A DNA stretch of 64,000 nucleotides from assembly GCF_003626635.1 (NCBI RefSeq), contig NZ_RAZT01000001.1, positions 248,001 through 312,000 on the forward strand, in the 5' to 3' direction. Shown piece after piece: positions 1 through 64,000 of this stretch. Made by a program: the position numbers and the translations under genes. The number at the start of each line of letters is the position of its first letter. The first letter of the stretch is position 1. Below the pieces are notes generated by a model. The model ran no database searches, was not told where the DNA came from, and was given only the letters and a program-made list of their open reading frames with translations. The stretch comes from Micromonospora musae (GTDB lineage Bacteria > Actinomycetota > Actinomycetes > Mycobacteriales > Micromonosporaceae).

Positions 1-624
1 CGCGGCCAGCCCGGTGCCGTCGCCGTTGAGCACCGTGACGGTCAACCGATCACCGTCCAGGGACCAGTCGAAGTGGTCACCCCCCACGGTGTACGCGGGC
101 TCGAGCTGACCGGCGAGGTGGAACGCGGGGTGCGTGACGCTGCGCCCGGGAAGCAGCTCCCACTGCAGCTCCGCCGCCATGCTCAGCCGTTCGCGTCGGC
201 GTGCCCGGCGGTAGCGGTCCGTCTCCCGGTCGGCGGCGCGCAGCGCCACCGCCAGCGCGCCGGCGATGTCGACGGCCCGCTCCTCGACCTCCGGGCCGGG
301 CGCGCCGGGCAGCTCGATCACGAGCACGCCCACCCGGTCCCCCCACACCGACATCGGCAGGAACACCCGGCACCCGCCCTCGTCGGCGGCGAGGACCGGC
401 CGCTGACTGCTGAAGCAGCGCTGCGCCGCCGCCTCGCCGGCCACGGAGGAGCCGAGCTCCTGGTCGAGCACCGGCCAGAGACCGTTGATCCGGTAGTCGG
501 CGATGAGCACCTCGGTGCGGCTGGCGCCCAGCACGGCGCGGATCGCTTGGTCGGCGGCCTCCACCAGCTGGTCCGGCGGGGCCGCCCGCAGGGCGCGTGA
601 CACCGGATCGGGGCCGTCCACCAT
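1..624 (-). CDS. SpoIIE/RsbU-type PP2C serine phosphatase with GAF-like sensor (3' end outside window)
   Basis: Partial gene: 208 codons are visible and the reading frame runs off position 1. Translation of the complement gives a GAF-like N-terminal half (about residues 15-135) followed by a linker with AAELQWELLPGR, the hallmark that precedes the PP2C catalytic domain of SpoIIE/RsbU phosphatases. Next comes GGDHFDW, which matches the first metal-binding block (usually GGDxYD). Such proteins dephosphorylate anti-sigma-factor antagonists in actinomycete stress signalling. Start: ATG at 622-624 preceded by GGAGGAACAACC, a good ribosome binding site. The metal-binding Asp residues further downstream cannot be inspected. 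The family call is confident; the partner switch is unknown. Confidence 0.8.
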   Translation of the reverse strand, partial: MVDGPDPVSRALRAAPPDQLVEAADQAIRAVLGASRTEVLIADYRINGLWPVLDQELGSSVAGEAAAQRCFSSQRPVLAADEGGCRVFLPMSVWGDRVGVLVIELPGAPGPEVEERAVDIAGALAVALRAADRETDRYRRARRRERLSMAAELQWELLPGRSVTHPAFHLAGQLEPAYTVGGDHFDWSLDGDRLTVTVLNGDGTGLAA

Positions 625-722
625 GGTTGTTCCTCCGGAAAATTTGCTATGGGGCAAGCATCATACGGAGAGCCCACAGCAGCCGGGCGGCCCGGTGGCC
701 CGTCCCGGCGGAGGGAACGTCC

Positions 723-1469
723 TCAGTGGTCCCCGCGTACCGCGACGGCGCCGTAGAAGGCGTCGGGAACCGACGCCGGCGTGCCCTCGGGCCGCCAGTC
801 GCTGACCGCGACGACGCCGTCCTCGGTGGGCGTCCAGCGGCCGAGCAACGCGGGGAAGTCGGCGGGCGGACGCATCCGGAACGCCGGGCCCATCATCGCC
901 AGCGCCTCGGGGTGGCCGGCCAGCTCCTCGCTGTCGAAGTCGACGGCGAGGCAGCTGCCCGGTGCCGCCGCCGCGTAGAGCTCGTCGAGCGTCCGGGCCA
1001 ACGTCTCGTCGTCGAGGAACGCGGCGAGGCCGAGGAACACCACCCCCACCGGTCTCCTACCCCACCCCGGCACGAACCGGTGCAGCTGGGCCGGATCGAT
1101 CGTGCCGATGTCGGTGGCGTCGCCGTACCCGTAGCCGGCCCGGTCGCTGCCGGCGAGGATGCGCTGCCCCAACCGGATGGTGACCGGGTCGACGTCGGTG
1201 TAGAGGACCGTCGCCTCCGCCGCCACCTCGTGCACGTTGCCCATGGTCGGCACCCCGGCCCCGAAGACCAGGAAGCCGTCCACGCCGCGCGCGGCGATCG
1301 CCCGCACGGACCGGCCGAGGAAGGCCCGCAGCTCGCGGAAGATCTGCGCGCACGGCCCGTACGCCTGCTCGAAGGCGCCGGCCGCGGCCACGTCGACCGG
1401 GAAGTGGTGGTCCCCGCCGAGCCAGAAGTCGATCATGCGCCCGGTGCTCGGCTGATCGGGTTCAACCAT
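723..1469 (-). CDS. SAM-dependent methyltransferase, DUF574 family
   Basis: 248 aa. The N-terminus (S-T-G-R-M-I-D-F-W-L-G-G) and the block GVPTMGNVHEVA followed by VLYTDVDPVT are the recognisable signature of the actinobacterial DUF574 methyltransferases (Methyltransf_19 clan). These are abundant in Streptomyces and Micromonospora and have no assigned substrate. The family normally has D-x-G-x-G before PT; here it reads F-G-A-G-V-P-T, so the first acidic residue of motif I is a Phe, which may weaken SAM binding. Start at ATG 1469 with a GGGAGGGAG ribosome binding site; a long open extension upstream is antisense to the stress-protein gene and is rejected. Function beyond the fold is not inferred. 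Confidence 0.82.
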   Translation of the reverse strand: MVEPDQPSTGRMIDFWLGGDHHFPVDVAAAGAFEQAYGPCAQIFRELRAFLGRSVRAIAARGVDGFLVFGAGVPTMGNVHEVAAEATVLYTDVDPVTIRLGQRILAGSDRAGYGYGDATDIGTIDPAQLHRFVPGWGRRPVGVVFLGLAAFLDDETLARTLDELYAAAAPGSCLAVDFDSEELAGHPEALAMMGPAFRMRPPADFPALLGRWTPTEDGVVAVSDWRPEGTPASVPDAFYGAVAVRGDH

Positions 1470-1583
1470 CGATGACGCTCCCTCCCGCGGTCGTCGCCAG
1501 CGTACCGATCGGGCGTCCTGCGCGGTATCGCTCCGCCACCACCACGCCGGCCGGAATACTGACCGGCAGGGGGCGGGAGGTGC

Positions 1584-2468
1584 ATGGTGAACTCGTCGGA
1601 CGGCGCGGCGGTCGTCGTCGGCGTGGACGGTTCCGAGCCGGCGCTGCACGCCGTGCGCCTCGCCGCCGCCGAGGCCGCCCGCCGGCAACGACCGCTGCGG
1701 GTGGTCCACGGGTTCATCTGGCCCCTGCTGCACGTACCACTCAACGCGCCGGCCGGCGCCCCACCCGGCGGCGGACTGCGCGACCAGGCGAAGCAGATCG
1801 TCGCGGCGGCGGTCGCCGAGGCCGAGACGACCGCACCGGACGTCCGCGTCTCCGGCGAGATCATCGACGGCGAGGCCGCCGCGGTGCTGCTCGGTGAGAC
1901 GACCACCGCCGCGATGATCGTCCTCGGCGACCGCGGGCTCGGCGGGTTCTCCGCCCTGGTGGTGGGCTCGGTGGCGATCCAGGTCGCCTCGTACGCCGAC
2001 TGTCCGGTGCTGGTGGCCCGCGGCGCGCCGCGCTCCGTCGGGCCTGTGGTGGTCGGAGTGGACGGTTCCGAGCTCTCCACCCTCGCGCTCGACTTCGCCG
2101 CCGACGCCGCCGACGCCCGGCGGACCGACCTGCTGGCGCTGCACGCCTACCGGCACCCCACCTCCAGCGGCCCCGGCGACATGCAGCCCCTCGTGTACGA
2201 CCAGGGGCTGCTGCACAGCGAGCAGGAGCAGGTGCTCGCCGATTCGGTCGCCGGTCTCACCGAGCGGTACCCGGGGCTGCGCATCACCCGGCGGGCGGTA
2301 CGTGCCCGTCCGGGCCGGGCCCTCACCGACGCCTCCCGAAACGCCCAGCTGGTCGTGGTGGGTGGGCAGGGGCGCGGTGAGTTCACCGGGTTGCTGCTGG
2401 GATCGGTGAGTCAGTCGGTGCTGCACCACGCGGACTGCCCCGTCGCCGTGGTACGCGCCCCGCACTGA
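1584..2468 (+). CDS. Universal stress protein with two UspA domains
   Basis: 294 aa with two tandem Usp domains (about 7-142 and 150-294). Each begins VVVGVDGSE and ends with the ATP-binding signature G-2x-G-9x-G-S: GDRGLGGFSALVVGSV in the first and GGQGRGEFTGLLLGSV in the second. Both domains are therefore predicted to bind ATP. Tandem Usps of this kind are typically induced by hypoxia and stationary phase in actinobacteria. Start ATG 1584 has a GGGAGG box just upstream. It is transcribed divergently from the DUF574 gene, with about 114 bp between starts. No regulator binding site was recognised in that interval. Confidence 0.93.
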   Translation: MVNSSDGAAVVVGVDGSEPALHAVRLAAAEAARRQRPLRVVHGFIWPLLHVPLNAPAGAPPGGGLRDQAKQIVAAAVAEAETTAPDVRVSGEIIDGEAAAVLLGETTTAAMIVLGDRGLGGFSALVVGSVAIQVASYADCPVLVARGAPRSVGPVVVGVDGSELSTLALDFAADAADARRTDLLALHAYRHPTSSGPGDMQPLVYDQGLLHSEQEQVLADSVAGLTERYPGLRITRRAVRARPGRALTDASRNAQLVVVGGQGRGEFTGLLLGSVSQSVLHHADCPVAVVRAPH

Positions 2469-2540
2469 AGCACGGTTGCCGGCCACGGCAACGGGTAAGC
2501 GTCGCGGAGCCATCGGCGACAGCGACCGGAGGAGGCAGCG

Positions 2541-2753
2541 ATGCCAGGACCACGGCCCGGCAGTAACGCGTACGACAAGCAGCGCGCGCGGATCCGCAAC
2601 GCGATCGACAACTCCGGGCGGCGCACGTCCGACGGTCGCGCGGACGAGGTCGCGAACCGGATCCTCCAGGAGGACCGGGGGCAGCGGGGCGTGATCCGCG
2701 GCGAACGGGTCTACGGGCCCAAGGGCGAACGCGAGCCGGGCGACCCGAAGTGA
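2541..2753 (+). CDS. Small conserved hydrophilic protein
   Basis: 70 aa, very charged (many Arg, Asp and Asn), with no signal peptide or membrane segment. Start ATG has GGAGGAGGCAGCG ahead of it, a strong ribosome binding site. Its TGA overlaps the GTG of the next gene (gaagtgagg), indicating translational coupling. Sequence features such as NRILQEDRG do not match a family I can name. The composition would suit an intrinsically disordered or nucleic-acid-associated protein, but that is a guess from composition only. Confidence 0.7.
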   Translation: MPGPRPGSNAYDKQRARIRNAIDNSGRRTSDGRADEVANRILQEDRGQRGVIRGERVYGPKGEREPGDPK

Positions 2754-3214
2754 GGACGAGCGAGCTGACCGACGGCGCCATCGCCGGCGCCGTCGGCAGC
2801 ACCGTCCTGAACGTGGTGACCTACCTCGACATGGCGCTGCGCGGCCGCCCGGCGAGCAGCACGCCGGAGCAGGTGGTGGACCGGGTGGTGGGCGCCACCC
2901 ACCTCAGCCTGGGCTCGCAGGACCTGGCGGCGAACCGCCGCGCCGGGCTCGGGCCGCTGCTCGGCTACGCGACGGGCGTGGCCGCCGGCGTCGGCTTCGC
3001 GCTGGTGACGCGCGGGCGCCGCACCCCTGTCACCTGGGCCAGCGGCCTGCTCGGCGCCGGCGTGATGGCCATGACGGACGGGTCGATCACCGTCCTGAAA
3101 GTGTCCGACCCCCGCACCTGGCGGCGCTCCGACTGGCTCGCCGACATCGTTCCGCACCTGGCGTACGGACTGGCGGCCGCAGCCACCTGGAACCGGCTGC
3201 GACCGCCCACGTAG
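2750..3214 (+). CDS. Four-TM conserved membrane protein
   Basis: 154 aa, GTG start overlapping the stop of the preceding small gene by four bases, so the two are probably one operon. Hydrophobic stretches at about residues 8-30, 68-88, 95-112 and 130-150 suggest four membrane helices joined by short loops. The conserved-looking soluble segment 35-62 lies between the first two helices. It resembles uncharacterised actinobacterial membrane proteins, and I cannot assign a function. The small hydrophilic partner upstream may act with it at the membrane, which is inference from coupling alone. Confidence 0.75.
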   Translation: MRTSELTDGAIAGAVGSTVLNVVTYLDMALRGRPASSTPEQVVDRVVGATHLSLGSQDLAANRRAGLGPLLGYATGVAAGVGFALVTRGRRTPVTWASGLLGAGVMAMTDGSITVLKVSDPRTWRRSDWLADIVPHLAYGLAAAATWNRLRPPT

Positions 3215-3223
3215 GTCGGGTTG

Positions 3224-3427
3224 TCAGCCCTTGGCGTCGCTCTCGTCCTCGGCCAGCTCACCGCTCGGGCCATACGGCGAGGCCTGCCCCTTCGGCACCG
3301 GCCGCCCCTCGTCGCCCCGCGACGATCCACGGTTGAGGGGGTGGCCGGTCGGCTGCGGGCCCTTGTTGTCCTGGCTCGTCGCGCCCCTGGCGTTGCGGCG
3401 GAACTCCTGCTGCTGTGGATTGACCAC
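3224..3427 (-). CDS. Small disordered hydrophilic protein
   Basis: 67 aa, starting at GTG 3427 with GGAAGGAGAGACC as ribosome binding site. It is rich in Gln, Gly, Arg, Pro and Ser, with no hydrophobic core, and probably unfolded. It converges tail-to-tail with the membrane protein ending at 3214. The good ribosome binding site and the abrupt loss of coding character upstream of 3427 support this short start. No family recognised. Confidence 0.6.
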   Translation of the reverse strand: MVNPQQQEFRRNARGATSQDNKGPQPTGHPLNRGSSRGDEGRPVPKGQASPYGPSGELAEDESDAKG

Positions 3428-3566
3428 CGGTCTCTCCTTCCGGCTGGACGGCTCACGGCGTCGACCGCCTCCGCGTTGGGTTACCCGCCGCCGCCAGCGG
3501 CATTCGCCGACCGAACGGCGGGCGGTCGCGGGTGCTAGTCGGCCGGCGCAGCGGGTACACCGCACC

Positions 3567-4220
3567 GTGGGCGACGAACGGAAGACGACCCGGGTCCTGC
3601 TGGACCGAAGCGGACGCACCTACGCCGAGGAGGCCGGCATCCCGCTCGCCGACCGGCCGGCGCCGCTGTACCAGTTGCTCGTGCTCGCCACCCTGCTGAG
3701 CACCCGTATCCGGGCCTCGGTGGCGGTGGCCGCCGCCCGGGAACTCTTCGCGGCCGGCTATCGCACCCCGCAGGCGATGGAGCGGGCGAGCTGGCAGCAG
3801 CGCGTCGACGCGCTCGGCCGGGGCCACTACCGCCGCTACGACGAGCGGACCGCCACCATGCTCGGCAACGGCGCGCAGCTCTGCCTGGACCGGTGGCGCG
3901 GCGACCTGCGGCGGCTGCGCGGCGAGGCGAACGGCGAGCCGGCCGCGCTGCGCCGGCTGCTCACCGAGTTTCCCGGGATCGGACCCACCGGGGCGGACAT
4001 CTTCCTGCGTGAGGCGCAGGCGGTCTGGGGCGATCTGCGCCCCTTCGCCGACCGGCGGGCACTCGCCGGGGCGAAGCGCGTCGGGCTGCCCACCTCGGCG
4101 GAGAAGCTTGCCGGGCTGGTCCGCGGCCCCGACTTCGGCCGGCTCGCCTCGGCCCTGGTGCGGGTGGCGCTCGACAAGGACTCCGCCGACGAGGTCAACC
4201 GGGCGGCGCGCGCCCGGTGA
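3567..4220 (+). CDS. HhH-GPD-like DNA glycosylase/endonuclease III-fold protein
   Basis: 217 aa. Helical throughout, with a helix-hairpin-helix centred near FPGIGPTGADIFL (about residues 136-148), the DNA-backbone-binding element of the endonuclease III superfamily. The catalytic Lys/Asp pair of classical glycosylases and the C-terminal Cys cluster of Nth/MutY are not evident, so it belongs with the short HhH-GPD relatives common in actinobacteria rather than with nth itself. Start taken at GTG 3567 because coding character begins there; the ribosome binding site is weak. It is divergent from the small gene at 3224-3427. A DNA repair role is likely by family, not shown. Confidence 0.72.
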   Translation: MGDERKTTRVLLDRSGRTYAEEAGIPLADRPAPLYQLLVLATLLSTRIRASVAVAAARELFAAGYRTPQAMERASWQQRVDALGRGHYRRYDERTATMLGNGAQLCLDRWRGDLRRLRGEANGEPAALRRLLTEFPGIGPTGADIFLREAQAVWGDLRPFADRRALAGAKRVGLPTSAEKLAGLVRGPDFGRLASALVRVALDKDSADEVNRAARAR

Positions 4221-4226
4221 CCCGTC

Positions 4227-4409
4227 CTACTTGGCGGCCGGTTTCGGCTTGGTCAGGTGCCACACCAGCAGCGAGGCGAGCAGGGCGAGCAGCACCAGCC
4301 CGCCGGTGAGCCCGCGGCCCTCCTCCGGGTCCCGGCCCGAGGTGCCGAAGTAGATCACCGCGAGCCCCGCGAGCACGGTCACAAACGTCCGCAACCCTCG
4401 GTCCTTCAC
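4227..4409 (-). CDS. Small two-helix membrane protein
   Basis: About 60 aa from GTG 4409: a basic N-terminus (KDRGLR), a first helix (about 8-22), a polar Gly/Glu loop with GRDPEEGRG, a second helix (about 34-52), and a Lys/Pro-rich tail. A longer reading from 4544 adds residues with no protein character. No clear ribosome binding site precedes either start. It converges with the HhH gene, six bases apart. Function unknown. Confidence 0.5.
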   Translation of the reverse strand: MKDRGLRTFVTVLAGLAVIYFGTSGRDPEEGRGLTGGLVLLALLASLLVWHLTKPKPAAK

Positions 4410-4567
4410 AAGTCGGACGATACGGACGACCGGCGCCGGCCGGAGGCGAAACCGTACGTCATTCCCCCGTTCGGGGGGTGCGGCACTTGAGGCCAGTTCG
4501 ATCTTTAGTGGCTCAGCCAGGTCCGGCGACAGTGGCCGGGGCATGGCTGAGCCACTGCCGGAGTGAG

Positions 4568-5521
4568 TCAGGCCAACACTCGGATCGGACTGCCGTCGAG
4601 GAAGGCGCCGATGTCGTCCACCGCCTCACGGAAGAACATCGCGTAGTTCCGATCGCTGACGTAGCCGAGGTGCGGCGTGGCGAGCACGTTCGGCAGCGTA
4701 CGGAACTCGTGGCCGACGGGCAGCGGCTCCTTGTCGAACACGTCGAGGCCGGCCCCCGCGATGCGCCCCTCGCGCAGCGCGGCCGCCAGGGCGGACTGGT
4801 CGACGATGGCGGCCCGCGAGGTGTTGATCAGGTAAGCGGTGGGCTTCATCAGGGCCAGCTCCCGCGCGCCGACGAGCCCGCGCGTGCGGTCGCCGAGCAC
4901 GAGGTGAACGGAGATCACGTCGGAATCGGCGAGCAGGCCGTCCAGGCCGGGGGCCAACCGCGCGCCGGCCGTTTCGGCTCGCTCCCGCGTCAGGTTCTGG
5001 CTCCAGGCCAGCACGTCCATGCCGAACGCCCGCCCGACCGCGGCCACCTGCGACCCGATCCTGCCCAGGCCGAGCAGCCCGAGGGTACGTCCGTGCAGGT
5101 CGGTGCCGACGGTGTGCTGCCAGGGCCCGTCAGCGCGCAGCGCGGTCGCCTCGGGCACCAGCTGGCGGGCCAGGCCGAGCAACAGCGCCCACGTCAACTC
5201 GACCGTCGAGGTCCAGCCGCCGCCTGTGCCGCACACCGTGACGCCGTGTGCCCGGGCCGCCTCCAGGTCGATGGCGGCGTTGCTCATGCCGGTCGTGACG
5301 AGCAGCCGCAGGTTGGGCAGCTGGTCGAACACCTCGGCGGGGAACGGCGTGCGTTCCCTCATGGCGACCACGATCTCGTAGTCGTAGATGGCCGCCACGA
5401 GCTCGTCGGTGCTGGTGAACGGCTCGCGGAAGCTGGTCGTCCGGACCCGGGCCCAGTCCGCCAGCCCGAGTGCCACCCCCTGGTAGTCGTCGAGGACGGC
5501 GCAGCGAGGATCAGTTGACAT
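4568..5521 (-). CDS. D-2-hydroxyacid dehydrogenase, NAD-dependent
   Basis: 317 aa, normal length for the family. The Rossmann motif GLGRIGS is at residues 151-157. The catalytic triad is visible: Arg236 (NTSRAA), Glu265 (DKEPL) and His284 (ATPHLG). It should reduce a 2-keto acid or oxidise a D-2-hydroxyacid in the cytoplasm. The substrate is not predictable, although the phosphoglycerate dehydrogenase regulatory domain is absent. Start ATG 5521 chosen because the family aligns from RCAVLDDYQG; GGAAGG lies about 14 bases upstream. The frame stays open to 5752, but that stretch has no protein character. Confidence 0.9.
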   Translation of the reverse strand: MSTDPRCAVLDDYQGVALGLADWARVRTTSFREPFTSTDELVAAIYDYEIVVAMRERTPFPAEVFDQLPNLRLLVTTGMSNAAIDLEAARAHGVTVCGTGGGWTSTVELTWALLLGLARQLVPEATALRADGPWQHTVGTDLHGRTLGLLGLGRIGSQVAAVGRAFGMDVLAWSQNLTRERAETAGARLAPGLDGLLADSDVISVHLVLGDRTRGLVGARELALMKPTAYLINTSRAAIVDQSALAAALREGRIAGAGLDVFDKEPLPVGHEFRTLPNVLATPHLGYVSDRNYAMFFREAVDDIGAFLDGSPIRVLA

Positions 5522-5883
5522 GACGAACAATTCTGCCTTCCAGGTGAATGAGGTGCTCAGCCACGGAGCTGACGGAGCGCATCCAATACTCTCGACCTCG
5601 TCTTCGATGCCCCGACCGACGTGATCCGGCACGCGGTGCTGGCCCGGACACGCCCTGCCACATCTGCTCAGCACTGGCACGCCAAGATTTGGCGGCCTCG
5701 GGCCGGTGGTGCGCAGCGTGCAGGCGCGATCGCGTATCTGCACGCTGCGCACCGGACCGCTCGACGAGGTCTTCGCCCGGCTCGACAGGCTAGGAACATT
5801 GTCGTTCAGAGCTTCTGACAGGGTTCCGATCGTGTGCGAGCAACAAGGGCGCGCCGGTCAGTTGCGGTCAGCGCCGGCTGGGG
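5522..5883. other. Gene-free interval with a large palindrome
   Basis: 362 bp between the hydroxyacid dehydrogenase start and the aldo/keto reductase stop. No convincing coding frame on either strand. The only structure is the inverted repeat at 5708-5753, listed separately. Base composition is lower in GC than the neighbouring genes, which fits a remnant or promoter region. Confidence 0.6.
5708..5753. repeat. Perfect 16-bp inverted repeat, 14-nt loop
   Basis: Left arm ggtgcgcagcgtgcag (5708-5723) and right arm ctgcacgctgcgcacc (5738-5753) are exact reverse complements around gcgcgatcgcgtat. No T-tract follows on either strand, so a classical terminator is unlikely. It sits about 190 bp upstream of the hydroxyacid dehydrogenase start and 130 bp past the aldo/keto reductase stop. 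It could be an operator, an RNA hairpin in the dehydrogenase leader, or a mobile-element footprint. Confidence 0.75.
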
Positions 5884-6861
5884 TCAGCGCTCCAGCAGGC
5901 GCAGGGCGGCTTCGTCGTGAGTTTCGCCGACAGCGGGCGGAAGGTTGTCGAGCTTCTCGATCTGCTCGGCGGTCAGCTCCACGGCGTCGGCGGCGCTGTT
6001 CTCCTCCACGCGTGCCACGCGCTTGGTGCCGGGGATGGGGGCGATGTCGTCGCCCCTGGTCAGCAGCCAGGCCAGTGCGATCTGCGCCGGGGTGGCACCC
6101 GCTTCGGCGGCGATCGCTTCGACCTCGTCCACGAGGCGCAGGTTGCGCTGGAAGTTCTCGCCGGTGAAGCGCGGGTTCTTCTTACGCAGGTCGGTCTCGT
6201 CGAAGCCACTGGTCGAGCGGATCTGCCCGGTGAGGAATCCACGCCCCAGCGGCGAGTAGGGCACGAAACCGATGTTCAGCTCGCGCAGCAGGGGCAGCAC
6301 CGTCGCCTCCGGGTGCCGGGTCCACAGGGAGTACTCCGACTGCACGGCGGCGATCGGATGCACGGCGTGGGCCCGGCGAATCGTCTCCGGTCCGGCCTCG
6401 GACAGGCCGATGTGGCGGATCTTGCCTTCGGCGATCAGCTCGGCCAGCGCCCCGATGGTGTCCTCGATGGGCGTGTTCGGGTCGACTCGGTGCTGGTAGT
6501 ACAGGTCGATGTAGTCGGTGCCCAGCCGCTTGAGCGAGCCGTCGACGGCGGTGCGGATGTTGGCCGGGCTGCTGTCGAGCTGACCCGGCTCGCCGCCCGT
6601 GTGCGAGATCATGCCGAACTTCGTCGCCACCACGGCCTGCTCCCGGCGGCCCTTGAGCGCCTTTCCGAGGAGCTCCTCGTTGAGGTACGGGCCGTAGACC
6701 TCGGCGGTGTCCAGGAAGGTGGCGCCCAGCTCCAGGGCCCGGTGGATGGCGCGGATCGACTCGGCGTCGTCGGTGCCGGCTCCGGTGTAGGCGTAGGACA
6801 TCGACACCAGGCCCAGACCGATACGGGAGACGTCCAGGTCCCCCAGCTTTATGTGTTTCAT
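5884..6861 (-). CDS. Aldo/keto reductase
   Basis: 325 aa (TIM barrel). The signature D-x-A-x-x-Y-G (residues about 51-58, LDTAEVYGPYLNEE), catalytic Lys in VVATKFG (about 82) and His in YYQHRVDP are all present. The C-terminal NADPH-binding segment (PIPGTKRVARVEEN) matches the AKR13-like group of general aldehyde/ketone reductases. Start ATG 6861 lies just after a weak purine stretch. It follows the MBL hydrolase with about 70 bp between and is probably co-transcribed with it from the MarR-controlled divergent promoter at 7826-7934. Confidence 0.92.
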   Translation of the reverse strand: MKHIKLGDLDVSRIGLGLVSMSYAYTGAGTDDAESIRAIHRALELGATFLDTAEVYGPYLNEELLGKALKGRREQAVVATKFGMISHTGGEPGQLDSSPANIRTAVDGSLKRLGTDYIDLYYQHRVDPNTPIEDTIGALAELIAEGKIRHIGLSEAGPETIRRAHAVHPIAAVQSEYSLWTRHPEATVLPLLRELNIGFVPYSPLGRGFLTGQIRSTSGFDETDLRKKNPRFTGENFQRNLRLVDEVEAIAAEAGATPAQIALAWLLTRGDDIAPIPGTKRVARVEENSAADAVELTAEQIEKLDNLPPAVGETHDEAALRLLER

Positions 6862-6931
6862 GGCAGTTCTCCGTTACTAGGAATTCGAGCGACTTGCGGT
6901 CCGATGGTCGTGGCCGCAGCGGGTGGAACCG

Positions 6932-7825
6932 TCAGGCGACGGGAATCCAGGTGAACCGGCCGTCGGGGCGCCGCTCGGCGCGGCCGAAGACCACGTCGGC
7001 GAAGTGGTTGCCGTAGCCGATGGTGTCGGGGCGGCTCAGCTCCTCGACCAGGCGGTGGCGGTACTCGGCCGCATCGGCCGTGTCGTGGTCGATCCCACAG
7101 CCCCATTCGGGGTGGGTGACCTGGACCGGCGCGTGCATCGCGTCGCCGAACGCGATGAGCCGCCGGCCGCCGCCGGTGATGGTGTAGGTGGTGTGGCCGA
7201 CGGTGTGACCGATCGAGAACGAGGCCCGTACGCCGGGGAAGATCTCCTCGCCGTCCTCGACCGTACGGACGAAGGGTGCGAAGGCGGCCAGGCGTTCCTC
7301 AGTCGCCCCGGCCCCGGCGGCCAGGTCGCGCCGCTCCCACTCGGGTGCCGCGACGAAGTGCGGGGCGTGCGCGAACGGCGGCGCATCGCTGCCGGGCTCG
7401 TTGCTCCACGCCCAGCCGAGGTGGTCGAGGTGCAGGTGGGTGATGGCGACGGCCTCGATGTCGCGCGGCTCACGGCCCAGCCGCCGCAGACCGTTCAGCA
7501 GCTCGCCGCCGTGGATGCCGCCCAGCATGGGGTTGGCCGGGTCGTCGGGGTGGGACTCGGGTCCGAAGCCGGTGTCGATGAGCAACGCCCGGTCACCCTG
7601 CTCAACCAGCAGTCCACCGACGGCTGCGGGCAGGAAGCCGCCGTCGTCGAGATGATCGGGATTGGCCGACCAGTCGGCGGCGGTGGCGTCGGGCAGCCAG
7701 CCGTGCGGCTTGCACAGGGCCAGCCCGTCCGGAACGTAGGTGATCTTCAGTTCGCCCAGCTGGAGCGAACGGACGCGCGGTGCGCTCGTCAGCCGTGCCC
7801 GGTCGAATTCGGATGTTGCGGTCAT
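6932..7825 (-). CDS. Metallo-beta-lactamase-fold hydrolase
   Basis: 297 aa. The Zn motif H-x-H-x-D-H is THLHLDHLG (about residues 129-137), with a further His at IGHTVGHT and Asp at AFGDAMHAP, as in lactonase-like MBL enzymes (AttM/AHL-lactonase branch). The N-terminus has the family's LGELKITYVPDG strand. Substrate unknown; a lactone or ester is likely from the branch. Start ATG 7825. It is the first gene of a leftward unit with the aldo/keto reductase and is divergent from marR, so it is the best candidate target of that repressor. Confidence 0.88.
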   Translation of the reverse strand: MTATSEFDRARLTSAPRVRSLQLGELKITYVPDGLALCKPHGWLPDATAADWSANPDHLDDGGFLPAAVGGLLVEQGDRALLIDTGFGPESHPDDPANPMLGGIHGGELLNGLRRLGREPRDIEAVAITHLHLDHLGWAWSNEPGSDAPPFAHAPHFVAAPEWERRDLAAGAGATEERLAAFAPFVRTVEDGEEIFPGVRASFSIGHTVGHTTYTITGGGRRLIAFGDAMHAPVQVTHPEWGCGIDHDTADAAEYRHRLVEELSRPDTIGYGNHFADVVFGRAERRPDGRFTWIPVA

Positions 7826-7884
7826 ATGGCCCTACCTCGTGTTCGATGAGGTGCCGCCAGCCGGCGACAGGAGCCAAACGTTAA

Positions 7885-7922
7885 AGCTAGAACAACTATA
7901 GCTGCAACTATTTGAGTTGTAG
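7885..7922. promoter_or_regulatory. Putative MarR operator(s) in the divergent promoter
   Basis: Two palindromes overlap in the AT-rich 110-bp gap between the MBL gene and marR. One is agcta-N9-tagct at 7885-7903 and the other is ctgcaact-atttg-agttgtag at 7902-7922 (7 of 8 arm positions match). MarR proteins bind 16-20 bp palindromes in exactly this position. The second palindrome also overlaps a tagtaaact box that could be the marR -10. Confidence 0.55.
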
Positions 7923-7934
7923 TAAACTCGTCAC

Positions 7935-8360
7935 ATGGCCGACGAGCGCGAGACCCGCCCCCAAGCTGACCGCCAGCTGTGCGGACTGGTCAGAGATCTG
8001 GCCAGCCAGATCGAGGCCCACCTGCGGACCCGAGCGGCCACCCTCGGTCTGACCCCGACACAGGCCACCGCGCTGTGCGAGCTGACCCACCCCATGACCC
8101 TGCGCGAACTCGCCGACAGGATGAGCTGCGAGCCTTCCAACATCACCTTCGTCGCCGATCGCCTCGAAGGGCAGGGCTACCTGGAACGGCATCCACACCC
8201 CGACGACCGCCGTGCCAAGCAACTCCTCCTGACCCCCGAGGGCTCCGAACTCCGCGGACGCCTCGTCGAGTTGCTCTCCAAGGACTCCCCGCTGGCGCCG
8301 CTGGCCACCGAAGAGCAGGACGGACTGCGGCACCTCCTCACCCGCGCCCTCATCCGCTGA
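7935..8360 (+). CDS. MarR-family transcriptional regulator
   Basis: 141 aa, typical MarR size. The winged helix-turn-helix occupies about residues 45-105: recognition helix EPSNITFVADRLEGQGYLER, wing HPDDRRAKQL. Flanking N- and C-terminal helices would form the dimer interface. The D-D-R-R wing motif is canonical. Start ATG 7935 has no clear Shine-Dalgarno and the transcript may be leaderless. Divergent from the MBL/aldo-keto reductase unit, which it probably represses until a phenolic or oxidising ligand appears (inferred from family habit). Confidence 0.92.
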   Translation: MADERETRPQADRQLCGLVRDLASQIEAHLRTRAATLGLTPTQATALCELTHPMTLRELADRMSCEPSNITFVADRLEGQGYLERHPHPDDRRAKQLLLTPEGSELRGRLVELLSKDSPLAPLATEEQDGLRHLLTRALIR

Positions 8361-8417
8361 CCCGTTCCGACGGGCAGCCGTGAGATAGGGACGGGTTCTC
8401 CGGAACAGGACGCCGGC

Positions 8418-8615
8418 TCAGTCGCTCTCCAGGTCGTCCAGCGAGATCGCGTGGGTCATCAGCCACCGCGCCAACGCCGACATCCCGAACAACCACAGCG
8501 GCGCGGACTCGGTGGTGCCGTTGGTCGCGAAGATGGCGAACCGCAGATCCGGCGCCCGATACGCCTCGATCCGCCACTTGTGCTGCTTGTCCCGCCAGAC
8601 CGCGGAAGGGTCCAT
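8418..8615 (-). CDS. Small conserved hypothetical protein
   Basis: 65 aa, ATG 8615. It has an amphipathic N-terminal half (WRDKQHKWRIEAYR) and an aromatic/hydrophobic middle (PLWLFGMSALARWLM) that may be a buried helix rather than a membrane span, then an acidic tail. It ends 49 bp before the selB stop on the same strand, but codon use and a separate start make it independent. No family recognised. Confidence 0.55.
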   Translation of the reverse strand: MDPSAVWRDKQHKWRIEAYRAPDLRFAIFATNGTTESAPLWLFGMSALARWLMTHAISLDDLESD

Positions 8616-8664
8616 GGCGTCACCGTAGGTGACGGGCGGACACCCGCACGGCCGGATGACCGGC

Positions 8665-10419
8665 TCAGCCCACGACGATCCGGGCGTCGTCGGGCAACCG
8701 CCGGGTGGCACCCCGGCGATCCAGCAGCTCCAGCAGCGGCACCGCGACCCGCCGGGTCGTCTCCAGCGCCTGCCGCGCCGCGGAGAGAGTGAACGGCTGG
8801 GGCAGACCGGCCAGCACCCGTACCGCGTCGTCGAGCACATCGGGCAGCAGCACCACGTTCTCCGCCAGGCGCAGCAGCGCGCCGGCGCGGACCGCCGCCC
8901 CGATCTCCCGGGGCCCCAACCCCAGATCGGCCAGGCGGTCGGCCTCCGGCGCCTGGAACGGGCGGTGGCCGTACTCGGCGCGGATGCGCTGCACCGCCCG
9001 GGCCACCGGCGCGGGCAGCACGTCGACGGCCGCCGCGGTGACCCGCCCGCCCACCAACCGCAGCGGCGGCCGGACCAGCGCCTCCACCAACGCCCGATCC
9101 GGCAGGGCGAGCCGCTGCCGCAGCACCTCCACGGGCGCGCCCGGCTCCAACGGGTGTTCCCGGCCGTGCCGCGCCACCTCCTGCACCAGCCGGACGCCGA
9201 GGCCCCGCCAGTGCTCCGGGTCGGCCAGCCAGTCACCAGCGACCAGGGGCACGTCGACCGGCACCCCCATCCGGGTCAGGTCGGCGGCCCGGGCCAGCAG
9301 GCGTCGCCGCAGCTCCCCCGCGAGGTCGGCCCGGCCGTCCAGTCCGGCCAGGACGGCCGCGCGAGCCACGGCCGCGCCCCGGCGGACCAGCGGCGGGGGC
9401 GCCACGTCGAGCACGGTCACCCCGCCCGCCACGTGGTGGCGGCCCGGGTCGCGCAGCAGCGCCCGATCACCGATGAGCAGCGGCAGCGGCCGGGCCAGCC
9501 GCAGCCGGACGGTGTCCGCACCGAGCGGCCGGACCCGCACCGGCACCGCGGCCGAGCCGACGTGCAGGGTGAGGGTGCTCGGCAACTGCGCGGCCTCGTC
9601 GCCGGCGACCCGGACGTCCACCACCTCGGTGCGGTGGAACCGGCCCGGACTGAGCAGGGCGTCGCCGCGCGTCAACCGGTCCCGCGCGGTGCCGCGCAGG
9701 TTCACCGCCACCCGGGCCACCGCGGTGACCTCGGTGGCGGGCGCCCCGAGCATCTGCAGGCCGCGGACCCGCACCGTCTCGCCGGTTCCGGCGAGCTCCA
9801 ACTCGTCACCGACACGCAGCCGGCCCGCGCCCAGCGTGCCAGTGACCACGGTGCCGCTGCCCCGGATCGTGAAGCTGCGATCCACCCAGAGCCGCACCGG
9901 GCCGCCGTCGCCCGGGGCCGGTAGCCGCGCGGTGAGCCGATCCAGAGCCGCCCGCAGCTGCGGCAGGCCCGCCCCGGTCAGGCCGCTGACCGCGACCGCC
10001 TCCACCGCCCCCAGCGAGGTCGCGGCGATCTCCGCGCGGGCCTGGGCCATCGCCGGACCCGGATCGGCCAGGTCCGCGCGGGTCACCGCCAGCAGGCCGT
10101 ACGGCACGCCGAGGGCGTGCAACGCCGCCAGGTGCTCCGCGGACTGGGGCATCCACCCCTCGTCGGCGGCGACCACCATCAGCGCCGCCGGCGCCGGCCC
10201 CACCCCGGCGAGCATGTTCGGCACGAACCGCTCATGCCCGGGCACGTCGACGAACGCGACGGTGCCGCCGGAGGGCAACGTCGTCCAGGCGAACCCCAGG
10301 TCGATGGTCATGCCCCGACGGAGTTCCTCCGCCCACCGGTCGGGCTCCATCCCCGTCAACGCCCGGACCAGCGTGGACTTGCCGTGGTCGACGTGCCCCG
10401 CGGTGGCCACCACCCACAC
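8665..10419 (-). CDS. selB: Selenocysteine-specific elongation factor SelB
   Basis: 584 aa. GTPase motifs are at the extreme N-terminus: G1 GHVDHGKST (8-16), G3 DVPGHERF (58-65), G4 TRAD (113-116). EF-Tu-like beta-barrel domains follow (VDRSFTIRGSGTVVTGT) and then a long C-terminal array of winged helices that would bind the SECIS hairpin. SelB delivers Sec-tRNA-Sec to the ribosome at UGA codons. Start GTG 10419 lies one base past the selA stop and keeps the G1 motif at residue 8, as in other SelBs. The open frame beyond 10419 is selA antiframe. It is the last gene of the Sec locus. Confidence 0.96.
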   Translation of the reverse strand: MWVVATAGHVDHGKSTLVRALTGMEPDRWAEELRRGMTIDLGFAWTTLPSGGTVAFVDVPGHERFVPNMLAGVGPAPAALMVVAADEGWMPQSAEHLAALHALGVPYGLLAVTRADLADPGPAMAQARAEIAATSLGAVEAVAVSGLTGAGLPQLRAALDRLTARLPAPGDGGPVRLWVDRSFTIRGSGTVVTGTLGAGRLRVGDELELAGTGETVRVRGLQMLGAPATEVTAVARVAVNLRGTARDRLTRGDALLSPGRFHRTEVVDVRVAGDEAAQLPSTLTLHVGSAAVPVRVRPLGADTVRLRLARPLPLLIGDRALLRDPGRHHVAGGVTVLDVAPPPLVRRGAAVARAAVLAGLDGRADLAGELRRRLLARAADLTRMGVPVDVPLVAGDWLADPEHWRGLGVRLVQEVARHGREHPLEPGAPVEVLRQRLALPDRALVEALVRPPLRLVGGRVTAAAVDVLPAPVARAVQRIRAEYGHRPFQAPEADRLADLGLGPREIGAAVRAGALLRLAENVVLLPDVLDDAVRVLAGLPQPFTLSAARQALETTRRVAVPLLELLDRRGATRRLPDDARIVVG

Positions 10420-10420
10420 G

Positions 10421-11725
10421 TCAGTCGTCCTCCGGCACGGCCAGCACCGCCGCGCGTACCGCCTCGTCGGCCTCCGGCGGCACGCAGCGCAGATCCAGCA
10501 GCAGCCGTCCCCGCACCACCCGGCCGAGCACCGGCGGCTCGCCCGTACGCAGCGGCACCGCATACCACTCGGGCAGGCTCAACGCCCACGACTCCAACTC
10601 CACGCCGGGCGCGCCCCCGCCGCCGACCACCGCCACCGACGGCACCACCTCGGCCTTGCGGCCCTCCACGCCGAGCCACTCCCGCAGCCGCTCGACCCGC
10701 GCCCGCAGCGCACCGGGATCGGCGTGCAGGGCGGCCCGGGTCGGCGTGTCGATCCGGTGCAGGGTGGCTGCCAGCGCCGCCAGGGTCAGCTTGTCCACCC
10801 GCAACGCCCGGGCCAGCGGATGCCGGCGCAGCCGCTCGACCAGCTCGACATCGCCGAGCAGTAGCCCGGCCTGCGGCCCGCCGAGCAGCTTGTCACCGCT
10901 CGCGGTCACCAGGTGCGCGCCGGCGCGCAGCGTGCTGGCGGCGTCCGGCTCGTCCGGCAGCAGCGGGTCCGGGACCAGCAACCCGGAACCGATGTCGGCG
11001 ACCACCGGCGCACCGAGGCCCACCAGCTCACGTACGCCGACCGCGGAGGTGAAGCCGGTGACCCGGAAGTTCGACGGGTGCACCTTGAGCACGAACCCGG
11101 TGCGCGGGCCGACCACGGCGGCGTAGTCGGCGAGGGTGGTGCGGTTCGTGGTGCCCACCTCGCGCAGACGGGCACCCGTGCTGACCAGCAGGTCCGGCAG
11201 GCGGAACCCATCGCCGATCTCGACCAGCTCGCCCCGGCTGACCACGATCTCCCGGTCGGCGGCGAGCGCGGTCGCCGCGAGCACGAGCGCGGCGGCGCCG
11301 TTGTTCACCACGTGCACGGCGGCAGCCGCGGGCACCGCGGCGGCCAGCGCGGCCAGCGCGTCCCGGCCCCGGCGGGCCCGCCGGCCGGTCGCCAGATCCA
11401 GCTCGACGTCGGTGTGCCCGGCCGCGGCGACCAGCGCGTCGACGGCCGGCCGGGACAGCGCCGCCCGGCCCAGATTGGTGTGCAGCACCACCCCGGTGGC
11501 GTTGAGCACCGCCCGGGGCGTCGGCGCCGGCAACGCCGCGACGGCCACGTCGCGCACCTCGTCGGGGCGGATCTCCCCCCGCCGGGCACGGTCCTGCGCG
11601 GCGGTCACCGCGGCCTTCACCCGATCGCGGCCGAGCACGGCCGTCGCGGCGACCAGCCCGGGGTCGGCGAGCAGCACGTCGGTGCGGGGTACGCGGCGGC
11701 GCGGGTCGGTCTGCCCGTCGCGCAT
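10421..11725 (-). CDS. selA: L-seryl-tRNA(Sec) selenium transferase SelA
   Basis: 434 aa, PLP-dependent. It converts Ser-tRNA-Sec to Sec-tRNA-Sec using selenophosphate. The PLP-lysine motif SGDKLLGGPQAG places Lys at 279. TGVVLHTNLGRA (78-89) and GTTNRT (191-196) are also diagnostic. Start ATG 11725, preceded by GGGGGATGACGTG; longer readings run through the tRNA-Sec gene and are wrong. It begins 22 bp after the encoded CCA of tRNA-Sec and is followed by selB after one base. selD, which makes the selenium donor, is not in this window. Confidence 0.96.
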   Translation of the reverse strand: MRDGQTDPRRRVPRTDVLLADPGLVAATAVLGRDRVKAAVTAAQDRARRGEIRPDEVRDVAVAALPAPTPRAVLNATGVVLHTNLGRAALSRPAVDALVAAAGHTDVELDLATGRRARRGRDALAALAAAVPAAAAVHVVNNGAAALVLAATALAADREIVVSRGELVEIGDGFRLPDLLVSTGARLREVGTTNRTTLADYAAVVGPRTGFVLKVHPSNFRVTGFTSAVGVRELVGLGAPVVADIGSGLLVPDPLLPDEPDAASTLRAGAHLVTASGDKLLGGPQAGLLLGDVELVERLRRHPLARALRVDKLTLAALAATLHRIDTPTRAALHADPGALRARVERLREWLGVEGRKAEVVPSVAVVGGGGAPGVELESWALSLPEWYAVPLRTGEPPVLGRVVRGRLLLDLRCVPPEADEAVRAAVLAVPEDD

Positions 11726-11746
11726 CACGTCATCCCCCACAGTGGT

Positions 11747-11842
11747 TGGCGGAAGCGGACGGGAATCGAACCCGCCTGGCCCGGGTCCCGGACCACACCG
11801 GTTTTGAAGACCGGGAGGGGCACCAGCCGCCTGAACGCCTCC
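11747..11842 (-). tRNA. selC: tRNA-Sec (anticodon UCA)
   Basis: 96 nt including an encoded CCA. The complement begins GGAGGCGTTC and ends CTTCCGCCA. The anticodon loop is CTTCAAA with anticodon UCA, reading UGA. Hallmarks of tRNA-Sec are a long acceptor stem, a long extra arm (GTCCGGGACCCGGGCCAG region) and T-arm GGGTTCGATTCCC. It lies between the formate dehydrogenase membrane subunit and selA on the same strand, so it may be processed from a common transcript. Confidence 0.96.
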
Positions 11843-11898
11843 ACGGAGCATTTGACCACAAGGGCCACGCCGCCGTGCGCGGAGGTCGAAAAGTCTTC

Positions 11899-13023
11899 TC
11901 AGTCGCCGGTCCCGGCGGCGGCCTGCCGCCGACGTTCCAGCCGCTCCCGCTGCGGCACCACCGTGTACCTGGCGTCGCGGGACGAGGCGACGCCGGCGTG
12001 GAAGACACCGAAGCGGGTGGCGAGCGAGGCGGCCAGCAGCGCGGCGCCGGAGATCGCCGAGACCAGCCGGCTGCGGCGGCCCACCAGCGCGCCGGCGGCA
12101 CCCGCCACCGTGAGCGCACGGGCGGCGCTCATCAACCGGCCCGGCCGGCCGCTACGGTACGGCTCGGAGAGCAGGCCGAGCCCGGTCTCCACCCGGTGCG
12201 CCGCGGCGAGTTCGAGGGCCGCGCCGACCACCGCCATCCGGCGGGCCGGAGCGGCCTGCTCCGGCGGCGCGCCGATCAGCCCCACCGCGGCACCGCTGGC
12301 CAGCGCGCTGCCCGCGAAGAGGAACGGCAACTCCCGGTACGCCTCGTGCCACGACGGCACCGCGGTGTCGGAGAGCAGCACGGCGGTGTAGGTGGCCAGC
12401 GCCGGCGCGGTCGCCGCCGCAGCCAGCCCCGCCACCTGCCCGACCGGCGGCAGCACCCGCCGGGCCAGCCCGGACACCCCCCGCTCGGGCAGCAGCGGCG
12501 CCGCCTCCGCGACCGCGGCTGCGCCGGCGGCCGGACCGAACGCGGCGAGGATCCAGGTGCCCACCGACATCGGCGAGGTCAGCTTCGCCACCCGCAGCAT
12601 GTGGTGGAACCGGGCCGGACGTCCCAGGTCCTCGATCAGGAAACCGGTGCTGGCCGCGACCGCGGCGAGCGCGGTGACCCGGCCCGCCCGGCGCAGCGCC
12701 GGCCGGTCGGTGAGCTGGCCGCCCGCCGCGAGCAACGACGCACCGGCCGCCAACCCGCCGGTGAACAGGTACGCGGCGATGGCCCAGTCCCAGACCGGCG
12801 GCTTGAGCACCGGCCGGCCGTAGTACGAGGTGAACTCGGCCTCGGGAACCCGCAGCTCCTCCCCGCCGCCACGGCGGCGCCCGCCGCGGCGACCCGAAGC
12901 GGCCGTGAGACCGGCGTCGCTCTGGCCGGAGAGCTGCCCTCCGGGCGCGCCGGAGCGGCCCCCGTCGAGCCGATCACGGAACCGGCGGAACCGGTCGCCG
13001 ACCGGCTGGTGCTCCGAACTCAC
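11899..13023 (-). CDS. Formate dehydrogenase membrane subunit, NrfD/PsrC family
   Basis: 374 aa. A polar N-terminus of about 65 residues precedes eight or nine hydrophobic segments. Family motifs are VWDWAIAAYLFTGGLAAG and LIEDLGRPARFHHMLRV-K-TSPMSVG, a quinone-site region of NrfD/PsrC-type anchors. It replaces the cytochrome b FdnI of enteric enzymes and should pass electrons between the Fe-S subunit and menaquinone. GTG 13023 overlaps the beta-subunit stop (tcgtgagt), so translation is coupled. Downstream lies tRNA-Sec. Confidence 0.9.
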   Translation of the reverse strand: MSSEHQPVGDRFRRFRDRLDGGRSGAPGGQLSGQSDAGLTAASGRRGGRRRGGGEELRVPEAEFTSYYGRPVLKPPVWDWAIAAYLFTGGLAAGASLLAAGGQLTDRPALRRAGRVTALAAVAASTGFLIEDLGRPARFHHMLRVAKLTSPMSVGTWILAAFGPAAGAAAVAEAAPLLPERGVSGLARRVLPPVGQVAGLAAAATAPALATYTAVLLSDTAVPSWHEAYRELPFLFAGSALASGAAVGLIGAPPEQAAPARRMAVVGAALELAAAHRVETGLGLLSEPYRSGRPGRLMSAARALTVAGAAGALVGRRSRLVSAISGAALLAASLATRFGVFHAGVASSRDARYTVVPQRERLERRRQAAAGTGD

Positions 13024-14066
13024 GAGGAACCTCCGACGAACGCGGCCACGGCGGCCGCCGCCACGGCCAGCGCCGCCAGGCCGGCCTTCTTCCACATCTT
13101 CGGCAGGTCCCGGGTGGTGACCACCGGATCCGGCGGCAACCCGTACACCTCCGGCTCGTCGAGCAGCAGGAAGAACGCGCCGTCGCCGCCGACCCCGTCG
13201 GCCGGGTCGTGACCGTAGAGCCGCGCCTCCGGCACACCCCGCTCGTGCAGGGTGGCGACCCGGGCCGCGGCCCGCTCGCGCAGCTCCTCCAGCGGCCCGT
13301 ACTGGATCGACTCCGTCGGGCAGGCCTGCGCGCACGCCGGGGTCTTCCCGACGCCGATCCGGTCATAGCAGAGCGTGCACTTCCACGCGCGCCCGTCGTC
13401 CTTGCGCCGGTCGATCACGCCGTACGGGCAGGCGGAGATGCAGTAGCCGCAGCCGTTGCAGATGTCCTCCTGCACCACCACGGTGCCGAACTCGGTACGG
13501 AACAGCGAGCCGGTCGGGCAGACGTCCAGGCAGGCGGCGTGCGTGCAGTGCTTGCACACGTCGGACATCATCAGCCAGCGGAAGTCGGAGCGGTTCTCCG
13601 GCCCGGTGGCCCGACCCGGCGGCTGCGTACCGGGCATGCCGAGGAACTCGGGGCCGGCCGCCATCCGGGCCGCCGCCTCCGGCGAACCGGTCGGCTCTCC
13701 GGGCTCCGTGCCGACCGGGTTGCCGGTGGTCGCGCCGACCGCCGCCGACGACGGGCTGGTGCTGCCGTCGGTCGGGTTACCGGCGAACGGCGGCGTACGG
13801 TGCCCGGCCGGTCGGGGCTGCTCGACGAACGCGACGTGCCGCCACGAATTGGCGGTCAACGCACCGGTGTTGTCGTACGACATGCCGAGCAGGTCCAGGC
13901 CCGAGGTGGGCACGTCGTTCCACTCCTTGCACGCCACCTCGCACGCCTTGCAGCCGATGCAGACGCTGGTGTCGGTGAAGAAGCCCATCCGGGGCGGCGC
14001 GTCGGACCAACCGGCCTCCGGCGCCGGGTCGAGCGGACCGGCGAGACTGTTCGGATCAGGAAGCAT
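13020..14066 (-). CDS. Formate dehydrogenase Fe-S (beta) subunit
   Basis: 348 aa with four [4Fe-4S] clusters: Cys 36/39/42/46, 171/174/179/183, 203/206/209/213 and 230/233/245/249. A hydrophobic C-terminal helix (about 325-345) anchors it. Between clusters, residues about 85-160 form a Pro/Gly/Ser/Thr-rich insertion absent from the E. coli FdnH plan. Start ATG 14066 overlaps the end of the alpha gene by 11 bases. It carries electrons from the selenoenzyme to the NrfD-type membrane subunit encoded next. Confidence 0.92.
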   Translation of the reverse strand: MLPDPNSLAGPLDPAPEAGWSDAPPRMGFFTDTSVCIGCKACEVACKEWNDVPTSGLDLLGMSYDNTGALTANSWRHVAFVEQPRPAGHRTPPFAGNPTDGSTSPSSAAVGATTGNPVGTEPGEPTGSPEAAARMAAGPEFLGMPGTQPPGRATGPENRSDFRWLMMSDVCKHCTHAACLDVCPTGSLFRTEFGTVVVQEDICNGCGYCISACPYGVIDRRKDDGRAWKCTLCYDRIGVGKTPACAQACPTESIQYGPLEELRERAAARVATLHERGVPEARLYGHDPADGVGGDGAFFLLLDEPEVYGLPPDPVVTTRDLPKMWKKAGLAALAVAAAAVAAFVGGSS

Positions 14067-17000
14067 CAGACGTCCCCGGGTCGGGCGGAGTGACCACCGG
14101 CGCATGCCGGTCCGGGCTCATGAAGGCCCGCCGCTGATAGTCCTCGACCATCTCACGCAGGGCCCGGCCGGTGGGCCGGCGGCCGGGCCGGACGTCACAG
14201 GTGCCCACCTTGCTCTCCTGGATCAGCACGTTCGGATCGAGGGTGATCCCGATCAGGTCGTTGGCCGAGTCACCGGTGACCAGCCCCTCGTAGCCGAAGT
14301 GGTACGGCAGCCACACCTGGTGGATCACCCGTCCCTCCACGCGCAGTGGCGTGAGCCGGTCGGTGACCAGCACCTTCGCCTCGATGGCCGCGCGGCCCGT
14401 GATCAGGTGCGCCCAGCCCAGATGCGTCAGCCCCACCTCGGCGGCCAGCTCCGGCGAGACCTCCACGAACATCTCCGGCTGCAACTCCGCGAGCGGACGC
14501 ACCATCCGGCTCATCCCACCCGCGGTGTGGTGCTCGGTGAGCCGGCTGACCGTGAACACGTACGGGAAGATCTGGGCCTGTTCCTCGGGCGGGCTCGGGT
14601 TCACCGAGTTGATCGCATCCGGGTACACCTTGCGGCTCGGGTTCGCCTGCTGCCGGTAGAGCGGGTTGCGCATCGGCGACTCCGCCGGCTCGTAGTGCGT
14701 CGGCAAGGGCCCGTCGACGACCCCGCTGGGCGCGTAGAGCCAGGCCTTGCCGTCGGCCTGCATGACGAACGGGTCGTCACCGGCGATCCCCTCGGGGCCG
14801 GACGTGCCCGCCTTCGGCCGGTACGACGGCGGCTTCGTCTTCTCGAAGTCCGGCACGTCGTAGCCGGTCCACTCGCCCTTCTCCTCGTCCCACCAGATGT
14901 ACTTCTTCCGCTCGCTCCACGGGCGCCCGTCAGGGTCGGCCGAGGCGCGGTTGTAGAGGGTGCGCCGGTTCGACGGCCACGCCCAGCCCCACTCGCCGGC
15001 CACCCAGTTCTGCTCGTGCCGGGACTTGCGGCGGGCGGCCTGGTTCACCCCGTCGGCGTAGACGCCGCTGTAGATCCAGCAGCCCACCGCGGTGGAGCCG
15101 TCGGCGCGCGCCTCGGTGAAGCCGCCCAGGGGGCGGCCGGTGGCCACGTCGAACCCGTTGATTTCACGCAGCACCGCCTCGGCGCTCGGCTCCGCGAGCG
15201 GGCCCTGCGTCGGGTAGTCCCAGGCCAGGTCGAGCAGCGCGCGGTCGCGGCGCTTCTCCGACCTGGCCAGCTTCTCCCGCAGCTTCCGCCCCAGGTGGTA
15301 GAAGAACCACAGCTCGGAGCGGGCGTCGCCCGGCGGCTCCACGGCCTTCTCGCGCCACTGGAGCATCCGCTGCGTCTGGGTGAAGGTGCCCTCCTTCTCC
15401 ACGTGGGACGCGGCGGGCAGGAAGAAGACCTCGGTGCGGCACTGCTCCGGCGTGATCTCGCCGGTCTCCACCTCCGGGCCGTTACGCCAGAACGTGGCGC
15501 TCTCGATCATGAACAGGTCGCGGACCACGAGCCAGTCCAGGTTGGCCATGCCGAGCCGCTGCGCCCGCCCGTGCGCCGACCCGACGGCCGGGTTCTGCCC
15601 GAGCAGGAAGTAGCCCTTCACCTTGCCGTCGATCATGTTCAGCACCTGCTGGTAGGTGCCGTGGTCGCCGGTCATCCGCGGCATGTAGCCATAGCAGAAG
15701 TCGTTCTCCGGCGTCGCCGCGTCCCCCCAGTAGGCCTTCAACAGGCTGGCGCAGTACGCCCGCGCGTTGCCCCAGAAGCCCTTCTGCCCCGGGTGGTGGA
15801 TGCTGTCCGCCCACTCGTCGAACGTCGGGTGCTTGGCGTGGTGCGGCATCGGCAGATAACCCGGCAGCAGGTTGAACAGCGTCGGGATGTCGGTCGAGCC
15901 CTGGATGCTCGCGTGCCCGCGCAGCGCCATCACACCGCCACCGGGACGGCCGATGTTGCCCAGCAACGTCTGGATGATCGCGCCCGTGCGGATGTACTGC
16001 ACACCGACGCTGTGCTGCGTCCACCCCACCGAGTAGACCAACGCCCCGGTGCGTTCCCGCCCCGAGTTCTCCGTCCAGGCGCGGGCCAGTTCGAGGAACT
16101 TCTCCTGCGGGATGCCGCAGACCCGCTCCACCATCTCCGGCGTGTAGCGGGCGTAGTGCCGCTTCAGGATCTGGTAGACGCAGCGTGGATGCTGCAACGA
16201 CTCGTCCCGCAGCACCTGCCCCGGGATCGGCATGCCGTGCGACTCGTGACGCAGCCCCGCCGCGGTGTCCCGCTCGTCGCTGGTGTCCATCGAGCCGGAC
16301 TCGCCCTCCTGCCCCGCGTACTGCCAGCTGGTCTGGTCGTACGCGCCGGTCTCCGGGTTGAACCCGGAGAAGAGGCCGTCGCCCTCCTCGGCGTCGACGA
16401 ACTCCTCACTGATGATCGTCGCCGCGTTGGTGTACGACAGCACGTACTCCCGGAAGTCCAGCCCGTTCTCCAGGATGTAGCGCACGACGCCACCGAGCAG
16501 CGCGATGTCGGTGCCCGCCCGGATCGGCAGGTACGTGTCGGCGAGCGCGCTGGTGCGCGTGAACCGCGGGTCGACGTGGAAGACCTTGGCCCCCCGCCGC
16601 TTCGCCTCCATCACCCACTGGAAGCCCACCGGGTGGGCCTCGGCCATGTTCGAGCCCTGGATGACGATGACGTCAGCGTTGGCGAGGTTCTGCTGGAAGT
16701 CCGTCGCGCCACCGCGACCGAAGCTGGTCCCCAGACCGGGGACGGTGGCGGAGTGTCAAATCCGCGCCTGGTTCTCGATCTGGAGCGCCCCCATCGCCGT
16801 GAACAGCTTCTTGATGAGGTAGTTCTCCTCGTTGTCCAGCGTCGCCCCGCCGAGGCTGGAGATGCCCAGCGTGCGGTTGAGTGGCCGGCCCTCGCTGTCG
16901 ACGTCCTCCCAGGTCTCCTCGCGCGCGGCGAGCACCCGGTCGGCGATCATGTCGAGCGCGACGTCGAGCTCCAGGTCTTCCCACTCCGTCGCGTACGGCC

Positions 17001-17325
17001 GGCGGTAACGGACCTTCGTCTGCCGCAGCGGGCTGGTCACCAGACTCTTGCTGGCGGCGCCCTTGGGGCAGAGCCGGCCCCGGGAGATCGGGCTGTCCTC
17101 GTCGCCCTCGATCTGGGTGACCTGCCCGTCCTTGACGTAGACCCGCTGACCGCAGCCGACGGCGCAGTAGGGGCAGACCGAACGGGCCATGCTGTCGGCC
17201 GTCTCCGTACGGGCGGTCAGCTCCGCCGTGCGGGGCGATTGCGCGGCCGCGCCTCGGCCCAACGGGTCGGTGCCGGTGAGCTGCCGGTAGACCGGCCAAC
17301 CCTCGATGAAGGTCCGGATACCCAC
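14056..17325 (-). CDS. Formate dehydrogenase alpha subunit, selenoprotein (UGA = Sec190)
   Basis: 1089 aa when the in-frame TGA at 16758-16756 is read as selenocysteine. Before it lie a [4Fe-4S] motif (Cys51, 54, 58, 86) and LCPKGAASK. The codon context is QARI-Sec-HSATVPGL, matching the catalytic Sec-His of FdnG-type enzymes. After it come the molybdopterin-bis-MGD domains (GRGGATDFQQN, VIQGSNMAEAHPVGF, HVDPRFTRTS) and a C-terminal molydop_binding domain. A bacterial SECIS hairpin follows directly (16707-16755). No twin-arginine signal is seen at the N-terminus, so the enzyme may face the cytoplasm. Start GTG 17325 with GGAAGGGGG upstream. It should oxidise formate to CO2. Confidence 0.95.
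16707..16758 (-). promoter_or_regulatory. Bacterial SECIS element directing UGA decoding
   Basis: Immediately 3' of the UGA on the coding strand, CGCCACCG (16750-16743) pairs with CGGTGGCG (16714-16707). Inside this, TCCCC pairs with GGGGA around the apical loop GGTCT (16737-16733). A GGUCU loop at the tip of a stem about 19 nt after UGA is the SelB-binding feature known from E. coli fdhF. It lies inside the coding sequence, as in other bacteria. Confidence 0.88.
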
Positions 17326-17448
17326 TGCGACACCCCCTTCCGAACGCCGAGGCCGACTCCATGAACACTAGGCCAGCCGACGCGCCCGCGCGACCCGAGT
17401 CGGCGGAGAACCCCCGCGCGGAACCGGGTACGAACCGCCCGAGAAGGT

Positions 17449-17480
17449 CCTCTCCACCACCGAACTCCGTGGTGGAGAGG
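17449..17480. promoter_or_regulatory. Perfect 12-bp palindrome in the divergent promoter of the AbiEii-like pair
   Basis: cctctccaccac (17449-17460) and gtggtggagagg (17469-17480) around an 8-nt loop, ending 34 bp before the ATG of the 113-aa gene. Both flanking genes start here in opposite directions, so it cannot be a 3' terminator. An operator for autoregulation is the simplest reading. Confidence 0.6.
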
Positions 17481-17514
17481 TGGCCCCCGACGCCGGTCGG
17501 GTTACCCTGACAGC

Positions 17515-17856
17515 ATGCAGGGCGCCTCCCCCACCGCGACCGGCGTGGTCCACCTGACCCGCCCGGGCCGCCCTGCCGTGGTCACCCGCACCCTCACCGA
17601 GTTGACCGGCCCCACCCGTGGCCTCGTCGAACTGCCGGTACGGCTGATGTGGAACGCCGAACGCACCTTCGACCTCGGCGACCCCGACCAGCTGCTCTGG
17701 CTCTACGAGAACGTGCTGCGCGAGACGACCCGAGCCGAAGACCTCCGCCGGCTCGTCAACGGCCGCACGCTGCGCCGGGTGTGGCGCCTGCTCAACCTCC
17801 CCCGCGCCGTACGCCAGGCCTGGGAGAGCCGCCACCAGACGCTGCGCACGGCGTGA
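17515..17856 (+). CDS. Uncharacterised partner of the AbiEii-like nucleotidyltransferase (possible antitoxin)
   Basis: 113 aa. The N-terminal 35 residues are Thr/Val/Gly-rich. The remainder is predicted helical, with LPVRLMWN, DQLLWLYENVLRETTR and NGRTLRRVWRLLNLP. The stop overlaps the GTG of the nucleotidyltransferase gene, so the two are translationally coupled. Coupled small gene plus AbiEii-like enzyme is the arrangement of type IV toxin-antitoxin pairs, but this protein lacks the obvious N-terminal winged helix of AbiEi. Role inferred from context only. Confidence 0.6.
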   Translation: MQGASPTATGVVHLTRPGRPAVVTRTLTELTGPTRGLVELPVRLMWNAERTFDLGDPDQLLWLYENVLRETTRAEDLRRLVNGRTLRRVWRLLNLPRAVRQAWESRHQTLRTA

Positions 17857-18512
17857 CCACCGCGCACCTGCACGACTTCTACCGCGAGGTGGCCCGGGTG
17901 GCGCTCACCGCGGCGGGCCCGCACCGGTTCGTCCTCGGTGGCGGGGTGGCCTGGGCCGCCCACGGGCTCGTCACCCGCCCCACCGAGGACGTGGATCTGT
18001 TCGCCGACGTCGAGGGCGCCGCCGCGGCCGCCGCCGCCGGTGTGCGTACCGCCCTCGAGGAGGCCGGCTTCGCCGTCGACGACGCCGACCCGGACAGCGA
18101 CCTCGCCGACCTCTTCGACGGCTACGACCGGGACCTGAAGGACTTCGTGGTGAGCCGCGACGGCCGGCAGATCCGGCTGAGCCTGGCCCGGCTCGACCGC
18201 CACCGCAGCCCGGTGGTCATGGACCTCGGCCCGGTGATGGACGTCCACGACCTGATGGCCAACAAGATCGCGGCGTTGGTCAACCGGCGGGAGGTCCGCG
18301 ACTACATCGACGTCTCCGCCGCCCTCGAGCACTACGGCGTGACCGAGCTGCTCGAACTCGCCCGGCAGGTCGACCCGGCGCTGGACCCGGAGGACGTCCG
18401 CGCCGCCGGCCGCTACCTGGACCGCATCCCCGAACAGCGCTTCGCCCGCTACGGACTGGACGCCACCGCGGTCGCCCGGGTCCGCGACCGGCTCCGCGCC
18501 TGGCCCCGCTGA
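17853..18512 (+). CDS. AbiEii/AbiGii-like nucleotidyltransferase
   Basis: 219 aa. The nucleotidyltransferase active site is visible: LGGGVAWAAHG followed by TEDVDLFAD (residues about 44-52, the D-x-D metal ligands). The later block DLMANKIAALVNRREVRDYID is characteristic of AbiEii-like enzymes. Such toxins transfer nucleotides to targets such as tRNA; whether this one is a toxin is not shown. GTG start overlaps the preceding gene's stop. Its TGA (18510-18512) is the left target duplication of a miniature transposon. Confidence 0.82.
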   Translation: MTTAHLHDFYREVARVALTAAGPHRFVLGGGVAWAAHGLVTRPTEDVDLFADVEGAAAAAAAGVRTALEEAGFAVDDADPDSDLADLFDGYDRDLKDFVVSRDGRQIRLSLARLDRHRSPVVMDLGPVMDVHDLMANKIAALVNRREVRDYIDVSAALEHYGVTELLELARQVDPALDPEDVRAAGRYLDRIPEQRFARYGLDATAVARVRDRLRAWPR

Positions 18513-18677
18513 GAGACTGTCGGGAAACCCCGGGGCGAGCGAGGCGGAGTCCAGGCGCCGATCCGGCAAGGCGGAGATTCGTCCGGATACCGGTGTTGTA
18601 TCCGGACGAATCTCCAACGCCGCCCGTCGTCGGCTGGGCCCGCCGCAGCCGCCGCAGGGTTTCCCGACAGTCTCTGA
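18510..18677. mobile_element. MITE-like element, 162 bp, with TGA target-site duplication
   Basis: Terminal inverted repeats gagactgtcgggaaaccc (18513-18530) and its exact complement (18657-18674), flanked on both sides by TGA (18510-18512, 18675-18677). Three-base TNA duplications are typical of IS5-family (IS1031/IS427-type) transposition. The interior has no coding capacity but a second perfect 18-bp hairpin (18573-18590 with 18598-18615, 7-nt loop). The left TGA is the stop codon of the nucleotidyltransferase gene, so insertion left that protein unchanged. Confidence 0.75.
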
Positions 18678-18680
18678 ACC

Positions 18681-19583
18681 TCAGGTGATCGGGCGACCAC
18701 CGGTGACGCCGAGGACCTCCCCGGTGACGAAGCTCGACTCCTGGGAGGCGAGGAAGACGTACGCGGGGGCCAGCTCCGCGGGCTGCCCCGGTCGCCCGAG
18801 CGGCGAGTTCTGGCCGAACGACTCCACCGCCTCCTGCGGCATGGTGGCCGGGATCAGCGGCGTCCAGACCGCGCCCGGCGCGACCGCGTTCACCCGGATC
18901 CCCCGGTCGGCCAGATCCGCGGCGAGCGCCTTGGTGAAGTTCGCGATCCCCGCCTTGGTCGTCGCGTAGTCCAGCAGCTGCGGCGACGGCTCGGCGGCCT
19001 GGATCGACGACGTGTTGATGATCGCCGACCCCTCCGGCAGGTGCGGAACCGCCGCCTTGCAGAGCCAGAACATCGCGTAGAGGTTCGTCTTCATCACCCG
19101 GTCGAACTGCTCGGTGCTGATCCCGAGGATGCCCTTGTCCTGGGACATCTGGTAACCCGCCACGTTCACCAGCAGGTCCAGGCCGCCGAGCTCGGCCACC
19201 GCCCGATCCACCAGTTCCCGGCAGTGCCGCTCCTCGGTGAGGTCGCCCCGGACGGCCAGCCCCCGGCGTCCCGTCTCCTCGATCAGGGCGACCGTGTCCC
19301 GCGCGTCCGCGTCCTCCTCCGTACCGAGGTACCCGATCAGCACGTCGGCGCCCTCGCGGGCGAACGCGATCGCAACCGCCCGGCCGATGCCCGAGTCGCC
19401 GCCGGTGATGAGGGCCCGCTTGCCGGCGAGCCGGTCGCTGCCCCGGTACGACTGCTCGCCGTGGTCCGGGCGGGGAACCATCCCGGCGGTGGAGCCCGGT
19501 GGCGACTGCTGCTGCTTCGGCTGCCCCGACCGCTGCCCGTACCGGCTGGTCGGGTCCTGCCGGGTGTACTGGTCGTCACTCAC
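18681..19583 (-). CDS. SDR family oxidoreductase (YhxC/general stress type)
   Basis: 300 aa. A disordered Gln/Pro/Ser-rich N-terminal 45 residues precedes KRALITGGDSGIGRAVAIAF (cofactor motif TGGxxGIG) and the catalytic set N-S-Y-K: NVAG, NTSSIQ, YATTKAG. The GDSGIG version with a long N-terminal arm marks the general-stress SDR group (YdaD/YhdF-like), usually annotated as glucose or aldehyde dehydrogenase-like with unknown substrate. GTG 19583 has GAGGAGACGACG upstream. The stop is four bases from the MITE duplication. Confidence 0.9.
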   Translation of the reverse strand: MSDDQYTRQDPTSRYGQRSGQPKQQQSPPGSTAGMVPRPDHGEQSYRGSDRLAGKRALITGGDSGIGRAVAIAFAREGADVLIGYLGTEEDADARDTVALIEETGRRGLAVRGDLTEERHCRELVDRAVAELGGLDLLVNVAGYQMSQDKGILGISTEQFDRVMKTNLYAMFWLCKAAVPHLPEGSAIINTSSIQAAEPSPQLLDYATTKAGIANFTKALAADLADRGIRVNAVAPGAVWTPLIPATMPQEAVESFGQNSPLGRPGQPAELAPAYVFLASQESSFVTGEVLGVTGGRPIT

Positions 19584-19758
19584 CGTCGTCTCCTCGCGTA
19601 CCTGATCGGAACCGGTCCCCGGCACCCCTACCCCCGGCGTCGGGGCGGAAACGGTCCCGGGCCGCGACGCCCGGGGCGGTTGTGACAGGAGTGACCAGCT
19701 CTGGTTATGGTGCGCTCGGCGCCGATCATGCGCGCCCCCTCCGATGGAAAGGCATGTC

Positions 19759-21549
<1,791 letters not shown>

Positions 21550-21562
21550 CCGGAACCGTGCC

Positions 21563-21597
21563 GACGGGCCGCGGGCGATCTTCGCCTGCGGCCCGTC
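21563..21597 (+). terminator. Hairpin terminator after the nucleotidase gene
   Basis: gacgggccgc (21563-21572) pairs with gcggcccgtc (21588-21597), and the inner bases continue the stem to a three-base loop, giving about 16 bp in total. It sits 14 bp past the stop. No long T-run, as is usual in high-GC actinomycetes. Confidence 0.7.
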
Positions 21598-21666
21598 CGC
21601 GTCTTCCGCTCCTGAGCCGCGGCGCGACGCCGGATCACGCTCCCCCGGCCAACGGGTCGGGGCGGT

Positions 21667-21849
21667 TCAGCCGTGGCGCAGGTCCCAGCGCTCGGGGGCG
21701 TTCTCCGGCGCGCCTCGTGCCGGGTCGGTCTCGGTCAGCTCGATCCGATCCTCGGGACGGACCGCCGGCGGCAGCTCGCCGAAGCGCGCGTGTCGGAGGA
21801 AGGCGCACTCGTCGTCGGTGAACCGCGGCTCCTCGTTGGTGTCGCTCAT
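21667..21849 (-). CDS. Small acidic conserved protein
   Basis: 60 aa with many Glu/Asp and the core DDECAFLRHARFGELP. GGAGGTGGCCGA precedes ATG 21849. It resembles short uncharacterised proteins found across Micromonosporaceae. No domain assigned; a single Cys and no membrane segment. Confidence 0.65.
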   Translation of the reverse strand: MSDTNEEPRFTDDECAFLRHARFGELPPAVRPEDRIELTETDPARGAPENAPERWDLRHG

Positions 21850-22149
21850 TCGGCCACCTCCTTGGCTAGGCCCATTCTCGCCCTGCTCCCCGCCGACGGG
21901 GTTCGGCCATCCGTCCGGAGTCCGCCGGCCTGCCGCCCCTGTGTGCCGATACCGGCGTCACATCGCGTAGGGCATCCTAGGATCCTGGGTGGTGAGAAAG
22001 GACGGTGCACCCAGCAGCACCTCGACCGGCATCGGGCCCGGCTTTCGCCCTCGGCTCACCGGCCGTCCTGGACGTAAGCGTCGGGGCGCACCCGACACGC
22101 GGTCAGGACGCCCGCAGGCGGCGCCGGAGGGGTCGCACCCGGCGGGCCG
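21850..22149. other. Gene-free interval
   Basis: About 300 bp upstream of the small acidic gene and downstream of the reductase. No supported coding frame, no strong hairpin and no repeat was seen. It includes the promoter of the small gene. Confidence 0.5.
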
Positions 22150-23298
22150 TCAGGAAGTCGGCACGCGGCGGCGGGAGGCCGGGATCCGGTCCAGCACGGC
22201 CAGCAACGCCCGCACCTCGCGCCGGGCCAGCGTCTCGTCGAAGCTCGCCCGGCCCTGGCAGAACCGCACGAACATCCGCCAGCCCGGAGGTGTCGCCACC
22301 AGCCCGTGGAAGAGCTCCGGCCGGCGCGAGAAGAGGTCGAGCAGCCGGTAACCGGCGCGCATCGACGGCACCAACCGCTCCCCGACCGCCCGCTCGTAGC
22401 CGGCCAGATCCCCCTCGGCGACCGCCGCGCCGGCGAACTCGCCCGAGCGCAGCGCGTAGCTGATCCCCTCCCGGCTCCACGGTTCGAGCAGACCGGCGGC
22501 GTCCCCGACGACCAGCACCCGGCCCTGGCGCAGCGGAGAATCGTCCGCCCGGCAGCGGGTCAGGTGCCCGGAGTCGTGCGCCGCCGGGGCGTCGGCCAGA
22601 CCGAGCCGGTCGACGAAACGACGCAGGTACTCCCGGGTCCGCTCCCCCTCGCCCCGGGCCGCGATCACCCCGACCGTGAGCCGGTCGTCCTTCGGGAAGA
22701 CCCAGGCGTACGACCCGGGCAGCGGGCCCCAGTCGAGCAGGACCTGCCCGCGCCAGCGCTCCTGCTGCTCCGGCGGCACCTCCAGCTCCACCTCCAGCCC
22801 CAGGTCCACCTGCCGGTACCGGACCCCGACGTGCCGGGCGGTCACCCCGGAGGAGCCGTCCGCCCCGATCACCGTCCGGGCCCGCACGGTCGTACCGTCG
22901 GCCAGCCGCAGGCTCACACCGTCCGGGTCCTGTTCGACGGCGCGGACCGGTGCGCGTTCGCGGACCTCCGCCCCGGCGGCCACGGCGGCCGCGCGCAGCC
23001 GGTCGTCGAACTCCTCACGGCGCACCATCGTCACCAGGGGCGCCCGGTGCCGGCGGGTGAAGCCGCGCCGCCCGTCCCAGGTGAACGTCACCCGGTCCAC
23101 CCGGTCGTGCGCGGGCACCTCGATCCGGTCCCGCACGGCCGCCAACGACGTGCCGATGAGGCCACCACCACAGGTCTTGTAACGCGGGTGCGCCGCCCGC
23201 TCGAGAACCAGGGTCCGTACGCCCGCGCGGGCGGCGGCGTACGCGGCGGAGAGCCCCGCGGGGCCGGCGCCGACCACGGCGAGATCCCAGACGATCAC
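22150..23298 (-). CDS. Geranylgeranyl reductase-family flavoprotein
   Basis: 382 aa. The FAD motif VVGAGPAGLSAAYAAA is at residues 8-23, then YKTCGGG (family substrate-site Cys). VIGADGSSG and VLVVGDAAGLLEPWSREGISYALRSG are the second and third FAD blocks of the GGR/lycopene-cyclase-like flavoproteins. It likely reduces an isoprenoid chain such as menaquinone or a glycerolipid, the usual role in actinobacteria. The substrate is not determined here. Start GTG 23298. Confidence 0.9.
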   Translation of the reverse strand: MIVWDLAVVGAGPAGLSAAYAAARAGVRTLVLERAAHPRYKTCGGGLIGTSLAAVRDRIEVPAHDRVDRVTFTWDGRRGFTRRHRAPLVTMVRREEFDDRLRAAAVAAGAEVRERAPVRAVEQDPDGVSLRLADGTTVRARTVIGADGSSGVTARHVGVRYRQVDLGLEVELEVPPEQQERWRGQVLLDWGPLPGSYAWVFPKDDRLTVGVIAARGEGERTREYLRRFVDRLGLADAPAAHDSGHLTRCRADDSPLRQGRVLVVGDAAGLLEPWSREGISYALRSGEFAGAAVAEGDLAGYERAVGERLVPSMRAGYRLLDLFSRRPELFHGLVATPPGWRMFVRFCQGRASFDETLARREVRALLAVLDRIPASRRRVPTS

Positions 23299-23319
23299 GG
23301 GAGCAGCCTAGGGCACGCG

Positions 23320-23530
23320 TCGGCGATCCGGCCCGGAGGCCGCGCCGGGTCGGGCCGCGCCAAGCCCGGTCGGTCCGGGCCGGGCCGGGCCGGGTCGCGT
23401 CCAGGCCGGGCCGCGCGGGTCCCGCCGAGCCATCTTCGCCATGGGGCGGCTCGTCGGGTCGGGCCGCGCGGATCGGGCTGCGCGGGTCGCGTCGGGGCCA
23501 CGCCGCGCCGGGCTGGGCCGAACGGGGGTC
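23320..23530. repeat. Low-complexity GC-rich stretch with repeated cgggccg words
   Basis: The upstream region of the reductase gene contains many imperfect copies of words such as gggtcgggccgcgc and ggccgggccgggtcgcg. No protein-like frame is seen despite long open frames. It probably arises from slippage in a promoter-distal spacer, and part of the 328-bp gap 23299-23626. Confidence 0.55.
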
Positions 23531-23626
23531 AACCCCCGATCGGGTGGGCATCTTCACGCGGCCAGGGGGTAACCGGCGCAGCGCAACCGCCTGCACGGAG
23601 GCGGACGCGAGCACGAGGAGGAAGCG

Positions 23627-23863
23627 ATGCAGCGGGTGCAACTGTCGGACGTCGAGCAGCGGGTGTACCAGGCGGTCACCGCGCTGGAGGCCCGTGGCCA
23701 GGTACCGTACCCCGATCTGATCGGCGAGGAAGCCGGGCTGAGCGCTGAGGAGCTGAACGCTCCGCTGCACCTGCTCACCGAGAAGGGGCTGCTGCACCGG
23801 GAGGACTCGCCGATGGCCGGGCTGGACTTCGGCCCAAGGTTCTGCGCGCGCCAAATGGCGTGA
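23627..23863 (+). CDS. Small winged-helix-like protein
   Basis: 78 aa. A three-helix start (VEQRVYQAVTALEAR, PYPDLIGEEAGL, AEELNAPLHLLTEKGLL) followed by a short strand/wing is the pattern of a minimal winged helix. AGGAGGAAGCG precedes the ATG. It could be a DNA-binding regulator; no target operator was recognised. Coding on its own, 83 bp before the exporter gene. Confidence 0.65.
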   Translation: MQRVQLSDVEQRVYQAVTALEARGQVPYPDLIGEEAGLSAEELNAPLHLLTEKGLLHREDSPMAGLDFGPRFCARQMA

Positions 23864-23946
23864 GGAAGCGCGTCGCGCGACGATTTGTCCTGCGGTGGCC
23901 GGGGTAGCGGTCAGGAGTGCATGATCGACGGTCAACGGAGGGCACG

Positions 23947-25389
23947 ATGAGCGCGGCGGGTAACAAGCCGGCCGACCTCGACCCGGCGGAGAACCGGCGA
24001 CGCTGGCGGGCTCTCGGAGTCGGCCTCGTCGCCGCCTTCATGACGCTGCTCGACGTCAGCATCGTCAACGTGGCCGTACCCTCGCTGGACCGGGCGCTGC
24101 ACGCCTCCCCCAGCGATCTGCAGTGGGTGCTCTCCGGGTACGCGCTCACCTTCGGGCTCGCGCTCGTGCCGGCCGGCCGCTTCGGCGACGCCCGGGGTCG
24201 ACGCAACGCGTTCGTCTTCGGCATCGCGTTGTTCACCATCACCAGCGCGCTCGCCGGGCTCGCCCCCTCCCCTACCTGGCTGGTCATCGCCCGACTCCTC
24301 CAGGGCGCCGCCGCCGGCATCGTCAACCCGCAGGTCACCGGCGTCATCCAGGAGATGTTCCACGGGCCCGAACGGGCCCGCCCGTTCGGGTTGCTCGGCG
24401 CGACCATCGGGATCTCCACCGCCGTCGGGCCGCTGCTCGGCGGTCTGCTCATCGCGCTCGGCGGCGAAAGTCACGGCTGGCGGTACGTCTTCTTCGTGAA
24501 CGTGCCGGTCGGCATCGTCGCCGTGATCCTGGGCTGGCGGCTGCTGCCCAGCCGGCCGAAGGAGCACGTGGACCGGCACCGGCTCGATCCGGTCGGGGTG
24601 ATCCTGCTCGGCGTCGGAGTGCTGCTGGTGCTCCTGCCGCTGGTGCAGGAGCAGCAGTGGCGGACGCCGTGGAAGTGGGTGCTGATCCCCGCCGGCCTGC
24701 TGATCCTGCTCGTCTTCGCGCTCTGGGAGCACCGCTACGCCCGGACCCGGCAACCGCTCTTCGATCTGCGGCTGTTCCGGTTCCGGTCGTACACCCTCGG
24801 CTCGCTGATCGCCCTGATCTACTTCGGTGGGTTCACCGCGATCTTCTTCATCTTCACGCTCTTCCTGCAGAACGGGCGCGGGTACAGCGCCCTCATCTCG
24901 GGCCTGGCCGTCACCCCGTTCGCGCTCGGCTCGGCGGCGGCCTCGGCCGCCGGCGGCCGGTTCGTCAACCGGGTGGGCCGGCCGTTGGTCGCCGTCGGGC
25001 TGCTCGGCGTCGTGCTCGGCCTCGCCGGGACGTGGCTGGCGCTGCGCCTCTTCCCGGACCTGCCGGCGCCCTGGGTGACCGCGCCGCCGCTACTGCTCGC
25101 CGGGATCGGCAGCGGTCTGGTGATCGCTCCCAACCAGACGCTCACCCTCGCCCAGGTGCCCGTGCCCCAGGCCGGCAGTGGAGCGGGCATGCTCCAGACC
25201 GGGCAGCGGATCGGGTCGGCCGCCGGTATCGCGGCGGTCGGCTCGGCGTTCTTCGCCTCGCTGGCCAGCAACCACGGCGACTTCACCACCGCGTTCGAAC
25301 ACTCGCTCCTGGTCGCCACCGTGATCATCGCGCTCGGGCTGATCGCCGCGCTGATCGACGTCCTGCTCAACCGGCGTCACCGACATTGA
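23947..25389 (+). CDS. MFS drug exporter, DHA2 (14-TM) family
   Basis: 480 aa with about 14 hydrophobic segments. Motif C-like and DHA2 markers are visible: FMTLLDVSIVNVAVPS in TM1, LQWVLSGYALTFG, GRFGDARGRRN (motif A between TM2 and TM3) and LLQGAAAGIVNPQ. It should expel toxic compounds by proton antiport. ATG 23947 with GGAGGGC. No adjacent TetR regulator, although the small winged-helix gene just upstream is in the same orientation. Confidence 0.92.
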   Translation: MSAAGNKPADLDPAENRRRWRALGVGLVAAFMTLLDVSIVNVAVPSLDRALHASPSDLQWVLSGYALTFGLALVPAGRFGDARGRRNAFVFGIALFTITSALAGLAPSPTWLVIARLLQGAAAGIVNPQVTGVIQEMFHGPERARPFGLLGATIGISTAVGPLLGGLLIALGGESHGWRYVFFVNVPVGIVAVILGWRLLPSRPKEHVDRHRLDPVGVILLGVGVLLVLLPLVQEQQWRTPWKWVLIPAGLLILLVFALWEHRYARTRQPLFDLRLFRFRSYTLGSLIALIYFGGFTAIFFIFTLFLQNGRGYSALISGLAVTPFALGSAAASAAGGRFVNRVGRPLVAVGLLGVVLGLAGTWLALRLFPDLPAPWVTAPPLLLAGIGSGLVIAPNQTLTLAQVPVPQAGSGAGMLQTGQRIGSAAGIAAVGSAFFASLASNHGDFTTAFEHSLLVATVIIALGLIAALIDVLLNRRHRH

Positions 25390-25409
25390 CCCGTTCGGGT
25401 TCTGCCCGG

Positions 25410-25440
25410 GCCGGAGCCGTCGAGAAGCCTGCTCTCCGGC
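25410..25440. terminator. Weak hairpin between convergent genes
   Basis: gccggag (25410-25416) with ctccggc (25434-25440) in the 142-bp gap between the exporter and the MazG-like gene, which converge. Stem of 7 bp only, so a modest candidate. Confidence 0.35.
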
Positions 25441-25531
25441 TCGGTTCGCGACCGACTGCTCGGCAGTCTGGCCGCCGCGGCTGGCGGGGTGCCCGCGGCG
25501 CCGTGGGTCTCGAGCCGTGGCCGGCGAGGGG

Positions 25532-26164
25532 TCAGGACGGCAGCCGGTCGGCGGGGGCGATCCGGGCGTGCACCTTGTCGGCGCAGCCGTCGAGCACCGT
25601 ACGCGCATCCAGGCCGAGGCTCTCGATGGCGACCAGCGCGGTGAAGGCGACGTCGGCGAGTTCCGCGGCGACGTCGTCGCGGGTGTGGGTCACGCCCTTG
25701 CGTGGGTTCTGCCCGAGCAGCCCGATCCACGCGCCCGCCACCTCACCGGCCTCCTCGGTGAGCTTGAGGACGCGGCAGGTGAGTTCGGCGTCCCCGGTGC
25801 CGTTCGCAGCGTCCAGCCAGAGGCGGAAGGCCCGCGCCGTGGCCCAGACCCGGCCGTCACCCGCCGCGGCGGCGTCGACCGGGGCGGCGTCTGTCAGGGC
25901 GGCGTCGACCGGGGCGGTATCGGCCGGGGCGGCCTTGATCGGGGCGGCGTCGGCCAGGGCGGCATCGGCCGGGGCGGCGTCGGCCGGGGCGGCGTCGGCC
26001 AGGGCGGCGTCGGCCAGGGCGGCCTTGATCGGGGCGGCATCGGCCGGGGCGGCGTCGGTCGGAGGAAGGCCGCTCTCCAGCGAGGAGTCGCCGCTCTCCG
26101 GCGAGGAGCCGGTCGCGGAAGAGCCGTCGGCCGCGAAGGCGTGCGGGGCGGGGTGTGCGGTCAC
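25532..26164 (-). CDS. MazG-like nucleotide pyrophosphohydrolase with a pentapeptide-repeat linker arm
   Basis: 210 aa. The C-terminal about 95 residues form a MazG-like all-alpha NTP pyrophosphohydrolase: LKLTEEAGEVAGAW carries the E-E-x-x-E metal site and ELADVAFTALVAIE the second E-x-x-D. The N-terminal part is a disordered arm made of 13 five-residue units of the type A-D-A-A-P, encoded by a 15-bp minisatellite. Because no ATG/GTG lies between the repeats and the enzyme domain, the repeats must be translated. GTG 26164 is the most plausible start. It is predicted to hydrolyse non-canonical NTPs. Confidence 0.75.
   Translation of the reverse strand: MTAHPAPHAFAADGSSATGSSPESGDSSLESGLPPTDAAPADAAPIKAALADAALADAAPADAAPADAALADAAPIKAAPADTAPVDAALTDAAPVDAAAAGDGRVWATARAFRLWLDAANGTGDAELTCRVLKLTEEAGEVAGAWIGLLGQNPRKGVTHTRDDVAAELADVAFTALVAIESLGLDARTVLDGCADKVHARIAPADRLPS
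25867..26060 (-). repeat. 15-bp minisatellite inside the MazG-like gene
   Basis: About 13 tandem copies of a unit close to ggcggcgtcggccgg (plus strand), each coding one Ala-Asp-Ala-Ala-Pro-like pentapeptide. Variants (IKAAL, VDAAL, ADTAP) show the array is partly diverged. Units are an exact multiple of three, so copy-number change would alter the arm length without a frameshift. Confidence 0.85.
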
Positions 26165-26221
26165 GCGCCCAGTGAACCGGACGGCCTTCGGAGGCCGGTC
26201 CCCGGGGCGGTCGCGGGGACG

Positions 26222-26259
26222 CCGCTGGCCGGCACCCGTGGGTGGGTACCGGCCAGCGG
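26222..26259 (-). terminator. Hairpin terminator after the first lysozyme-like gene
   Basis: ccgctggccgg (26222-26232) pairs perfectly with ccggccagcgg (26249-26259). It lies 34 bp past the stop of the secreted protein gene on the minus strand. Stem of 11 bp. Confidence 0.65.
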
Positions 26260-26292
26260 TCAGATCCTGCTCTGCGGTTGTGTGGTGGGGCG

Positions 26293-26877
26293 TCAGCTGT
26301 TCCAGTACTGGCCCACCAGATCGGCGGCCTGCTGCTCCCACTGCGCGTACGCATCCGGGAACGCCGACACCTGCACCGTCTGCGCGGCCTCGGTCAACGG
26401 CATGTCCTGCCACCCGTCAACCTGCTTCAAACCCTTCAAGAACGCCATCGTCGAGTACTCCGGATCCGTGATCTGCTCCGGCGTACCCCAACCCGAACTC
26501 GGACGCTGCTGGAACAGACCCAACGAGTCATGATCATTGGCGTCACCCAGATGACCCAGGTTCTCCAACTTCGACTCCTGCAGGCTCGTCGCGATCGAGA
26601 TGACCGCGGCCCGCTCGTCCATGTTCGACTTCTTCGTCGCAGCGATGATCGCCTTCACGTTCGCGACCTGCTCATCATCCAGGTCGATGCGCGACTGCAC
26701 ACCCTGCGTACCGTGCGGAATCAGCTTCGCCGAATCCACACCCGAGGACTGGACCACCGCAACCGGCCGCGCATCCACCGAATGAGCGTGGTGCGCCGCG
26801 ATCGGACCACCGACCACACCACCAGCGAACGCCAGACCAGCAAGACCAAGCACACCCTTACGCATCAACATGTTCAT
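26293..26877 (-). CDS. Secreted lysozyme/transglycosylase-like protein, paralogue 1
   Basis: 194 aa. The signal peptide is MLMRKGVLGLAGLAFAGGVVGG with a likely cut near AAHHA. The mature domain has ISIATSLQESKLENLGHLG, whose LQES resembles the catalytic-Glu motif of lytic transglycosylases, and NDHDSLGLFQQRPSSGWG and ITDPEYSTMAFLKGL. This suggests a lysozyme-like fold acting on peptidoglycan. ATG 26877 with GAAGGAG. It shares about 70% of its C-terminal 130 residues (by eye) with the product of 27622-28326. Its minus-strand leader is unusually long. Confidence 0.75.
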   Translation of the reverse strand: MNMLMRKGVLGLAGLAFAGGVVGGPIAAHHAHSVDARPVAVVQSSGVDSAKLIPHGTQGVQSRIDLDDEQVANVKAIIAATKKSNMDERAAVISIATSLQESKLENLGHLGDANDHDSLGLFQQRPSSGWGTPEQITDPEYSTMAFLKGLKQVDGWQDMPLTEAAQTVQVSAFPDAYAQWEQQAADLVGQYWNS

Positions 26878-27333
26878 GACCAAAGCTCCTTCGGGGGTGT
26901 GACCCACGCGCGCACAAGGGGGGGACGGCACGCACAGGCCAGCGCCACAACCGGCGCTTCGCCAGACAAGGGGAAAAAGTCTCTGACCCGACCACAACAC
27001 TCGGGGGTCGTGGAACCGGGAGGGGAACCGGCGACCAGGACAAAGGTCGGGGGACCTCACCGCGCCGGAACCGCATTCAACGACCGGCGGCCCGCCATCA
27101 TTCCCGGGAGCCGTGCCGCACCGGCCCGCTCAGATGAGCTGCCAGCCTGCTACCTCGGCCGTCGCGGATACTCAACGCCCCCGACCCCGCCACGATTCCG
27201 CCCCCAGGGTGCCACCGGTCACACCCCATACCCACCCAAACCACCCACCAGCCCACAACCACACCCCGACCCGGCCTCCCATAAATCGGACAACCGGCCC
27301 GATTCACCCCACCCAGAGCGGTGATCCACACGA

Positions 27334-27400
27334 GCTCCATGAAGTCGCGGCATCCACCAGCCGGGACACCCCGCCATCAAGGAAACCGAGTCGATCAACC
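27334..27400. repeat. Dispersed intergenic repeat, copy 1
   Basis: Begins near gctccatgaagtcgcggcat and ends with ccatcaaggaaaccgagtcg and atcaacc. The second half is nearly identical to the repeats at 27482-27547 and 58361-58438. Such units recur between genes in Micromonosporaceae. Confidence 0.7.
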
Positions 27401-27481
27401 GCGAACGCACACGACGGAGGCGCGACGTCGCCCCGGAGACTCCCCGGCCACCGGCGAGACCCGCCCAAGGTCCACTCAAGG

Positions 27482-27547
27482 TCCATGAAGTCGCCGCATC
27501 CACGCACGCCGGACAGCCCGCCATCACGGAAGCCGAGTCGACCAACC
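27482..27547. repeat. Dispersed intergenic repeat, copy 2
   Basis: Same layout as copy 1: tccatgaagtcgccgcatcc at the start and ccatcacggaagccgagtcg, accaacc at the end. The copies differ mainly in the middle. Confidence 0.7.
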
Positions 27548-27555
27548 TCCGAAGA

Positions 27556-27590
27556 GGGGCCGGCCCGGATAGACGAGACCGGCCGGCCCC
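27556..27590 (-). terminator. Hairpin terminator after the second lysozyme-like gene
   Basis: ggggccggcc (27556-27565) with ggccggcccc (27581-27590), 15-nt loop, 32 bp past the stop codon at 27622 on the minus strand. Stem of 10 G/C pairs. Confidence 0.65.
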
Positions 27591-27621
27591 TAAAGGGACC
27601 GGCCGGTCTGCGATTTCACAC

Positions 27622-28326
27622 TCAGCCGTACTGCTGGACGATGTCCGCCGCCTGGTCCTCCCACTGCGCGTACGCGAACGGGTAGGCCGAGACCTGGACG
27701 GTCTGCGCGGCCTGGGTCAGCGGCAGGTTCTGCCACCCGTCCACGTTCTTCAGCGCGGTGAAGAACGCCGTCGCCGCGTAGTCCGGGTCGGTGATCTGGT
27801 CGGGGGTGCCCCAACCGGACGACGGGCGCTGCTGGAACAGGCCCTGCGAGTCGTGGTCGTTGTACGCGCCGAGGTGGCCGAGGTTGTACAGCTTCGACTC
27901 CTGCAGCGATGTCGCGACGCCGATCACCGCACCACGCTCACCGACACCGCTCTTCTTGGCGGCCTTGATGATCGCCTTGGCGTTGTCGAGCTGCGCGTCG
28001 TCCAGGGGGATACGCGACTGAGCGCCCTGGACGCCGTACGGCACCAGCTCGTCGCGGCTCGGGTGCCCGGCGGGCAGCCTGCCGTCGCGGGAGCCGGTGG
28101 TCAGGCCGGACTCGGTGCCGCCGTGCCCATCCGTGCCGTTCGTGCCGGTGGCGTAGTCGATGGCGGCGATGGCAGCCTCGTGGGGCCCGATGGTGACGGG
28201 GGCGGCGACCGCGGTCGGCCCGACCGCGAGGCCGCCGAGGACGGCGATGCCTGCCACGCTCAGCGCGGCCTTCTGATGAGAGTCCTTCGCGATGGCCGGG
28301 AGCCATCGAGTGAAGTCGAACTTCAC
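27622..28326 (-). CDS. Secreted lysozyme/transglycosylase-like protein, paralogue 2
   Basis: 234 aa. The N-terminus KFDFTRWLPAIAKDSHQK then AALSVAGIAVLGGLAVG is an export signal with a long n-region. A Gly/Thr/Asp-rich linker of about 45 residues precedes the same domain as paralogue 1: IGVATSLQESKLYNLGHLG, QGLFQQRPSSGWG, ITDPDYAATAFF. GTG 28326 is preferred (GAAAGGG six to eight bases upstream); an ATG at 28347 would add seven residues. It probably acts on the cell wall. Same orientation as paralogue 1 but with its own leader and terminator. Confidence 0.75.
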   Translation of the reverse strand: MKFDFTRWLPAIAKDSHQKAALSVAGIAVLGGLAVGPTAVAAPVTIGPHEAAIAAIDYATGTNGTDGHGGTESGLTTGSRDGRLPAGHPSRDELVPYGVQGAQSRIPLDDAQLDNAKAIIKAAKKSGVGERGAVIGVATSLQESKLYNLGHLGAYNDHDSQGLFQQRPSSGWGTPDQITDPDYAATAFFTALKNVDGWQNLPLTQAAQTVQVSAYPFAYAQWEDQAADIVQQYG

Positions 28327-28913
28327 GATGGTTGCCCTTTCGATCATGCGAAGCGCTCCGGGGTGAGCACTCCTTGGGGGATGTCCGCACCGGAAGTGGT
28401 TTCGGCTCGGGCGGTACGGGGGACACAACCAGGTTGGCGTGTCGGTCATTCCGGATACGCCCCTGCCGAGGGTGGCTGCGGAACTCGTCACCCCGCGGAA
28501 TACCGACAGCCCGCTCGGTCGACGGACGGACGGCGCGCGGGGGCGAGATCGATCCAGCGACCGCGATCACCACGGCCGCGGTGATCGGGACGCCTCGCGG
28601 TGTGCTCGGGCAGGGCGGCGCTGGACCGCTCACAGGCGACGTTCGCGGGGATACGCGCCACGCGGGCGCCGACCGCGCGGCCGGGCCCCGGGTGCACGAG
28701 GTCGGCCCGCGGACGCAAGGTCAACCCGGAGAGGCGAGATCGGCCCGCGGACGCAAGCCGCGCCGGGGACGCAAGGTCACCCCGGGTGCACGAGGTCGGC
28801 CCGGGGACGCGGGTTCGGTCACCGCCCCGGAGCTACGGCGCCCGCTCGACCTGATCGTCAGCGGCCGCCCGGCGCGACAGGGTCCGCGCGGTGCCTCTCG
28901 GCGGGGCCGGCGG
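28327..28913. other. Gene-free interval with degenerate direct repeats
   Basis: 587 bp between the second lysozyme-like gene start and the MBL gene stop. It holds the promoter and leader of the former, then a stretch of degenerate repeats (28697-28816). Long frames exist but their products are Arg/Gly-rich with no protein character. Confidence 0.55.
28697..28816. repeat. Degenerate direct repeats, unit near cgaggtcggcccgcggacgc
   Basis: Copies start at 28697 (cgaggtcggcccgcggacgc), 28735 (cgagatcggcccgcggacgc), 28761 (shortened: cgccggggacgcaaggtca) and 28791 (cgaggtcggcccggggacgc). Spacing is irregular at about 26-38 bp. Spacers differ but often start with aag. This is not a CRISPR: the repeats are diverged and spacers are too short. 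Confidence 0.6.
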
Positions 28914-29543
28914 TCAGTGGCCCCGGGCGATCCACTCGTCGAGGTGCGGCGCCTCGGCGCCGACAGTCGTGTCGGCGCCATGTCCGGTGTGCACCACCGT
29001 CTCCGGCGGCAGGGTGAGCAGCCGAGTCCGGATCGACTCGATGATGAGGTCGAAGTCGCTGTAGGAGCGGCCGGTGGCACCCGGCCCACCGGCGAAGAGC
29101 GTGTCGCCGGTGAAGACCGCACCCAGTTCGGGTGCGTGGAAACTGCACGCGCCCGGACTGTGCCCCGGAGTGTGCAGCACCGTCAGCGCGGCACCACCCA
29201 CCTCGATGCGCTCTCCGTGCCGCAGTTCGCCACCGGGCGGCAGATCCGGGTGGGTCAGGTCCCAGAGGACCCGGTCGTCGGGGTGCAGCAACACCGGCGC
29301 GCCGGTGGCCCGGGCCAGTGCCGGAGCGACCCGGACGTGGTCGTCGTGGGCGTGGGTGGCGAGGATCGCCCGAACCCGACGCTCCCCCACCAGCCGCAGG
29401 ATCGCCTCCACGTCGTGCGGCGCGTCCAGCACGACGCACTCGGTGTCGTCCCCGAGCACCCACACGTTGTTGTCCACGTCGAACGTCTGCCCGTCCAAGG
29501 TGAACGTGCCGGTGGTGACCGTGTGATCGAGCCGGGCCGTCAC
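28914..29543 (-). CDS. MBL-fold hydrolase linked to mycothiol-dependent formaldehyde oxidation
   Basis: 209 aa. The Zn-binding motif ATHAHDDHV (H-x-H-x-D-H, residues about 62-70), then HTPGHSPG and [10 protein letters not shown], as in glyoxalase II-type enzymes. GTG 29543 overlaps the stop of the mycothiol dehydrogenase gene (ccgtgacg), so it is coupled. In actinobacteria this partner commonly follows mscR (Rv2259-Rv2260 order in M. tuberculosis) and probably hydrolyses S-formylmycothiol to formate. That specific reaction is inferred, not shown. Confidence 0.85.
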
Positions 29544-30628
29544 GGCAGGACCACCACCGAGCGCAGCACGTCACCGTGGTGCATCCGCTCGAACGCCTGC
29601 TCCACCTGGTCTAGGGCGATCTCCTCGGTGACGAACGCGTCGAGGTCGAGGCGCCCCTGCAGGTAGAGCTCGGTCAGCATGGGGAAGTCGCGGCTGGGCA
29701 GGCAGTCGCCGTACCAGCTGGACTTGAGCGCGCCGCCCCGGCCGAAGACGTCGAGCAGCGGCACCTCGAGGGTCATCTCCGGGGTCGGTACGCCGACCAG
29801 CACCACCGTGCCGGCGAGGTCGCGACCGTAGAACGCCTGCTTCCAGGTCTCCGGGCGGCCCACCGCGTCGATCACCACGTCGGCGCCGAAGCCGCCGGTG
29901 GCAGCGCGGATCGCCTCGACCGGGTCCTGCGCGCTGGCGTCGACGGTGTGCGTGGCGCCGAACTTGCGTGCCCAGTCGAGCTTGCGGGCGTCGGTGTCGA
30001 TGGCGATGATCGTCGTCGCGCCGGCCAGCGCCGCGCCGGCGACCGCAGCGTCGCCGACGCCGCCGCAGCCGATCACCGCCACCGCGTCGCCCCGGGTGAC
30101 CCCGCCGGTGTTCATGGCCGCGCCGAGGCCGGCCATGACCCCACAGCCGAGCAGTCCCACGGCGGCCGGACGCGCTGCCGGGTCGACCTTGGTGCACTGT
30201 CCGGCGTGCACCAACGTCTTCTCCGCGAACGCGCCGATGCCCAGGGCCGGGCTGAGCACGGTGCCATCGGTGAGGGTCATCTTCTGCGACGCGTTGTGGG
30301 TGGCGAAGCAGTACCAGGGGCGGCCGCGGCGGCAGGCGCGGCAGACACCGCAGACCGCGCGCCAGTTCAGGATGACGAAGTCACCGGGCTCGACTCCGGT
30401 GACGCCCTCGCCGACCTCCTCGACGATGCCGGCCGCCTCGTGCCCGAGCAGGAACGGGTAGTCGTCGTTGATGCCGCCCTCGCGGTAGTGCAGGTCGGTG
30501 TGGCAGACCCCGCAGGACTGGATCCGGACGATCGCCTCACCGGGCCCCGGGTCCGGCACCACGATCGTGGTGACCTCGACCGGCGCGCCCTTGCTGCGGG
30601 AGATGACTCCCCGGACCTCCTGGCTCAC
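29540..30628 (-). CDS. mscR: S-(hydroxymethyl)mycothiol dehydrogenase / S-nitrosomycothiol reductase
   Basis: 362 aa zinc alcohol dehydrogenase. Catalytic Zn ligands are in [15 protein letters not shown] and GHEAAG. Structural Zn Cys occur in [15 protein letters not shown]. The NAD motif [13 protein letters not shown] matches the class III family. The middle domain ([16 protein letters not shown]) is the variant typical of mycothiol-dependent rather than glutathione-dependent formaldehyde dehydrogenase. It removes formaldehyde as the mycothiol adduct. GTG 30628 with AGGAGGAAGAGC. Formate produced downstream could feed the formate dehydrogenase of this window. Confidence 0.92.
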
Positions 30629-30966
30629 GCTCTTCCTCCTGGTCGCGGCGGTGGTGGGGGCCGCAGAGCGCGACACGGTGGACGGGCCCGGCTCCCGGCC
30701 CGGCACGCACCGCGGCCGGTCTGCGGGGGCACCGGCGGTCGATACCCGGTGAACCTATCGCGGTCTTCCCGTTCGGCCTAGGGGTCGTACCCGGGCGTAC
30801 CGGGCGGCCGTTCAGCCCGGCGGGCGCGGCGGGTGTGCCGGCGGTTCGGGACCCTCGCCGCCGGACGGGGTGGGATCGACCGCGCCGCCGGACGAGGCCG
30901 TCAGGTTAGCCCGCCCGATCGCAGGGTAGGCGGTGGCACGATCCGGCCCTCACCGCAGGAGTGATC
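30629..30966. other. Gene-free interval with divergent promoters
   Basis: 338 bp between mscR and the DoxX-like gene. An open frame on the minus strand near 30812-30945 (GC-rich Pro/Gly) lacks a start codon and is not counted. No hairpin or repeat stands out. Confidence 0.5.
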
Positions 30967-31389
30967 ATGAAGCTGGTTCACTTGCCGCTACGCGCCGCGA
31001 TCGGCGTGTTCATGCTCAACTCGGGGCTGACGAAGCGGGGCATGGAGGGAGAGGCGGCGCAGGCGACGCATGCCATGGCCGTCGGCGCCATTCCGCAACT
31101 GCGGCAGATTCCGCCGAACCGGTTCGCGAAGCTGCTCTCGTACAGCGAGGCGACGCTGGGGACCGCACTGCTCGCCCCGTTCGTCCCGTCGGCGCTGGTC
31201 GGGCTCGGGCTCGCCGCCTTCGGCGCCGGGCTCGTGCAGCTCTACCTGAAGACACCCGGGCTACGGCAGCCGGGCAGCATGCGTCCCACCGAGGCCGGCA
31301 CGCCGATCGCCAAGGATTTCTGGCTGGTCGGTGCGGGCCTGACCCTCGTCCTCGACGACCTCACTCATCGCAAGAGGCTGGGCCGCTGA
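30967..31389 (+). CDS. DoxX-like small membrane protein
   Basis: 140 aa. Hydrophobic helices at about 5-20, 55-75, 78-95 and 118-132, with the LNSGLTKRGMEG loop after the first helix. The layout is that of DoxX/SURF4-type quinone-linked membrane proteins, but identity cannot be confirmed by eye. ATG 30967 has AGGAG five bases upstream; a GTG at 30961 is in frame and two codons longer. Confidence 0.6.
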   Translation: MKLVHLPLRAAIGVFMLNSGLTKRGMEGEAAQATHAMAVGAIPQLRQIPPNRFAKLLSYSEATLGTALLAPFVPSALVGLGLAAFGAGLVQLYLKTPGLRQPGSMRPTEAGTPIAKDFWLVGAGLTLVLDDLTHRKRLGR

Positions 31390-31434
31390 GGACTCCCGCC
31401 GCGGCTCCCGTCGGACCGCGAGGACAGGGACCGG

Positions 31435-32745
31435 TCACTCCCCCGCCGCGACCGCCACGGCGGGGTCGCGACGCGCGGCCGCTTCGGTGGCGAGTCGACG
31501 GCGGGTCGCGTTGCGGTGCCGGAACACCTGTACCGCGCCGAACGACCAGAGCAGGTACTGCAGCGCGAAGGCCCACCGGAACGCCGTGAGGTCGGGGCTG
31601 TCGAGCCCGGCCGGGGTGGCGAGGTCGAGCACCACTCCGACGGCGAGCACCAGCACGATCGACGCGACGAAGCCGCCGACGTTGACGATGCCGGTGGCGC
31701 TGCCGATGCGGCTGACCGGATTGAACGTGCGCGCGTAGTCGAAGCCGATGATCGAGGCGGGACCGTTGAGCGCCAGCACCAGCACCAGCGCCACCAGCAG
31801 CCAGTGCGGCGCCGGCCCGGGCCAGGCGAGCACCACGGCCCAGGCCGTCGCGGTCGCGCCCACGACGGCGAAGACCAGCACCGAGCGACGGTACGGGTGC
31901 CGGGCGCACAGCTGCGCGAGCACCGGCCCGACCAGCAGGCCGGCCACCGTCATCAGGGTGAGCAGAGAGGCCGCCGTGGTGGGTGTCAGGCCCTGCCCCT
32001 GAACCAGGAACGGGTAGCCCCAGAGCAGCGCGAAGACCGAGCCGGAGAACTGGGTGACGAAGTGCGTCCAGAGTCCGAGCCGGGTGCCGGGCTGGGCCCA
32101 GGCGGCGGCGAGCTCCCGGCGGACGTCGGCGAGTCGGGGCGGCGGACCGGCGAGGCTGTCCCGGTGCGGCGTGTCCCGTACGGCGACGAGCACCAGGAAC
32201 ACGACGCTGGTGCCGAGCGCCGCGGCGACGAGGAAGGCCGGGGTCCAGCCGAAGTGGTGCAGCAGCGCCACCAGCGGCACGGCGCCGAGGACGGCGCCGA
32301 GCTGCCCGAAGGTGCCGGTGAGCTGCACGATGAGCGGGTTGGTGCGGCCGGGGAACCAGAAGGTCACCAGGCGCAGCACGCTGATGAACGTCATGGCGTC
32401 GCCGAGGCCGACGAGGACCCGGGCGGCCACGGCGAGGCGTACGTCGGTGGCGAGGGCGAAGCAGAGCTGCCCGGCGACCATCAGCGCGCCGCCGGTGACC
32501 AGCAGCTTGCGTGAGCCGAAGCGGTCGAGGAGGACCCCGACCGGAACCTGCATCGCGGCGTAGACGGCGAGTTGGGCGACGGAGAAGGTCGCCAACGCGG
32601 AGGCGTTGATGTCGAAGCGGTGGGCGGCGTCGACCCCGGTGACGCCGAGGGAGCTGCGGTGGAAGACCGCGGCGACGTACGCGGCGAGGGCCACGCCCCA
32701 GACCAGTACGGCCGTCCGGCGGCGGGCGGGAACGGCGGCGCTCAC
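31435..32745 (-). CDS. MFS transporter
   Basis: 436 aa, 12 predicted membrane helices. Motif A (GVLLDRFGSRK) follows TM2, and FWFPGRTNP lies between TM4 and TM5. The ACS/NNP-like layout (LVGLGDAMTFISVLRLVTFW) suggests an organic anion or sugar-acid importer; substrate unknown. GTG 32745 overlaps the stop of a possible 51-aa open frame upstream. It converges with the DoxX-like gene. Confidence 0.88.
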   Translation of the reverse strand: MSAAVPARRRTAVLVWGVALAAYVAAVFHRSSLGVTGVDAAHRFDINASALATFSVAQLAVYAAMQVPVGVLLDRFGSRKLLVTGGALMVAGQLCFALATDVRLAVAARVLVGLGDAMTFISVLRLVTFWFPGRTNPLIVQLTGTFGQLGAVLGAVPLVALLHHFGWTPAFLVAAALGTSVVFLVLVAVRDTPHRDSLAGPPPRLADVRRELAAAWAQPGTRLGLWTHFVTQFSGSVFALLWGYPFLVQGQGLTPTTAASLLTLMTVAGLLVGPVLAQLCARHPYRRSVLVFAVVGATATAWAVVLAWPGPAPHWLLVALVLVLALNGPASIIGFDYARTFNPVSRIGSATGIVNVGGFVASIVLVLAVGVVLDLATPAGLDSPDLTAFRWAFALQYLLWSFGAVQVFRHRNATRRRLATEAAARRDPAVAVAAGE

Positions 32746-32897
32746 CGCGGTGTCCGCGGCACGGCGGCCGGGTCGACGTCGGTGGCCGGGGCGGCCCGTC
32801 GGTGTCCGGAAGCCCAACGGGCGCCGTCGGCCGCGGTGCCGGCGCGGCGCTCCCGGGTCCGCTCGGCGAGGTGCGGCTCGGCGGAGGGACACTTCAT
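32742..32897 (-). CDS. Possible 51-aa leader peptide coupled to the MFS gene
   Basis: ATG 32897 has GAGG about nine bases upstream, and its TGA overlaps the GTG of the MFS gene (gtga). The peptide is basic and Pro/Ala/Arg-rich with no domain. The coupling could be chance in such GC-rich DNA. Confidence 0.25.
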   Translation of the reverse strand: MKCPSAEPHLAERTRERRAGTAADGARWASGHRRAAPATDVDPAAVPRTPR

Positions 32898-33015
32898 GTG
32901 CCCATCCTCGGCCGGGCTCCGGGCCTGCCCGGGCCCGGTCGGCGGCAACGTGGCGTGCACCACCGGCCGTCCCGGACCGCGGTCGCCCGGTGTGGTGGAA
33001 ACGATCCGGAGATGC

Positions 33016-33048
33016 GGGTGGGGCAGCCCGTGACGGACTGCCCCACCC
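33016..33048 (-). terminator. Hairpin terminator after the CocE/NonD peptidase gene
   Basis: gggtggggcag (33016-33026) pairs exactly with ctgccccaccc (33038-33048), 11-nt loop, 48 bp past the stop on the minus strand. The rest of the 350-bp gap 32746-33095 shows only the possible small frame listed separately. Confidence 0.7.
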
Positions 33049-33095
33049 TGGTCGGTACCTCCGGTCGCCGGATCGTCGTCCGGCCGCCGGTCGGC

Positions 33096-34976
33096 TCAGA
33101 AGCCGAGCACGCCCCGCCCGCCGACGACGGGCAGCCGCAGTTCGCTGTCGTTCGGCGCGACCCGCAGCTTCGTGCCGCCATTCGGCAGCAGGGTGTACTC
33201 CTGGTCGCTGGAGAAGACGACCACGCCGATGCGGTGACCCGCCGGGAAGATGTAGTCCTTCGGCTCCAGGGTCCACCGGAGGTCGTACAGCTTGCCCTGC
33301 TTGAGCGGCTCGGTGCGGGCCGCGCTCTTGCGGTTCTGCGGGTCCATCCAGCCCCGGGTCACCACGGTCGGCGCGGCGGTCGAGCCGGCCGGACCGTAGT
33401 CGACCAGGTAGGTGGTGAGGTTCGCGTCCGGCTTGTTGTCGATCGCCATCCGCAGCCGCATCTCCGGTCGGCCGGAGATGCGGACATCCTCATCGAGCGC
33501 CGGGGAGAGGTACGCGAGGCGGTTCGGGCTCGCGGTGTCCGGACCGGCCACCAGGGTGTCCGGGTGAATGGTGCGGCCCTCGTCGACGAAGCGCTGCTCG
33601 ACCTTGCCCTTCGGCTGCCTGCCCGTGGTGAGCGTGCCGGGCGCGGTGGCGTCGGTGGCGGCGAGCTTCACCGCGACCTCGCGGGCGGCCGGGTCGGGCC
33701 AGTTGGCGTACGTGGTGTAGACCCGGTCCTCCCGCTGCAACACCGCGGTCGGCTCGTCCATGATCCCGTTGCGGACGTTCCACAGCCAGTAGTCGAACCA
33801 GCGGTTCTCGGTCTGCTTGTACGTCCAGGTGCGGCCGTCGGGCAGGGTCACCGACGCGTTGCTGCCGGGGCCGCCGTGCCCGCCCTGGTGCAGCCAGATC
33901 TTGCGCGGGACGTCGCGCTTGGCCAGCTGGTCCCACCAGCCGGCGAAGTGCTCGGTCTTCACGTTCCAGTCGTTGAGCCCGTGCACGACGAAGACGCTGG
34001 CCTGCACGTTGCGCGCGTCGAGGTAGTCGCGGTCCGACCAGAACTTGGTGTAGTCGCCGGTTACCCGGTCCTGCTCCTCGGTGAGCTTCGCGATCTCGTC
34101 GGCGCACTGTCCCTCGGCGCGGGTCTGCCCGGCCGTGAACTGGGCGAGGATGTCGGTGTCCTCGCCCTGGTAGGTGCCGGGCGCGACGACCAGGCCGTTG
34201 GCCCGGTAGTAGTCGTACCAGCTGCTGATGGCGGAGACCGGCACGATGGTCTTGAGGCCCTTGACCCCGGTCGTGGCGACCTGGTTGGGCAGGGTGCCGT
34301 TGTAGGAGACGCCGGTCATGCCGACCGCGCCGGTGGTCCAACCGGCGGTGACCGGGGCGCCGCTCGCGTCGTACCCCTTGGCCCGTCCGTTCAGCCAGTC
34401 GATGACCGCCTTGGTGCCGAGCGTCTCGGCCTGGTCGCCGCTGGTCGGGCAACCGTCGGAGTCGGCGGTGCCGACGCTCTGGCCGAGCACGACGGCGTAG
34501 CCACGGGGCACGTAGTAGTCGTCGAGCGAGCCGGGCAGGTTCGCCTTCGCCTCCGCGCGCTGGACGCCCAGGTCGAGCGCACGCAGGCCGGAGCGGTGGG
34601 TCTGGCCGTTCTGCGGCAGGTCGTCGACGAGCACGCTCGGGTACGGCACGTCGCCCCAGGTGTCCTTACGGTACGGGCTGTGCTCGAAGATGACCGGGAC
34701 CTTCATCCCCTGGGTGGCGGTCTCCCGGGGCCGGGAGATGTCGATCGCCACCCGGTCGCGGTGCCCGTCGTGGTCGGTGTCGACCGGGGTCTGCACGTAC
34801 ACCCGCTCCTCGATCGCGTCGGCGAGCGAGAAGACGGGCTGGGTCATGCCGTCACTGACGACGATGCCGGGCGGCGGGGTGGTGGGCCGCGCCGCGGCGC
34901 TCGCCGGGGCGGCGCTCAGGAGCAGCGCGCCGGACACGCCGACGCCGAGTAGCAGTAAATGGGGAGATCGACGCAC
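33096..34976 (-). CDS. Secreted CocE/NonD-family hydrolase (Xaa-Pro dipeptidyl-peptidase type)
   Basis: 626 aa. Signal peptide (LLLLGVGVSGALLLSAAPASA, cut near residue 28). The alpha/beta hydrolase nucleophile is Ser224 in GVSYNG. The remaining triad probably lies in VHGLNDWNVK (Asp) and HQGGHGG (His). The C-terminal half is the jelly-roll PepX_C domain (DEDVRISGRPEMRLRM, AGHRIGVVVFSSD). It should cleave dipeptides after Pro, or an acyl/ester bond, outside the cell. GTG 34976 with GAAGGAG. Single gene with its own terminator. Confidence 0.9.
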   Translation of the reverse strand: MRRSPHLLLLGVGVSGALLLSAAPASAAARPTTPPPGIVVSDGMTQPVFSLADAIEERVYVQTPVDTDHDGHRDRVAIDISRPRETATQGMKVPVIFEHSPYRKDTWGDVPYPSVLVDDLPQNGQTHRSGLRALDLGVQRAEAKANLPGSLDDYYVPRGYAVVLGQSVGTADSDGCPTSGDQAETLGTKAVIDWLNGRAKGYDASGAPVTAGWTTGAVGMTGVSYNGTLPNQVATTGVKGLKTIVPVSAISSWYDYYRANGLVVAPGTYQGEDTDILAQFTAGQTRAEGQCADEIAKLTEEQDRVTGDYTKFWSDRDYLDARNVQASVFVVHGLNDWNVKTEHFAGWWDQLAKRDVPRKIWLHQGGHGGPGSNASVTLPDGRTWTYKQTENRWFDYWLWNVRNGIMDEPTAVLQREDRVYTTYANWPDPAAREVAVKLAATDATAPGTLTTGRQPKGKVEQRFVDEGRTIHPDTLVAGPDTASPNRLAYLSPALDEDVRISGRPEMRLRMAIDNKPDANLTTYLVDYGPAGSTAAPTVVTRGWMDPQNRKSAARTEPLKQGKLYDLRWTLEPKDYIFPAGHRIGVVVFSSDQEYTLLPNGGTKLRVAPNDSELRLPVVGGRGVLGF

Positions 34977-35330
34977 TCGCGTCTCCTTCGGTCGGGCTGA
35001 CGGCCGGGTTCGGCCAGGGGTGGATGCCGAAGATCCATTCACCCCCATGCTAGGTACGGTCGGCGCTCCCGTCGATGACCATCAATCAGCCGAAATCGGT
35101 TCCACCCGGGCAGGCCGGTGCGGTGCGGCAGCCCGTCGAGGTCCACTTCGCACCACCTCCGGTCCGGCCGAGCCGGGCGAGGCATAATCGGGTCCACGCC
35201 ACGGCCGGTCAGCACGTCACCGCCGAGCCGGCGGAGCGTGTCGTCGCCGGCGCGGCAGGGACGCGAACCTGGCCCGCGCCGACGGGACTGCTCGCTATCG
35301 TGTGGACGACGGCCGGCCCGAGGAGCGCGT
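34977..35330. other. Gene-free divergent promoter interval
   Basis: 354 bp between the secreted peptidase and ltrA starts. A box gcataatcgg near 35190 resembles a -10 element on the plus strand. No clear operator palindrome was found. Confidence 0.45.
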
Positions 35331-36536
35331 GTGACCCAGACCCGCTCCGCACGCCCGTGGTACCGGCGGATGACGGGGCGGCGACGGGACGAGCCGCACC
35401 GCACCTCGACGCCGCTGGAGCTCTTCTTCGACCTCTGCTTCGTGGTGGCGGTGGCGCAGGCCGCCGACAACCTGCACCACGCCCTGTCGGAGGGGCACAT
35501 CGGCCTCGCGGCCGGGCACTACTTCATGGTCTTCTTCGCCATCTGGTGGGCGTGGATGAACTTCACCTGGTTCGCCTCCGCGTACGACACCGACGACGAC
35601 GTCTACCGGATCACGACGTTGGTGGAGATCGCCGGCGCGTTGATCCTGGCGTCGGGGGTGCCGCGGGCGTTCACCGAGGGCGACTTCGCCACCATCACGT
35701 TCGGATACGTGGTGATGCGGCTCGCCACGATCGTGCACTGGTCCCGGGCCGCGGCCGGCGACCCGGCGCACCGTCCCGCCGCCCTCCGGTACGCCGGCGG
35801 CGTGTTCGTGGTGCAGCTCGGCTGGCTGCTGCGGCTGATGCTGCCCGACAGCTGGCAGATCGCCGCCTTCCTGGTGCTGGTCATCGCCGAACTGCTGGTG
35901 CCGGCGTTGGCGGAGCGGCCGGGAATGACCCCCTGGCATCCGCGGCACATCGTCGAGCGGTACGGCCTGTTCACCCTGATCGTGCTCGGCGAGGTGGTGC
36001 TGGTGACCTCCGTGGCGATCCAGACCGGGATCGACGCCGGCGAACATCAACTCTGGTCCCTCGCCGCAGCCGGCACGGTGATCGTGTTCGCGCTCTGGTG
36101 GCTCTACTTCGACCGGCCGGTGGAGATGCCGGACCAACTGCGCCAGGCACTGTTCTGGGGATACGGCCACTACCTGATCTTCGCCTCGGTCGCCGCGGTC
36201 GGCGCCGGCCTGGCGGTGGAGGTGGACCACGAAAGCGACAATCCGCACATCTCCCAGCTGACCGCCGGGTACGCGGTGGCCATGCCGGTGGCGGTCTACG
36301 TGATGACCCTCTGGGCACTGCACGTGCGCCGCCGACAGCACCGCTGGCTGACCGCCACCTTCCTGGCGACGGCCGCCCTGGTGCTGCTCACCCCGCTCGG
36401 GCCGGCACCGGCGCACTTCGTGGCGGTCCTGCTCTTCTGCCTGGTGGTGGTCACCGTGCTGGTCCGGCGGCTGAGCACGGCGCCGGAGAGCACCGCCCCG
36501 GACGCCGCCGCCGGTCCGGCCGGCGTTCACGGGTGA
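35331..36536 (+). CDS. ltrA: Low temperature requirement protein A (LtrA) family membrane protein
   Basis: 401 aa, about 10-11 hydrophobic segments. Family markers: TPLELFFDLCFVVAVAQAADNLH near the N-terminus (the ELFFDLxFV signature), WWAWMNFTWFASAYD, and ERYGLFTLIVLGE (the GEx motif). First described in Listeria as required for cold growth; biochemical role unknown. GTG 35331 with GAGGAGCGC. Confidence 0.9.
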   Translation: MTQTRSARPWYRRMTGRRRDEPHRTSTPLELFFDLCFVVAVAQAADNLHHALSEGHIGLAAGHYFMVFFAIWWAWMNFTWFASAYDTDDDVYRITTLVEIAGALILASGVPRAFTEGDFATITFGYVVMRLATIVHWSRAAAGDPAHRPAALRYAGGVFVVQLGWLLRLMLPDSWQIAAFLVLVIAELLVPALAERPGMTPWHPRHIVERYGLFTLIVLGEVVLVTSVAIQTGIDAGEHQLWSLAAAGTVIVFALWWLYFDRPVEMPDQLRQALFWGYGHYLIFASVAAVGAGLAVEVDHESDNPHISQLTAGYAVAMPVAVYVMTLWALHVRRRQHRWLTATFLATAALVLLTPLGPAPAHFVAVLLFCLVVVTVLVRRLSTAPESTAPDAAAGPAGVHG

Positions 36537-36612
36537 GTCGGTCAGCCGAACGCGACGACCCGTACGCATCCGGTATGGGACACAGCCGCGCTCAAGTAGG
36601 CAGAATTGGCTC

Positions 36613-38064
36613 ATGTCTTGCCGTCGATGGCTGCTCGCCGACCAGCTCGGGCCCCACTTCCTCGACGACTCCGACCAACCGGTGCTGCTCATCGAGGCGC
36701 GGGAGCTGTTCCGGCGGCGACCGATGCACCGGCAGAAGGCTCACCTGATCCTCTCCGCGCTGCGGCACCGCGCCGCCGAACTGGGCGACCGCGGGCTCCT
36801 GCTGCGTACCGGCACGTTCCGGGAGGCGTTCGACCAGCTCGCCGAGCCGGTCGAGGTCTGCCATCCACACTCGCGGGCGGCGATGCGCTTCGCACGATCC
36901 GTGCCCGGCCTGGCGATACTGCCGGCCCGCGGGTTCATCACCAGCCCGACGGAGTTCGCGGCCTGGGCCGAGCGGCAGCGTGGCCCGCTGCGGCTGGACG
37001 ATTTCCACCGGCACGCCCTGCGCCGCCACGAGGTGCTCTCCGCCCCGGCCGAGAGTGCGTCGACCCACCGTCCACCCCGCTCGACCGACGCGACCCGGCC
37101 GGTGCCGCCGCCACCGCCGGTCGTCGAGGACGAGATCGACGCGCAGGTGCGCCACGACCTCGACCGGTGGGCGGCCGACGGGGTCCGGTTCATGGGCCGG
37201 GACGGCCCGCGCCGCTTCCCGGCCACGAACACCGAGGCGCAGGCGAGGCTCGCGCACTTCCTGCGCCACCGGCTCCCCGAGTACGACCGGTACGCCGAGG
37301 TGATGAGCGCGCACGACCCGCTGCTGGCGCACAGTGGCCTCTCCTCGTCGTTCAACCTCGGTCTGCTGGACCCGCGACCGGCCGTCCGGGCGGCGGAACA
37401 GGCGTGGCACGATCGGCTGGCCCCGCGGGCGGCGGTGGAGTCGTTCATTCGTGGCCTGCTCGGCTGGCGGGAGTTCCTCTGGCAGCTCTACTGGTACGTC
37501 GAGCCCCGACCTCTGGGCGAAGGTTGGCTGGCCGCCACCGAGCCGATGCCGCAGTGGTTCGCCGAGCTGGACGCGGACGCGGTCGAGGCGCGCTGCCTCG
37601 CCGACGTGCTGGCCACGGTGCGGGACACGGCGTTCACCCACCACGTGCCGCGGCTGCTGGTGCTCGGCAACTACGCGCTGCAACGCGGCTGGCGGCCGGC
37701 CGAGCTGGTCGACTGGTTCCAGCGCTCGTTCGTCGACGGTGCGGACTGGGTGATGAACGCGACGGTGCTCGGAATGAGCCACCACGCCGAGTCGCCGCCG
37801 GTGGAGACCCGTCCGTACGCGGTGGACGGCACGTACATCGACGAGATCAGCGACTACTGCGTCGGGTGCCGCTACTCGCCGGAGCGGGCGCTCGGTGACC
37901 TGGCCTGCCCGTACAGCGGCGGGTTCGAGATGTTCCTGCACCGCAACCGGGCTCGGCTGGTCGACGACCCCCGGCTCGCCGCGGAGCTGGCCTGCCGCAA
38001 CGAGCCGGAGCACCGGGACGCGGTGCTGGCCCAGGAGGAGAAGCGGGGCAGCACCGCGCCCTGA
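36613..38064 (+). CDS. Cryptochrome/photolyase-related protein, FeS-BCP (prokaryotic 6-4 photolyase) type
   Basis: 483 aa. The N-terminal Rossmann-like antenna domain starts WLLADQLGPHF. The FAD-binding helical domain contains RRFPATNTEAQARLAHFL, FIRGLLGWREF, NYALQRGW and W-MNATVLGMSHHA. The C-terminus has YCVGCRYSPERALGDLACPYSGGF, whose three Cys, with an earlier one (probably the Cys in EARCLADV), would hold the [4Fe-4S] cluster of this group. It is predicted to repair UV 6-4 photoproducts. The ATG start has no strong Shine-Dalgarno but all family residues are present. Confidence 0.88.
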   Translation: MSCRRWLLADQLGPHFLDDSDQPVLLIEARELFRRRPMHRQKAHLILSALRHRAAELGDRGLLLRTGTFREAFDQLAEPVEVCHPHSRAAMRFARSVPGLAILPARGFITSPTEFAAWAERQRGPLRLDDFHRHALRRHEVLSAPAESASTHRPPRSTDATRPVPPPPPVVEDEIDAQVRHDLDRWAADGVRFMGRDGPRRFPATNTEAQARLAHFLRHRLPEYDRYAEVMSAHDPLLAHSGLSSSFNLGLLDPRPAVRAAEQAWHDRLAPRAAVESFIRGLLGWREFLWQLYWYVEPRPLGEGWLAATEPMPQWFAELDADAVEARCLADVLATVRDTAFTHHVPRLLVLGNYALQRGWRPAELVDWFQRSFVDGADWVMNATVLGMSHHAESPPVETRPYAVDGTYIDEISDYCVGCRYSPERALGDLACPYSGGFEMFLHRNRARLVDDPRLAAELACRNEPEHRDAVLAQEEKRGSTAP

Positions 38065-38129
38065 GCGGGTGCTTGAGAAGGCCATGCCCTACTGCGCCGG
38101 GCGAGCCTCCTCGAACACCAGCTGACCGT

Positions 38130-39029
38130 TCAGCTGCCCGCGTCGGGGGCGGGCCCGGTGGTGGTCGTCGGCCGGCCGCCGGTGGGCACGGAGACGCCCC
38201 AGAAGTCGAGCAGAAGCCGGTGGAACTCCTCGGCCCGCTCGATCTGCGGCAGGTGCCCGCAGTCGGGGAAGAGATGGGTGCGCGCCTTCGGCAGCGCGGC
38301 GCGGGCGGCCTCGATGTGGGCCGCCGGCAGGACCCGGTCCCGCTCACCCCAGACCACCAGAGTGGGCACGTCCAGCTCGGCCATCCGGGCGAGCAGGTCC
38401 TGCCGCCACTGCTGGCGGACGCCCTGGTACTGGCCGAGGCTGCGGGCGGTCGCCAGCAGCACCCGGGCGGTGTAGGGCAGGCGCGCGGCCTCCAGGGCGT
38501 ACGTGATCCGCTCCGCGGTGGCGAACGCCGGGTCGTGGAAGAGCGCCAGCTCCGTCCGGCGGGCGGCCGCCCGACTCGGCACCAGCATCGCCCGGCCGAG
38601 CGGCCGCAGCGTGAGCAGCCGCAGCGCGAGGGACACCTCCCGGCCGAAACCGGCGCTGCCGACCAGCGCGAGGCTCCCGACCCGGTGACGTTCGGTGACG
38701 GCCAGCTGCATGGCGATCGCCCCGCCGAGCGAGCTGCCGACGAGGTGCGCCGGCCGGTGCACGCCCACCGCGTCGAGGTACCGACCGACGAACCGGGCCA
38801 GCGACGGCAGGTTGTAGGGGTCGACCATCGGGAGTGACCCGCCGTAGCCGGGAAGGTCGACGCTGTGCACCCGGAACCGCTCGGCGAGCAGCTCGTGCTG
38901 CGCGGCGAAGTCGCGCATGCTCCGGCCGATGCCGTGCAGCAGCACCACCGGTTCGCCGACGCCGTCGATCCGGTGCCGTACCCGCCGGCCGGCGACGGTG
39001 ACGTGCCGCGGCCGCTCTGCCGTGGTCAT
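38130..39029 (-). CDS. Alpha/beta-fold hydrolase of the monooxygenase operon
   Basis: 299 aa. The oxyanion strand VVLLHGIGRSMRDF, nucleophile GSSLGG (Ser about 107) and His of FPDCGHLPQ are visible; Asp lies in VVWGERDRVLP. ATG 39029 overlaps the stop of the SDR gene. With the monooxygenase it probably hydrolyses an ester or lactone generated by Baeyer-Villiger oxidation. The set resembles LipR in the M. tuberculosis mymA operon by position and type. Confidence 0.88.
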   Translation of the reverse strand: MTTAERPRHVTVAGRRVRHRIDGVGEPVVLLHGIGRSMRDFAAQHELLAERFRVHSVDLPGYGGSLPMVDPYNLPSLARFVGRYLDAVGVHRPAHLVGSSLGGAIAMQLAVTERHRVGSLALVGSAGFGREVSLALRLLTLRPLGRAMLVPSRAAARRTELALFHDPAFATAERITYALEAARLPYTARVLLATARSLGQYQGVRQQWRQDLLARMAELDVPTLVVWGERDRVLPAAHIEAARAALPKARTHLFPDCGHLPQIERAEEFHRLLLDFWGVSVPTGGRPTTTTGPAPDAGS

Positions 39030-39956
39030 GTCGCCTCCCTCGTGTTCTCGCCCGCGGGTTGGTCGACCCGGCGCTGGGCGGGCACACCAGACGCCGGTGA
39101 CGTGGGAGGCGGCGACTCGCCCGACCGGGCCGGCGCGGCGACCCGGCGCAGACCGAGGGCGAGGACCCGGCCGTACGAGGCGGGCGCGAGCCGGGCCAGC
39201 AGGTCGGGCAGCTTCGCGGACCAGCCGATCAGCACCCGGCCGCGCCGGCGCGCCACGGCGCGCAGGATCACCTCGGCGGCGGTGGCCGGCGCGATGGTGA
39301 GCAGCTTCTCGAACTGACGCAGGCCGCGCTCGTGCTCGGTGACGTCGACGCCGCTGCCGACTCGGGCGTTGGCGGCGATGCGGGTGTTGATCCCGCCCGG
39401 GTGAACCGAGGTGACGCCGATGCCGTCGTCGACGAGCTCGTGACGCAGCGCCTCGGTGAAGCCGCGGACGGCGAACTTGCTCGCCGCGTACGCGGCCTGC
39501 CCGGCGGGGGCGATCAGGCCGAAGAGGCTGGAGACGTTCACCAGGTGCGCGCCGGGCTCGGCCTTGAGCGCGGGCAGCAGTCGGTGGGTCAGCCGCACCA
39601 CCGCCCGGAAGTTGATGTCGACGACCCAGCTGAACTCCTCGAGGGTCACCTGGTCGAAGCGGCCGCCGAGGGCGACCCCGGCGTTGTTGATCAGCAGCCG
39701 GACGCGGGGGTGCCGTCGCCGGATCTCGGCGGCGACCCGGTCCGTGGCCGCGGCGTCGGCCAAGTCGACGACATGGGTGTCGATCTCCAGGTCGGGGTGG
39801 GCGGCGTGGAGGGCGGCGGCCACGGCGTCGAGACGTTCGGCGTCCCGGTCGAGCAGGACGAGGTGGCTGCCGCGTCGGGCCAGCCCGTCAGCCAGCGCCG
39901 CGCCGATACCGCTCGCGGCGCCGGTGAGCACGGCCGTACCGGCGGCGAAGTCGAAG

Positions 39957-39964
<8 letters not shown>
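39026..39964 (-). CDS. SDR oxidoreductase of the monooxygenase operon (SadH-like)
   Basis: 312 aa. Cofactor motif TGAASGIGAAL, NNAG, catalytic Ser (NVSSLFG) and YAASK. The C-terminal 80 residues include a hydrophobic-basic region (LPDLLARLAPASYGRVLALGLRR) typical of membrane-associated SDRs of the mymA-type operon. ATG 39964 overlaps the monooxygenase stop by eight bases. Probably oxidises an alcohol to the ketone substrate of the monooxygenase; inferred from neighbours. Confidence 0.88.
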
Positions 39965-41441
<1,477 letters not shown>

Positions 41442-41493
41442 GGCAGCTCCCCGGGGCGGTGGACCGGACCCTATCCATCGGCGTCGACGCCGG

Positions 41494-41530
41494 TCAACAC
41501 CCTGTCAACAATCTCGACACCCTGTCGAAA
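41494..41530. promoter_or_regulatory. Tandem 17-bp operators of the monooxygenase/TetR divergon
   Basis: tcaacaccctgtcaaca (41494-41510) and tcgacaccctgtcgaaa (41514-41530), 20 bp centre to centre on the same DNA face. Each is a loose palindrome of tcaac/gtcaa or tcgac/gtcga type. The M. tuberculosis ethA-ethR operator is likewise a run of tcgac/gtcga motifs, so TetR binding here is likely. Confidence 0.65.
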
Positions 41531-41549
41531 CCCGCTAGCATCGACGACC

Positions 41550-42212
41550 ATGACGACCGCCCGCGCCGCCGCCGGGACCGCCAGCACGCGCGGCCGACGG
41601 GTCGGCCGTCGCTCCGGCGACCAGCGTGAGCTGGCGATCCTCGCCACCGCGGAGCGGCTGATGACCGGCCGGCCGTTCGCCGAGATCTCCATCGACGACC
41701 TGGCTCGCGGCGCCGGCATCTCCCGCCCCGCCTTCTACTTCTACTTCCCGTCCAAGGACGCCGTGCTGCTGACCCTGCTCGACCGGGTCACCGAAGAGGC
41801 CGACGCGGCGGCCGGCACCGTGCTGGACCGGGTCGCCGAGGACCCGCGAACGCGCTGGCGGGAGCTGATCAGCCGGTTCCACGACACGTTCCGCGCCCAC
41901 CGGGCCGTCGTGCTGGCCTGCGCGCAGGCGCGCACCACCAACCCCGAGGTACGCGAACTCTGGGCGGCGGTGCTGGAGCGCTGGGTACGGTGCACCGAGA
42001 CGGCGATCGAGGCCGAGCGGCGGCGCGGCGCGGCCCCGGACGGGCTGCCCGCCCGGGACCTCGCAGTCGCGCTGAACTCGATGAACGAGCGGGTCACCTA
42101 CGCGACGCTCGCCGGAGACGGGCCGGCCGTGGCCGAGGCGGACGTGGTCGACGTACTGCTCGACGTCTGGCTCTCCGCGATCTACCGCAGCACCACTCCG
42201 CCGTCCGCCTGA
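41550..42212 (+). CDS. TetR-family regulator, EthR-like
   Basis: 220 aa. The HTH (residues about 42-72) reads EISIDDLARGAGISRPAFYFYFPSK. The ligand domain has helices VTEEADAAAG, FRAHRAVVLACAQARTTNPEVRELWA and NERVTYATLAGD in the manner of EthR and related TetR regulators. Divergent from the monooxygenase, with two near-identical 17-bp sites in the gap. Overlaps the 3' end of the next minus-strand gene by 31 bases. Confidence 0.9.
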   Translation: MTTARAAAGTASTRGRRVGRRSGDQRELAILATAERLMTGRPFAEISIDDLARGAGISRPAFYFYFPSKDAVLLTLLDRVTEEADAAAGTVLDRVAEDPRTRWRELISRFHDTFRAHRAVVLACAQARTTNPEVRELWAAVLERWVRCTETAIEAERRRGAAPDGLPARDLAVALNSMNERVTYATLAGDGPAVAEADVVDVLLDVWLSAIYRSTTPPSA

Positions 42213-42724
42213 GCCGGGACGCGGCCGCGAACGTCGGCCAGCTCGGCGTCGAGGCGGTTCAGCAACCGCTCGAAGTCCGACTCGGAGAGCACCGGTCCGA
42301 CCTCCTTGCGCCACCCCATCGCCCGGGACCGGCGCTGGACCGGTGTCTCGAACGCACCGTCGACGGTCAGCACCCAAACCGCCTGGCGGATCGTCGGCTC
42401 GCCGAGGAGTAACGCGCGACGGGCCACGAACCCCGTCACCTTCTCCCACGGCAGCGTCCGGGTGCGAAAGACGTGCCGCAGCCGGACGCCGCGCTCACCG
42501 ACGTACACCCCGGCCTGATGCAGCCGGGCCGCGAACGTCAGCCAGACGCCCATGAGAGCCATCGCGCCCGCTATGCCCAGCGCGGTGACCACGTCGACTC
42601 CACCGGCCAGCGCTTCCCCGCCGTTTACCAGAAGCAGCACAGCGAACACGGTCCCGACCAGAAGGAACAGGCTGGTGACCACCTGCCGCCCCCGCCACGG
42701 GTCCATCCGGATCCATCTCCGCAC
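42182..42724 (-). CDS. Membrane protein with PH-like domain
   Basis: 180 aa. Two hydrophobic segments (about residues 15-33 and 43-64) precede a soluble domain with GVYVGERGVRLRHVFRTRTLPWEKVTGF, the pattern of bacterial PH-domain (bPH) membrane proteins. The role is unknown. GTG 42724 or ATG 42706 may be the start; the latter has GGAG upstream. Its end overlaps the TetR gene tail-to-tail. Confidence 0.65.
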   Translation of the reverse strand: MRRWIRMDPWRGRQVVTSLFLLVGTVFAVLLLVNGGEALAGGVDVVTALGIAGAMALMGVWLTFAARLHQAGVYVGERGVRLRHVFRTRTLPWEKVTGFVARRALLLGEPTIRQAVWVLTVDGAFETPVQRRSRAMGWRKEVGPVLSESDFERLLNRLDAELADVRGRVPAQADGGVVLR

Positions 42725-42734
42725 GGCCGAGAGA

Positions 42735-43196
42735 CTAGTCGAGCGACGCTCGGGTGAACTCCATGATCCAGTTGGTCTCCCAGGTGCGCCCGCCGTCGGT
42801 GGAGAACGCCTGCTCCCAGCGGGCGGAGGTCGCGGTGATCTCCGACCAGATGAACCGGCACCGGATCGGCCGGCCCTCGTCGACGTCGTCGGCGTAGAAG
42901 GTGCCGACGCCGTCGACGAACCGGCCGACCAACGGCGGCGTCTCCACCACTCCTTTGGCGCTGTTCATCCAGTAGATGGACCACTCACCGCTGGCCGGGT
43001 TGAACGTCCGTACCGTCGCGCCGGAGAAGTCCTTGGTGGGGAAGGTGATCTCGTCGAAGCTGCCGGCGCCGTCGAAGAACCGGCGAGCCACCTTCACGCT
43101 CGGGAACTCGTCCCACTCGTCGGAGCCGACGTGCCGCTTGGTCAGCCGCCGGTTGACGATGTCCCAGGTGCCGACGAGGAAGTCGAAGTCGTTCAT
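42735..43196 (-). CDS. DUF1579-like small-ligand-barrel protein
   Basis: 153 aa. It opens FDFLVGTWDIVNRRL and contains SFDEITFPTKDFSGATVRTF, GEWSIYW and WIMEFTRA, the strand layout of DUF1579/lipocalin-like proteins that often occur with stress regulators. ATG 43196 overlaps the stop of the upstream gene (ATGA), so the two are coupled and divergent from the WYL regulator. No substrate assigned. Confidence 0.7.
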   Translation of the reverse strand: MNDFDFLVGTWDIVNRRLTKRHVGSDEWDEFPSVKVARRFFDGAGSFDEITFPTKDFSGATVRTFNPASGEWSIYWMNSAKGVVETPPLVGRFVDGVGTFYADDVDEGRPIRCRFIWSEITATSARWEQAFSTDGGRTWETNWIMEFTRASLD

Positions 43197-43669
43197 CGGA
43201 CGCCCACCGGCCCCTCGGCGCGCGTGTCGGTCAGGTACGCCTCGACGTCCGGTCGCTGCGGCGCGAGCACGTGCCGGATCCACGCGGCCCGCTCGTGCTC
43301 CAGCACGCCGAGCTCCCAGACGCAGCCCATCGCCGGTCGGTTCAGCGGGACGAAGTGGGTCGGGTCCTCGTCCGGGCAGCCCAGCACCGGCTGGCCGGCC
43401 ACGGCGCTGCGCACCTCGATCACGTTGTCCCAGGTCCAGCAGTACGCCAGCAGGTAGGCGCCGGTGTCCGCGCCCCGGTGCAGCACCACCCAGCCGGCGG
43501 GCGGGGTGCCGTCCGGCTCCGGCAGCAGGGTCGGCAGCACCTCGTACGCGGCCTTCTCCACCTCCGGCTCGATCGGTCGCTCGGGTTGGTCGACGTGGTA
43601 GCGCTTGAGCTGCCGGCCGGCGACCGTGATCGGCCCCGGCACCTGAAGGTTCTTGTCGCGAAATGCCAT
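43193..43669 (-). CDS. Uncharacterised protein in the WYL regulon
   Basis: 158 aa, ATG 43669. It is soluble, with several Trp (PPAGWVVLHRGADTGAYLLAYCWTWDN, EHERAAWIRHVL) and no family I recognise. An upstream reading to 43699 passes through the operator and lacks coding character. It is translationally coupled to the DUF1579-like gene. Divergent from the WYL regulator with 44 bp between starts, so it is probably regulated by it. Confidence 0.65.
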   Translation of the reverse strand: MAFRDKNLQVPGPITVAGRQLKRYHVDQPERPIEPEVEKAAYEVLPTLLPEPDGTPPAGWVVLHRGADTGAYLLAYCWTWDNVIEVRSAVAGQPVLGCPDEDPTHFVPLNRPAMGCVWELGVLEHERAAWIRHVLAPQRPDVEAYLTDTRAEGPVGVR

Positions 43670-43692
43670 GCCGGGACGGTAGAAGCACTCTC

Positions 43693-43709
43693 CTGACAAC
43701 TAGTGTCAG
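43693..43709. promoter_or_regulatory. Operator palindrome of the WYL divergon
   Basis: ctgaca-actag-tgtcag, perfect six-base arms, five bases before the regulator's ATG and 24 bp from the divergent start. Position and symmetry suit an autoregulated WYL/YafY operator. Confidence 0.6.
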
Positions 43710-43713
43710 TGGA

Positions 43714-44691
43714 ATGCGGGCCAGTCGACTCGTCTCCCTGCTGTTGCTGTTGCAGGCGCGCGGCCGGCTGACCGCCACTCAGCTCGCCGAGCGGCTGGAG
43801 GTCTCCGTCCGGACCATCTACCGGGACGTGGAGTCGCTGCACGCCGCCGGCGTTCCGCTCTACGGCGAGGCCGGGCACGCCGGCGGCTACCAGCTGGTCG
43901 ACGGATGGCGGACCAGGTTGACCGGGCTGACCGCCGAGGAGGCGGACCGGCTCTTCCTGACCGGACTGCCCGGACCGGCCGACGAGCTGGGCGACGGCGC
44001 GGTGGTGGCCGCGCTCCAACTCAAGCTGCACGCCGCGCTGCCGCCCCCGCTGCGTGAGCGGGCCACCCTGCTCCAGCAGCGATTCCACCTCGACACCCAC
44101 GGCTGGTACGCCGACGGTGACGCGTCACCACACCTGACGTCCACCGCCGACGCGGTCTGGCGGCAGCGACGCGTCGAGGTCCGCTACCGCAGCTGGAACG
44201 GCGAGGTGACCCGCGTCCTGGAGCCGTACGGGCTGGTCCTGAAAGCCGGCCGCTGGTACGTGGTGGCCGGCCGGCCGGAGCGCGCCACCCCGGCCACCTA
44301 CCGGGTCAACCAGATCCTCGCGCTGACCCCGCTCGACGAGGGGTTCGACCGGCCCGCCGACTTCGACCTGCCGGCCTGGTGGCGCACGCACGTACGCGAG
44401 TTCCGGGCCCGGCTGCACCGGGACGAGGCGACCGTGCGGCTCTCCCCCGCCGGCCGGAAGCGGCTGGGCGAGATCGCCAACGACGTGGTGGTCGCCGCGG
44501 TGGATGCCAGCGCGGGGCCACCGGACGGGAACGGCTGGACGACCGCCGTACTGCCGATCGAATCGCTCACCCACGCGCACGGCGACCTGCTGCGCCTCGG
44601 CGCCGAGGTGGAGGTGCTCGCGCCGGCGGAGCTGCGCGACCGGCTGGCCGCCACCGCCTCGGAACTGGCCCGGATCTACCAGCCGACCTGA
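43714..44691 (+). CDS. WYL-domain (YafY-family) transcriptional regulator
   Basis: 325 aa. HTH_11 at residues about 5-50 (RLTATQLAERLEVSVRTIYRDVESL). The WYL domain spans about 145-215 (VEVRYRSWNGEVTRVLEPYG, LKAGRWYVVAGRP, the WYL-like core), then a WCX-like C-terminal extension. WYL domains sense nucleic acids or small ligands, and the regulator probably controls itself and the divergent pair. Start ATG 43714; no strong ribosome binding site because the operator abuts the start. Confidence 0.9.
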   Translation: MRASRLVSLLLLLQARGRLTATQLAERLEVSVRTIYRDVESLHAAGVPLYGEAGHAGGYQLVDGWRTRLTGLTAEEADRLFLTGLPGPADELGDGAVVAALQLKLHAALPPPLRERATLLQQRFHLDTHGWYADGDASPHLTSTADAVWRQRRVEVRYRSWNGEVTRVLEPYGLVLKAGRWYVVAGRPERATPATYRVNQILALTPLDEGFDRPADFDLPAWWRTHVREFRARLHRDEATVRLSPAGRKRLGEIANDVVVAAVDASAGPPDGNGWTTAVLPIESLTHAHGDLLRLGAEVEVLAPAELRDRLAATASELARIYQPT

Positions 44692-44778
44692 TCACGACTC
44701 CAGCATGGAGCGTGGCGGCGGACATCGATCACCGGCGTGATGTGCCACCCTGGGAGAGGGACGACGACGTCACCGGAG

Positions 44779-45405
44779 GTGAGAGTCACGCTACGGCTAC
44801 GCGCGCTGATTCCCGTACCGGACACCGGGCCGGTGACCCTCGAGGTGCCGGCGGGCCGTACGGCCGCCCTGGTGGCGCCGCCCCGCCTCGGCACCGCGGT
44901 CGCCCGCGTGCTCGCCGGGCTCGCGCCGCCCCGGGACGGGCGGATCCTGGTGGGCGAGCGGGACGTCACCGACCTACCGCCGCCACGCCGGCAGATCGGC
45001 TACGTGCCGGCCGGCGGGGCGCTGCTGCCGCAGCTGACCGTACGCCGCAACATCGAGTACGGGCAGCGCAAGCGGGAACGGGTCCGGGAGATGGCCGACG
45101 ACTGGACGGCGACCGTCGTCGAACGCCTGGAGCTGGCACCCACCCTCGCCCTGCTGCCGCACGTGCTCTCCGACGCCCAGCGGTTCCGCGTGGCGTTGGC
45201 GCGGGCCGCCGCCTGCCTGCCCGAGGTGCTCGTCATCGACCTGCCGTCCGGGCTGGCAGACGGCGGTCGCCTCGACGACCTGCTCCCCCGGCTCTCCCCG
45301 GCGGACGCGCCCGGCGTGTCCGTGCTCGTCTGCACCACCGACCCGGCCACGTTGGCGCAGATCCCCACCCGGGTACGGCTCGACCCCGAGGCGGGCCGAC
45401 GGTGA
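44779..45405 (+). CDS. Catalytically dead ABC-ATPase-like protein (pseudo-ATPase)
   Basis: 208 aa from GTG 44779 (ATG 44740 is possible; no clean ribosome binding site). The fold is that of sugar/molybdate ABC ATPases (RTAALVAPPRLGTAVARVLAGL, VTDLPPPRRQIGYVP, LTVRRNIEYG). Every catalytic element is lost: Walker A has Thr39 for Lys, the Q-loop lacks Gln (P77-A78), the signature is LSDAQ (130-134), the Walker B Glu is Leu155 (VIDLPSG) and the switch His is Thr186 (CTTDPATL). It is coupled to the solute-binding protein gene by overlapping stop and start. It cannot hydrolyse ATP by the normal route and may be a structural or regulatory partner of the permease. Confidence 0.82.
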   Translation: MRVTLRLRALIPVPDTGPVTLEVPAGRTAALVAPPRLGTAVARVLAGLAPPRDGRILVGERDVTDLPPPRRQIGYVPAGGALLPQLTVRRNIEYGQRKRERVREMADDWTATVVERLELAPTLALLPHVLSDAQRFRVALARAAACLPEVLVIDLPSGLADGGRLDDLLPRLSPADAPGVSVLVCTTDPATLAQIPTRVRLDPEAGRR

Positions 45406-46679
45406 CGGCGTCGGGGCGGACGAGCCGTCGCACGCTGCTGCGGGCCACCGCGGCCGGCGCCGCGACGATCGCGACGGGTTGCTCCGACGGTGGTCGGGCC
45501 GTGCAGGTGGCGGTGGTCTGGAGCGGCGGGGAGCTCGCGCCCTTCCGCGCCGTGGTGGCCGGGTACCACGACCCGGTGCACGTGGTCAGCGCCGGCAACG
45601 ACATCGACGCGTTCCTGCGGGCCCGGCAGCTCGCGGGCACCAGCCCCGACGTGGCGATCCTGCCCCGCCCGGGCCTGGTCACCGAGTACGCCCGGCGGGG
45701 CTGGCTCAGCCCACTGACCCCGGCGCCCGGGCACACGGTGCCCGACGGCCTCACCAGGCTGCTCCACGCTGACGGGCGGCCCTACGGCGTCTGGGTGAAG
45801 GCCGCGCACAAGTCTCTCTTCTGGTGCCTGCCCTCGGTGCTGCCGCAGCCACCGGCCACCTGGGACGAGCTGGTCGCGCTCACCCGTCGGCTCGCCACCC
45901 GGGCCCGAAGCGGCGACGGCCCGGCCCCGCTGGCGGTCGGCGCCGCCGACGGCTGGGTCCTCACCGACTGGTTCGAGAACGTGCTCGCCGACGTGGCGCC
46001 CGACGGGTACGACGCGCTCGCGGGGCCGCGGGGCGACTGGCAGGGCCGGCCGGTGCGCGACGCGTTGGACCGGCTCGCCGAGATCTGGAGCATCGACGGC
46101 GCGTTCCCCGGTGGCGGTCGCCGGGCGCTGCTCACCCAGTACGAGGAGTCGGTCATCCAGGTGGTGCACACCCGCCGGGCGGTGACGGTCTTCGAGGGTG
46201 ACTTCGCCGACGGTGTGGCCCGACGCTTCCGGCGCGGGGCGGAGGAGCCGTCGACCTTCCGCTTCCCCGGCACCCGGCCCGGCGAGGGCCCCCTCATCGT
46301 CGGTGGTGACGCCGCCGTCGCGTTCGCCGGCGCCCAGAGCGGAGTCGAGCTGGTCCGCTGGCTCACCGACGCCACCGTCTTCCGGCCCTGGCTGCGCGCG
46401 GGCGGCTACCTGTCACCGGACGTCGCCGTGCCCCTCGCCGACTACGCCGACCCGCTGCGTGAGCGACTGGCCCGGGAGATGCGTACCGCCGGAACCGTAC
46501 GGTTCGACCTCTCCGACCGCCTGCCCGGCCCGTTCACCGGCACCGACGGGGTCGGCATCTGGCGGATCATGCAGGACTTCTTCTCCGACGTGACCGACGG
46601 CGTACCGGCCGCCGAGGCGATCCGGCGGAGCACCAAGCTGCTCTCCGCGGCGGCGCGCGGCGCCGGTGGTGGCCGATGA
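45402..46679 (+). CDS. Tat lipoprotein, ABC solute-binding protein
   Basis: 425 aa. Twin-arginine and lipobox: SRRTLLRATAAGAATIATGC, with lipidation at Cys after ATG. The mature part shows the sugar-type SBP fold (GNDIDAFLRARQLAGTSPDVAI, ATWDELVALTRRLATRA, TDATVFRPWLRAGGYL). Overlaps the pseudo-ATPase gene (gtga) and the permease gene (atga). It should capture an oligosaccharide or polyol outside the membrane; ligand unknown. Confidence 0.88.
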   Translation: MTASGRTSRRTLLRATAAGAATIATGCSDGGRAVQVAVVWSGGELAPFRAVVAGYHDPVHVVSAGNDIDAFLRARQLAGTSPDVAILPRPGLVTEYARRGWLSPLTPAPGHTVPDGLTRLLHADGRPYGVWVKAAHKSLFWCLPSVLPQPPATWDELVALTRRLATRARSGDGPAPLAVGAADGWVLTDWFENVLADVAPDGYDALAGPRGDWQGRPVRDALDRLAEIWSIDGAFPGGGRRALLTQYEESVIQVVHTRRAVTVFEGDFADGVARRFRRGAEEPSTFRFPGTRPGEGPLIVGGDAAVAFAGAQSGVELVRWLTDATVFRPWLRAGGYLSPDVAVPLADYADPLRERLAREMRTAGTVRFDLSDRLPGPFTGTDGVGIWRIMQDFFSDVTDGVPAAEAIRRSTKLLSAAARGAGGGR

Positions 46680-48436
46680 GCGGGCTGCCCGTGCTCGGCG
46701 AACCGGTCGTGCTCGACGACGTCGGGCCGCCCCGCCGCGGTCGGGCGTACCCGGCGGCGCGCGCCTCCACCGCCCTGCTGCTACCCGCCGCGCTGCTCCT
46801 CGGCGGCCTGGTGCTCTGGCCGGTGCTGCGGACCCTGCACGCCAGCGTCACCAGCGACGGCCGTTGGGTCGGCGCCGCGCACTTCAAGGCCGTGCTGGCC
46901 GCGCCCGGCACCGGCGCGGTGGTCGGTCGTACAGTGCTGTGGGCGCTGCTCGTGCCGGCCGTGGTGACCGGGCTCGGTTACCTGCTCGCCGTCGCCTCCC
47001 GCCGCTCCGAGGAGGGCCGGCTGGTCCGGCTGATCCTGGTGGTGCCGACCGCGCTGCCGCTCGTGGTCACCGGCGTGACGTTCCGCCTGATGTACGACCC
47101 GGACCCGTCCCGGGGACTGGCCACCCTGGTCGCCGCGCGGCTGACCGGGCGCGGCGGCGACGACGTGCCGCAGCTGCTCGGTCCGGGCCTGGTCACCGTG
47201 GCGCTGATGTCCGCCTTCGTGTGGGCGTGGGTGGGCCTGGCGATGCTGGTGTTCCGGGCCGCCCTGGACCGGCTGCCGTCGAGCCTCGCCGACGCGGTCC
47301 GCGCGTACGGCGGAACCCGCCGGCACGTGCTCTGGGACGCGCAGTGGCGTCCGCTGCTGCTGCGTACGGTCGCGGTGGTCTTCGCCCTCGTGGCGCTCGG
47401 CACCAGCCGTACCTTCGACCTGATCCTGGTGATGGCGCCCGGGTCGGTGCGGGACGAGGCGGCGGTGCTCGCCCTGCGGGTCTGGCAGACCTCCGGCGGC
47501 ACCACCACCGGCGAGGGCGCGGCGCTCGGCGTGATCTGGCTGGCGGCGGTCGCCGCCGGCATGCTGGTGGCGGCGCTCTTCATCCGGCAGGCGTGGCCGC
47601 CCCCGCGGGCCGCCGAACCGGACCCGGTGGCGGCTCCGCCGCCACGGCTGTTCCGGCTGCTCGCCGCCGGCGCCGCCGCGGCCTGGCTGGTACCGCTCGC
47701 GGCCCTGGTGGCGACGTCGCTGCACGGGCCGGTGGACGCCGCGGCGCGCAGCTGGTGGTCGGCGCCGCCGAGCCTCGCCTCCTACCGCGAGGTGCTCACC
47801 GGTTCGGAGCTGTGGCGGTCGCTGGGCTTCACGTTGCTGCTGGCCGCCGGGGTCACCGCCACGGTGCTGGTCGTCGCGCTGCTCGCCGCGTACCCGCTGG
47901 CCGGGCTGACCGGGCCGGCCGCGCAGGTGACCGGCCTGCTGCTGATGATCGCCGTCGTCGTGCCGGTGCAGGTGATCGCCGGGCCGGTCAACGAGGTGCT
48001 CGGGGTGGCGCTCTCCTCCGGCACCGCCCGTGGTCTGGTGCTGGTGCACGTGGCGCTGGGGGTGCCGTTCGCGGTGCTGGTGCTGCGCAACGCGTTCGCG
48101 GACCTGCCGACCGGTCGGATGCGCGCCGCCCAGCTGGGTGGCCGGCACTGGTGGGGCACGCTGCGCCGGCTGGCCCGGCACTGCCGCCCGGCGATCGTCG
48201 CGGTGTCGGTGCTGGAGTTCGTGCAGGTCTGGAACGACCTGGTGGTCGGGCTGCTCTTCAGCGGCCCGGACTCGGCTCCGCTCGGGCTGTTCCTGGCCGG
48301 GCAGACTCGCGGTTTCGTGGCCAACAGCGGCGCGCTGGCGGCCGGCTCGGTGCTCGCCTCGACGCTGCCGGTGCTGCTGGTCGTGCTCGCCCGGCGGCAT
48401 CTCGTCGCCGGCCTCGTCTCCGGTGGTGTCCGGTGA
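46676..48436 (+). CDS. Fused ABC transporter permease, two MalF/MalG-like halves
   Basis: 586 aa, about 12 membrane helices. Each half carries an EAA-like coupling loop: ADAVRAYGGTRRHVLWDAQW (first) and RAAQLGGRHWWGTLRRLARH (second). CUT1 permeases are usually two separate proteins; here they are one polypeptide. ATG 46676 overlaps the binding protein's stop. The coupling helices would normally contact an ATPase such as the neighbouring pseudo-ATPase or a shared MsiK-type ATPase. Confidence 0.88.
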   Translation: MSGLPVLGEPVVLDDVGPPRRGRAYPAARASTALLLPAALLLGGLVLWPVLRTLHASVTSDGRWVGAAHFKAVLAAPGTGAVVGRTVLWALLVPAVVTGLGYLLAVASRRSEEGRLVRLILVVPTALPLVVTGVTFRLMYDPDPSRGLATLVAARLTGRGGDDVPQLLGPGLVTVALMSAFVWAWVGLAMLVFRAALDRLPSSLADAVRAYGGTRRHVLWDAQWRPLLLRTVAVVFALVALGTSRTFDLILVMAPGSVRDEAAVLALRVWQTSGGTTTGEGAALGVIWLAAVAAGMLVAALFIRQAWPPPRAAEPDPVAAPPPRLFRLLAAGAAAAWLVPLAALVATSLHGPVDAAARSWWSAPPSLASYREVLTGSELWRSLGFTLLLAAGVTATVLVVALLAAYPLAGLTGPAAQVTGLLLMIAVVVPVQVIAGPVNEVLGVALSSGTARGLVLVHVALGVPFAVLVLRNAFADLPTGRMRAAQLGGRHWWGTLRRLARHCRPAIVAVSVLEFVQVWNDLVVGLLFSGPDSAPLGLFLAGQTRGFVANSGALAAGSVLASTLPVLLVVLARRHLVAGLVSGGVR

Positions 48437-50826
48437 CCGGCCCGACCGGTCGCGAGGGCGGACGACCGCCCCGCTGGCCGTTCCTGGTGGCGGTCAGCAC
48501 GGTGGTCGGCGGCGTGATCGTCAACCTGGCCAGCAACCTCCTCTCCGAGCTGGCCGCCGGCATCCTCGGCCCGGCGAGCCTCGCCCTGGTGATCAGCGGC
48601 GGGCTCGGCTGGGTGGTGTTCGACGTACGCCGCCGCCGGGCCGGGCGGCTCGACCGGCCGGAGTCCGGGGAGGCCGTCTCGGCCCCGAGCGGCGCGCCGA
48701 CCCTGCCGCCGGAGCGGATGAACGGTTGGCCGTCGCCGGGACGAATGCCCGGTTGGGACGCCGCTGTGGACGACGTCACCGAGCTGCTCGGGCGCGAGCA
48801 GGCAGTGGCCGTACGGGGGCGGCGGGCTGTGGGCACGTCGGCGTGCGCGATCCAGGCCGCCAACCGCTGCCGCGGCGACTTTCCGGACGGGCAGTACTAC
48901 CTCGACCTGCGCCCCGGTGGGCGGCCCCGCTCGGCAAGGCAGGTGCTCACCGCGCTGGCCCGCATCCTGGGCACACCGCCGCCGACCTCCGGCCGCGCGC
49001 AGGCGCTCGCCGAAGCGGCCGACGCGCTGCGCCGGCACCTCGACGGCCGGCGGATCCTGGTGGTGCTCGACAACGTCGACCGCCCCGAGCAGGTGCGTCC
49101 GCTGCTGCCGCCGACCACCCGCACCTGCCGGCTGCTGCTCGCCGGCGGGCCGGCGCTGATCGGTCTCCAGGGTGTGGCGGAGCGCTGGATCAACGAGCCC
49201 GACGTCGACGACGCCGTCGAGATCTTCGCGGCGGGGGGCGCGGCCGCCCCCGCCGCCCGCAACCGTCGCGTCGACCCGCGCACCGACCCGCTCGTGCGGG
49301 ACATCGTGGAGATCTGCGGACGGCAACCCCGGGCGGTACGCGCGCTGGGCTACCGGGCGGCGCAGCACAGCTGGCGGCACGCGGACGTGCTCGACGCGCT
49401 GCAGCGGGCGGTACGGACACCGCCGCACCAGCGCATCGCACTCGCCCCGGCCGCCCGGCTGCTCACCGAGGCCGACGCCGCGTACCGGGCGCTCTCCGCC
49501 GAGGCCCGCCGGCTCTACCGGCTGATGTCGCTCACCCCGGCCCCGGTGGATCGGGCGACGATCGCGGCGCTGGCCGCCCGCCGCCCCGAGCAGGTGGCCA
49601 CGCTCCTGGACGAGCTGACCGCCACCGCGTTCGTCCGGGGCCGCGACGGCGACCGCTATGAGATCCGCCCGCCGCTGGCCGGGTACGCCCGGCTGCATCT
49701 GCGCGACGGTGAACCGCTCCGCCGGCGCGTCGCCGCGCAGGCCCGGCTCACCCGGCACCTGGCGAAGCACGCCGAGCGGCACGCCGCCGGCCTCGCCGCG
49801 CTCGGGTCACCGCCGGACCGGGAGTGGACGCTGCCGCTGGACGAGGACCCGTACGGCTGGTTCGACCTGCACCAGGAGCTGCTGCTGGCGGTGGTGCGGG
49901 TGCCTGCCGGCGCGGCCGAGACGCTGCCGCGCCGGGTCCGCCGCTGGTGGTTCCGGCTCGCCGTGGCGCTCTGCGGCTGGCTGGCGCACGCCGAGCGGCT
50001 CGACGAGTGGGAGCAGGTCTGCACCACGGTGCTGGCCACGCCCACCGCCGAGGACCGGCCCGAGGTCTCCGGCTGGGCACACAACGAGTTGGGCGCGCTG
50101 CACCGGCGTCGGCACGATCCGCACGGCGCCGTCGCCGTGCTGCACCTGGCGGTCACCGAGCGCGGCCGGCGGGCCACCGCCCAGGCCCGGATGAACCTCG
50201 GGATCGCCCTGCTCGACCTGGGGCAGCTCGACGACGCGGTGGACCACCTGGCCCGATCGCGGCGGCACCGCTCCGGCTCGGACCGGGCCGGACTCGCGCT
50301 GACCGACCTGGCGCTGGGCGCCGCCCGGCTGGCCCGGGGTGAGTGGGACGGCGCGCACCGCCACCTGGTCCGGGCGGCGAACACGTTCAGCGCGCTCGGC
50401 GACGCACGCGGCTACGCGGCCGCGTTGACCAACCTGGTGCTGGTGCACGCCGGCCTCGGTGAGCACCTGGACGCGGCGCAGGCGTGGCGTGCGGCGCTGC
50501 GCGAGTACGACTCGGTCAACGACCCGACCGGTCGGGCCGCGGCGCTGCTCAACGCCGGCGCTGCGCTGCTGACCGCAGCTCCGGGGCAGGCCCGTCAGGC
50601 GTACGACTGGCTGGCCGAGAGCCGCCGGCTACGCGAGGGCAGCCGGCTGACCGCCGGGCTGGGCCGCACCCTGCTCTACCTCGGCGACGCGGCGGCGGCC
50701 CTGGACGATCCGGACGAGGCCCGCCGGCACTGGGTCGACGCGGTGGGGATCTGCGAGGCGGTCGGGGACACCGCCGGTCAGACGGCCGCCGATGCCCGTC
50801 TGAACAGCCCCGTCCACGAATCCTGA
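48433..50826 (+). CDS. Membrane-anchored NB-ARC/TPR STAND-like protein with degenerate P-loop
   Basis: 797 aa. Two helices at about 15-32 and 38-63 anchor it. Residues 85-300 form an NB-ARC-like domain: P-loop position GRRAVGTS (129-136) has Thr for Lys, while Walker B ILVVLDNVD (208-216) is intact. A winged-helix-like stretch (about 320-400) and a C-terminal TPR array of about 300 residues follow (NELGALHRRRHDP, MNLGIALLDLGQLDDAVDHLA, LTNLVLVHAGLGEH). GTG 48433 overlaps the permease stop. STAND proteins normally bind ATP as sensors; the missing Lys makes classical hydrolysis doubtful. Confidence 0.82.
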   Translation: MTGPTGREGGRPPRWPFLVAVSTVVGGVIVNLASNLLSELAAGILGPASLALVISGGLGWVVFDVRRRRAGRLDRPESGEAVSAPSGAPTLPPERMNGWPSPGRMPGWDAAVDDVTELLGREQAVAVRGRRAVGTSACAIQAANRCRGDFPDGQYYLDLRPGGRPRSARQVLTALARILGTPPPTSGRAQALAEAADALRRHLDGRRILVVLDNVDRPEQVRPLLPPTTRTCRLLLAGGPALIGLQGVAERWINEPDVDDAVEIFAAGGAAAPAARNRRVDPRTDPLVRDIVEICGRQPRAVRALGYRAAQHSWRHADVLDALQRAVRTPPHQRIALAPAARLLTEADAAYRALSAEARRLYRLMSLTPAPVDRATIAALAARRPEQVATLLDELTATAFVRGRDGDRYEIRPPLAGYARLHLRDGEPLRRRVAAQARLTRHLAKHAERHAAGLAALGSPPDREWTLPLDEDPYGWFDLHQELLLAVVRVPAGAAETLPRRVRRWWFRLAVALCGWLAHAERLDEWEQVCTTVLATPTAEDRPEVSGWAHNELGALHRRRHDPHGAVAVLHLAVTERGRRATAQARMNLGIALLDLGQLDDAVDHLARSRRHRSGSDRAGLALTDLALGAARLARGEWDGAHRHLVRAANTFSALGDARGYAAALTNLVLVHAGLGEHLDAAQAWRAALREYDSVNDPTGRAAALLNAGAALLTAAPGQARQAYDWLAESRRLREGSRLTAGLGRTLLYLGDAAAALDDPDEARRHWVDAVGICEAVGDTAGQTAADARLNSPVHES

Positions 50827-50885
50827 CCCACCACCCGCCCCGCCCCGCCGCGCCCGCCCCGCCCCGCCCCGCCAAGAGCTGCGCG

Positions 50886-50939
50886 CTTTCAGAGAAAGTG
50901 CTGTCTCAACACGCGCCGAGGCAACACTTTCTCTGAAAG
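50886..50939. repeat. Perfect 15-bp inverted repeat, 24-nt loop
   Basis: ctttcagagaaagtg (50886-50900) and cactttctctgaaag (50925-50939). It is AT-rich against a GC-rich pyrimidine tract (50827-50875) and lies 60 bp past the STAND gene. It could be its terminator or a dispersed palindromic element; this form recurs in Micromonospora intergenic DNA as far as I recall. Confidence 0.65.
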
Positions 50940-51100
50940 TGCACCGCGCCGAGCCGAGCGGGGGGTGGCGGCGACTTTGATGATCGTCGTCGTGGCGGGC
51001 CGCGCGGGGGTTGATCGGTCTGGATCTGGATAGGATCGAACGATTTGTGACTTCGGCTCGGCGGGGGCTTGGCGACCCCGGCGGCGAGATGGGAGATGAG

Positions 51101-51913
51101 ATGGGCGACGCGCAGCGGCGGTTCGGTGGCCTCGCCGCCGACAGCCACGGGGCCGACGGCGGCCGCCCGCCGTTGGTGCTGGTGCACGGCCTGACGTACG
51201 ACCGGACCCAGTGGGGGCCGACCCTGCGCGAACTGGCCGCGCTCGATCCGGGCCGGCGGGTGCTCGTGCTCGACCTGCCCGGACACGGTGAGTCCCCGGG
51301 ACGCGAGTCGTACCAGACCGCTGACGTCGCGGACGTGGTGCATGCGGCGGTGACCGAGGCCGGCCTGGACCGGCCGGTGCTGGTGGGCCACTCGCTCGGC
51401 GGGGCGTTGGCCACGATCTACGCCGCCCGCCACCCGACCCGCGGGGTGGTGAACGTGGACCAGCCGCTGCTGCTGGGCCCCTTCGGTGAGCTGCTGCGCC
51501 GCAACGAGCCGCTGCTGCGCAGCCCCGAGTACCTGCGGCTCTGGGAGTCGCTGCTGGCCGGGATGGGGATCGACCAGTTGCCGCCGGCCGCGCAGGAGAT
51601 GGTCCGTACGGCCACCACTCCCCGCCAGGAGCTGCTGCTCGGGTACTGGGGCGAGATCCTGGTGACGGCGGACGAGGCGTTCACCGCGCAGCGGGTACGG
51701 GAGCTGGAGCGGATCCGGTCGCTCGGCGTTCCGTACCACTACGTGGCGGGCAGTGAGCCGCCGCCGCCGTACCGGCAGTGGTTGGAGTCGGTGCTGCCCA
51801 ACGTGATCATCGACGTCCTGCCCGGCGGGAGCCACTTCCCGCACCTGTCGCACCCGGCCGAGCTCGCCCGGATCATCGCCGACGTCGGCAGCGGCCCGTC
51901 GGGCGATCGCTGA
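51101..51913 (+). CDS. Alpha/beta-fold hydrolase
   Basis: 270 aa. PLVLVHGLTYDRTQWGPT, nucleophile GHSLGG (Ser about 94), acid in HYVAGSEPPPP region, His in GGSHFPHL. Typical esterase/haloperoxidase-like size. ATG 51101 is preferred (GGGAG five bases upstream) over ATG 51089 and the longer frame. Single gene; a strong terminator lies between it and the convergent alpha-galactosidase. Confidence 0.88.
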   Translation: MGDAQRRFGGLAADSHGADGGRPPLVLVHGLTYDRTQWGPTLRELAALDPGRRVLVLDLPGHGESPGRESYQTADVADVVHAAVTEAGLDRPVLVGHSLGGALATIYAARHPTRGVVNVDQPLLLGPFGELLRRNEPLLRSPEYLRLWESLLAGMGIDQLPPAAQEMVRTATTPRQELLLGYWGEILVTADEAFTAQRVRELERIRSLGVPYHYVAGSEPPPPYRQWLESVLPNVIIDVLPGGSHFPHLSHPAELARIIADVGSGPSGDR

Positions 51914-51967
51914 TCCACGCGGCTTTCCCTCACGTCGGCCCCCGTGACGAGGCCGAACGGAGGACGG

Positions 51968-52004
51968 CGGCGCACCCGGATGATTACGTCACCCGGGTGC
52001 GCCG
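51968..52004. terminator. Bidirectional hairpin terminator
   Basis: cggcgcacccgg (51968-51979) with ccgggtgcgccg (51993-52004), 12-bp stem and 13-nt loop, in the 100-bp gap between the convergent hydrolase and alpha-galactosidase genes. Confidence 0.75.
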
Positions 52005-52013
52005 GCATCCGCC

Positions 52014-54089
52014 TCAGCAGGTGACGGTCAGGCCCGCCCAGTCGGCGCGGTCGTTGTAACCGCCGTCGCCGGCGTCACCGACCACCAGGTCGAGCACCCG
52101 GACGCCGGTCAGGTCGACGTCGACCTGGTGCACCGCGTCCCGGGTCACCACGCCGCTGTCGTACAGCACCTTGCCGTCGCCGACGACCTGGAAGGTGGCG
52201 GTGCCACCGTCCGGGCCGACGTTGTTGACCGCGTCGTCGATGCCGACGACGGCGGCGAGCCGGCCGCACTGGTCACCGACGTAGTAGCGGACCGTGGACG
52301 GGGAGGCGACACCGAGGCCGGTCGGGTAGACCTGGCCGAGCATCTTGATCGGCGATCCGCCGCCGACGCTCTGGTCGACGGTCGGGCTCATCCAGCCGCT
52401 GGTGGCGCTGATCCAGGTGTGGTGCGACAGCAGGGCCTCGCCGTCGGGCGGCACCGGCGCGACCACCAGGGTCGCGGCCGTACGCTGCCGCAGCCGGCCG
52501 TGGCCGAGCACGTCGTACGAGGTGGTGGCGGTCAGCGTGGCGGTGCCGGGGCTCGCCGTGGCCGGCAGGGTCACCGCGAAGCCGAGCGTGGCGCTGCCAC
52601 CGGGGATCAGCAGCTTCGGCGCCCGGCCGAGCGCCCGGACCTGCCAGCCGTCCGGCGTGCTCAGCGTGACCTGCGGGGTGAAGACGGGCAGCAGGCCGTC
52701 GTTGCGGACGGCGACCTGGACTGTCGCCTCATCCCCGCCGGCGAGCACCGGTGCGGTGCCCTCGGGCAGCGCGTCGCCGCCGACCCTCGTCACCTGCGGA
52801 AGCCCGGCGGTGACGTGCGGGACGCCCGGCAGGCCGTGCGCCTTCGCGACGCGGAACAGCGCCGCGCCGTGGGCGGGGACGGCCGCGCTGATGGTGCCGG
52901 CGCTCTCGGTGACCTGGTCGGTCCAGGCGTTCCTGAGGGTGAACCGGCTCCCGCTCAGGCCGACGGCCGACGCCTTCGCGGTGAGGGTCTTCGAGCTCTC
53001 GCCGCGGTTGAGCAGCAGCACGGCCCGGTCACCGTTGGCGAGGCGCTTCACCCACGTCTCGGTGGTGCCGGCGGGGCCGACGCGGACGGCCTGCACGGCC
53101 GCCGGGTCCTGGTTGATGGCGAGCGCGTCGGCGTCGGTGAGGATGTCGACGGAGGTCTGGCCGAGCTTACGGATGTCGCTGCCGACGATCAGCGGCGCGG
53201 CGGCCACCGACCAGAGCGACATCTGGGTGCGGAACTCCTCGTCGCTCATGCCGAGCTCGGGGGCGAGGTAGTCCGGGTCGTTGAAGCGGCCCGGCCCGGC
53301 GACCTCGGGGTGCCGCGCGTTCGCGTCGTAGTTGCGCAGCACGTCCTTGAACTTGATGTCGCCGACGAAGCCGACGTCGGTGTACGTCCGCCAGGACTGC
53401 GCGATCTCCGGGGCGTACGTCCACGAGTACGTGGACTGCTGCTCCTCCGGGTAGTTGCCCCAGTCGGGCGAGGTCACCGGGTTGCAGAGGTTGAAGATGA
53501 TCGGACGACCGCTGGCGTTGTTCCGCAGCGCCCGGGCGAACTCGGTGTAGGCGGTCTTCGGGTCCAGGTCGGCGGCGATGCCGCAGAGGAAGTCCACCTT
53601 GACCGCGTCGAACTCCAGGGCGGCGAAGTGGTCGGCGTCGCGCTGGTAGTAGCCGCCGCCGCTGCCGAGCCCGCACTTGCCCGGGATGTACGGCCCGGCG
53701 TCGGTGTAGATGCCGGCCCGCAGACCCTTGGAGTGGATGTAGTCGACCAGGGGCTTCAGACCGTTGGGGAAGCGGGTCCGGTCGGCTTGGAGGTCACCGG
53801 CGGCGGTGCGCGGCTCCGGGTCCTGCCAGCCGCCGTCGAGCCAGACGATGTCGTAGCCGGCCTTGGCCATGCCGCGGGCGACCAGGGCGTCGGCGACTTC
53901 GCGTACCGACTGCTCGGAGAAGTTGCCGCCGAGTCCGAAGTAGGTGTTCCAGCCCTGGTAGGGGGTGGGGCTCAGCACCTGCTGGGGTGCCGGCCGCGCG
54001 CCGGTGGCCGGGGCGGCCTGGGCGGGCGCGGGTACGACCAGCAGGCCCGCCGCGAGGGCGAGCAGGCCCGTGAGGGCGTGTCGTTTCAC
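52014..54089 (-). CDS. Secreted GH27 alpha-galactosidase with NPCBM domain
   Basis: 691 aa. Signal peptide (LTGLLALAAGLLVVPAPAQA). The GH27 barrel opens TPYQGWNTYFGLGG. The nucleophile is Asp166 (VKVDFLCG) and acid/base Asp271 (GRFNDPDYLAPE). A Greek-key C-terminal domain, a NEW3-type domain (about 450-535) and a C-terminal NPCBM module (about 555-691) with WMSPTVDQSVGGG follow. It removes terminal alpha-galactose (or arabinopyranose) from polysaccharides outside the cell. The start is ATG 54089, and the promoter carries a palindromic operator. Confidence 0.95.
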   Translation of the reverse strand: MKRHALTGLLALAAGLLVVPAPAQAAPATGARPAPQQVLSPTPYQGWNTYFGLGGNFSEQSVREVADALVARGMAKAGYDIVWLDGGWQDPEPRTAAGDLQADRTRFPNGLKPLVDYIHSKGLRAGIYTDAGPYIPGKCGLGSGGGYYQRDADHFAALEFDAVKVDFLCGIAADLDPKTAYTEFARALRNNASGRPIIFNLCNPVTSPDWGNYPEEQQSTYSWTYAPEIAQSWRTYTDVGFVGDIKFKDVLRNYDANARHPEVAGPGRFNDPDYLAPELGMSDEEFRTQMSLWSVAAAPLIVGSDIRKLGQTSVDILTDADALAINQDPAAVQAVRVGPAGTTETWVKRLANGDRAVLLLNRGESSKTLTAKASAVGLSGSRFTLRNAWTDQVTESAGTISAAVPAHGAALFRVAKAHGLPGVPHVTAGLPQVTRVGGDALPEGTAPVLAGGDEATVQVAVRNDGLLPVFTPQVTLSTPDGWQVRALGRAPKLLIPGGSATLGFAVTLPATASPGTATLTATTSYDVLGHGRLRQRTAATLVVAPVPPDGEALLSHHTWISATSGWMSPTVDQSVGGGSPIKMLGQVYPTGLGVASPSTVRYYVGDQCGRLAAVVGIDDAVNNVGPDGGTATFQVVGDGKVLYDSGVVTRDAVHQVDVDLTGVRVLDLVVGDAGDGGYNDRADWAGLTVTC

Positions 54090-54167
54090 ATCGGATTCCT
54101 TTGCTCCCGGGGGTGGACGGACGCCCCGAGATCCTCCATCCGGTTGCGAAGACGTGTCAATAATATT

Positions 54168-54180
54168 TCGTAAATTACGA
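54168..54180. promoter_or_regulatory. Palindromic operator upstream of the alpha-galactosidase gene
   Basis: tcgtaa-a-ttacga, perfect, in a short AT-rich island (54158-54185) about 80-90 bp upstream of the start. Sugar-responsive ROK or LacI-type repressors in actinomycetes bind sites of this style; which one acts here is unknown. Confidence 0.55.
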
Positions 54181-54279
54181 GTACTGGTTTCGCGCGTGCT
54201 CCTCGCCGACGCCCCGGCGGATCAGTCGGAGGGTGGCTCCGGCCCCCACGGCCGCCGACGGCCGTCGGGCCGGGCGCGT

Positions 54280-54651
54280 TCAGGCGTCGGGATGGTCGAC
54301 GATGGCGCCGGACGAGTAGTGGATCGTCTGCGCCACCAGCAGCCCGTCCCGGACGACGTAGGTGTCCACCCCGTCGTGCAGGGCGATGTCGCCGGCGGAG
54401 CACCGGCCGGACCAGACGAGCATCCCCACGTCGCCGTCGACGAGCACCTGCCGGTACTGGTAATCCCCGTCCTGGACGTAGGTGCGCAGGATGGCGGCGA
54501 GATGCCGTACGCCGTCGTGGCCATGGTGGACGCCCTCGGCCGAGAGCAGGCGGACGGCGGGGTGGTAGTTCTCCCGGAGGTCGCCCTCGAGGTCTCCCCG
54601 CATGCGACGGCGCAGGTGGTCCAGCACGACATCGCGGGTGGTGCGAATCAT
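54280..54651 (-). CDS. NTF2/SnoaL-like small protein
   Basis: 123 aa. RRRMRGDLEGDLRENYHPAVRLLSAEGVHHGHDGVRHLAAIL is the classical opening of the SnoaL/NTF2-like fold, with curved sheet YQYRQVLVDGDVGMLVWSG and VVRDGLLVAQTIHYSS. Usually a binding or isomerase scaffold; substrate unknown. ATG 54651 with a GGAGAGGC-like ribosome binding site. Single gene. Confidence 0.82.
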   Translation of the reverse strand: MIRTTRDVVLDHLRRRMRGDLEGDLRENYHPAVRLLSAEGVHHGHDGVRHLAAILRTYVQDGDYQYRQVLVDGDVGMLVWSGRCSAGDIALHDGVDTYVVRDGLLVAQTIHYSSGAIVDHPDA

Positions 54652-54807
54652 GTGCCTCTCCTGTCCGACTCGTCCGGGATCCTCGCGCCGGTCTACCCGG
54701 CAGAGGCTGCGGGCACACGCGCGGGGACAGGCGGGCCGGTCGGCGAGGCCGACCTGACGGAGCCCCCGGCGGTCCGGTGCCGGTGTCCGGGCGCTGCCGT
54801 CGCGGTC

Positions 54808-56298
54808 TCAGGAGGTGCGCGGTCGACGCAGCGCGGCGGCGATCGTGGCGATGCCCTCCTCGATGTCGCTCGCGGTGTTGGCGGCGTAGCCGAGCACGAG
54901 GCCCGGCCGGCTCGCCCGCTGGCAGTGCCACGACAGCGGCTGCACCTTCACCCCGCGTTCGAGGGCGGCGACCGCCAACGACGTGTCCGTGACGTCACCG
55001 TCCAGGGTGACCAGCAGGTGCAGGCCGGCGGATGCCCCGTGCACGGTCGCGCCGGGCAGGTGCCGGCCGATGGCGGCGACCATCGCGTCGCGGCGGCGGA
55101 CGTGGCGACGCCGGAGCAGCCGCAGCTGCCGCTCCAGCGCGCCGGAGTTCATCAGTTCGGCGAGCACCAGCTGCGGCAGCACCGAGGTGCCGAGATCCGC
55201 GTTGCGCTTGGCCGCGACCACGGCGTCCCGGTGCCGGGCGGGGACGAGCAGCCAGCCCACCCGCAGCGCGGGGGCGAGCAGCTTGGAGACGCTGCCGGCG
55301 TAGCCGACGTGCTCCGGCAGCAAGCCGCGTAGCGCCGGCACCGGCGGGCGGTCGTAGCGGTGCTCGGCGTCGTAGTCGTCCTCGACGATCAGGCCGCCGT
55401 CGCGCGCCCAGGCGATGAGCCGGCGACGCCGCTCGCCGTCGAGCACCACGCCGGTGGGGAACTGGTGGGCCGGGGTGAGCATCACGGCGCGGGCGCCGGT
55501 GGCGACCAGCTCGTCGACCCGCAGCCCGGCCGCGTCGACGGTGACCGGCGGAGTGGCCATGCCCCAGTTGTTCAGATGCTGCCGGACCCCCAGCGACCCC
55601 GGCTCCTCCACGGCGATCCGGTCGACGCCGTCGCGGCGCAGCGCCTGGGCGAGCAGACCGAGCGCCTGGGAGACGCCGGCGGTGACGATCACCTCGGCCG
55701 GTTCGACGGCGATGCCCCGGTTGCGCGCCAGCCAGGTGGCGACCGCGGCGCGCAGCGCCGGCGCGCCGCACGGGTCGCCGTAGCCGAAGTCGGACGCGGC
55801 GAGCCGCCGCAGCACGGTCCGCTCGGCGCGCAGCCAGTCCGCGCGGGGAAAGGCGGCCAGATCGGGTACGCCCGGGGTCAGGTCGATGCGCGCCGGTGCC
55901 GTGCGTACCGCGTCGAAGATGTCGCTGCCCGGATCGGGCGGGAAGAGCGTGGCCGGGACCGGCGCGGCGGCCGGGGCCGGCCGAGCGGGCGGCAGCGGCG
56001 GCGGCGCGGCCACGACCACGGTGCCGGCCCGCCCATAGCCGGCTACCCGGCCCTCCTCCCCCAGCCGCTGGTACGCCTCGGTCACCACCCCCCGGGACAC
56101 GCCGAGGTCGGCGGCGAGCACCCGCGACGCGGGGAGCCGGGCGCCGACGGCGATCCGCCCGTCGGCGATCGCGGCGCGCAGCCGCTCGGCGAGCCAGGCC
56201 GCGCGCCCGCCCGACGGCGCCTCGGTGACGTCCAGGTGCAGGAAGTCCGACCCCGCGGTTATGGACCCCTCGGACGGCTGCGGTTTGGCCCTGCCCAT
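54808..56298 (-). CDS. MocR-type regulator: GntR winged helix fused to aminotransferase-like domain
   Basis: 496 aa. GntR winged helix at about 27-95 (RLPASRVLAADLGVSRGVVTEAYQRLGEEGRV), then a PLP fold-type I domain. The PLP lysine is in YAGSVSKLLAPALRVGWL, and GLIVEDDYDAEHRYD carries the pyridine-N Asp. MocR regulators use PLP-bound amino acids or GABA as effectors. Divergent from the LysE exporter, which is the likely target. ATG 56298. Confidence 0.92.
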   Translation of the reverse strand: MGRAKPQPSEGSITAGSDFLHLDVTEAPSGGRAAWLAERLRAAIADGRIAVGARLPASRVLAADLGVSRGVVTEAYQRLGEEGRVAGYGRAGTVVVAAPPPLPPARPAPAAAPVPATLFPPDPGSDIFDAVRTAPARIDLTPGVPDLAAFPRADWLRAERTVLRRLAASDFGYGDPCGAPALRAAVATWLARNRGIAVEPAEVIVTAGVSQALGLLAQALRRDGVDRIAVEEPGSLGVRQHLNNWGMATPPVTVDAAGLRVDELVATGARAVMLTPAHQFPTGVVLDGERRRRLIAWARDGGLIVEDDYDAEHRYDRPPVPALRGLLPEHVGYAGSVSKLLAPALRVGWLLVPARHRDAVVAAKRNADLGTSVLPQLVLAELMNSGALERQLRLLRRRHVRRRDAMVAAIGRHLPGATVHGASAGLHLLVTLDGDVTDTSLAVAALERGVKVQPLSWHCQRASRPGLVLGYAANTASDIEEGIATIAAALRRPRTS

Positions 56299-56371
56299 CG
56301 GTCCATCGTGGCAGCACTGTGAGGGGTGGCGGCCACGGGGTCGCCGCGTATCCGCGCACGGAGGGATCGTC

Positions 56372-56983
56372 GTGAACGTCGCTTTCCTGCTCACCACGCT
56401 CGTCGTGGTCGTCACACCGGGCACCGGGGTGATCTACACGGTCTCGGCCGGCCTCTCCCGGGGCGCTCGAGCCGGCCTGGTCGCCGCGGTCGGCTGCACC
56501 CTGGGCACGGTGCCGCACCTGCTCGCCGCCGTCACCGGGCTCGCCGCGCTGCTGTCGGCCAGCGCCACGGCCTTCCACGCCGTGAAGTACGTCGGCGTGG
56601 CGTACCTGCTCTACGTCGCCTGGGCGACCCTCCGCGACCGGGACGCTTTCACCCCGGCGGCGGAGCCGACGCCCCGATCGGCGCTGCGGGTGATCGTCAC
56701 CGCCGTGCTCGTGAACCTGCTCAACCCCAAGCCGACGCTCTTCTTCGTCGCGTTCCTGCCGCAGTTCGTCGACCCGACGGGCCCAGCGGCCACGCGGGGC
56801 ATGCTCGCGGCCGGCGGGGTCTTCATGCTGCTCACGCTCGTGGTGTTCGCCGGCTACGGGACAGCTGCCGCCGCGGTGCGCGACCGGGTGCTGTCCCGGC
56901 CCCGGGTCACCGCCTGGCTGCGCCGCGCCGTCGCCGGCACGTTCGTGGCGCTCGGCGTCTCCCTCTTCCTCGGCGACCGGTAG
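56372..56983 (+). CDS. LysE/RhtB-family amino acid exporter
   Basis: 203 aa, six predicted helices. VVVVTPGTGVIYTVSAGLSRGARAGLVAAVG is the conserved LysE/RhtB TM1-TM2 region, and LLNPKPTLFFVAFLPQFV is the second diagnostic block. It exports an amino acid or homoserine lactone. GTG 56372 with GGAGGGATCGTC. Divergent from the MocR gene with about 73 bp between. Confidence 0.9.
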   Translation: MNVAFLLTTLVVVVTPGTGVIYTVSAGLSRGARAGLVAAVGCTLGTVPHLLAAVTGLAALLSASATAFHAVKYVGVAYLLYVAWATLRDRDAFTPAAEPTPRSALRVIVTAVLVNLLNPKPTLFFVAFLPQFVDPTGPAATRGMLAAGGVFMLLTLVVFAGYGTAAAAVRDRVLSRPRVTAWLRRAVAGTFVALGVSLFLGDR

Positions 56984-56992
56984 GAGGAACCC

Positions 56993-57759
56993 GTGCGGTT
57001 CGAGCACTCCGCGCCGGTACGGGCGGCCTTCCCGGGGCTCGTCGCGGGCGTCCTGGTCGCCACCGGCATCACCCCGGACGTGTCCGCGGGGCCCCGGGTG
57101 GCGGCGTTCACCGGCCAGGCCCGGACCCGGCTGTCGGCCGGCTCCGAGGCCGGTTTCCCCGAGATCCAGGCGTGGCGGCGGGCGTTCGGCCCACGCAGTA
57201 CCGGTGCGCCGCCGAGGCGTTGCTGCGACGGCTGCGGATCGACGGGAACCTGCCCCGGCTGCATCCGCTGGTGGACCTCTGCAACGCGGTCTCGGTGGCG
57301 TACGCCGTCCCGGTCGCGGCACTGGACCTGGACCGCATCACCGGGGACCTGACCGTGCGGCACGCGCACGGCGACGAGGAGTACCTGACGTTCGCCGGCG
57401 GTGTCGAGCGGCCGGAGCCCGGCGAGATCGTCTTCGCCGACGCGGCGGGACGGGCCCACGCGCGCCGGTGGACCAACCGGCAGAGCGGCTGGTCGGCGGT
57501 GCGGGCGGAGACGTCTCGCGTGCTCGTCGTCGTGGAGGGGCTGCACAGCACGGCCGACGCCGATGTCACCGATCTGCTCGACACGCTGCGGACGGAGGTG
57601 GCCGTACTCTGGTCGCCGCCGGCCGCCCACGCCCTGCTGACCGGGGCCCGACCGGCGTTCGAGGTTCCGTCGGTCGCGCTGCCGCCCCAGGAAGTCAGGC
57701 GGTCTCCTCCGGCGCCAGGTGGCGGTAGCCGGGAACGGTCTCGGCCAGCCAGCCGGTGA
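56993..57759 (+). pseudogene. B3/B4-domain (tRNA-editing-like) protein, frameshifted
   Basis: The reading starts at GTG 56993 (AGGAGGAACCC upstream) as RFEHSAPVRAAFPGLVAGVL through FPEIQAWRRAFGP, then the family continues in another frame: RPTQYRCAAEALLRRLRIDG and LHPLVDLCNAVSVAYAVPV, ending WSPPAAHALLTGARPAFEV. The frame changes near 57185-57190, in the block that in relatives reads roughly AF-x-R-x-G-x-x-P-T-Q-Y. A short deletion there, or a sequencing error, explains both the missing residues and the shift. The second frame runs past the expected end into the opposite gene (stop 57757-57759). It resembles PheT-like B3/B4 proteins. It follows lysE by nine bases. Confidence 0.65.
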
Positions 57760-58297
57760 CACTGGCCAGGCCGCGCTCGTTGAGCTGCGCGTCGTGGATG
57801 GTGTACGTGTGCCGCGCGCCGACCGCCTGCGCGAACGCGATCGCCTCGCCCAGCCGCAGCCACGACGCCTGCCCAGGGATCAGCAGCGTGCGCACCGGCT
57901 CCTGCGGCACGTGCAGCGAGTCCCCCGGGTGGTAGACGTCGTCGTCGACCAGGTAGCCGAGGTTGACGCAGTCCGGCTGCCTGTCGTGGATCACGGCGTG
58001 CCGGCCACCGACCGCGGTCACCGGGAAGCCGGCGGCGACGAACCGCTGCCCGGCCCGGACCGGGATCACCGGCAGCGGGGCCAGGTCGGGCAGGTGGGCG
58101 CCCTCCGGGGCGTACACCGGCACGCCGAGGCCGGCCAGGCGGAGCACGTCGACGTGGTCGCTGTGTTCGTGGGTCACGAGGACGGCGTCCGCGCCGGCCA
58201 GGGCGCGCGGTTCACTCCACGTGCCGGGGTCTACGACCAGCACGCCGCCGTCGTGCTCCAGCCGCACGCAGGAGTGGGTGTACTTGGTGATCCGCAT
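57695..58297 (-). CDS. MBL-fold protein, UlaG-like
   Basis: 200 aa. THEHSDHVDV is the H-x-H-x-D-H metal motif (about residues 49-54); HDRQPDCVNLGYLVDDDVYHPGDSLH and IHDAQLNERG complete the pattern of short UlaG/L-ascorbate-lactonase-like proteins with unassigned substrates in actinobacteria. ATG 58297. Its 3' end overlaps the tail of the frameshifted gene on the other strand. Confidence 0.88.
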   Translation of the reverse strand: MRITKYTHSCVRLEHDGGVLVVDPGTWSEPRALAGADAVLVTHEHSDHVDVLRLAGLGVPVYAPEGAHLPDLAPLPVIPVRAGQRFVAAGFPVTAVGGRHAVIHDRQPDCVNLGYLVDDDVYHPGDSLHVPQEPVRTLLIPGQASWLRLGEAIAFAQAVGARHTYTIHDAQLNERGLASVTGWLAETVPGYRHLAPEETA

Positions 58298-58360
58298 CCG
58301 GCGACGGTAACCCCCGCCTCCGCCGGGCAGGTGCGCGCGAACGCGGCCGGTCGCAGCGGT

Positions 58361-58438
58361 TGATCGACTCGGGGTCCTTGGTATCGGGGTGTCCGGGTCG
58401 CGCGGATGCCCCGACATCAAGGAAACCGAGTTGACCAT
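58361..58438. repeat. Dispersed intergenic repeat, copy 3, imperfect inverted repeat
   Basis: tgatcgactcggggtccttg and gtatcgggg are followed, after a short spacer, by ccccgacatcaaggaaaccg and agttgacca, which is the near complement. The right half matches the repeats at 27334 and 27482. In this copy both arms are present. Confidence 0.7.
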
Positions 58439-58474
58439 GAGGAGATTCGGGCTGGTGATCAACGGTGGCGACGG

Positions 58475-58915
58475 ATGATCGGGGGCATGGAGCAGCCAGC
58501 GCAGCGCGGGCACCGGTGCGTGCCGCACACCGCCGACGTCCGGCTCGAGGCGTGGGCGCGCAACCGGGAGGAGTGCGTGGCCGAGGCGGTCACGGCGCTG
58601 GTCGAGACCTTCACCGACACCGCCGGGGCGCGGCCCGGCCCGGATCGGGAGTACGAGGCAGCGCCCGCGCACGACGAGGACCTGCTGGTGAGCGTCCTCG
58701 ACGAGGTGATCTTCCGGATGGAGACGGCGGACGAGCTGCCGCTGACCACCGAGGTGACCGACGACGGCCGCGGCGGCCTGCGGGTGCGCTGGCGGGTGAC
58801 GCCTACCGACGCGGTCGAGCTGATCGGCGCGGTCCCGAAGGCGGTCTCCCTGCACGAGCTGCGGTTCGGCCCCGACGACGCGGGCTGGTCCTGCGCGGTG
58901 ACCCTCGACGTGTGA
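58475..58915 (+). CDS. Archease
   Basis: 146 aa. HRCVPHTADVRLEAWARN carries the metal-binding His-Thr-Ala-Asp motif of archease; EDLLVSVLDEVIFRMET and AVPKAVSLHELRF are also typical. Archease activates the RtcB RNA ligase. ATG 58475 or 58487 may start it. It converges with rtcB twelve bases apart. Function in RNA repair is by family. Confidence 0.9.
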   Translation: MIGGMEQPAQRGHRCVPHTADVRLEAWARNREECVAEAVTALVETFTDTAGARPGPDREYEAAPAHDEDLLVSVLDEVIFRMETADELPLTTEVTDDGRGGLRVRWRVTPTDAVELIGAVPKAVSLHELRFGPDDAGWSCAVTLDV

Positions 58916-58927
58916 CCGCCGGGGCGC

Positions 58928-60346
58928 TCAGCCCTTGACCACGCCGATCGGCACCAGCCGGGCGACCTTCCGGCACAGCCCCGCGCCCTCGGCGGCCTCG
59001 ATGACCGCCGTGATGTCCTTGTACGCCGCGGGCATCTCCTCGGCCAGCCCGCGACGGGACGCGCCGCGTACCGCGATGTCCTGCTCCTCCAACTGCCGGC
59101 GGGGGTCCGACCCGCGCTCGGCCTTGACCGCCTGTTTGCGGCTCTGCACCCGCCCCGCACCGTGGCAGGTGGAGGCGAAGGCCGGCGAGCCGGGAACCCC
59201 GGTCAGCACGTACGAGCCGGTGCCCATCGAACCGGGGATCAACACCGGCTGGCCGACGTCGCGCAGGTCGGCGGGGAGGTCCTCGTGGCCGGGCGGCAGC
59301 GCCCGCGTCGCGCCCTTGCGGTGTACGCAGAGGCTGCGCCGCACCCCGTCGACCTCGTGGTTCTCGATCTTCGCCAGGTTGTGCGAGATGTCGTAGACGA
59401 GGTCCAGGTTCCGGCCGGTCTGCTGGGCGAAGACCTGGCGGGCGGCGTCGGTGAGCAGCTGCCGGTTGGCGCGGGCGTAGTTGGCCGCGGCCGCCATCGC
59501 GCCCAGGTAGGCGCGCCCCTCGTGCGACGAGACCGGGGCGCAGGCCAGCTGCCGGTCCGGCACCTCGATGCCGTACCGGGTCATCACCTTCTCCATGCCC
59601 CGGACGTAATCGGTGCAGATCTGGTGGCCCAGCCCCCGCGATCCGCAGTGGATCATCACGCAGAGCTGCCCTTTGTGCAGGCCGAAGGCGGCGGCCACCC
59701 GGTCGTCGTACACCTCCTCGACCGCCTGCACCTCGAGGAAGTGGTTGCCGGAGCCGAGGCTGCCGACCTGGCGGGCGCCCCGCTCCACCGCCCGCTCACT
59801 GACCTGCTGCGGGTTCGCGTCGTCGACGGCGCCGTAGTCCTCGCAGCGCGCCAGGTCCCGCTCGACGCCGAAGCCGCGCTCGACGGCGTACCGGGAACCG
59901 CCGCGCAGCACGCCGTCGAGCTCCGCGCGGTCCGTGAGGTGCCAGACCGCGCCCTTGCCCATTCCTCGCGGCGTCGACGCGGAGAGCCCGTCCATGAGGG
60001 CGTCCAGGCGCGGCCCGAGCTCCGCGCGGTCGAGGTCGGCGGCGAGCAGCCGCACACCGCAGGAGATGTCGAAGCCCACCCCGCCGGGGGAGACCACGCC
60101 GCCGTGCTCCACGTCCGTCGCGGCCACGCCGCCGATCGGGAACCCGTAGCCCCAGTGCACGTCCGGCATGGCGTACGAGGCCTCGACGATGCCGGGCAGG
60201 GTGGCCACGTTCGCCACCTGTTCGAGTGCCTTGTCCGCACCGGCGTCGGGCAGCAGCGACGGGCTCGCGAAGACCACGCCCGGCACCCGCATCGGATCCT
60301 GCCGGTCGATCCGGAACCGGTACGGCGACTCCTGCACCACCTGCAT
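58928..60346 (-). CDS. rtcB: RNA-splicing ligase RtcB
   Basis: 472 aa. Mn-binding and catalytic blocks: [45 protein letters not shown], and [10 protein letters not shown], where the His accepts GMP. RtcB seals 2',3'-cyclic phosphate or 3'-phosphate RNA ends to 5'-OH ends. It works with archease, which is encoded convergently. Start ATG 60346. In actinobacteria it likely acts in RNA repair because tRNA introns are absent. Confidence 0.95.
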
Positions 60347-60467
60347 TCGACGCGCCTACCCGCCGTCGCCGGCCCTACACGTACGGCCGAGCAGCGGGCG
60401 GCGCCGCCGGAACCGGCGGATGACCGGGGCGCGGTTGCGTCCGCACCGGTCCGGGTAGTGAGCCGCC

Positions 60468-61283
60468 ATGCCCGCACGTTTCGAGGAGTACCCCCGCATC
60501 GCGATCGTCACCGGCGCGGACTCCGGCATCGGCAAGGCCTGCGCGGTGGCGCTCGCCGAGGCCGGTTTCGACCTCGGCATCACCTGGTACGGCGACCCGG
60601 ACGGCGCGTCGCGTACCGCCGCCGAGGTGCGCGACGCCGGACGCGTCTGCGAGGTCGCGGAGCTGGACCTGACGCGGCTGCCGGAGGCGGCCGGCGTCGT
60701 CGACGAGCTGGCCGACCGGCTGGGCGGCATCGGGGTACTGGTCAACAACGCCGGCACCGGGGCGTCGGTGCCGTTCGTCGAGACCGGCTGGCAGCAGTGG
60801 CGGGAGGTGCTCGCGGTCGACCTGGACGGCCCCTTCCTCTGCGGGCAGCGGGCCGCCCGGCGGATGCGCGCCGCCGGCGCCGGGGGACGGATCATCAACA
60901 TCACCAGCGTGCACGAACACGCGCCGCGGGTCGGCTCGGCCGCGTACTGCGCGGCGAAGGGCGGGTTGGGGCTGCTCACCAAGGTGATGGCGCAGGAGTT
61001 GGCGCCCGACGGCATCACCGTCAACGCGGTCGCGCCGGGTGAGATCTCCACCCCGATGACCGGGCAGGAGGACGTCGACCCGTTCACCCAGGATCGCCCG
61101 GGCGTGCCGGTGGGCCGGCCGGGCGACGCGCGGGAGGTCGCCGCCGTGGTCGCGCTGCTCGCCTCCCCCGCCGCCGCCTACGTCACCGGCGCGTCCTGGC
61201 CGGTCGACGGCGGAATGCTGATGATGGGCCCACAGGCGAACGCGCTCACCTCGCACGACTGGCGACGGGTGGACCCGGCCTGA
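60468..61283 (+). CDS. SDR family oxidoreductase
   Basis: 271 aa. IVTGADSGIGKACAVALAEAGFD (TGxxxGIG), NNAG, catalytic Ser in NITSVHEHAP and YCAAKGG. The block EHAPRVGSAAYCAAK and the ending GASWPVDGGMLMMGPQA fit the glucose-1-dehydrogenase-like group. Substrate unknown. ATG 60468. No obvious operon partner. Confidence 0.9.
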   Translation: MPARFEEYPRIAIVTGADSGIGKACAVALAEAGFDLGITWYGDPDGASRTAAEVRDAGRVCEVAELDLTRLPEAAGVVDELADRLGGIGVLVNNAGTGASVPFVETGWQQWREVLAVDLDGPFLCGQRAARRMRAAGAGGRIINITSVHEHAPRVGSAAYCAAKGGLGLLTKVMAQELAPDGITVNAVAPGEISTPMTGQEDVDPFTQDRPGVPVGRPGDAREVAAVVALLASPAAAYVTGASWPVDGGMLMMGPQANALTSHDWRRVDPA

Positions 61284-61288
61284 GCGGG

Positions 61289-61894
61289 CTAGACCTGCGC
61301 CGTGGAGGAGCGCTCGACGTGACCGAACTGGGCGGCGAAGGCCAGCAGCGCCACCCCGGCGCCGACTCCGATGGCGGGCCCGGTGGAGAGCCCCGCGAGC
61401 CCGGTCAGCAAGGTCACCCCCAGCCCCGCCAGCAGCGCGTTCACCGCGCCCACCAGCAGCGCCGTGGTGAGCAGCAGCTGGGCCCGGCCCGGCCGGTTGC
61501 CGACCGCCGCCCAGGTGGCCCGCGCCGCACCGCCACCGGAGACCGCGTCGAGGAAGAAGTCGTGCCCGCCGGCGAACCGCTCGTGGTAATACGCCCGGAT
61601 GCGCTGCATCCGTTCGAGGTCCACCTCGTTCTCGACCATGTTCTGCACGAGCCGCAGGAACGTGAGCAGCCCGGTGATCACGAGGGTGGGGAGCACCGCC
61701 CCGAGGTACGGAGGGATCAACGCGTCGTTGCCGGAGACGAAGCCGAGTCCGATCAGCGCGGCGGAGAGCAGCGACAGGAAGATCGTGGCCCGGCCGACGG
61801 ACTCGGTGACGGTCGCGCTGCGCGAGGTCTGCAGCACGAAGTGCTCGGTGGTGAGGGCGGTGAGCAGCGCCTGCTCACGTTCCTTGTCGTCCAT
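61289..61894 (-). CDS. Four-TM membrane protein (DUF6328-like)
   Basis: 201 aa. N-terminal acidic helix (DKEREQALLTALTTEHFVLQTS), TM pair at about 35-80, a polar middle with ENEVDLERMQRIRAYYHERFAG, and a second pair at about 140-190. Resembles actinobacterial DUF6328-type proteins without known role. Convergent with the SDR gene, five bases apart. Confidence 0.7.
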   Translation of the reverse strand: MDDKEREQALLTALTTEHFVLQTSRSATVTESVGRATIFLSLLSAALIGLGFVSGNDALIPPYLGAVLPTLVITGLLTFLRLVQNMVENEVDLERMQRIRAYYHERFAGGHDFFLDAVSGGGAARATWAAVGNRPGRAQLLLTTALLVGAVNALLAGLGVTLLTGLAGLSTGPAIGVGAGVALLAFAAQFGHVERSSTAQV

Positions 61895-62077
61895 GCCGCC
61901 TCACCGTCCGTGATTGACCAGCCGGGCATCGTCACGATATGAGTTCCGGGACCGCACTCATCGGCGAATGCGGCGGATCCGAAGGGGACAGCGGCCGGCA
62001 GAGCGCGCACGTATCCTGCCGTCGTCCCGAAGTGATCGCCGGACGCCACGGCGGCGACCGGCCCGGAAGGAGGCCGG

Positions 62078-63109
62078 ATGCGCCGGGCGGGCGGCTGGCG
62101 GTCAGGGCGTACGCCTCGGCAGCGGCGGGCCTTCGTGGTCGGCGGCGGGCTGTTGGCCACCGCCGTGGTGATGCTGCTGGCCGCCTGGCGGAGCAGCGGT
62201 TTCCTCAGCGACCTGTTGCTCAACCTCGGGGCCAGCGTGGTGCTCGCGGCGATCTCCTACGTCATCTTCGATCCGCTCTTCGAGGAGGCCCGCAAGGCCC
62301 GGGTGCAGGAGCACCTGAGCTTCGACCAGGAAGCGTTCGTGGCGCGCCTGGACAGGTGTCGGCGGGTGCGGATCCTCGACACCTGGACGATCCTGCTGGA
62401 CGATCAGCACCGGCAGGCGACCCTGGCCGCGGTCGAGGCGGCGCTGCGTAACGGCGCGGAGGTGAACCTGCTCCTGCTCGACCCGGACTGCACGGCGGCG
62501 CAGCAACGCTCCGAGGAGTTGGAGCGGCAGGGCGTCGACGTCCCCGGCCACATCCGGGCCAACCTTCGACACCTGATGGCCCTGCGCCGCAAGCTCGGCG
62601 AGAACGAACGGTTCCAGGTGCGCGTCTACGACGCGTCGCCGTCGATCCAGCTCTACCAGTGGGACGGGCGCTCCCTGATCTCGTTCTTCCCCGTCGGCAA
62701 GCTGTCGTTCAACGTTCCCCAGCTCGAGGTCGACATGGGCAGCCCGTTGGGTGGTTTCGTACACGCCCGGTTCGAGGAGCTGTGGGACCACGACCAGGCG
62801 ACCGTGCCGCTGGAGCGGTACGACCGGCTGACGGTGACGCTGGGCGACGAGAGCTCCGACTACCTCCGGGCGGAGATGGCGTACGTGGAGGTCGACGGCG
62901 AGCACTACATCGACTGCGAACGGTCGCGACCGAACCTGTCGCTCACCGCCCGGGTGCCGATGCCGCCGCGTACGCCCGGGTCGACGCCTCGGGTGTTCAC
63001 GCTGGTGGAGCCGGTGGACGAGGAACGCGCCCCGGTGACCCGACGCTTCGACGAGAAGTACGGGCCGGCCCGGGCCGAGCGCACGATCCTGCGCCTCGCC
63101 CCGCAGTAG
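62078..63109 (+). CDS. Membrane-anchored PLD-like protein lacking visible HKD motifs
   Basis: 343 aa. Two hydrophobic segments (about 17-40 and 47-66) lead to VRILDTWTILLDDQHRQATL and AEVNLLLLDPDC, the strand-helix pattern of a phospholipase-D-like domain. The conserved SIQLYQWDGRSLISFFPVGKLSF occupies the place of the second half-site. Classical H-x-K motifs are not seen, so catalysis is uncertain. ATG/GTG choice at 62078 keeps the basic N-terminus. A membrane sensor role is possible, as for PLD-like proteins near defence genes; not shown here. Confidence 0.6.
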   Translation: MRRAGGWRSGRTPRQRRAFVVGGGLLATAVVMLLAAWRSSGFLSDLLLNLGASVVLAAISYVIFDPLFEEARKARVQEHLSFDQEAFVARLDRCRRVRILDTWTILLDDQHRQATLAAVEAALRNGAEVNLLLLDPDCTAAQQRSEELERQGVDVPGHIRANLRHLMALRRKLGENERFQVRVYDASPSIQLYQWDGRSLISFFPVGKLSFNVPQLEVDMGSPLGGFVHARFEELWDHDQATVPLERYDRLTVTLGDESSDYLRAEMAYVEVDGEHYIDCERSRPNLSLTARVPMPPRTPGSTPRVFTLVEPVDEERAPVTRRFDEKYGPARAERTILRLAPQ

Positions 63110-63318
63110 CCCGGCGGTCCTCCCCTCCCCCACCGGTGCGACCGTCACCCGCACCCGTGCGGGCGCGCCGCACCCCGCTGCGGCCCGGCGCGCGCGGTGG
63201 CCGCCGGAGTGGCGGGCGACCCGGCCGGTGACCGGACGCCGCCCGGCGGGACAATGGGTACGCGTCCGCGCGGCCCGCGTCGGCGCGAACCGGTCGAAGC
63301 GGCAGGAGAACGGTCAGC

Positions 63319-64000
63319 GTGGCGGAGAACCCACGGTCGGCGGATACGGGGCGGGAGGCGCTGCGCGCCGACTGCACCCGCTGCTTCGGCCTCTGCTGCG
63401 TCGTTCCGGCCTTCGCCGCGTCGGCCGACTTCGCCATCGACAAGCCGGCCGGTCAGCCCTGCCCCAACCTGCGTCCGGACCACCGCTGCGGGATCCACAC
63501 CGACCTGCGGGGTCGGGGCTTCCCCGGCTGCACCGTCTTCGACTGCTTCGGCGCCGGGCAGCAGGTCGCCCAGGTGACCTTCGGCGGGCGGGACTGGCGG
63601 GCGGAGCCGGACTCCGCGCAGCTTATGTTCGACACGTTCGCGGTGATGCGTCCGCTGCACGAGCTGCTCTGGTATCTGACGGAGGCGCTGGCCCTGCAGC
63701 CGCCGGCCGGGCTGCGCGCGGAGCTCGACCGGGCCCGCACCGAGACCGTCGGGCTCACCGAGGGCAGCCCCCAGGAGCTGCTGGCCCTGGACGTCGGCGC
63801 GCACCGCGACCGGGTCAACGTGCTGCTGTCCCGGGCCGGCGACGCCGCCCGGTCCCGGGGCGGGCGCCCCGGCGCGGACCGCCGGGGCGCGCAGCTGTTC
63901 GGGGCGGACCTGCGCGGCGTCGACCTGCGCCGCGCCAACCTCCGCGGGGCGCTGCTGATCGGCGCCGACCTGCGTGGGGTGGACCTGCACCTGGCCGACC
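63319..64000 (+). CDS. Cys-rich domain plus pentapeptide-repeat protein (3' end outside window)
   Basis: At least 227 aa; the frame runs off 64000. The N-terminus has CTRCFGLCC then C-P-N-L, HRCGIH, GCTVFDCFG, eight Cys reminiscent of the YkgJ zinc/iron-chelating domain. A helical middle (ELLWYLTEALALQ) follows. From about residue 190 come pentapeptide repeats A-x-L-x-x (FGADLRGVDLRRANLRGALLIGADLRG). The C-terminal extent is unknown. GTG 63319 with GGCAGGAG. Possibly a metal-loading or gyrase-shielding protein; both remain guesses. Confidence 0.72.
   Translation, partial: MAENPRSADTGREALRADCTRCFGLCCVVPAFAASADFAIDKPAGQPCPNLRPDHRCGIHTDLRGRGFPGCTVFDCFGAGQQVAQVTFGGRDWRAEPDSAQLMFDTFAVMRPLHELLWYLTEALALQPPAGLRAELDRARTETVGLTEGSPQELLALDVGAHRDRVNVLLSRAGDAARSRGGRPGADRRGAQLFGADLRGVDLRRANLRGALLIGADLRGVDLHLAD

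Follow-up and report, generated by a model that had tools for sequence, protein, structure and literature searches.

An ancient sugar-importer operon of actinomycetes devoid of an ATP-burning motor, probably kept as a membrane sensor

Can the binding protein and the permease of an ABC sugar importer be maintained once the ATPase encoded beside them can no longer work? This question is raised by four genes of a 64,000-nucleotide stretch of the Micromonospora musae genome (hereafter the window, whose first letter is position 1). All four lie on the + strand and are joined to their neighbours, as a previous sequence-only reading had claimed, by three start/stop overlaps, each of which measures 4 bp:

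44779..45405, + strand: gene A, pseudo-ABC ATPase of 208 amino acids with a nucleotide-binding-domain fold, devoid of the C-terminal regulatory domain (Pfam ABC_tran, 6.4e-14)
45402..46679, + strand: gene B, extracellular sugar-type substrate-binding protein (a lipoprotein) with a twin-Arg and Cys-containing signal (Pfam SBP_bac_1, 1.8e-8)
46676..48436, + strand: gene C, permease fused from a SugA-like first half and a SugB-like second half (Pfam BPD_transp_1 in two stretches, 4e-11)
48433..50826, + strand: gene D, membrane-anchored NB-ARC/TPR protein with a predicted transmembrane hairpin, a dead NB-ARC, a winged-helix-like segment and a TPR superhelix (Pfam TPR repeats, AfsR matches and model)

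Judging from the sequence comparisons reported here, this cassette is probably an ancient sugar-importer operon without an ATP-burning motor, kept in several actinomycete groups as a membrane sensor and not as a pump.

The nucleotide-binding motifs of A are degenerate all along the chain:

44872..44907, + strand: Walker A (VAPPRLGTAVAR), one residue shorter and devoid of its Lys (0/81 and 0/17 further cassettes; 11/11 intact comparators)
44992..45042, + strand: pseudo-Q-loop and docking-side segment (GYVPAGGALLPQLTV), Gln absent (0/81 and 0/17), L-x-P kept (Leu and Pro in 81/81 and 17/17)
45166..45180, + strand: ABC signature reading LSDAQ (first Gly in 0/81 and 0/17, second Gly in 3/81 and 1/17)
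45238..45243, + strand: end of Walker B, with Asp-Leu replacing Asp-Glu (catalytic Glu in 0/81 and 0/17)

Aligned with 11 intact comparators, the A protein of the window places Gly at the Walker A Lys and Ala at the Q-loop Gln, turns the LSGGQ signature into LSDAQ (retaining Ser and Gln but neither Gly), keeps the Walker B Asp followed by Leu in place of the catalytic Glu, and has Thr for the switch His, so that every loss previously listed for this protein (Walker A Lys, Q-loop Gln, signature, Walker B Glu, switch His) was recovered. The Lys, Gln, Glu and His are each found in 11/11 comparators and in 0/98 cassette A proteins, none of which offers the intact ATPase subunit of a type I (CUT1) importer. 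These 98 comprise 81 aligned rows, from which L085 (A partly out of frame) and L154 (an apparent repeat of L095) were left out, and 17 cassettes added from L101-L148 once 31 of these 48 loci had been set aside as apparent repeats of loci already used. At the Walker A Lys position, the 81 rows hold Gly (48), Ala (32) or Thr (1). Of the nucleotide contacts tested, most are gone; A retains the Walker B acid, and many copies also have the Thr following Walker A and the Ser and Gln of the signature.

All 98 aligned A proteins retain the groove-side Leu and Pro; in MalK, residues F81-Y87 house the coupling helix of MalF/G (PMC7658222). The AlphaFold2 model of A shows a confident ATPase fold (mean pLDDT 89.2), with CysA (1z47) as the best Foldseek match and MalK structures among the next ones, and the dN/dS of A (0.17-0.26) lies within the range of B (0.18-0.36). 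Such a fold, together with a dN/dS comparable to that of B, indicates that A is a maintained protein, and the idea that it is a regulatory or docking subunit fits both the groove-side residues and the dN/dS. A local decay of A in one strain is ruled out by the aligned cassettes and the dN/dS. The search for an overlooked intact homologue of A in the same operon also failed; intact ATPases occur beside a related B only in four related loci (L098, L157, L160 and L174), which are devoid of any D match.

The two following genes provide the substrate-binding protein and the two BPD_transp-type transmembrane halves of a type I (CUT1) importer. The profile of B matches NagB2 and LpqY in the PDB, and its signal displays the RR pair in 20/20 aligned homologues and a lipobox-like match in 19/20. 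Over its two halves, the C profile matches SugB (1e-28) and SugA (3e-12). Three segments of these proteins deserve attention:

45927..45986, + strand: near-invariant stretch of B (PLAVGAADGWVLTDWFENVL)
47276..47359, + strand: first EAA coupling loop of C, in eroded form
48104..48193, + strand: EAA coupling loop 2 of C, likewise eroded, and shorter in 21/23 non-Micromonosporaceae cassettes with A

The near-invariant motif of B suggests a specific ligand. As for C, the permease had been said to keep both coupling loops, which holds for their length and one Gly in the window copy but not for the EAA and I-x-LP residues, which are eroded. The erosion, of varying degree, extends to all aligned cassettes. 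In the Micromonosporaceae neither loop has changed in length, and a Gly is often retained; in the Streptosporangiaceae, loop 1 is still near consensus, e.g., MARAFG...PAL, and loop 2 is mostly shortened. Compared with the window copy, loop 2 is one to seven residues shorter in those 21 of 23 cassettes and one residue longer in two Streptosporangium loci.

The fourth protein is an addition to such importers. Its main features are the following:

48475..48651, + strand: predicted transmembrane hairpin, residues 15-73 (two model helices with low pLDDT; hydropathy peaks at 16-34 and 36-54)
48817..48840, + strand: degenerate P-loop (GRRAVGTS), Lys replaced by Thr
49063..49074, + strand: retained Walker B (VLDN)
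49717..50805, + strand: TPR superhelix, residues 429-791 (Pfam TPR and model)

Pfam recovers the TPR repeats, with NB-ARC at 0.03, below its cut-off; NCBIfam gives AfsR at 4e-30, far under the cut-off of that model, and among PDB entries the D-family profile picks out AfsR (about 6e-39). The top Foldseek match of the D model is the STAND-TPR protein 6mfv, at a low overall TM-score of 0.31. The AfsR profile match and the model thus point to the architecture of a STAND ATPase, consisting of NB-ARC/NOD, winged-helix and TPR sensor. None of the DNA-binding families of Pfam and NCBIfam was matched and the N terminus forms a hydrophobic hairpin, so that D does not qualify as a SARP. This predicted N-terminal hairpin had passed unmentioned in the sequence-only reading.

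That reading had also described the P-loop of D as dead, and the Thr for Lys in GRRAVGTS, next to a kept Walker B LDN, agrees with it. Among 82 D rows, 78 were readable (the pattern left L064, L072, L152 and L180 unread) and show Thr in 77, Ala in one and the Lys of an intact STAND P-loop in none; the Thr counted for L150 is spurious, its P-loop printing as GPDGIGAGS, and L150 and L152 both read Ala by eye. Seven D comparators from the same genome, of which the pattern showed 2/7, were chosen for holding GxxGxGK[ST] and serve as an illustration, not as an independent control.

Related loci depart from this composition. Among the four with intact ATPases, L157 and L160 were examined further and possess two separate permease genes with canonical EAA loops. 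In Nocardia, B and C persist at four loci whose operons yield no A match; each of the 55 ATPase matches in these four genomes falls in a region where an open stretch contains an intact Walker A, while in both control genomes this search did find the dead A. The protein downstream in the Nocardia locus L180 matches residues 382-738 of D (27%) and is devoid of P-loop and NB-ARC; it is the only one with a similarity match, the TPR proteins of L176, L177 and L179 being assigned by position and by their hydrophobic N-terminal segments. Of the two loops of the Nocardia C proteins, only the first can no longer be recognised; the second is of unchanged length in three of the four loci and has Ala-Ala and a Gly there. 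Comparison with intact permeases thus rejects a loss of both EAA loops in Nocardia.

MsiK is a shared ATPase of type I importers, and the sequence-only reading had pointed out that actinomycete CUT1 sugar importers often borrow it. A working sugar importer served by a shared ATPase of the MsiK type, in which A would be a subunit for regulation or assembly and D a regulator linked to transport, appears unlikely. The genome does contain many ABC ATPases, the seven closest of which were examined and are all intact, and the lengths of both loops kept in the Micromonosporaceae and that of loop 2 in three of the four Nocardia loci, as well as the recognisable loop 1 of the Streptosporangiaceae, speak for a surface on which an ATPase might dock. 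The conserved motif of B is also compatible with an importer, and ATPase sharing among such importers is established for MsmX (PMC7658222). However, erosion of the EAA and I-x-LP residues sets C apart from the sister importers, loop 2 is mostly shortened outside the Micromonosporaceae, Nocardia keeps B and C in operons devoid of A, and a conserved dead A would compete with MsiK for the same groove. The earlier view of the operon as a transport-linked sensor finds partial support, in the conserved dead A and the conserved gene order, while transport by borrowed MsiK is its least supported element.

It is more improbable that C and D are structural elements of a scaffold or membrane microdomain, in which B would sense a cell-wall saccharide or tether it without switch-like signalling. 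D has a predicted anchor and many TPRs, both nucleotide sites are dead, and in three of the four Nocardia loci the genes directly ahead of the operon are NfeD-like and SPFH/stomatin-like, as judged from their open reading frames. These neighbours occur in Nocardia only, however, whereas the Micromonosporaceae flanks are varied, and the near-invariant motif of B points to a specific ligand.

Slightly more improbable still is that the nucleotide sites are altered rather than dead, D and perhaps A binding nucleotide without hydrolysis as an energy or nucleotide sensor. D mostly keeps the remainder of the P-loop and Walker B, and the strictness of the Lys to Thr substitution suggests a kept function. 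Nevertheless, A has lost most of the nucleotide contacts tested, and the Nocardia operon dispenses with A and, in L180, with the NB-ARC.

The distribution of the cassette is patchy. Of 151 genus genomes, 64 hold both A and C, neither occurring without the other, and 63 of these 64 also hold D. The other 87 return no match to A at 1e-40, and C matches only 1/394 and 2/345 genomes in two class-wide samples, from which it follows that the cassette is dispensable. The order A-B-C-D nevertheless recurs in other Micromonosporaceae, in Streptosporangiaceae and in Thermomonosporaceae. It is conserved in 56/60 loci near the genus and family and in 68/80 named loci; the exceptions consist of Nocardia, non-cassette loci, and loci that are short or cut. 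The loci compared include one of M. lupini Lupac 08. The 4-bp overlap is found at B/C in 71/76 loci and at C/D in 65/69, and the four genes stay united while their flanks change, which answers the doubt about a functional unit expressed beforehand. Conserved order and identical losses in three families exclude chance. All four genes are under purifying selection (dN/dS 0.11-0.36) and their frames are open in the window, i.e., neither the relaxed selection nor the broken frames of a decaying operon are observed. A relic of an importer decaying in Micromonospora is hence scarcely credible, since the patchy presence, the stop-interrupted remnant of D in one genome (G061) and the disrupted D frames of three others (G094, G095 and G129) are set against this dN/dS, the order and overlaps conserved across families, and the loss of the same residues in every sampled lineage. 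The tree built for B contains 48 rows, five Nonomuraea rows and most Micromonospora being left out.

The surroundings of the operon gave no hint about its output. Neighbours such as an alpha-galactosidase-like open reading frame near the window copy were rejected as a sign of a link to sugar metabolism, the flanks of other genera holding unrelated genes that make this neighbour uninformative. Neither a search of the region against Rfam, at gathering scores, nor a promoter scan returned a match. One element follows D directly:

50886..50939, no strand: perfect 15-bp inverted repeat, of which these are the only two copies in the genome, and which may mark the transcription end of the operon

Our preferred reading, held tentatively and at close to even balance, is that the four genes specify an importer-derived membrane receptor without motor, signalling to a membrane-anchored TPR hub. 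The four proteins would form one complex, in which the outside lipoprotein B would capture a sugar-like ligand, presumably a sugar or a cell-wall-type oligosaccharide, and dock on C as in LpqY-SugABC. C would have stopped pumping, because its cognate ATPase A could not bind or hydrolyse ATP in the usual manner, and the cassette would carry out no transport. Ligand-driven changes in C would instead travel through the cytoplasmic loops to A, occupying the old ATPase place on C as a rigid adaptor, and from A to D. The latter, anchored by its hairpin, would combine a locked NB-ARC with a TPR superhelix recruiting or releasing a cytoplasmic partner, so that the output would run through the TPR domain. 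With somewhat less assurance, the cassette may be regarded as an ABC importer turned into an ATP-free signalling receptor by a dead ATPase adaptor and a dead membrane-anchored STAND-TPR hub, Nocardia representing an end point where the pseudo-ATPase, and in L180 the NB-ARC as well, has gone to leave B, C and the TPR hub.

No description of such a system was found in the open-access literature searched, although several known systems share some of its parts. With type I (CUT1) importers and the mycobacterial LpqY-SugABC, the cassette has in common a LpqY-type binding protein, SugA and SugB in one chain, and the domain fold of SugC/MalK; it differs by a catalytically dead A without C-terminal regulatory domain, the fusion of the permeases, the eroded EAA loops and the addition of D. 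D matches AfsR-type SARP/STAND regulators over its NB-ARC, winged-helix and TPR regions but has a membrane hairpin in place of the SARP DNA-binding domain, and Thr for the P-loop Lys. Non-pumping ABC proteins, such as SUR, CFTR and the BceAB flux sensor, also use an ABC architecture for sensing or gating; unlike the cassette, these retain nucleotide binding together with at least one functional site. Both MalK and MalT have ATPase activity, MalT having in addition a DNA-binding domain, and PknG also has TPRs. In the MalFGK2-MalT system, a CUT1 ATPase subunit likewise accompanies an NB-ARC/TPR protein: while the maltose transporter idles, MalK retains MalT, a STAND-TPR regulator, at the membrane (PMC10427625); in the cassette, both the A and D sites are dead, and D has its own predicted anchor with no DNA-binding family matched. 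Similarly, GlnH-GlnX-PknG of Corynebacterium and Mycobacterium comprises a binding-protein lipoprotein, GlnH, and a membrane protein, GlnX, that signal inward to control the kinase PknG (PMC9769921), but GlnX has four transmembrane segments and is receptor-like rather than permease-like, the output is a kinase, and no pseudo-ATPase takes part.

ABC systems are defined by their ATPase, and the present importer family keeps its binding protein and permease under selection in several actinomycete families with all catalytic residues lost. The series leading from intact importers to a dead ATPase and then to no ATPase offers a way to ask what an ABC permease does without its motor. If the receptor reading is true, permease conformations alone could carry a signal inward, and the actinomycetes, so rich in secondary metabolism, would gain nutrient or cell-wall sensors of a class not recognised so far.

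The operon of the window, carried by a 33-contig genome of 7.07 Mb, consists of four genes on one strand, with a 4-bp overlap at all three junctions (A/B, B/C and C/D):

44779-45405, + strand: gene A, pseudo-ABC ATPase (Pfam ABC_tran)
45402-46679, + strand: gene B, sugar-binding lipoprotein (Pfam SBP_bac_1)
46676-48436, + strand: gene C, fused SugA-SugB-like permease (Pfam BPD_transp_1)
48433-50826, + strand: gene D, NB-ARC/TPR protein with a predicted membrane anchor (Pfam TPR repeats; NB-ARC weakly)

Against the PDB, the profile of the A family matches MalK/CysA/SugC-type ATPases; that of B matches, among others, binding proteins for chito-oligosaccharides and trehalose; that of C matches mycobacterial SugB and SugA, one for each half; and that of D matches AfsR. 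Micromonospora avicenniae is the nearest relative of the window (88% identity) in a binding-protein tree of 48 rows. A 15-bp perfect inverted repeat, the sequence of which occurs in 2 copies genome-wide, both here, lies 3' of the operon (50886-50939). A large ORF that resembles a secreted glycoside hydrolase, and by reading an alpha-galactosidase, is also found near the cassette (52014-54089, - strand), with a counterpart in only 3/62 loci (L039, L040 and L042).

The four genes A-B-C-D form one unit, the cassette. Among the 151 genomes of the genus, A is present in 64 and C orthologues (at least 73% identity) in the same 64, one copy being divided between two contigs, and D is also present in 64, 63 of which are common with A and C. 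The genome with the two-contig C (G052) shows no D match, and another (G061), without A or C match, contains only a stop-interrupted D remnant (G061:C1:6270208-6271536), possibly the trace of a whole-cassette loss within the genus. In the family sample, C is matched in 16 of 44 genera, three of which are half-matches (33-38%) without D, leaving 13 genera. Of the 60 fetched loci, 56 have all four genes in order and on the same strand, the exceptions being L094, where the contig ends inside C and no D match occurs, and the non-cassettes L098-L100; the flanking genes vary from genus to genus. A near-invariant binding-protein motif, scanned over 84,980 species (one genome each), yielded 113 confirmed places; among the best 80 of these, 68, among them loci of Actinoallomurus, Streptosporangium, Sphaerisporangium, Acrocarpospora and Nonomuraea, carry the four genes in order. 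The remaining 12 comprise five short loci of 5.0-8.8 kb of DNA each without a D match (L116, L124, L135, L140 and L158), three intact importers (L157, L160 and L174), and four Nocardia loci. Over 77 loci, the three intact importers being set aside, 4-bp overlaps occur at 50/73 A/B, 71/76 B/C and 65/69 C/D junctions. The dN/dS values of the window versus seven orthologues are 0.17-0.26 for A, 0.18-0.36 for B, 0.11-0.26 for C and 0.12-0.32 for D. The distribution of the cassette is restricted: two class-wide samples, queried with the C of the window and of Streptosporangium, gave 1/394 and 2/345, respectively, the window genome itself counted in each.

The alignment of A covers 81 cassettes: that of the window, 40 from the genus, 16 that the family search found in other genera and 24 from the named collection. 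It also includes 11 intact comparators, of which seven are the best ATPase loci of the same genome and four come from related importers. The Walker A Lys, Q-loop Gln, Walker B Glu and switch His each occur in 0/81 cassette proteins, whereas each occurs in 11/11 comparators. In the signature, the first Gly is found in 0/81 and the second in 3/81, while Ser is kept in 62/81 and Gln in 65/81; the Walker B Asp position is occupied by Asp (54/81) or Glu (27/81). Behind the Q-loop, Leu and Pro are present in 81/81, and the residue following Pro is His or Gln in 81/81. Seventeen further cassettes agree (Lys, Gln, Glu and His 0/17; Leu and Pro 17/17). Residues F81-Y87 of MalK are reported to sit against the permease coupling helix (PMC7658222). 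A therefore appears to have given up catalysis in favour of a conserved face. The fold of A is predicted with confidence (mean pLDDT 89.2). In L095-L097, A reaches about 370 aa or longer, with an additional C-terminal stretch that may be left over from the MalK regulatory domain, and the catalytic residues are already absent.

The P-loop of the window D reads GRRAVGTS. With a pattern that also permitted Lys, the Lys position, readable in 78 of 82 rows, is Thr in 77, Ala in one (L049) and Lys in none; the pattern reading of L150 is spurious, both L150 and L152 showing GPDGIGAGS with Ala at this position, the reading frame is broken in L064 and L072, and L180 is devoid of a P-loop. The Walker B LDN is mostly retained in the D alignment. 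The model (mean pLDDT 83.5) consists of two low-confidence N-terminal helices, an NB-ARC domain, a winged-helix-like part and a TPR superhelix; hydropathy backs the N-terminal hairpin in the window protein, and six other D proteins examined show one to three peaks. As judged from sequence and model, D is nucleotide-dead and membrane-anchored, the anchor being predicted. The best Foldseek match is the STAND-TPR structure 6mfv (TM-score 0.31 of the query), and others include LGN-type TPR and NLR/Apaf-1 proteins. NCBIfam RiPP-associated TPR profiles match D far below their cut-offs (HaaT 2e-29, FxSxx 2e-7), a likeness that probably reflects common domain architecture only. The D frame is disrupted in three genus genomes (L064 in G129, L071 in G094 and L072 in G095), which may correspond to sequencing error, loss or frameshift.

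Related binding proteins accompany an intact ATPase in L157 (Thermomonospora), L160 (Allosalinactinospora), L174 (Acidimicrobiia) and L098, and a search for D at these four loci gave no match. On detailed check, L157 and L160 possess two separate permeases, with EAA coupling loops that read LEAARVDGATEW and LEAARMDGG; the loops of the window C read LADAVRAYGG and MRAAQLGG. The first permease (L157:8094-9563 and L160:7779-9128) bears a long insert between transmembrane regions, which resembles an extracellular domain. In 23 cassettes from outside the Micromonosporaceae that have A (L149-L153, L155, L156, L158, L159, L161-L165, L167-L173, L175 and L178), loop 1 is still recognisable, e.g., MARAFG then PAL, and loop 2 differs from the window by -7 residues in nine, -3 in seven, -1 in five and +1 in two. 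Where the EAA loops persist, it is possible that C is driven by a shared ATPase of the MsiK type.

The four Nocardia loci, where a search for A gave no match, consist of B and a fused C followed by a protein starting with hydrophobic segments, which in L180 matches D residues 382-738 (27%) and has no P-loop. Their loop 1 can no longer be recognised and has lost two or three residues of length. The length of loop 2 is preserved in 3/4 loci, and its sequence (AADALHG or AADALRG) may represent a degenerate EAA motif. In the four genomes, all 55 ATPase matches (E ≤1e-22) fall in regions with an open stretch bearing an intact Walker A; the same search recovered the dead A in both control genomes (8e-33 and 2e-34), and a dead copy more divergent than these could escape this search. 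NfeD-like and SPFH/stomatin-like genes, assigned by reading, lie directly 5' of B in 3/4 loci (L176, L177 and L180; about 4.5-6.5 kb), which suggests a link to a membrane microdomain. The binding-protein tree separates Nocardia, Streptosporangiaceae-Thermomonosporaceae, the intact importers and Micromonosporaceae; as its root is placed at the midpoint, the direction from the intact importer to the stripped Nocardia form is an inference. That Nocardia keeps B and C without A, and that the L180 hub has no NB-ARC, argues for a functional core made of B, C and the TPR part.

The cassette may be an importer-derived receptor, a reading that fits the evidence and to which we give slightly less than an even chance. 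In such a receptor, B would capture the ligand, C would pass the signal on, A would serve as adaptor and the TPR hub of D would carry out the output. Two systems offer precedents: in MalK-MalT, a STAND-TPR protein can be held at the membrane by the ATPase of a sugar importer (PMC10427625), and in GlnH-GlnX-PknG, actinobacteria signal through a binding lipoprotein together with a membrane protein (PMC9769921). The parts of the cassette derive from both an ABC importer and a STAND ATPase. By the features tested, it is neither an ABC importer with a working ATPase of its own nor, in D, a working STAND ATPase, the P-loop Lys being absent, and no description of this four-part composition was found among the papers listed by searches of open-access literature.
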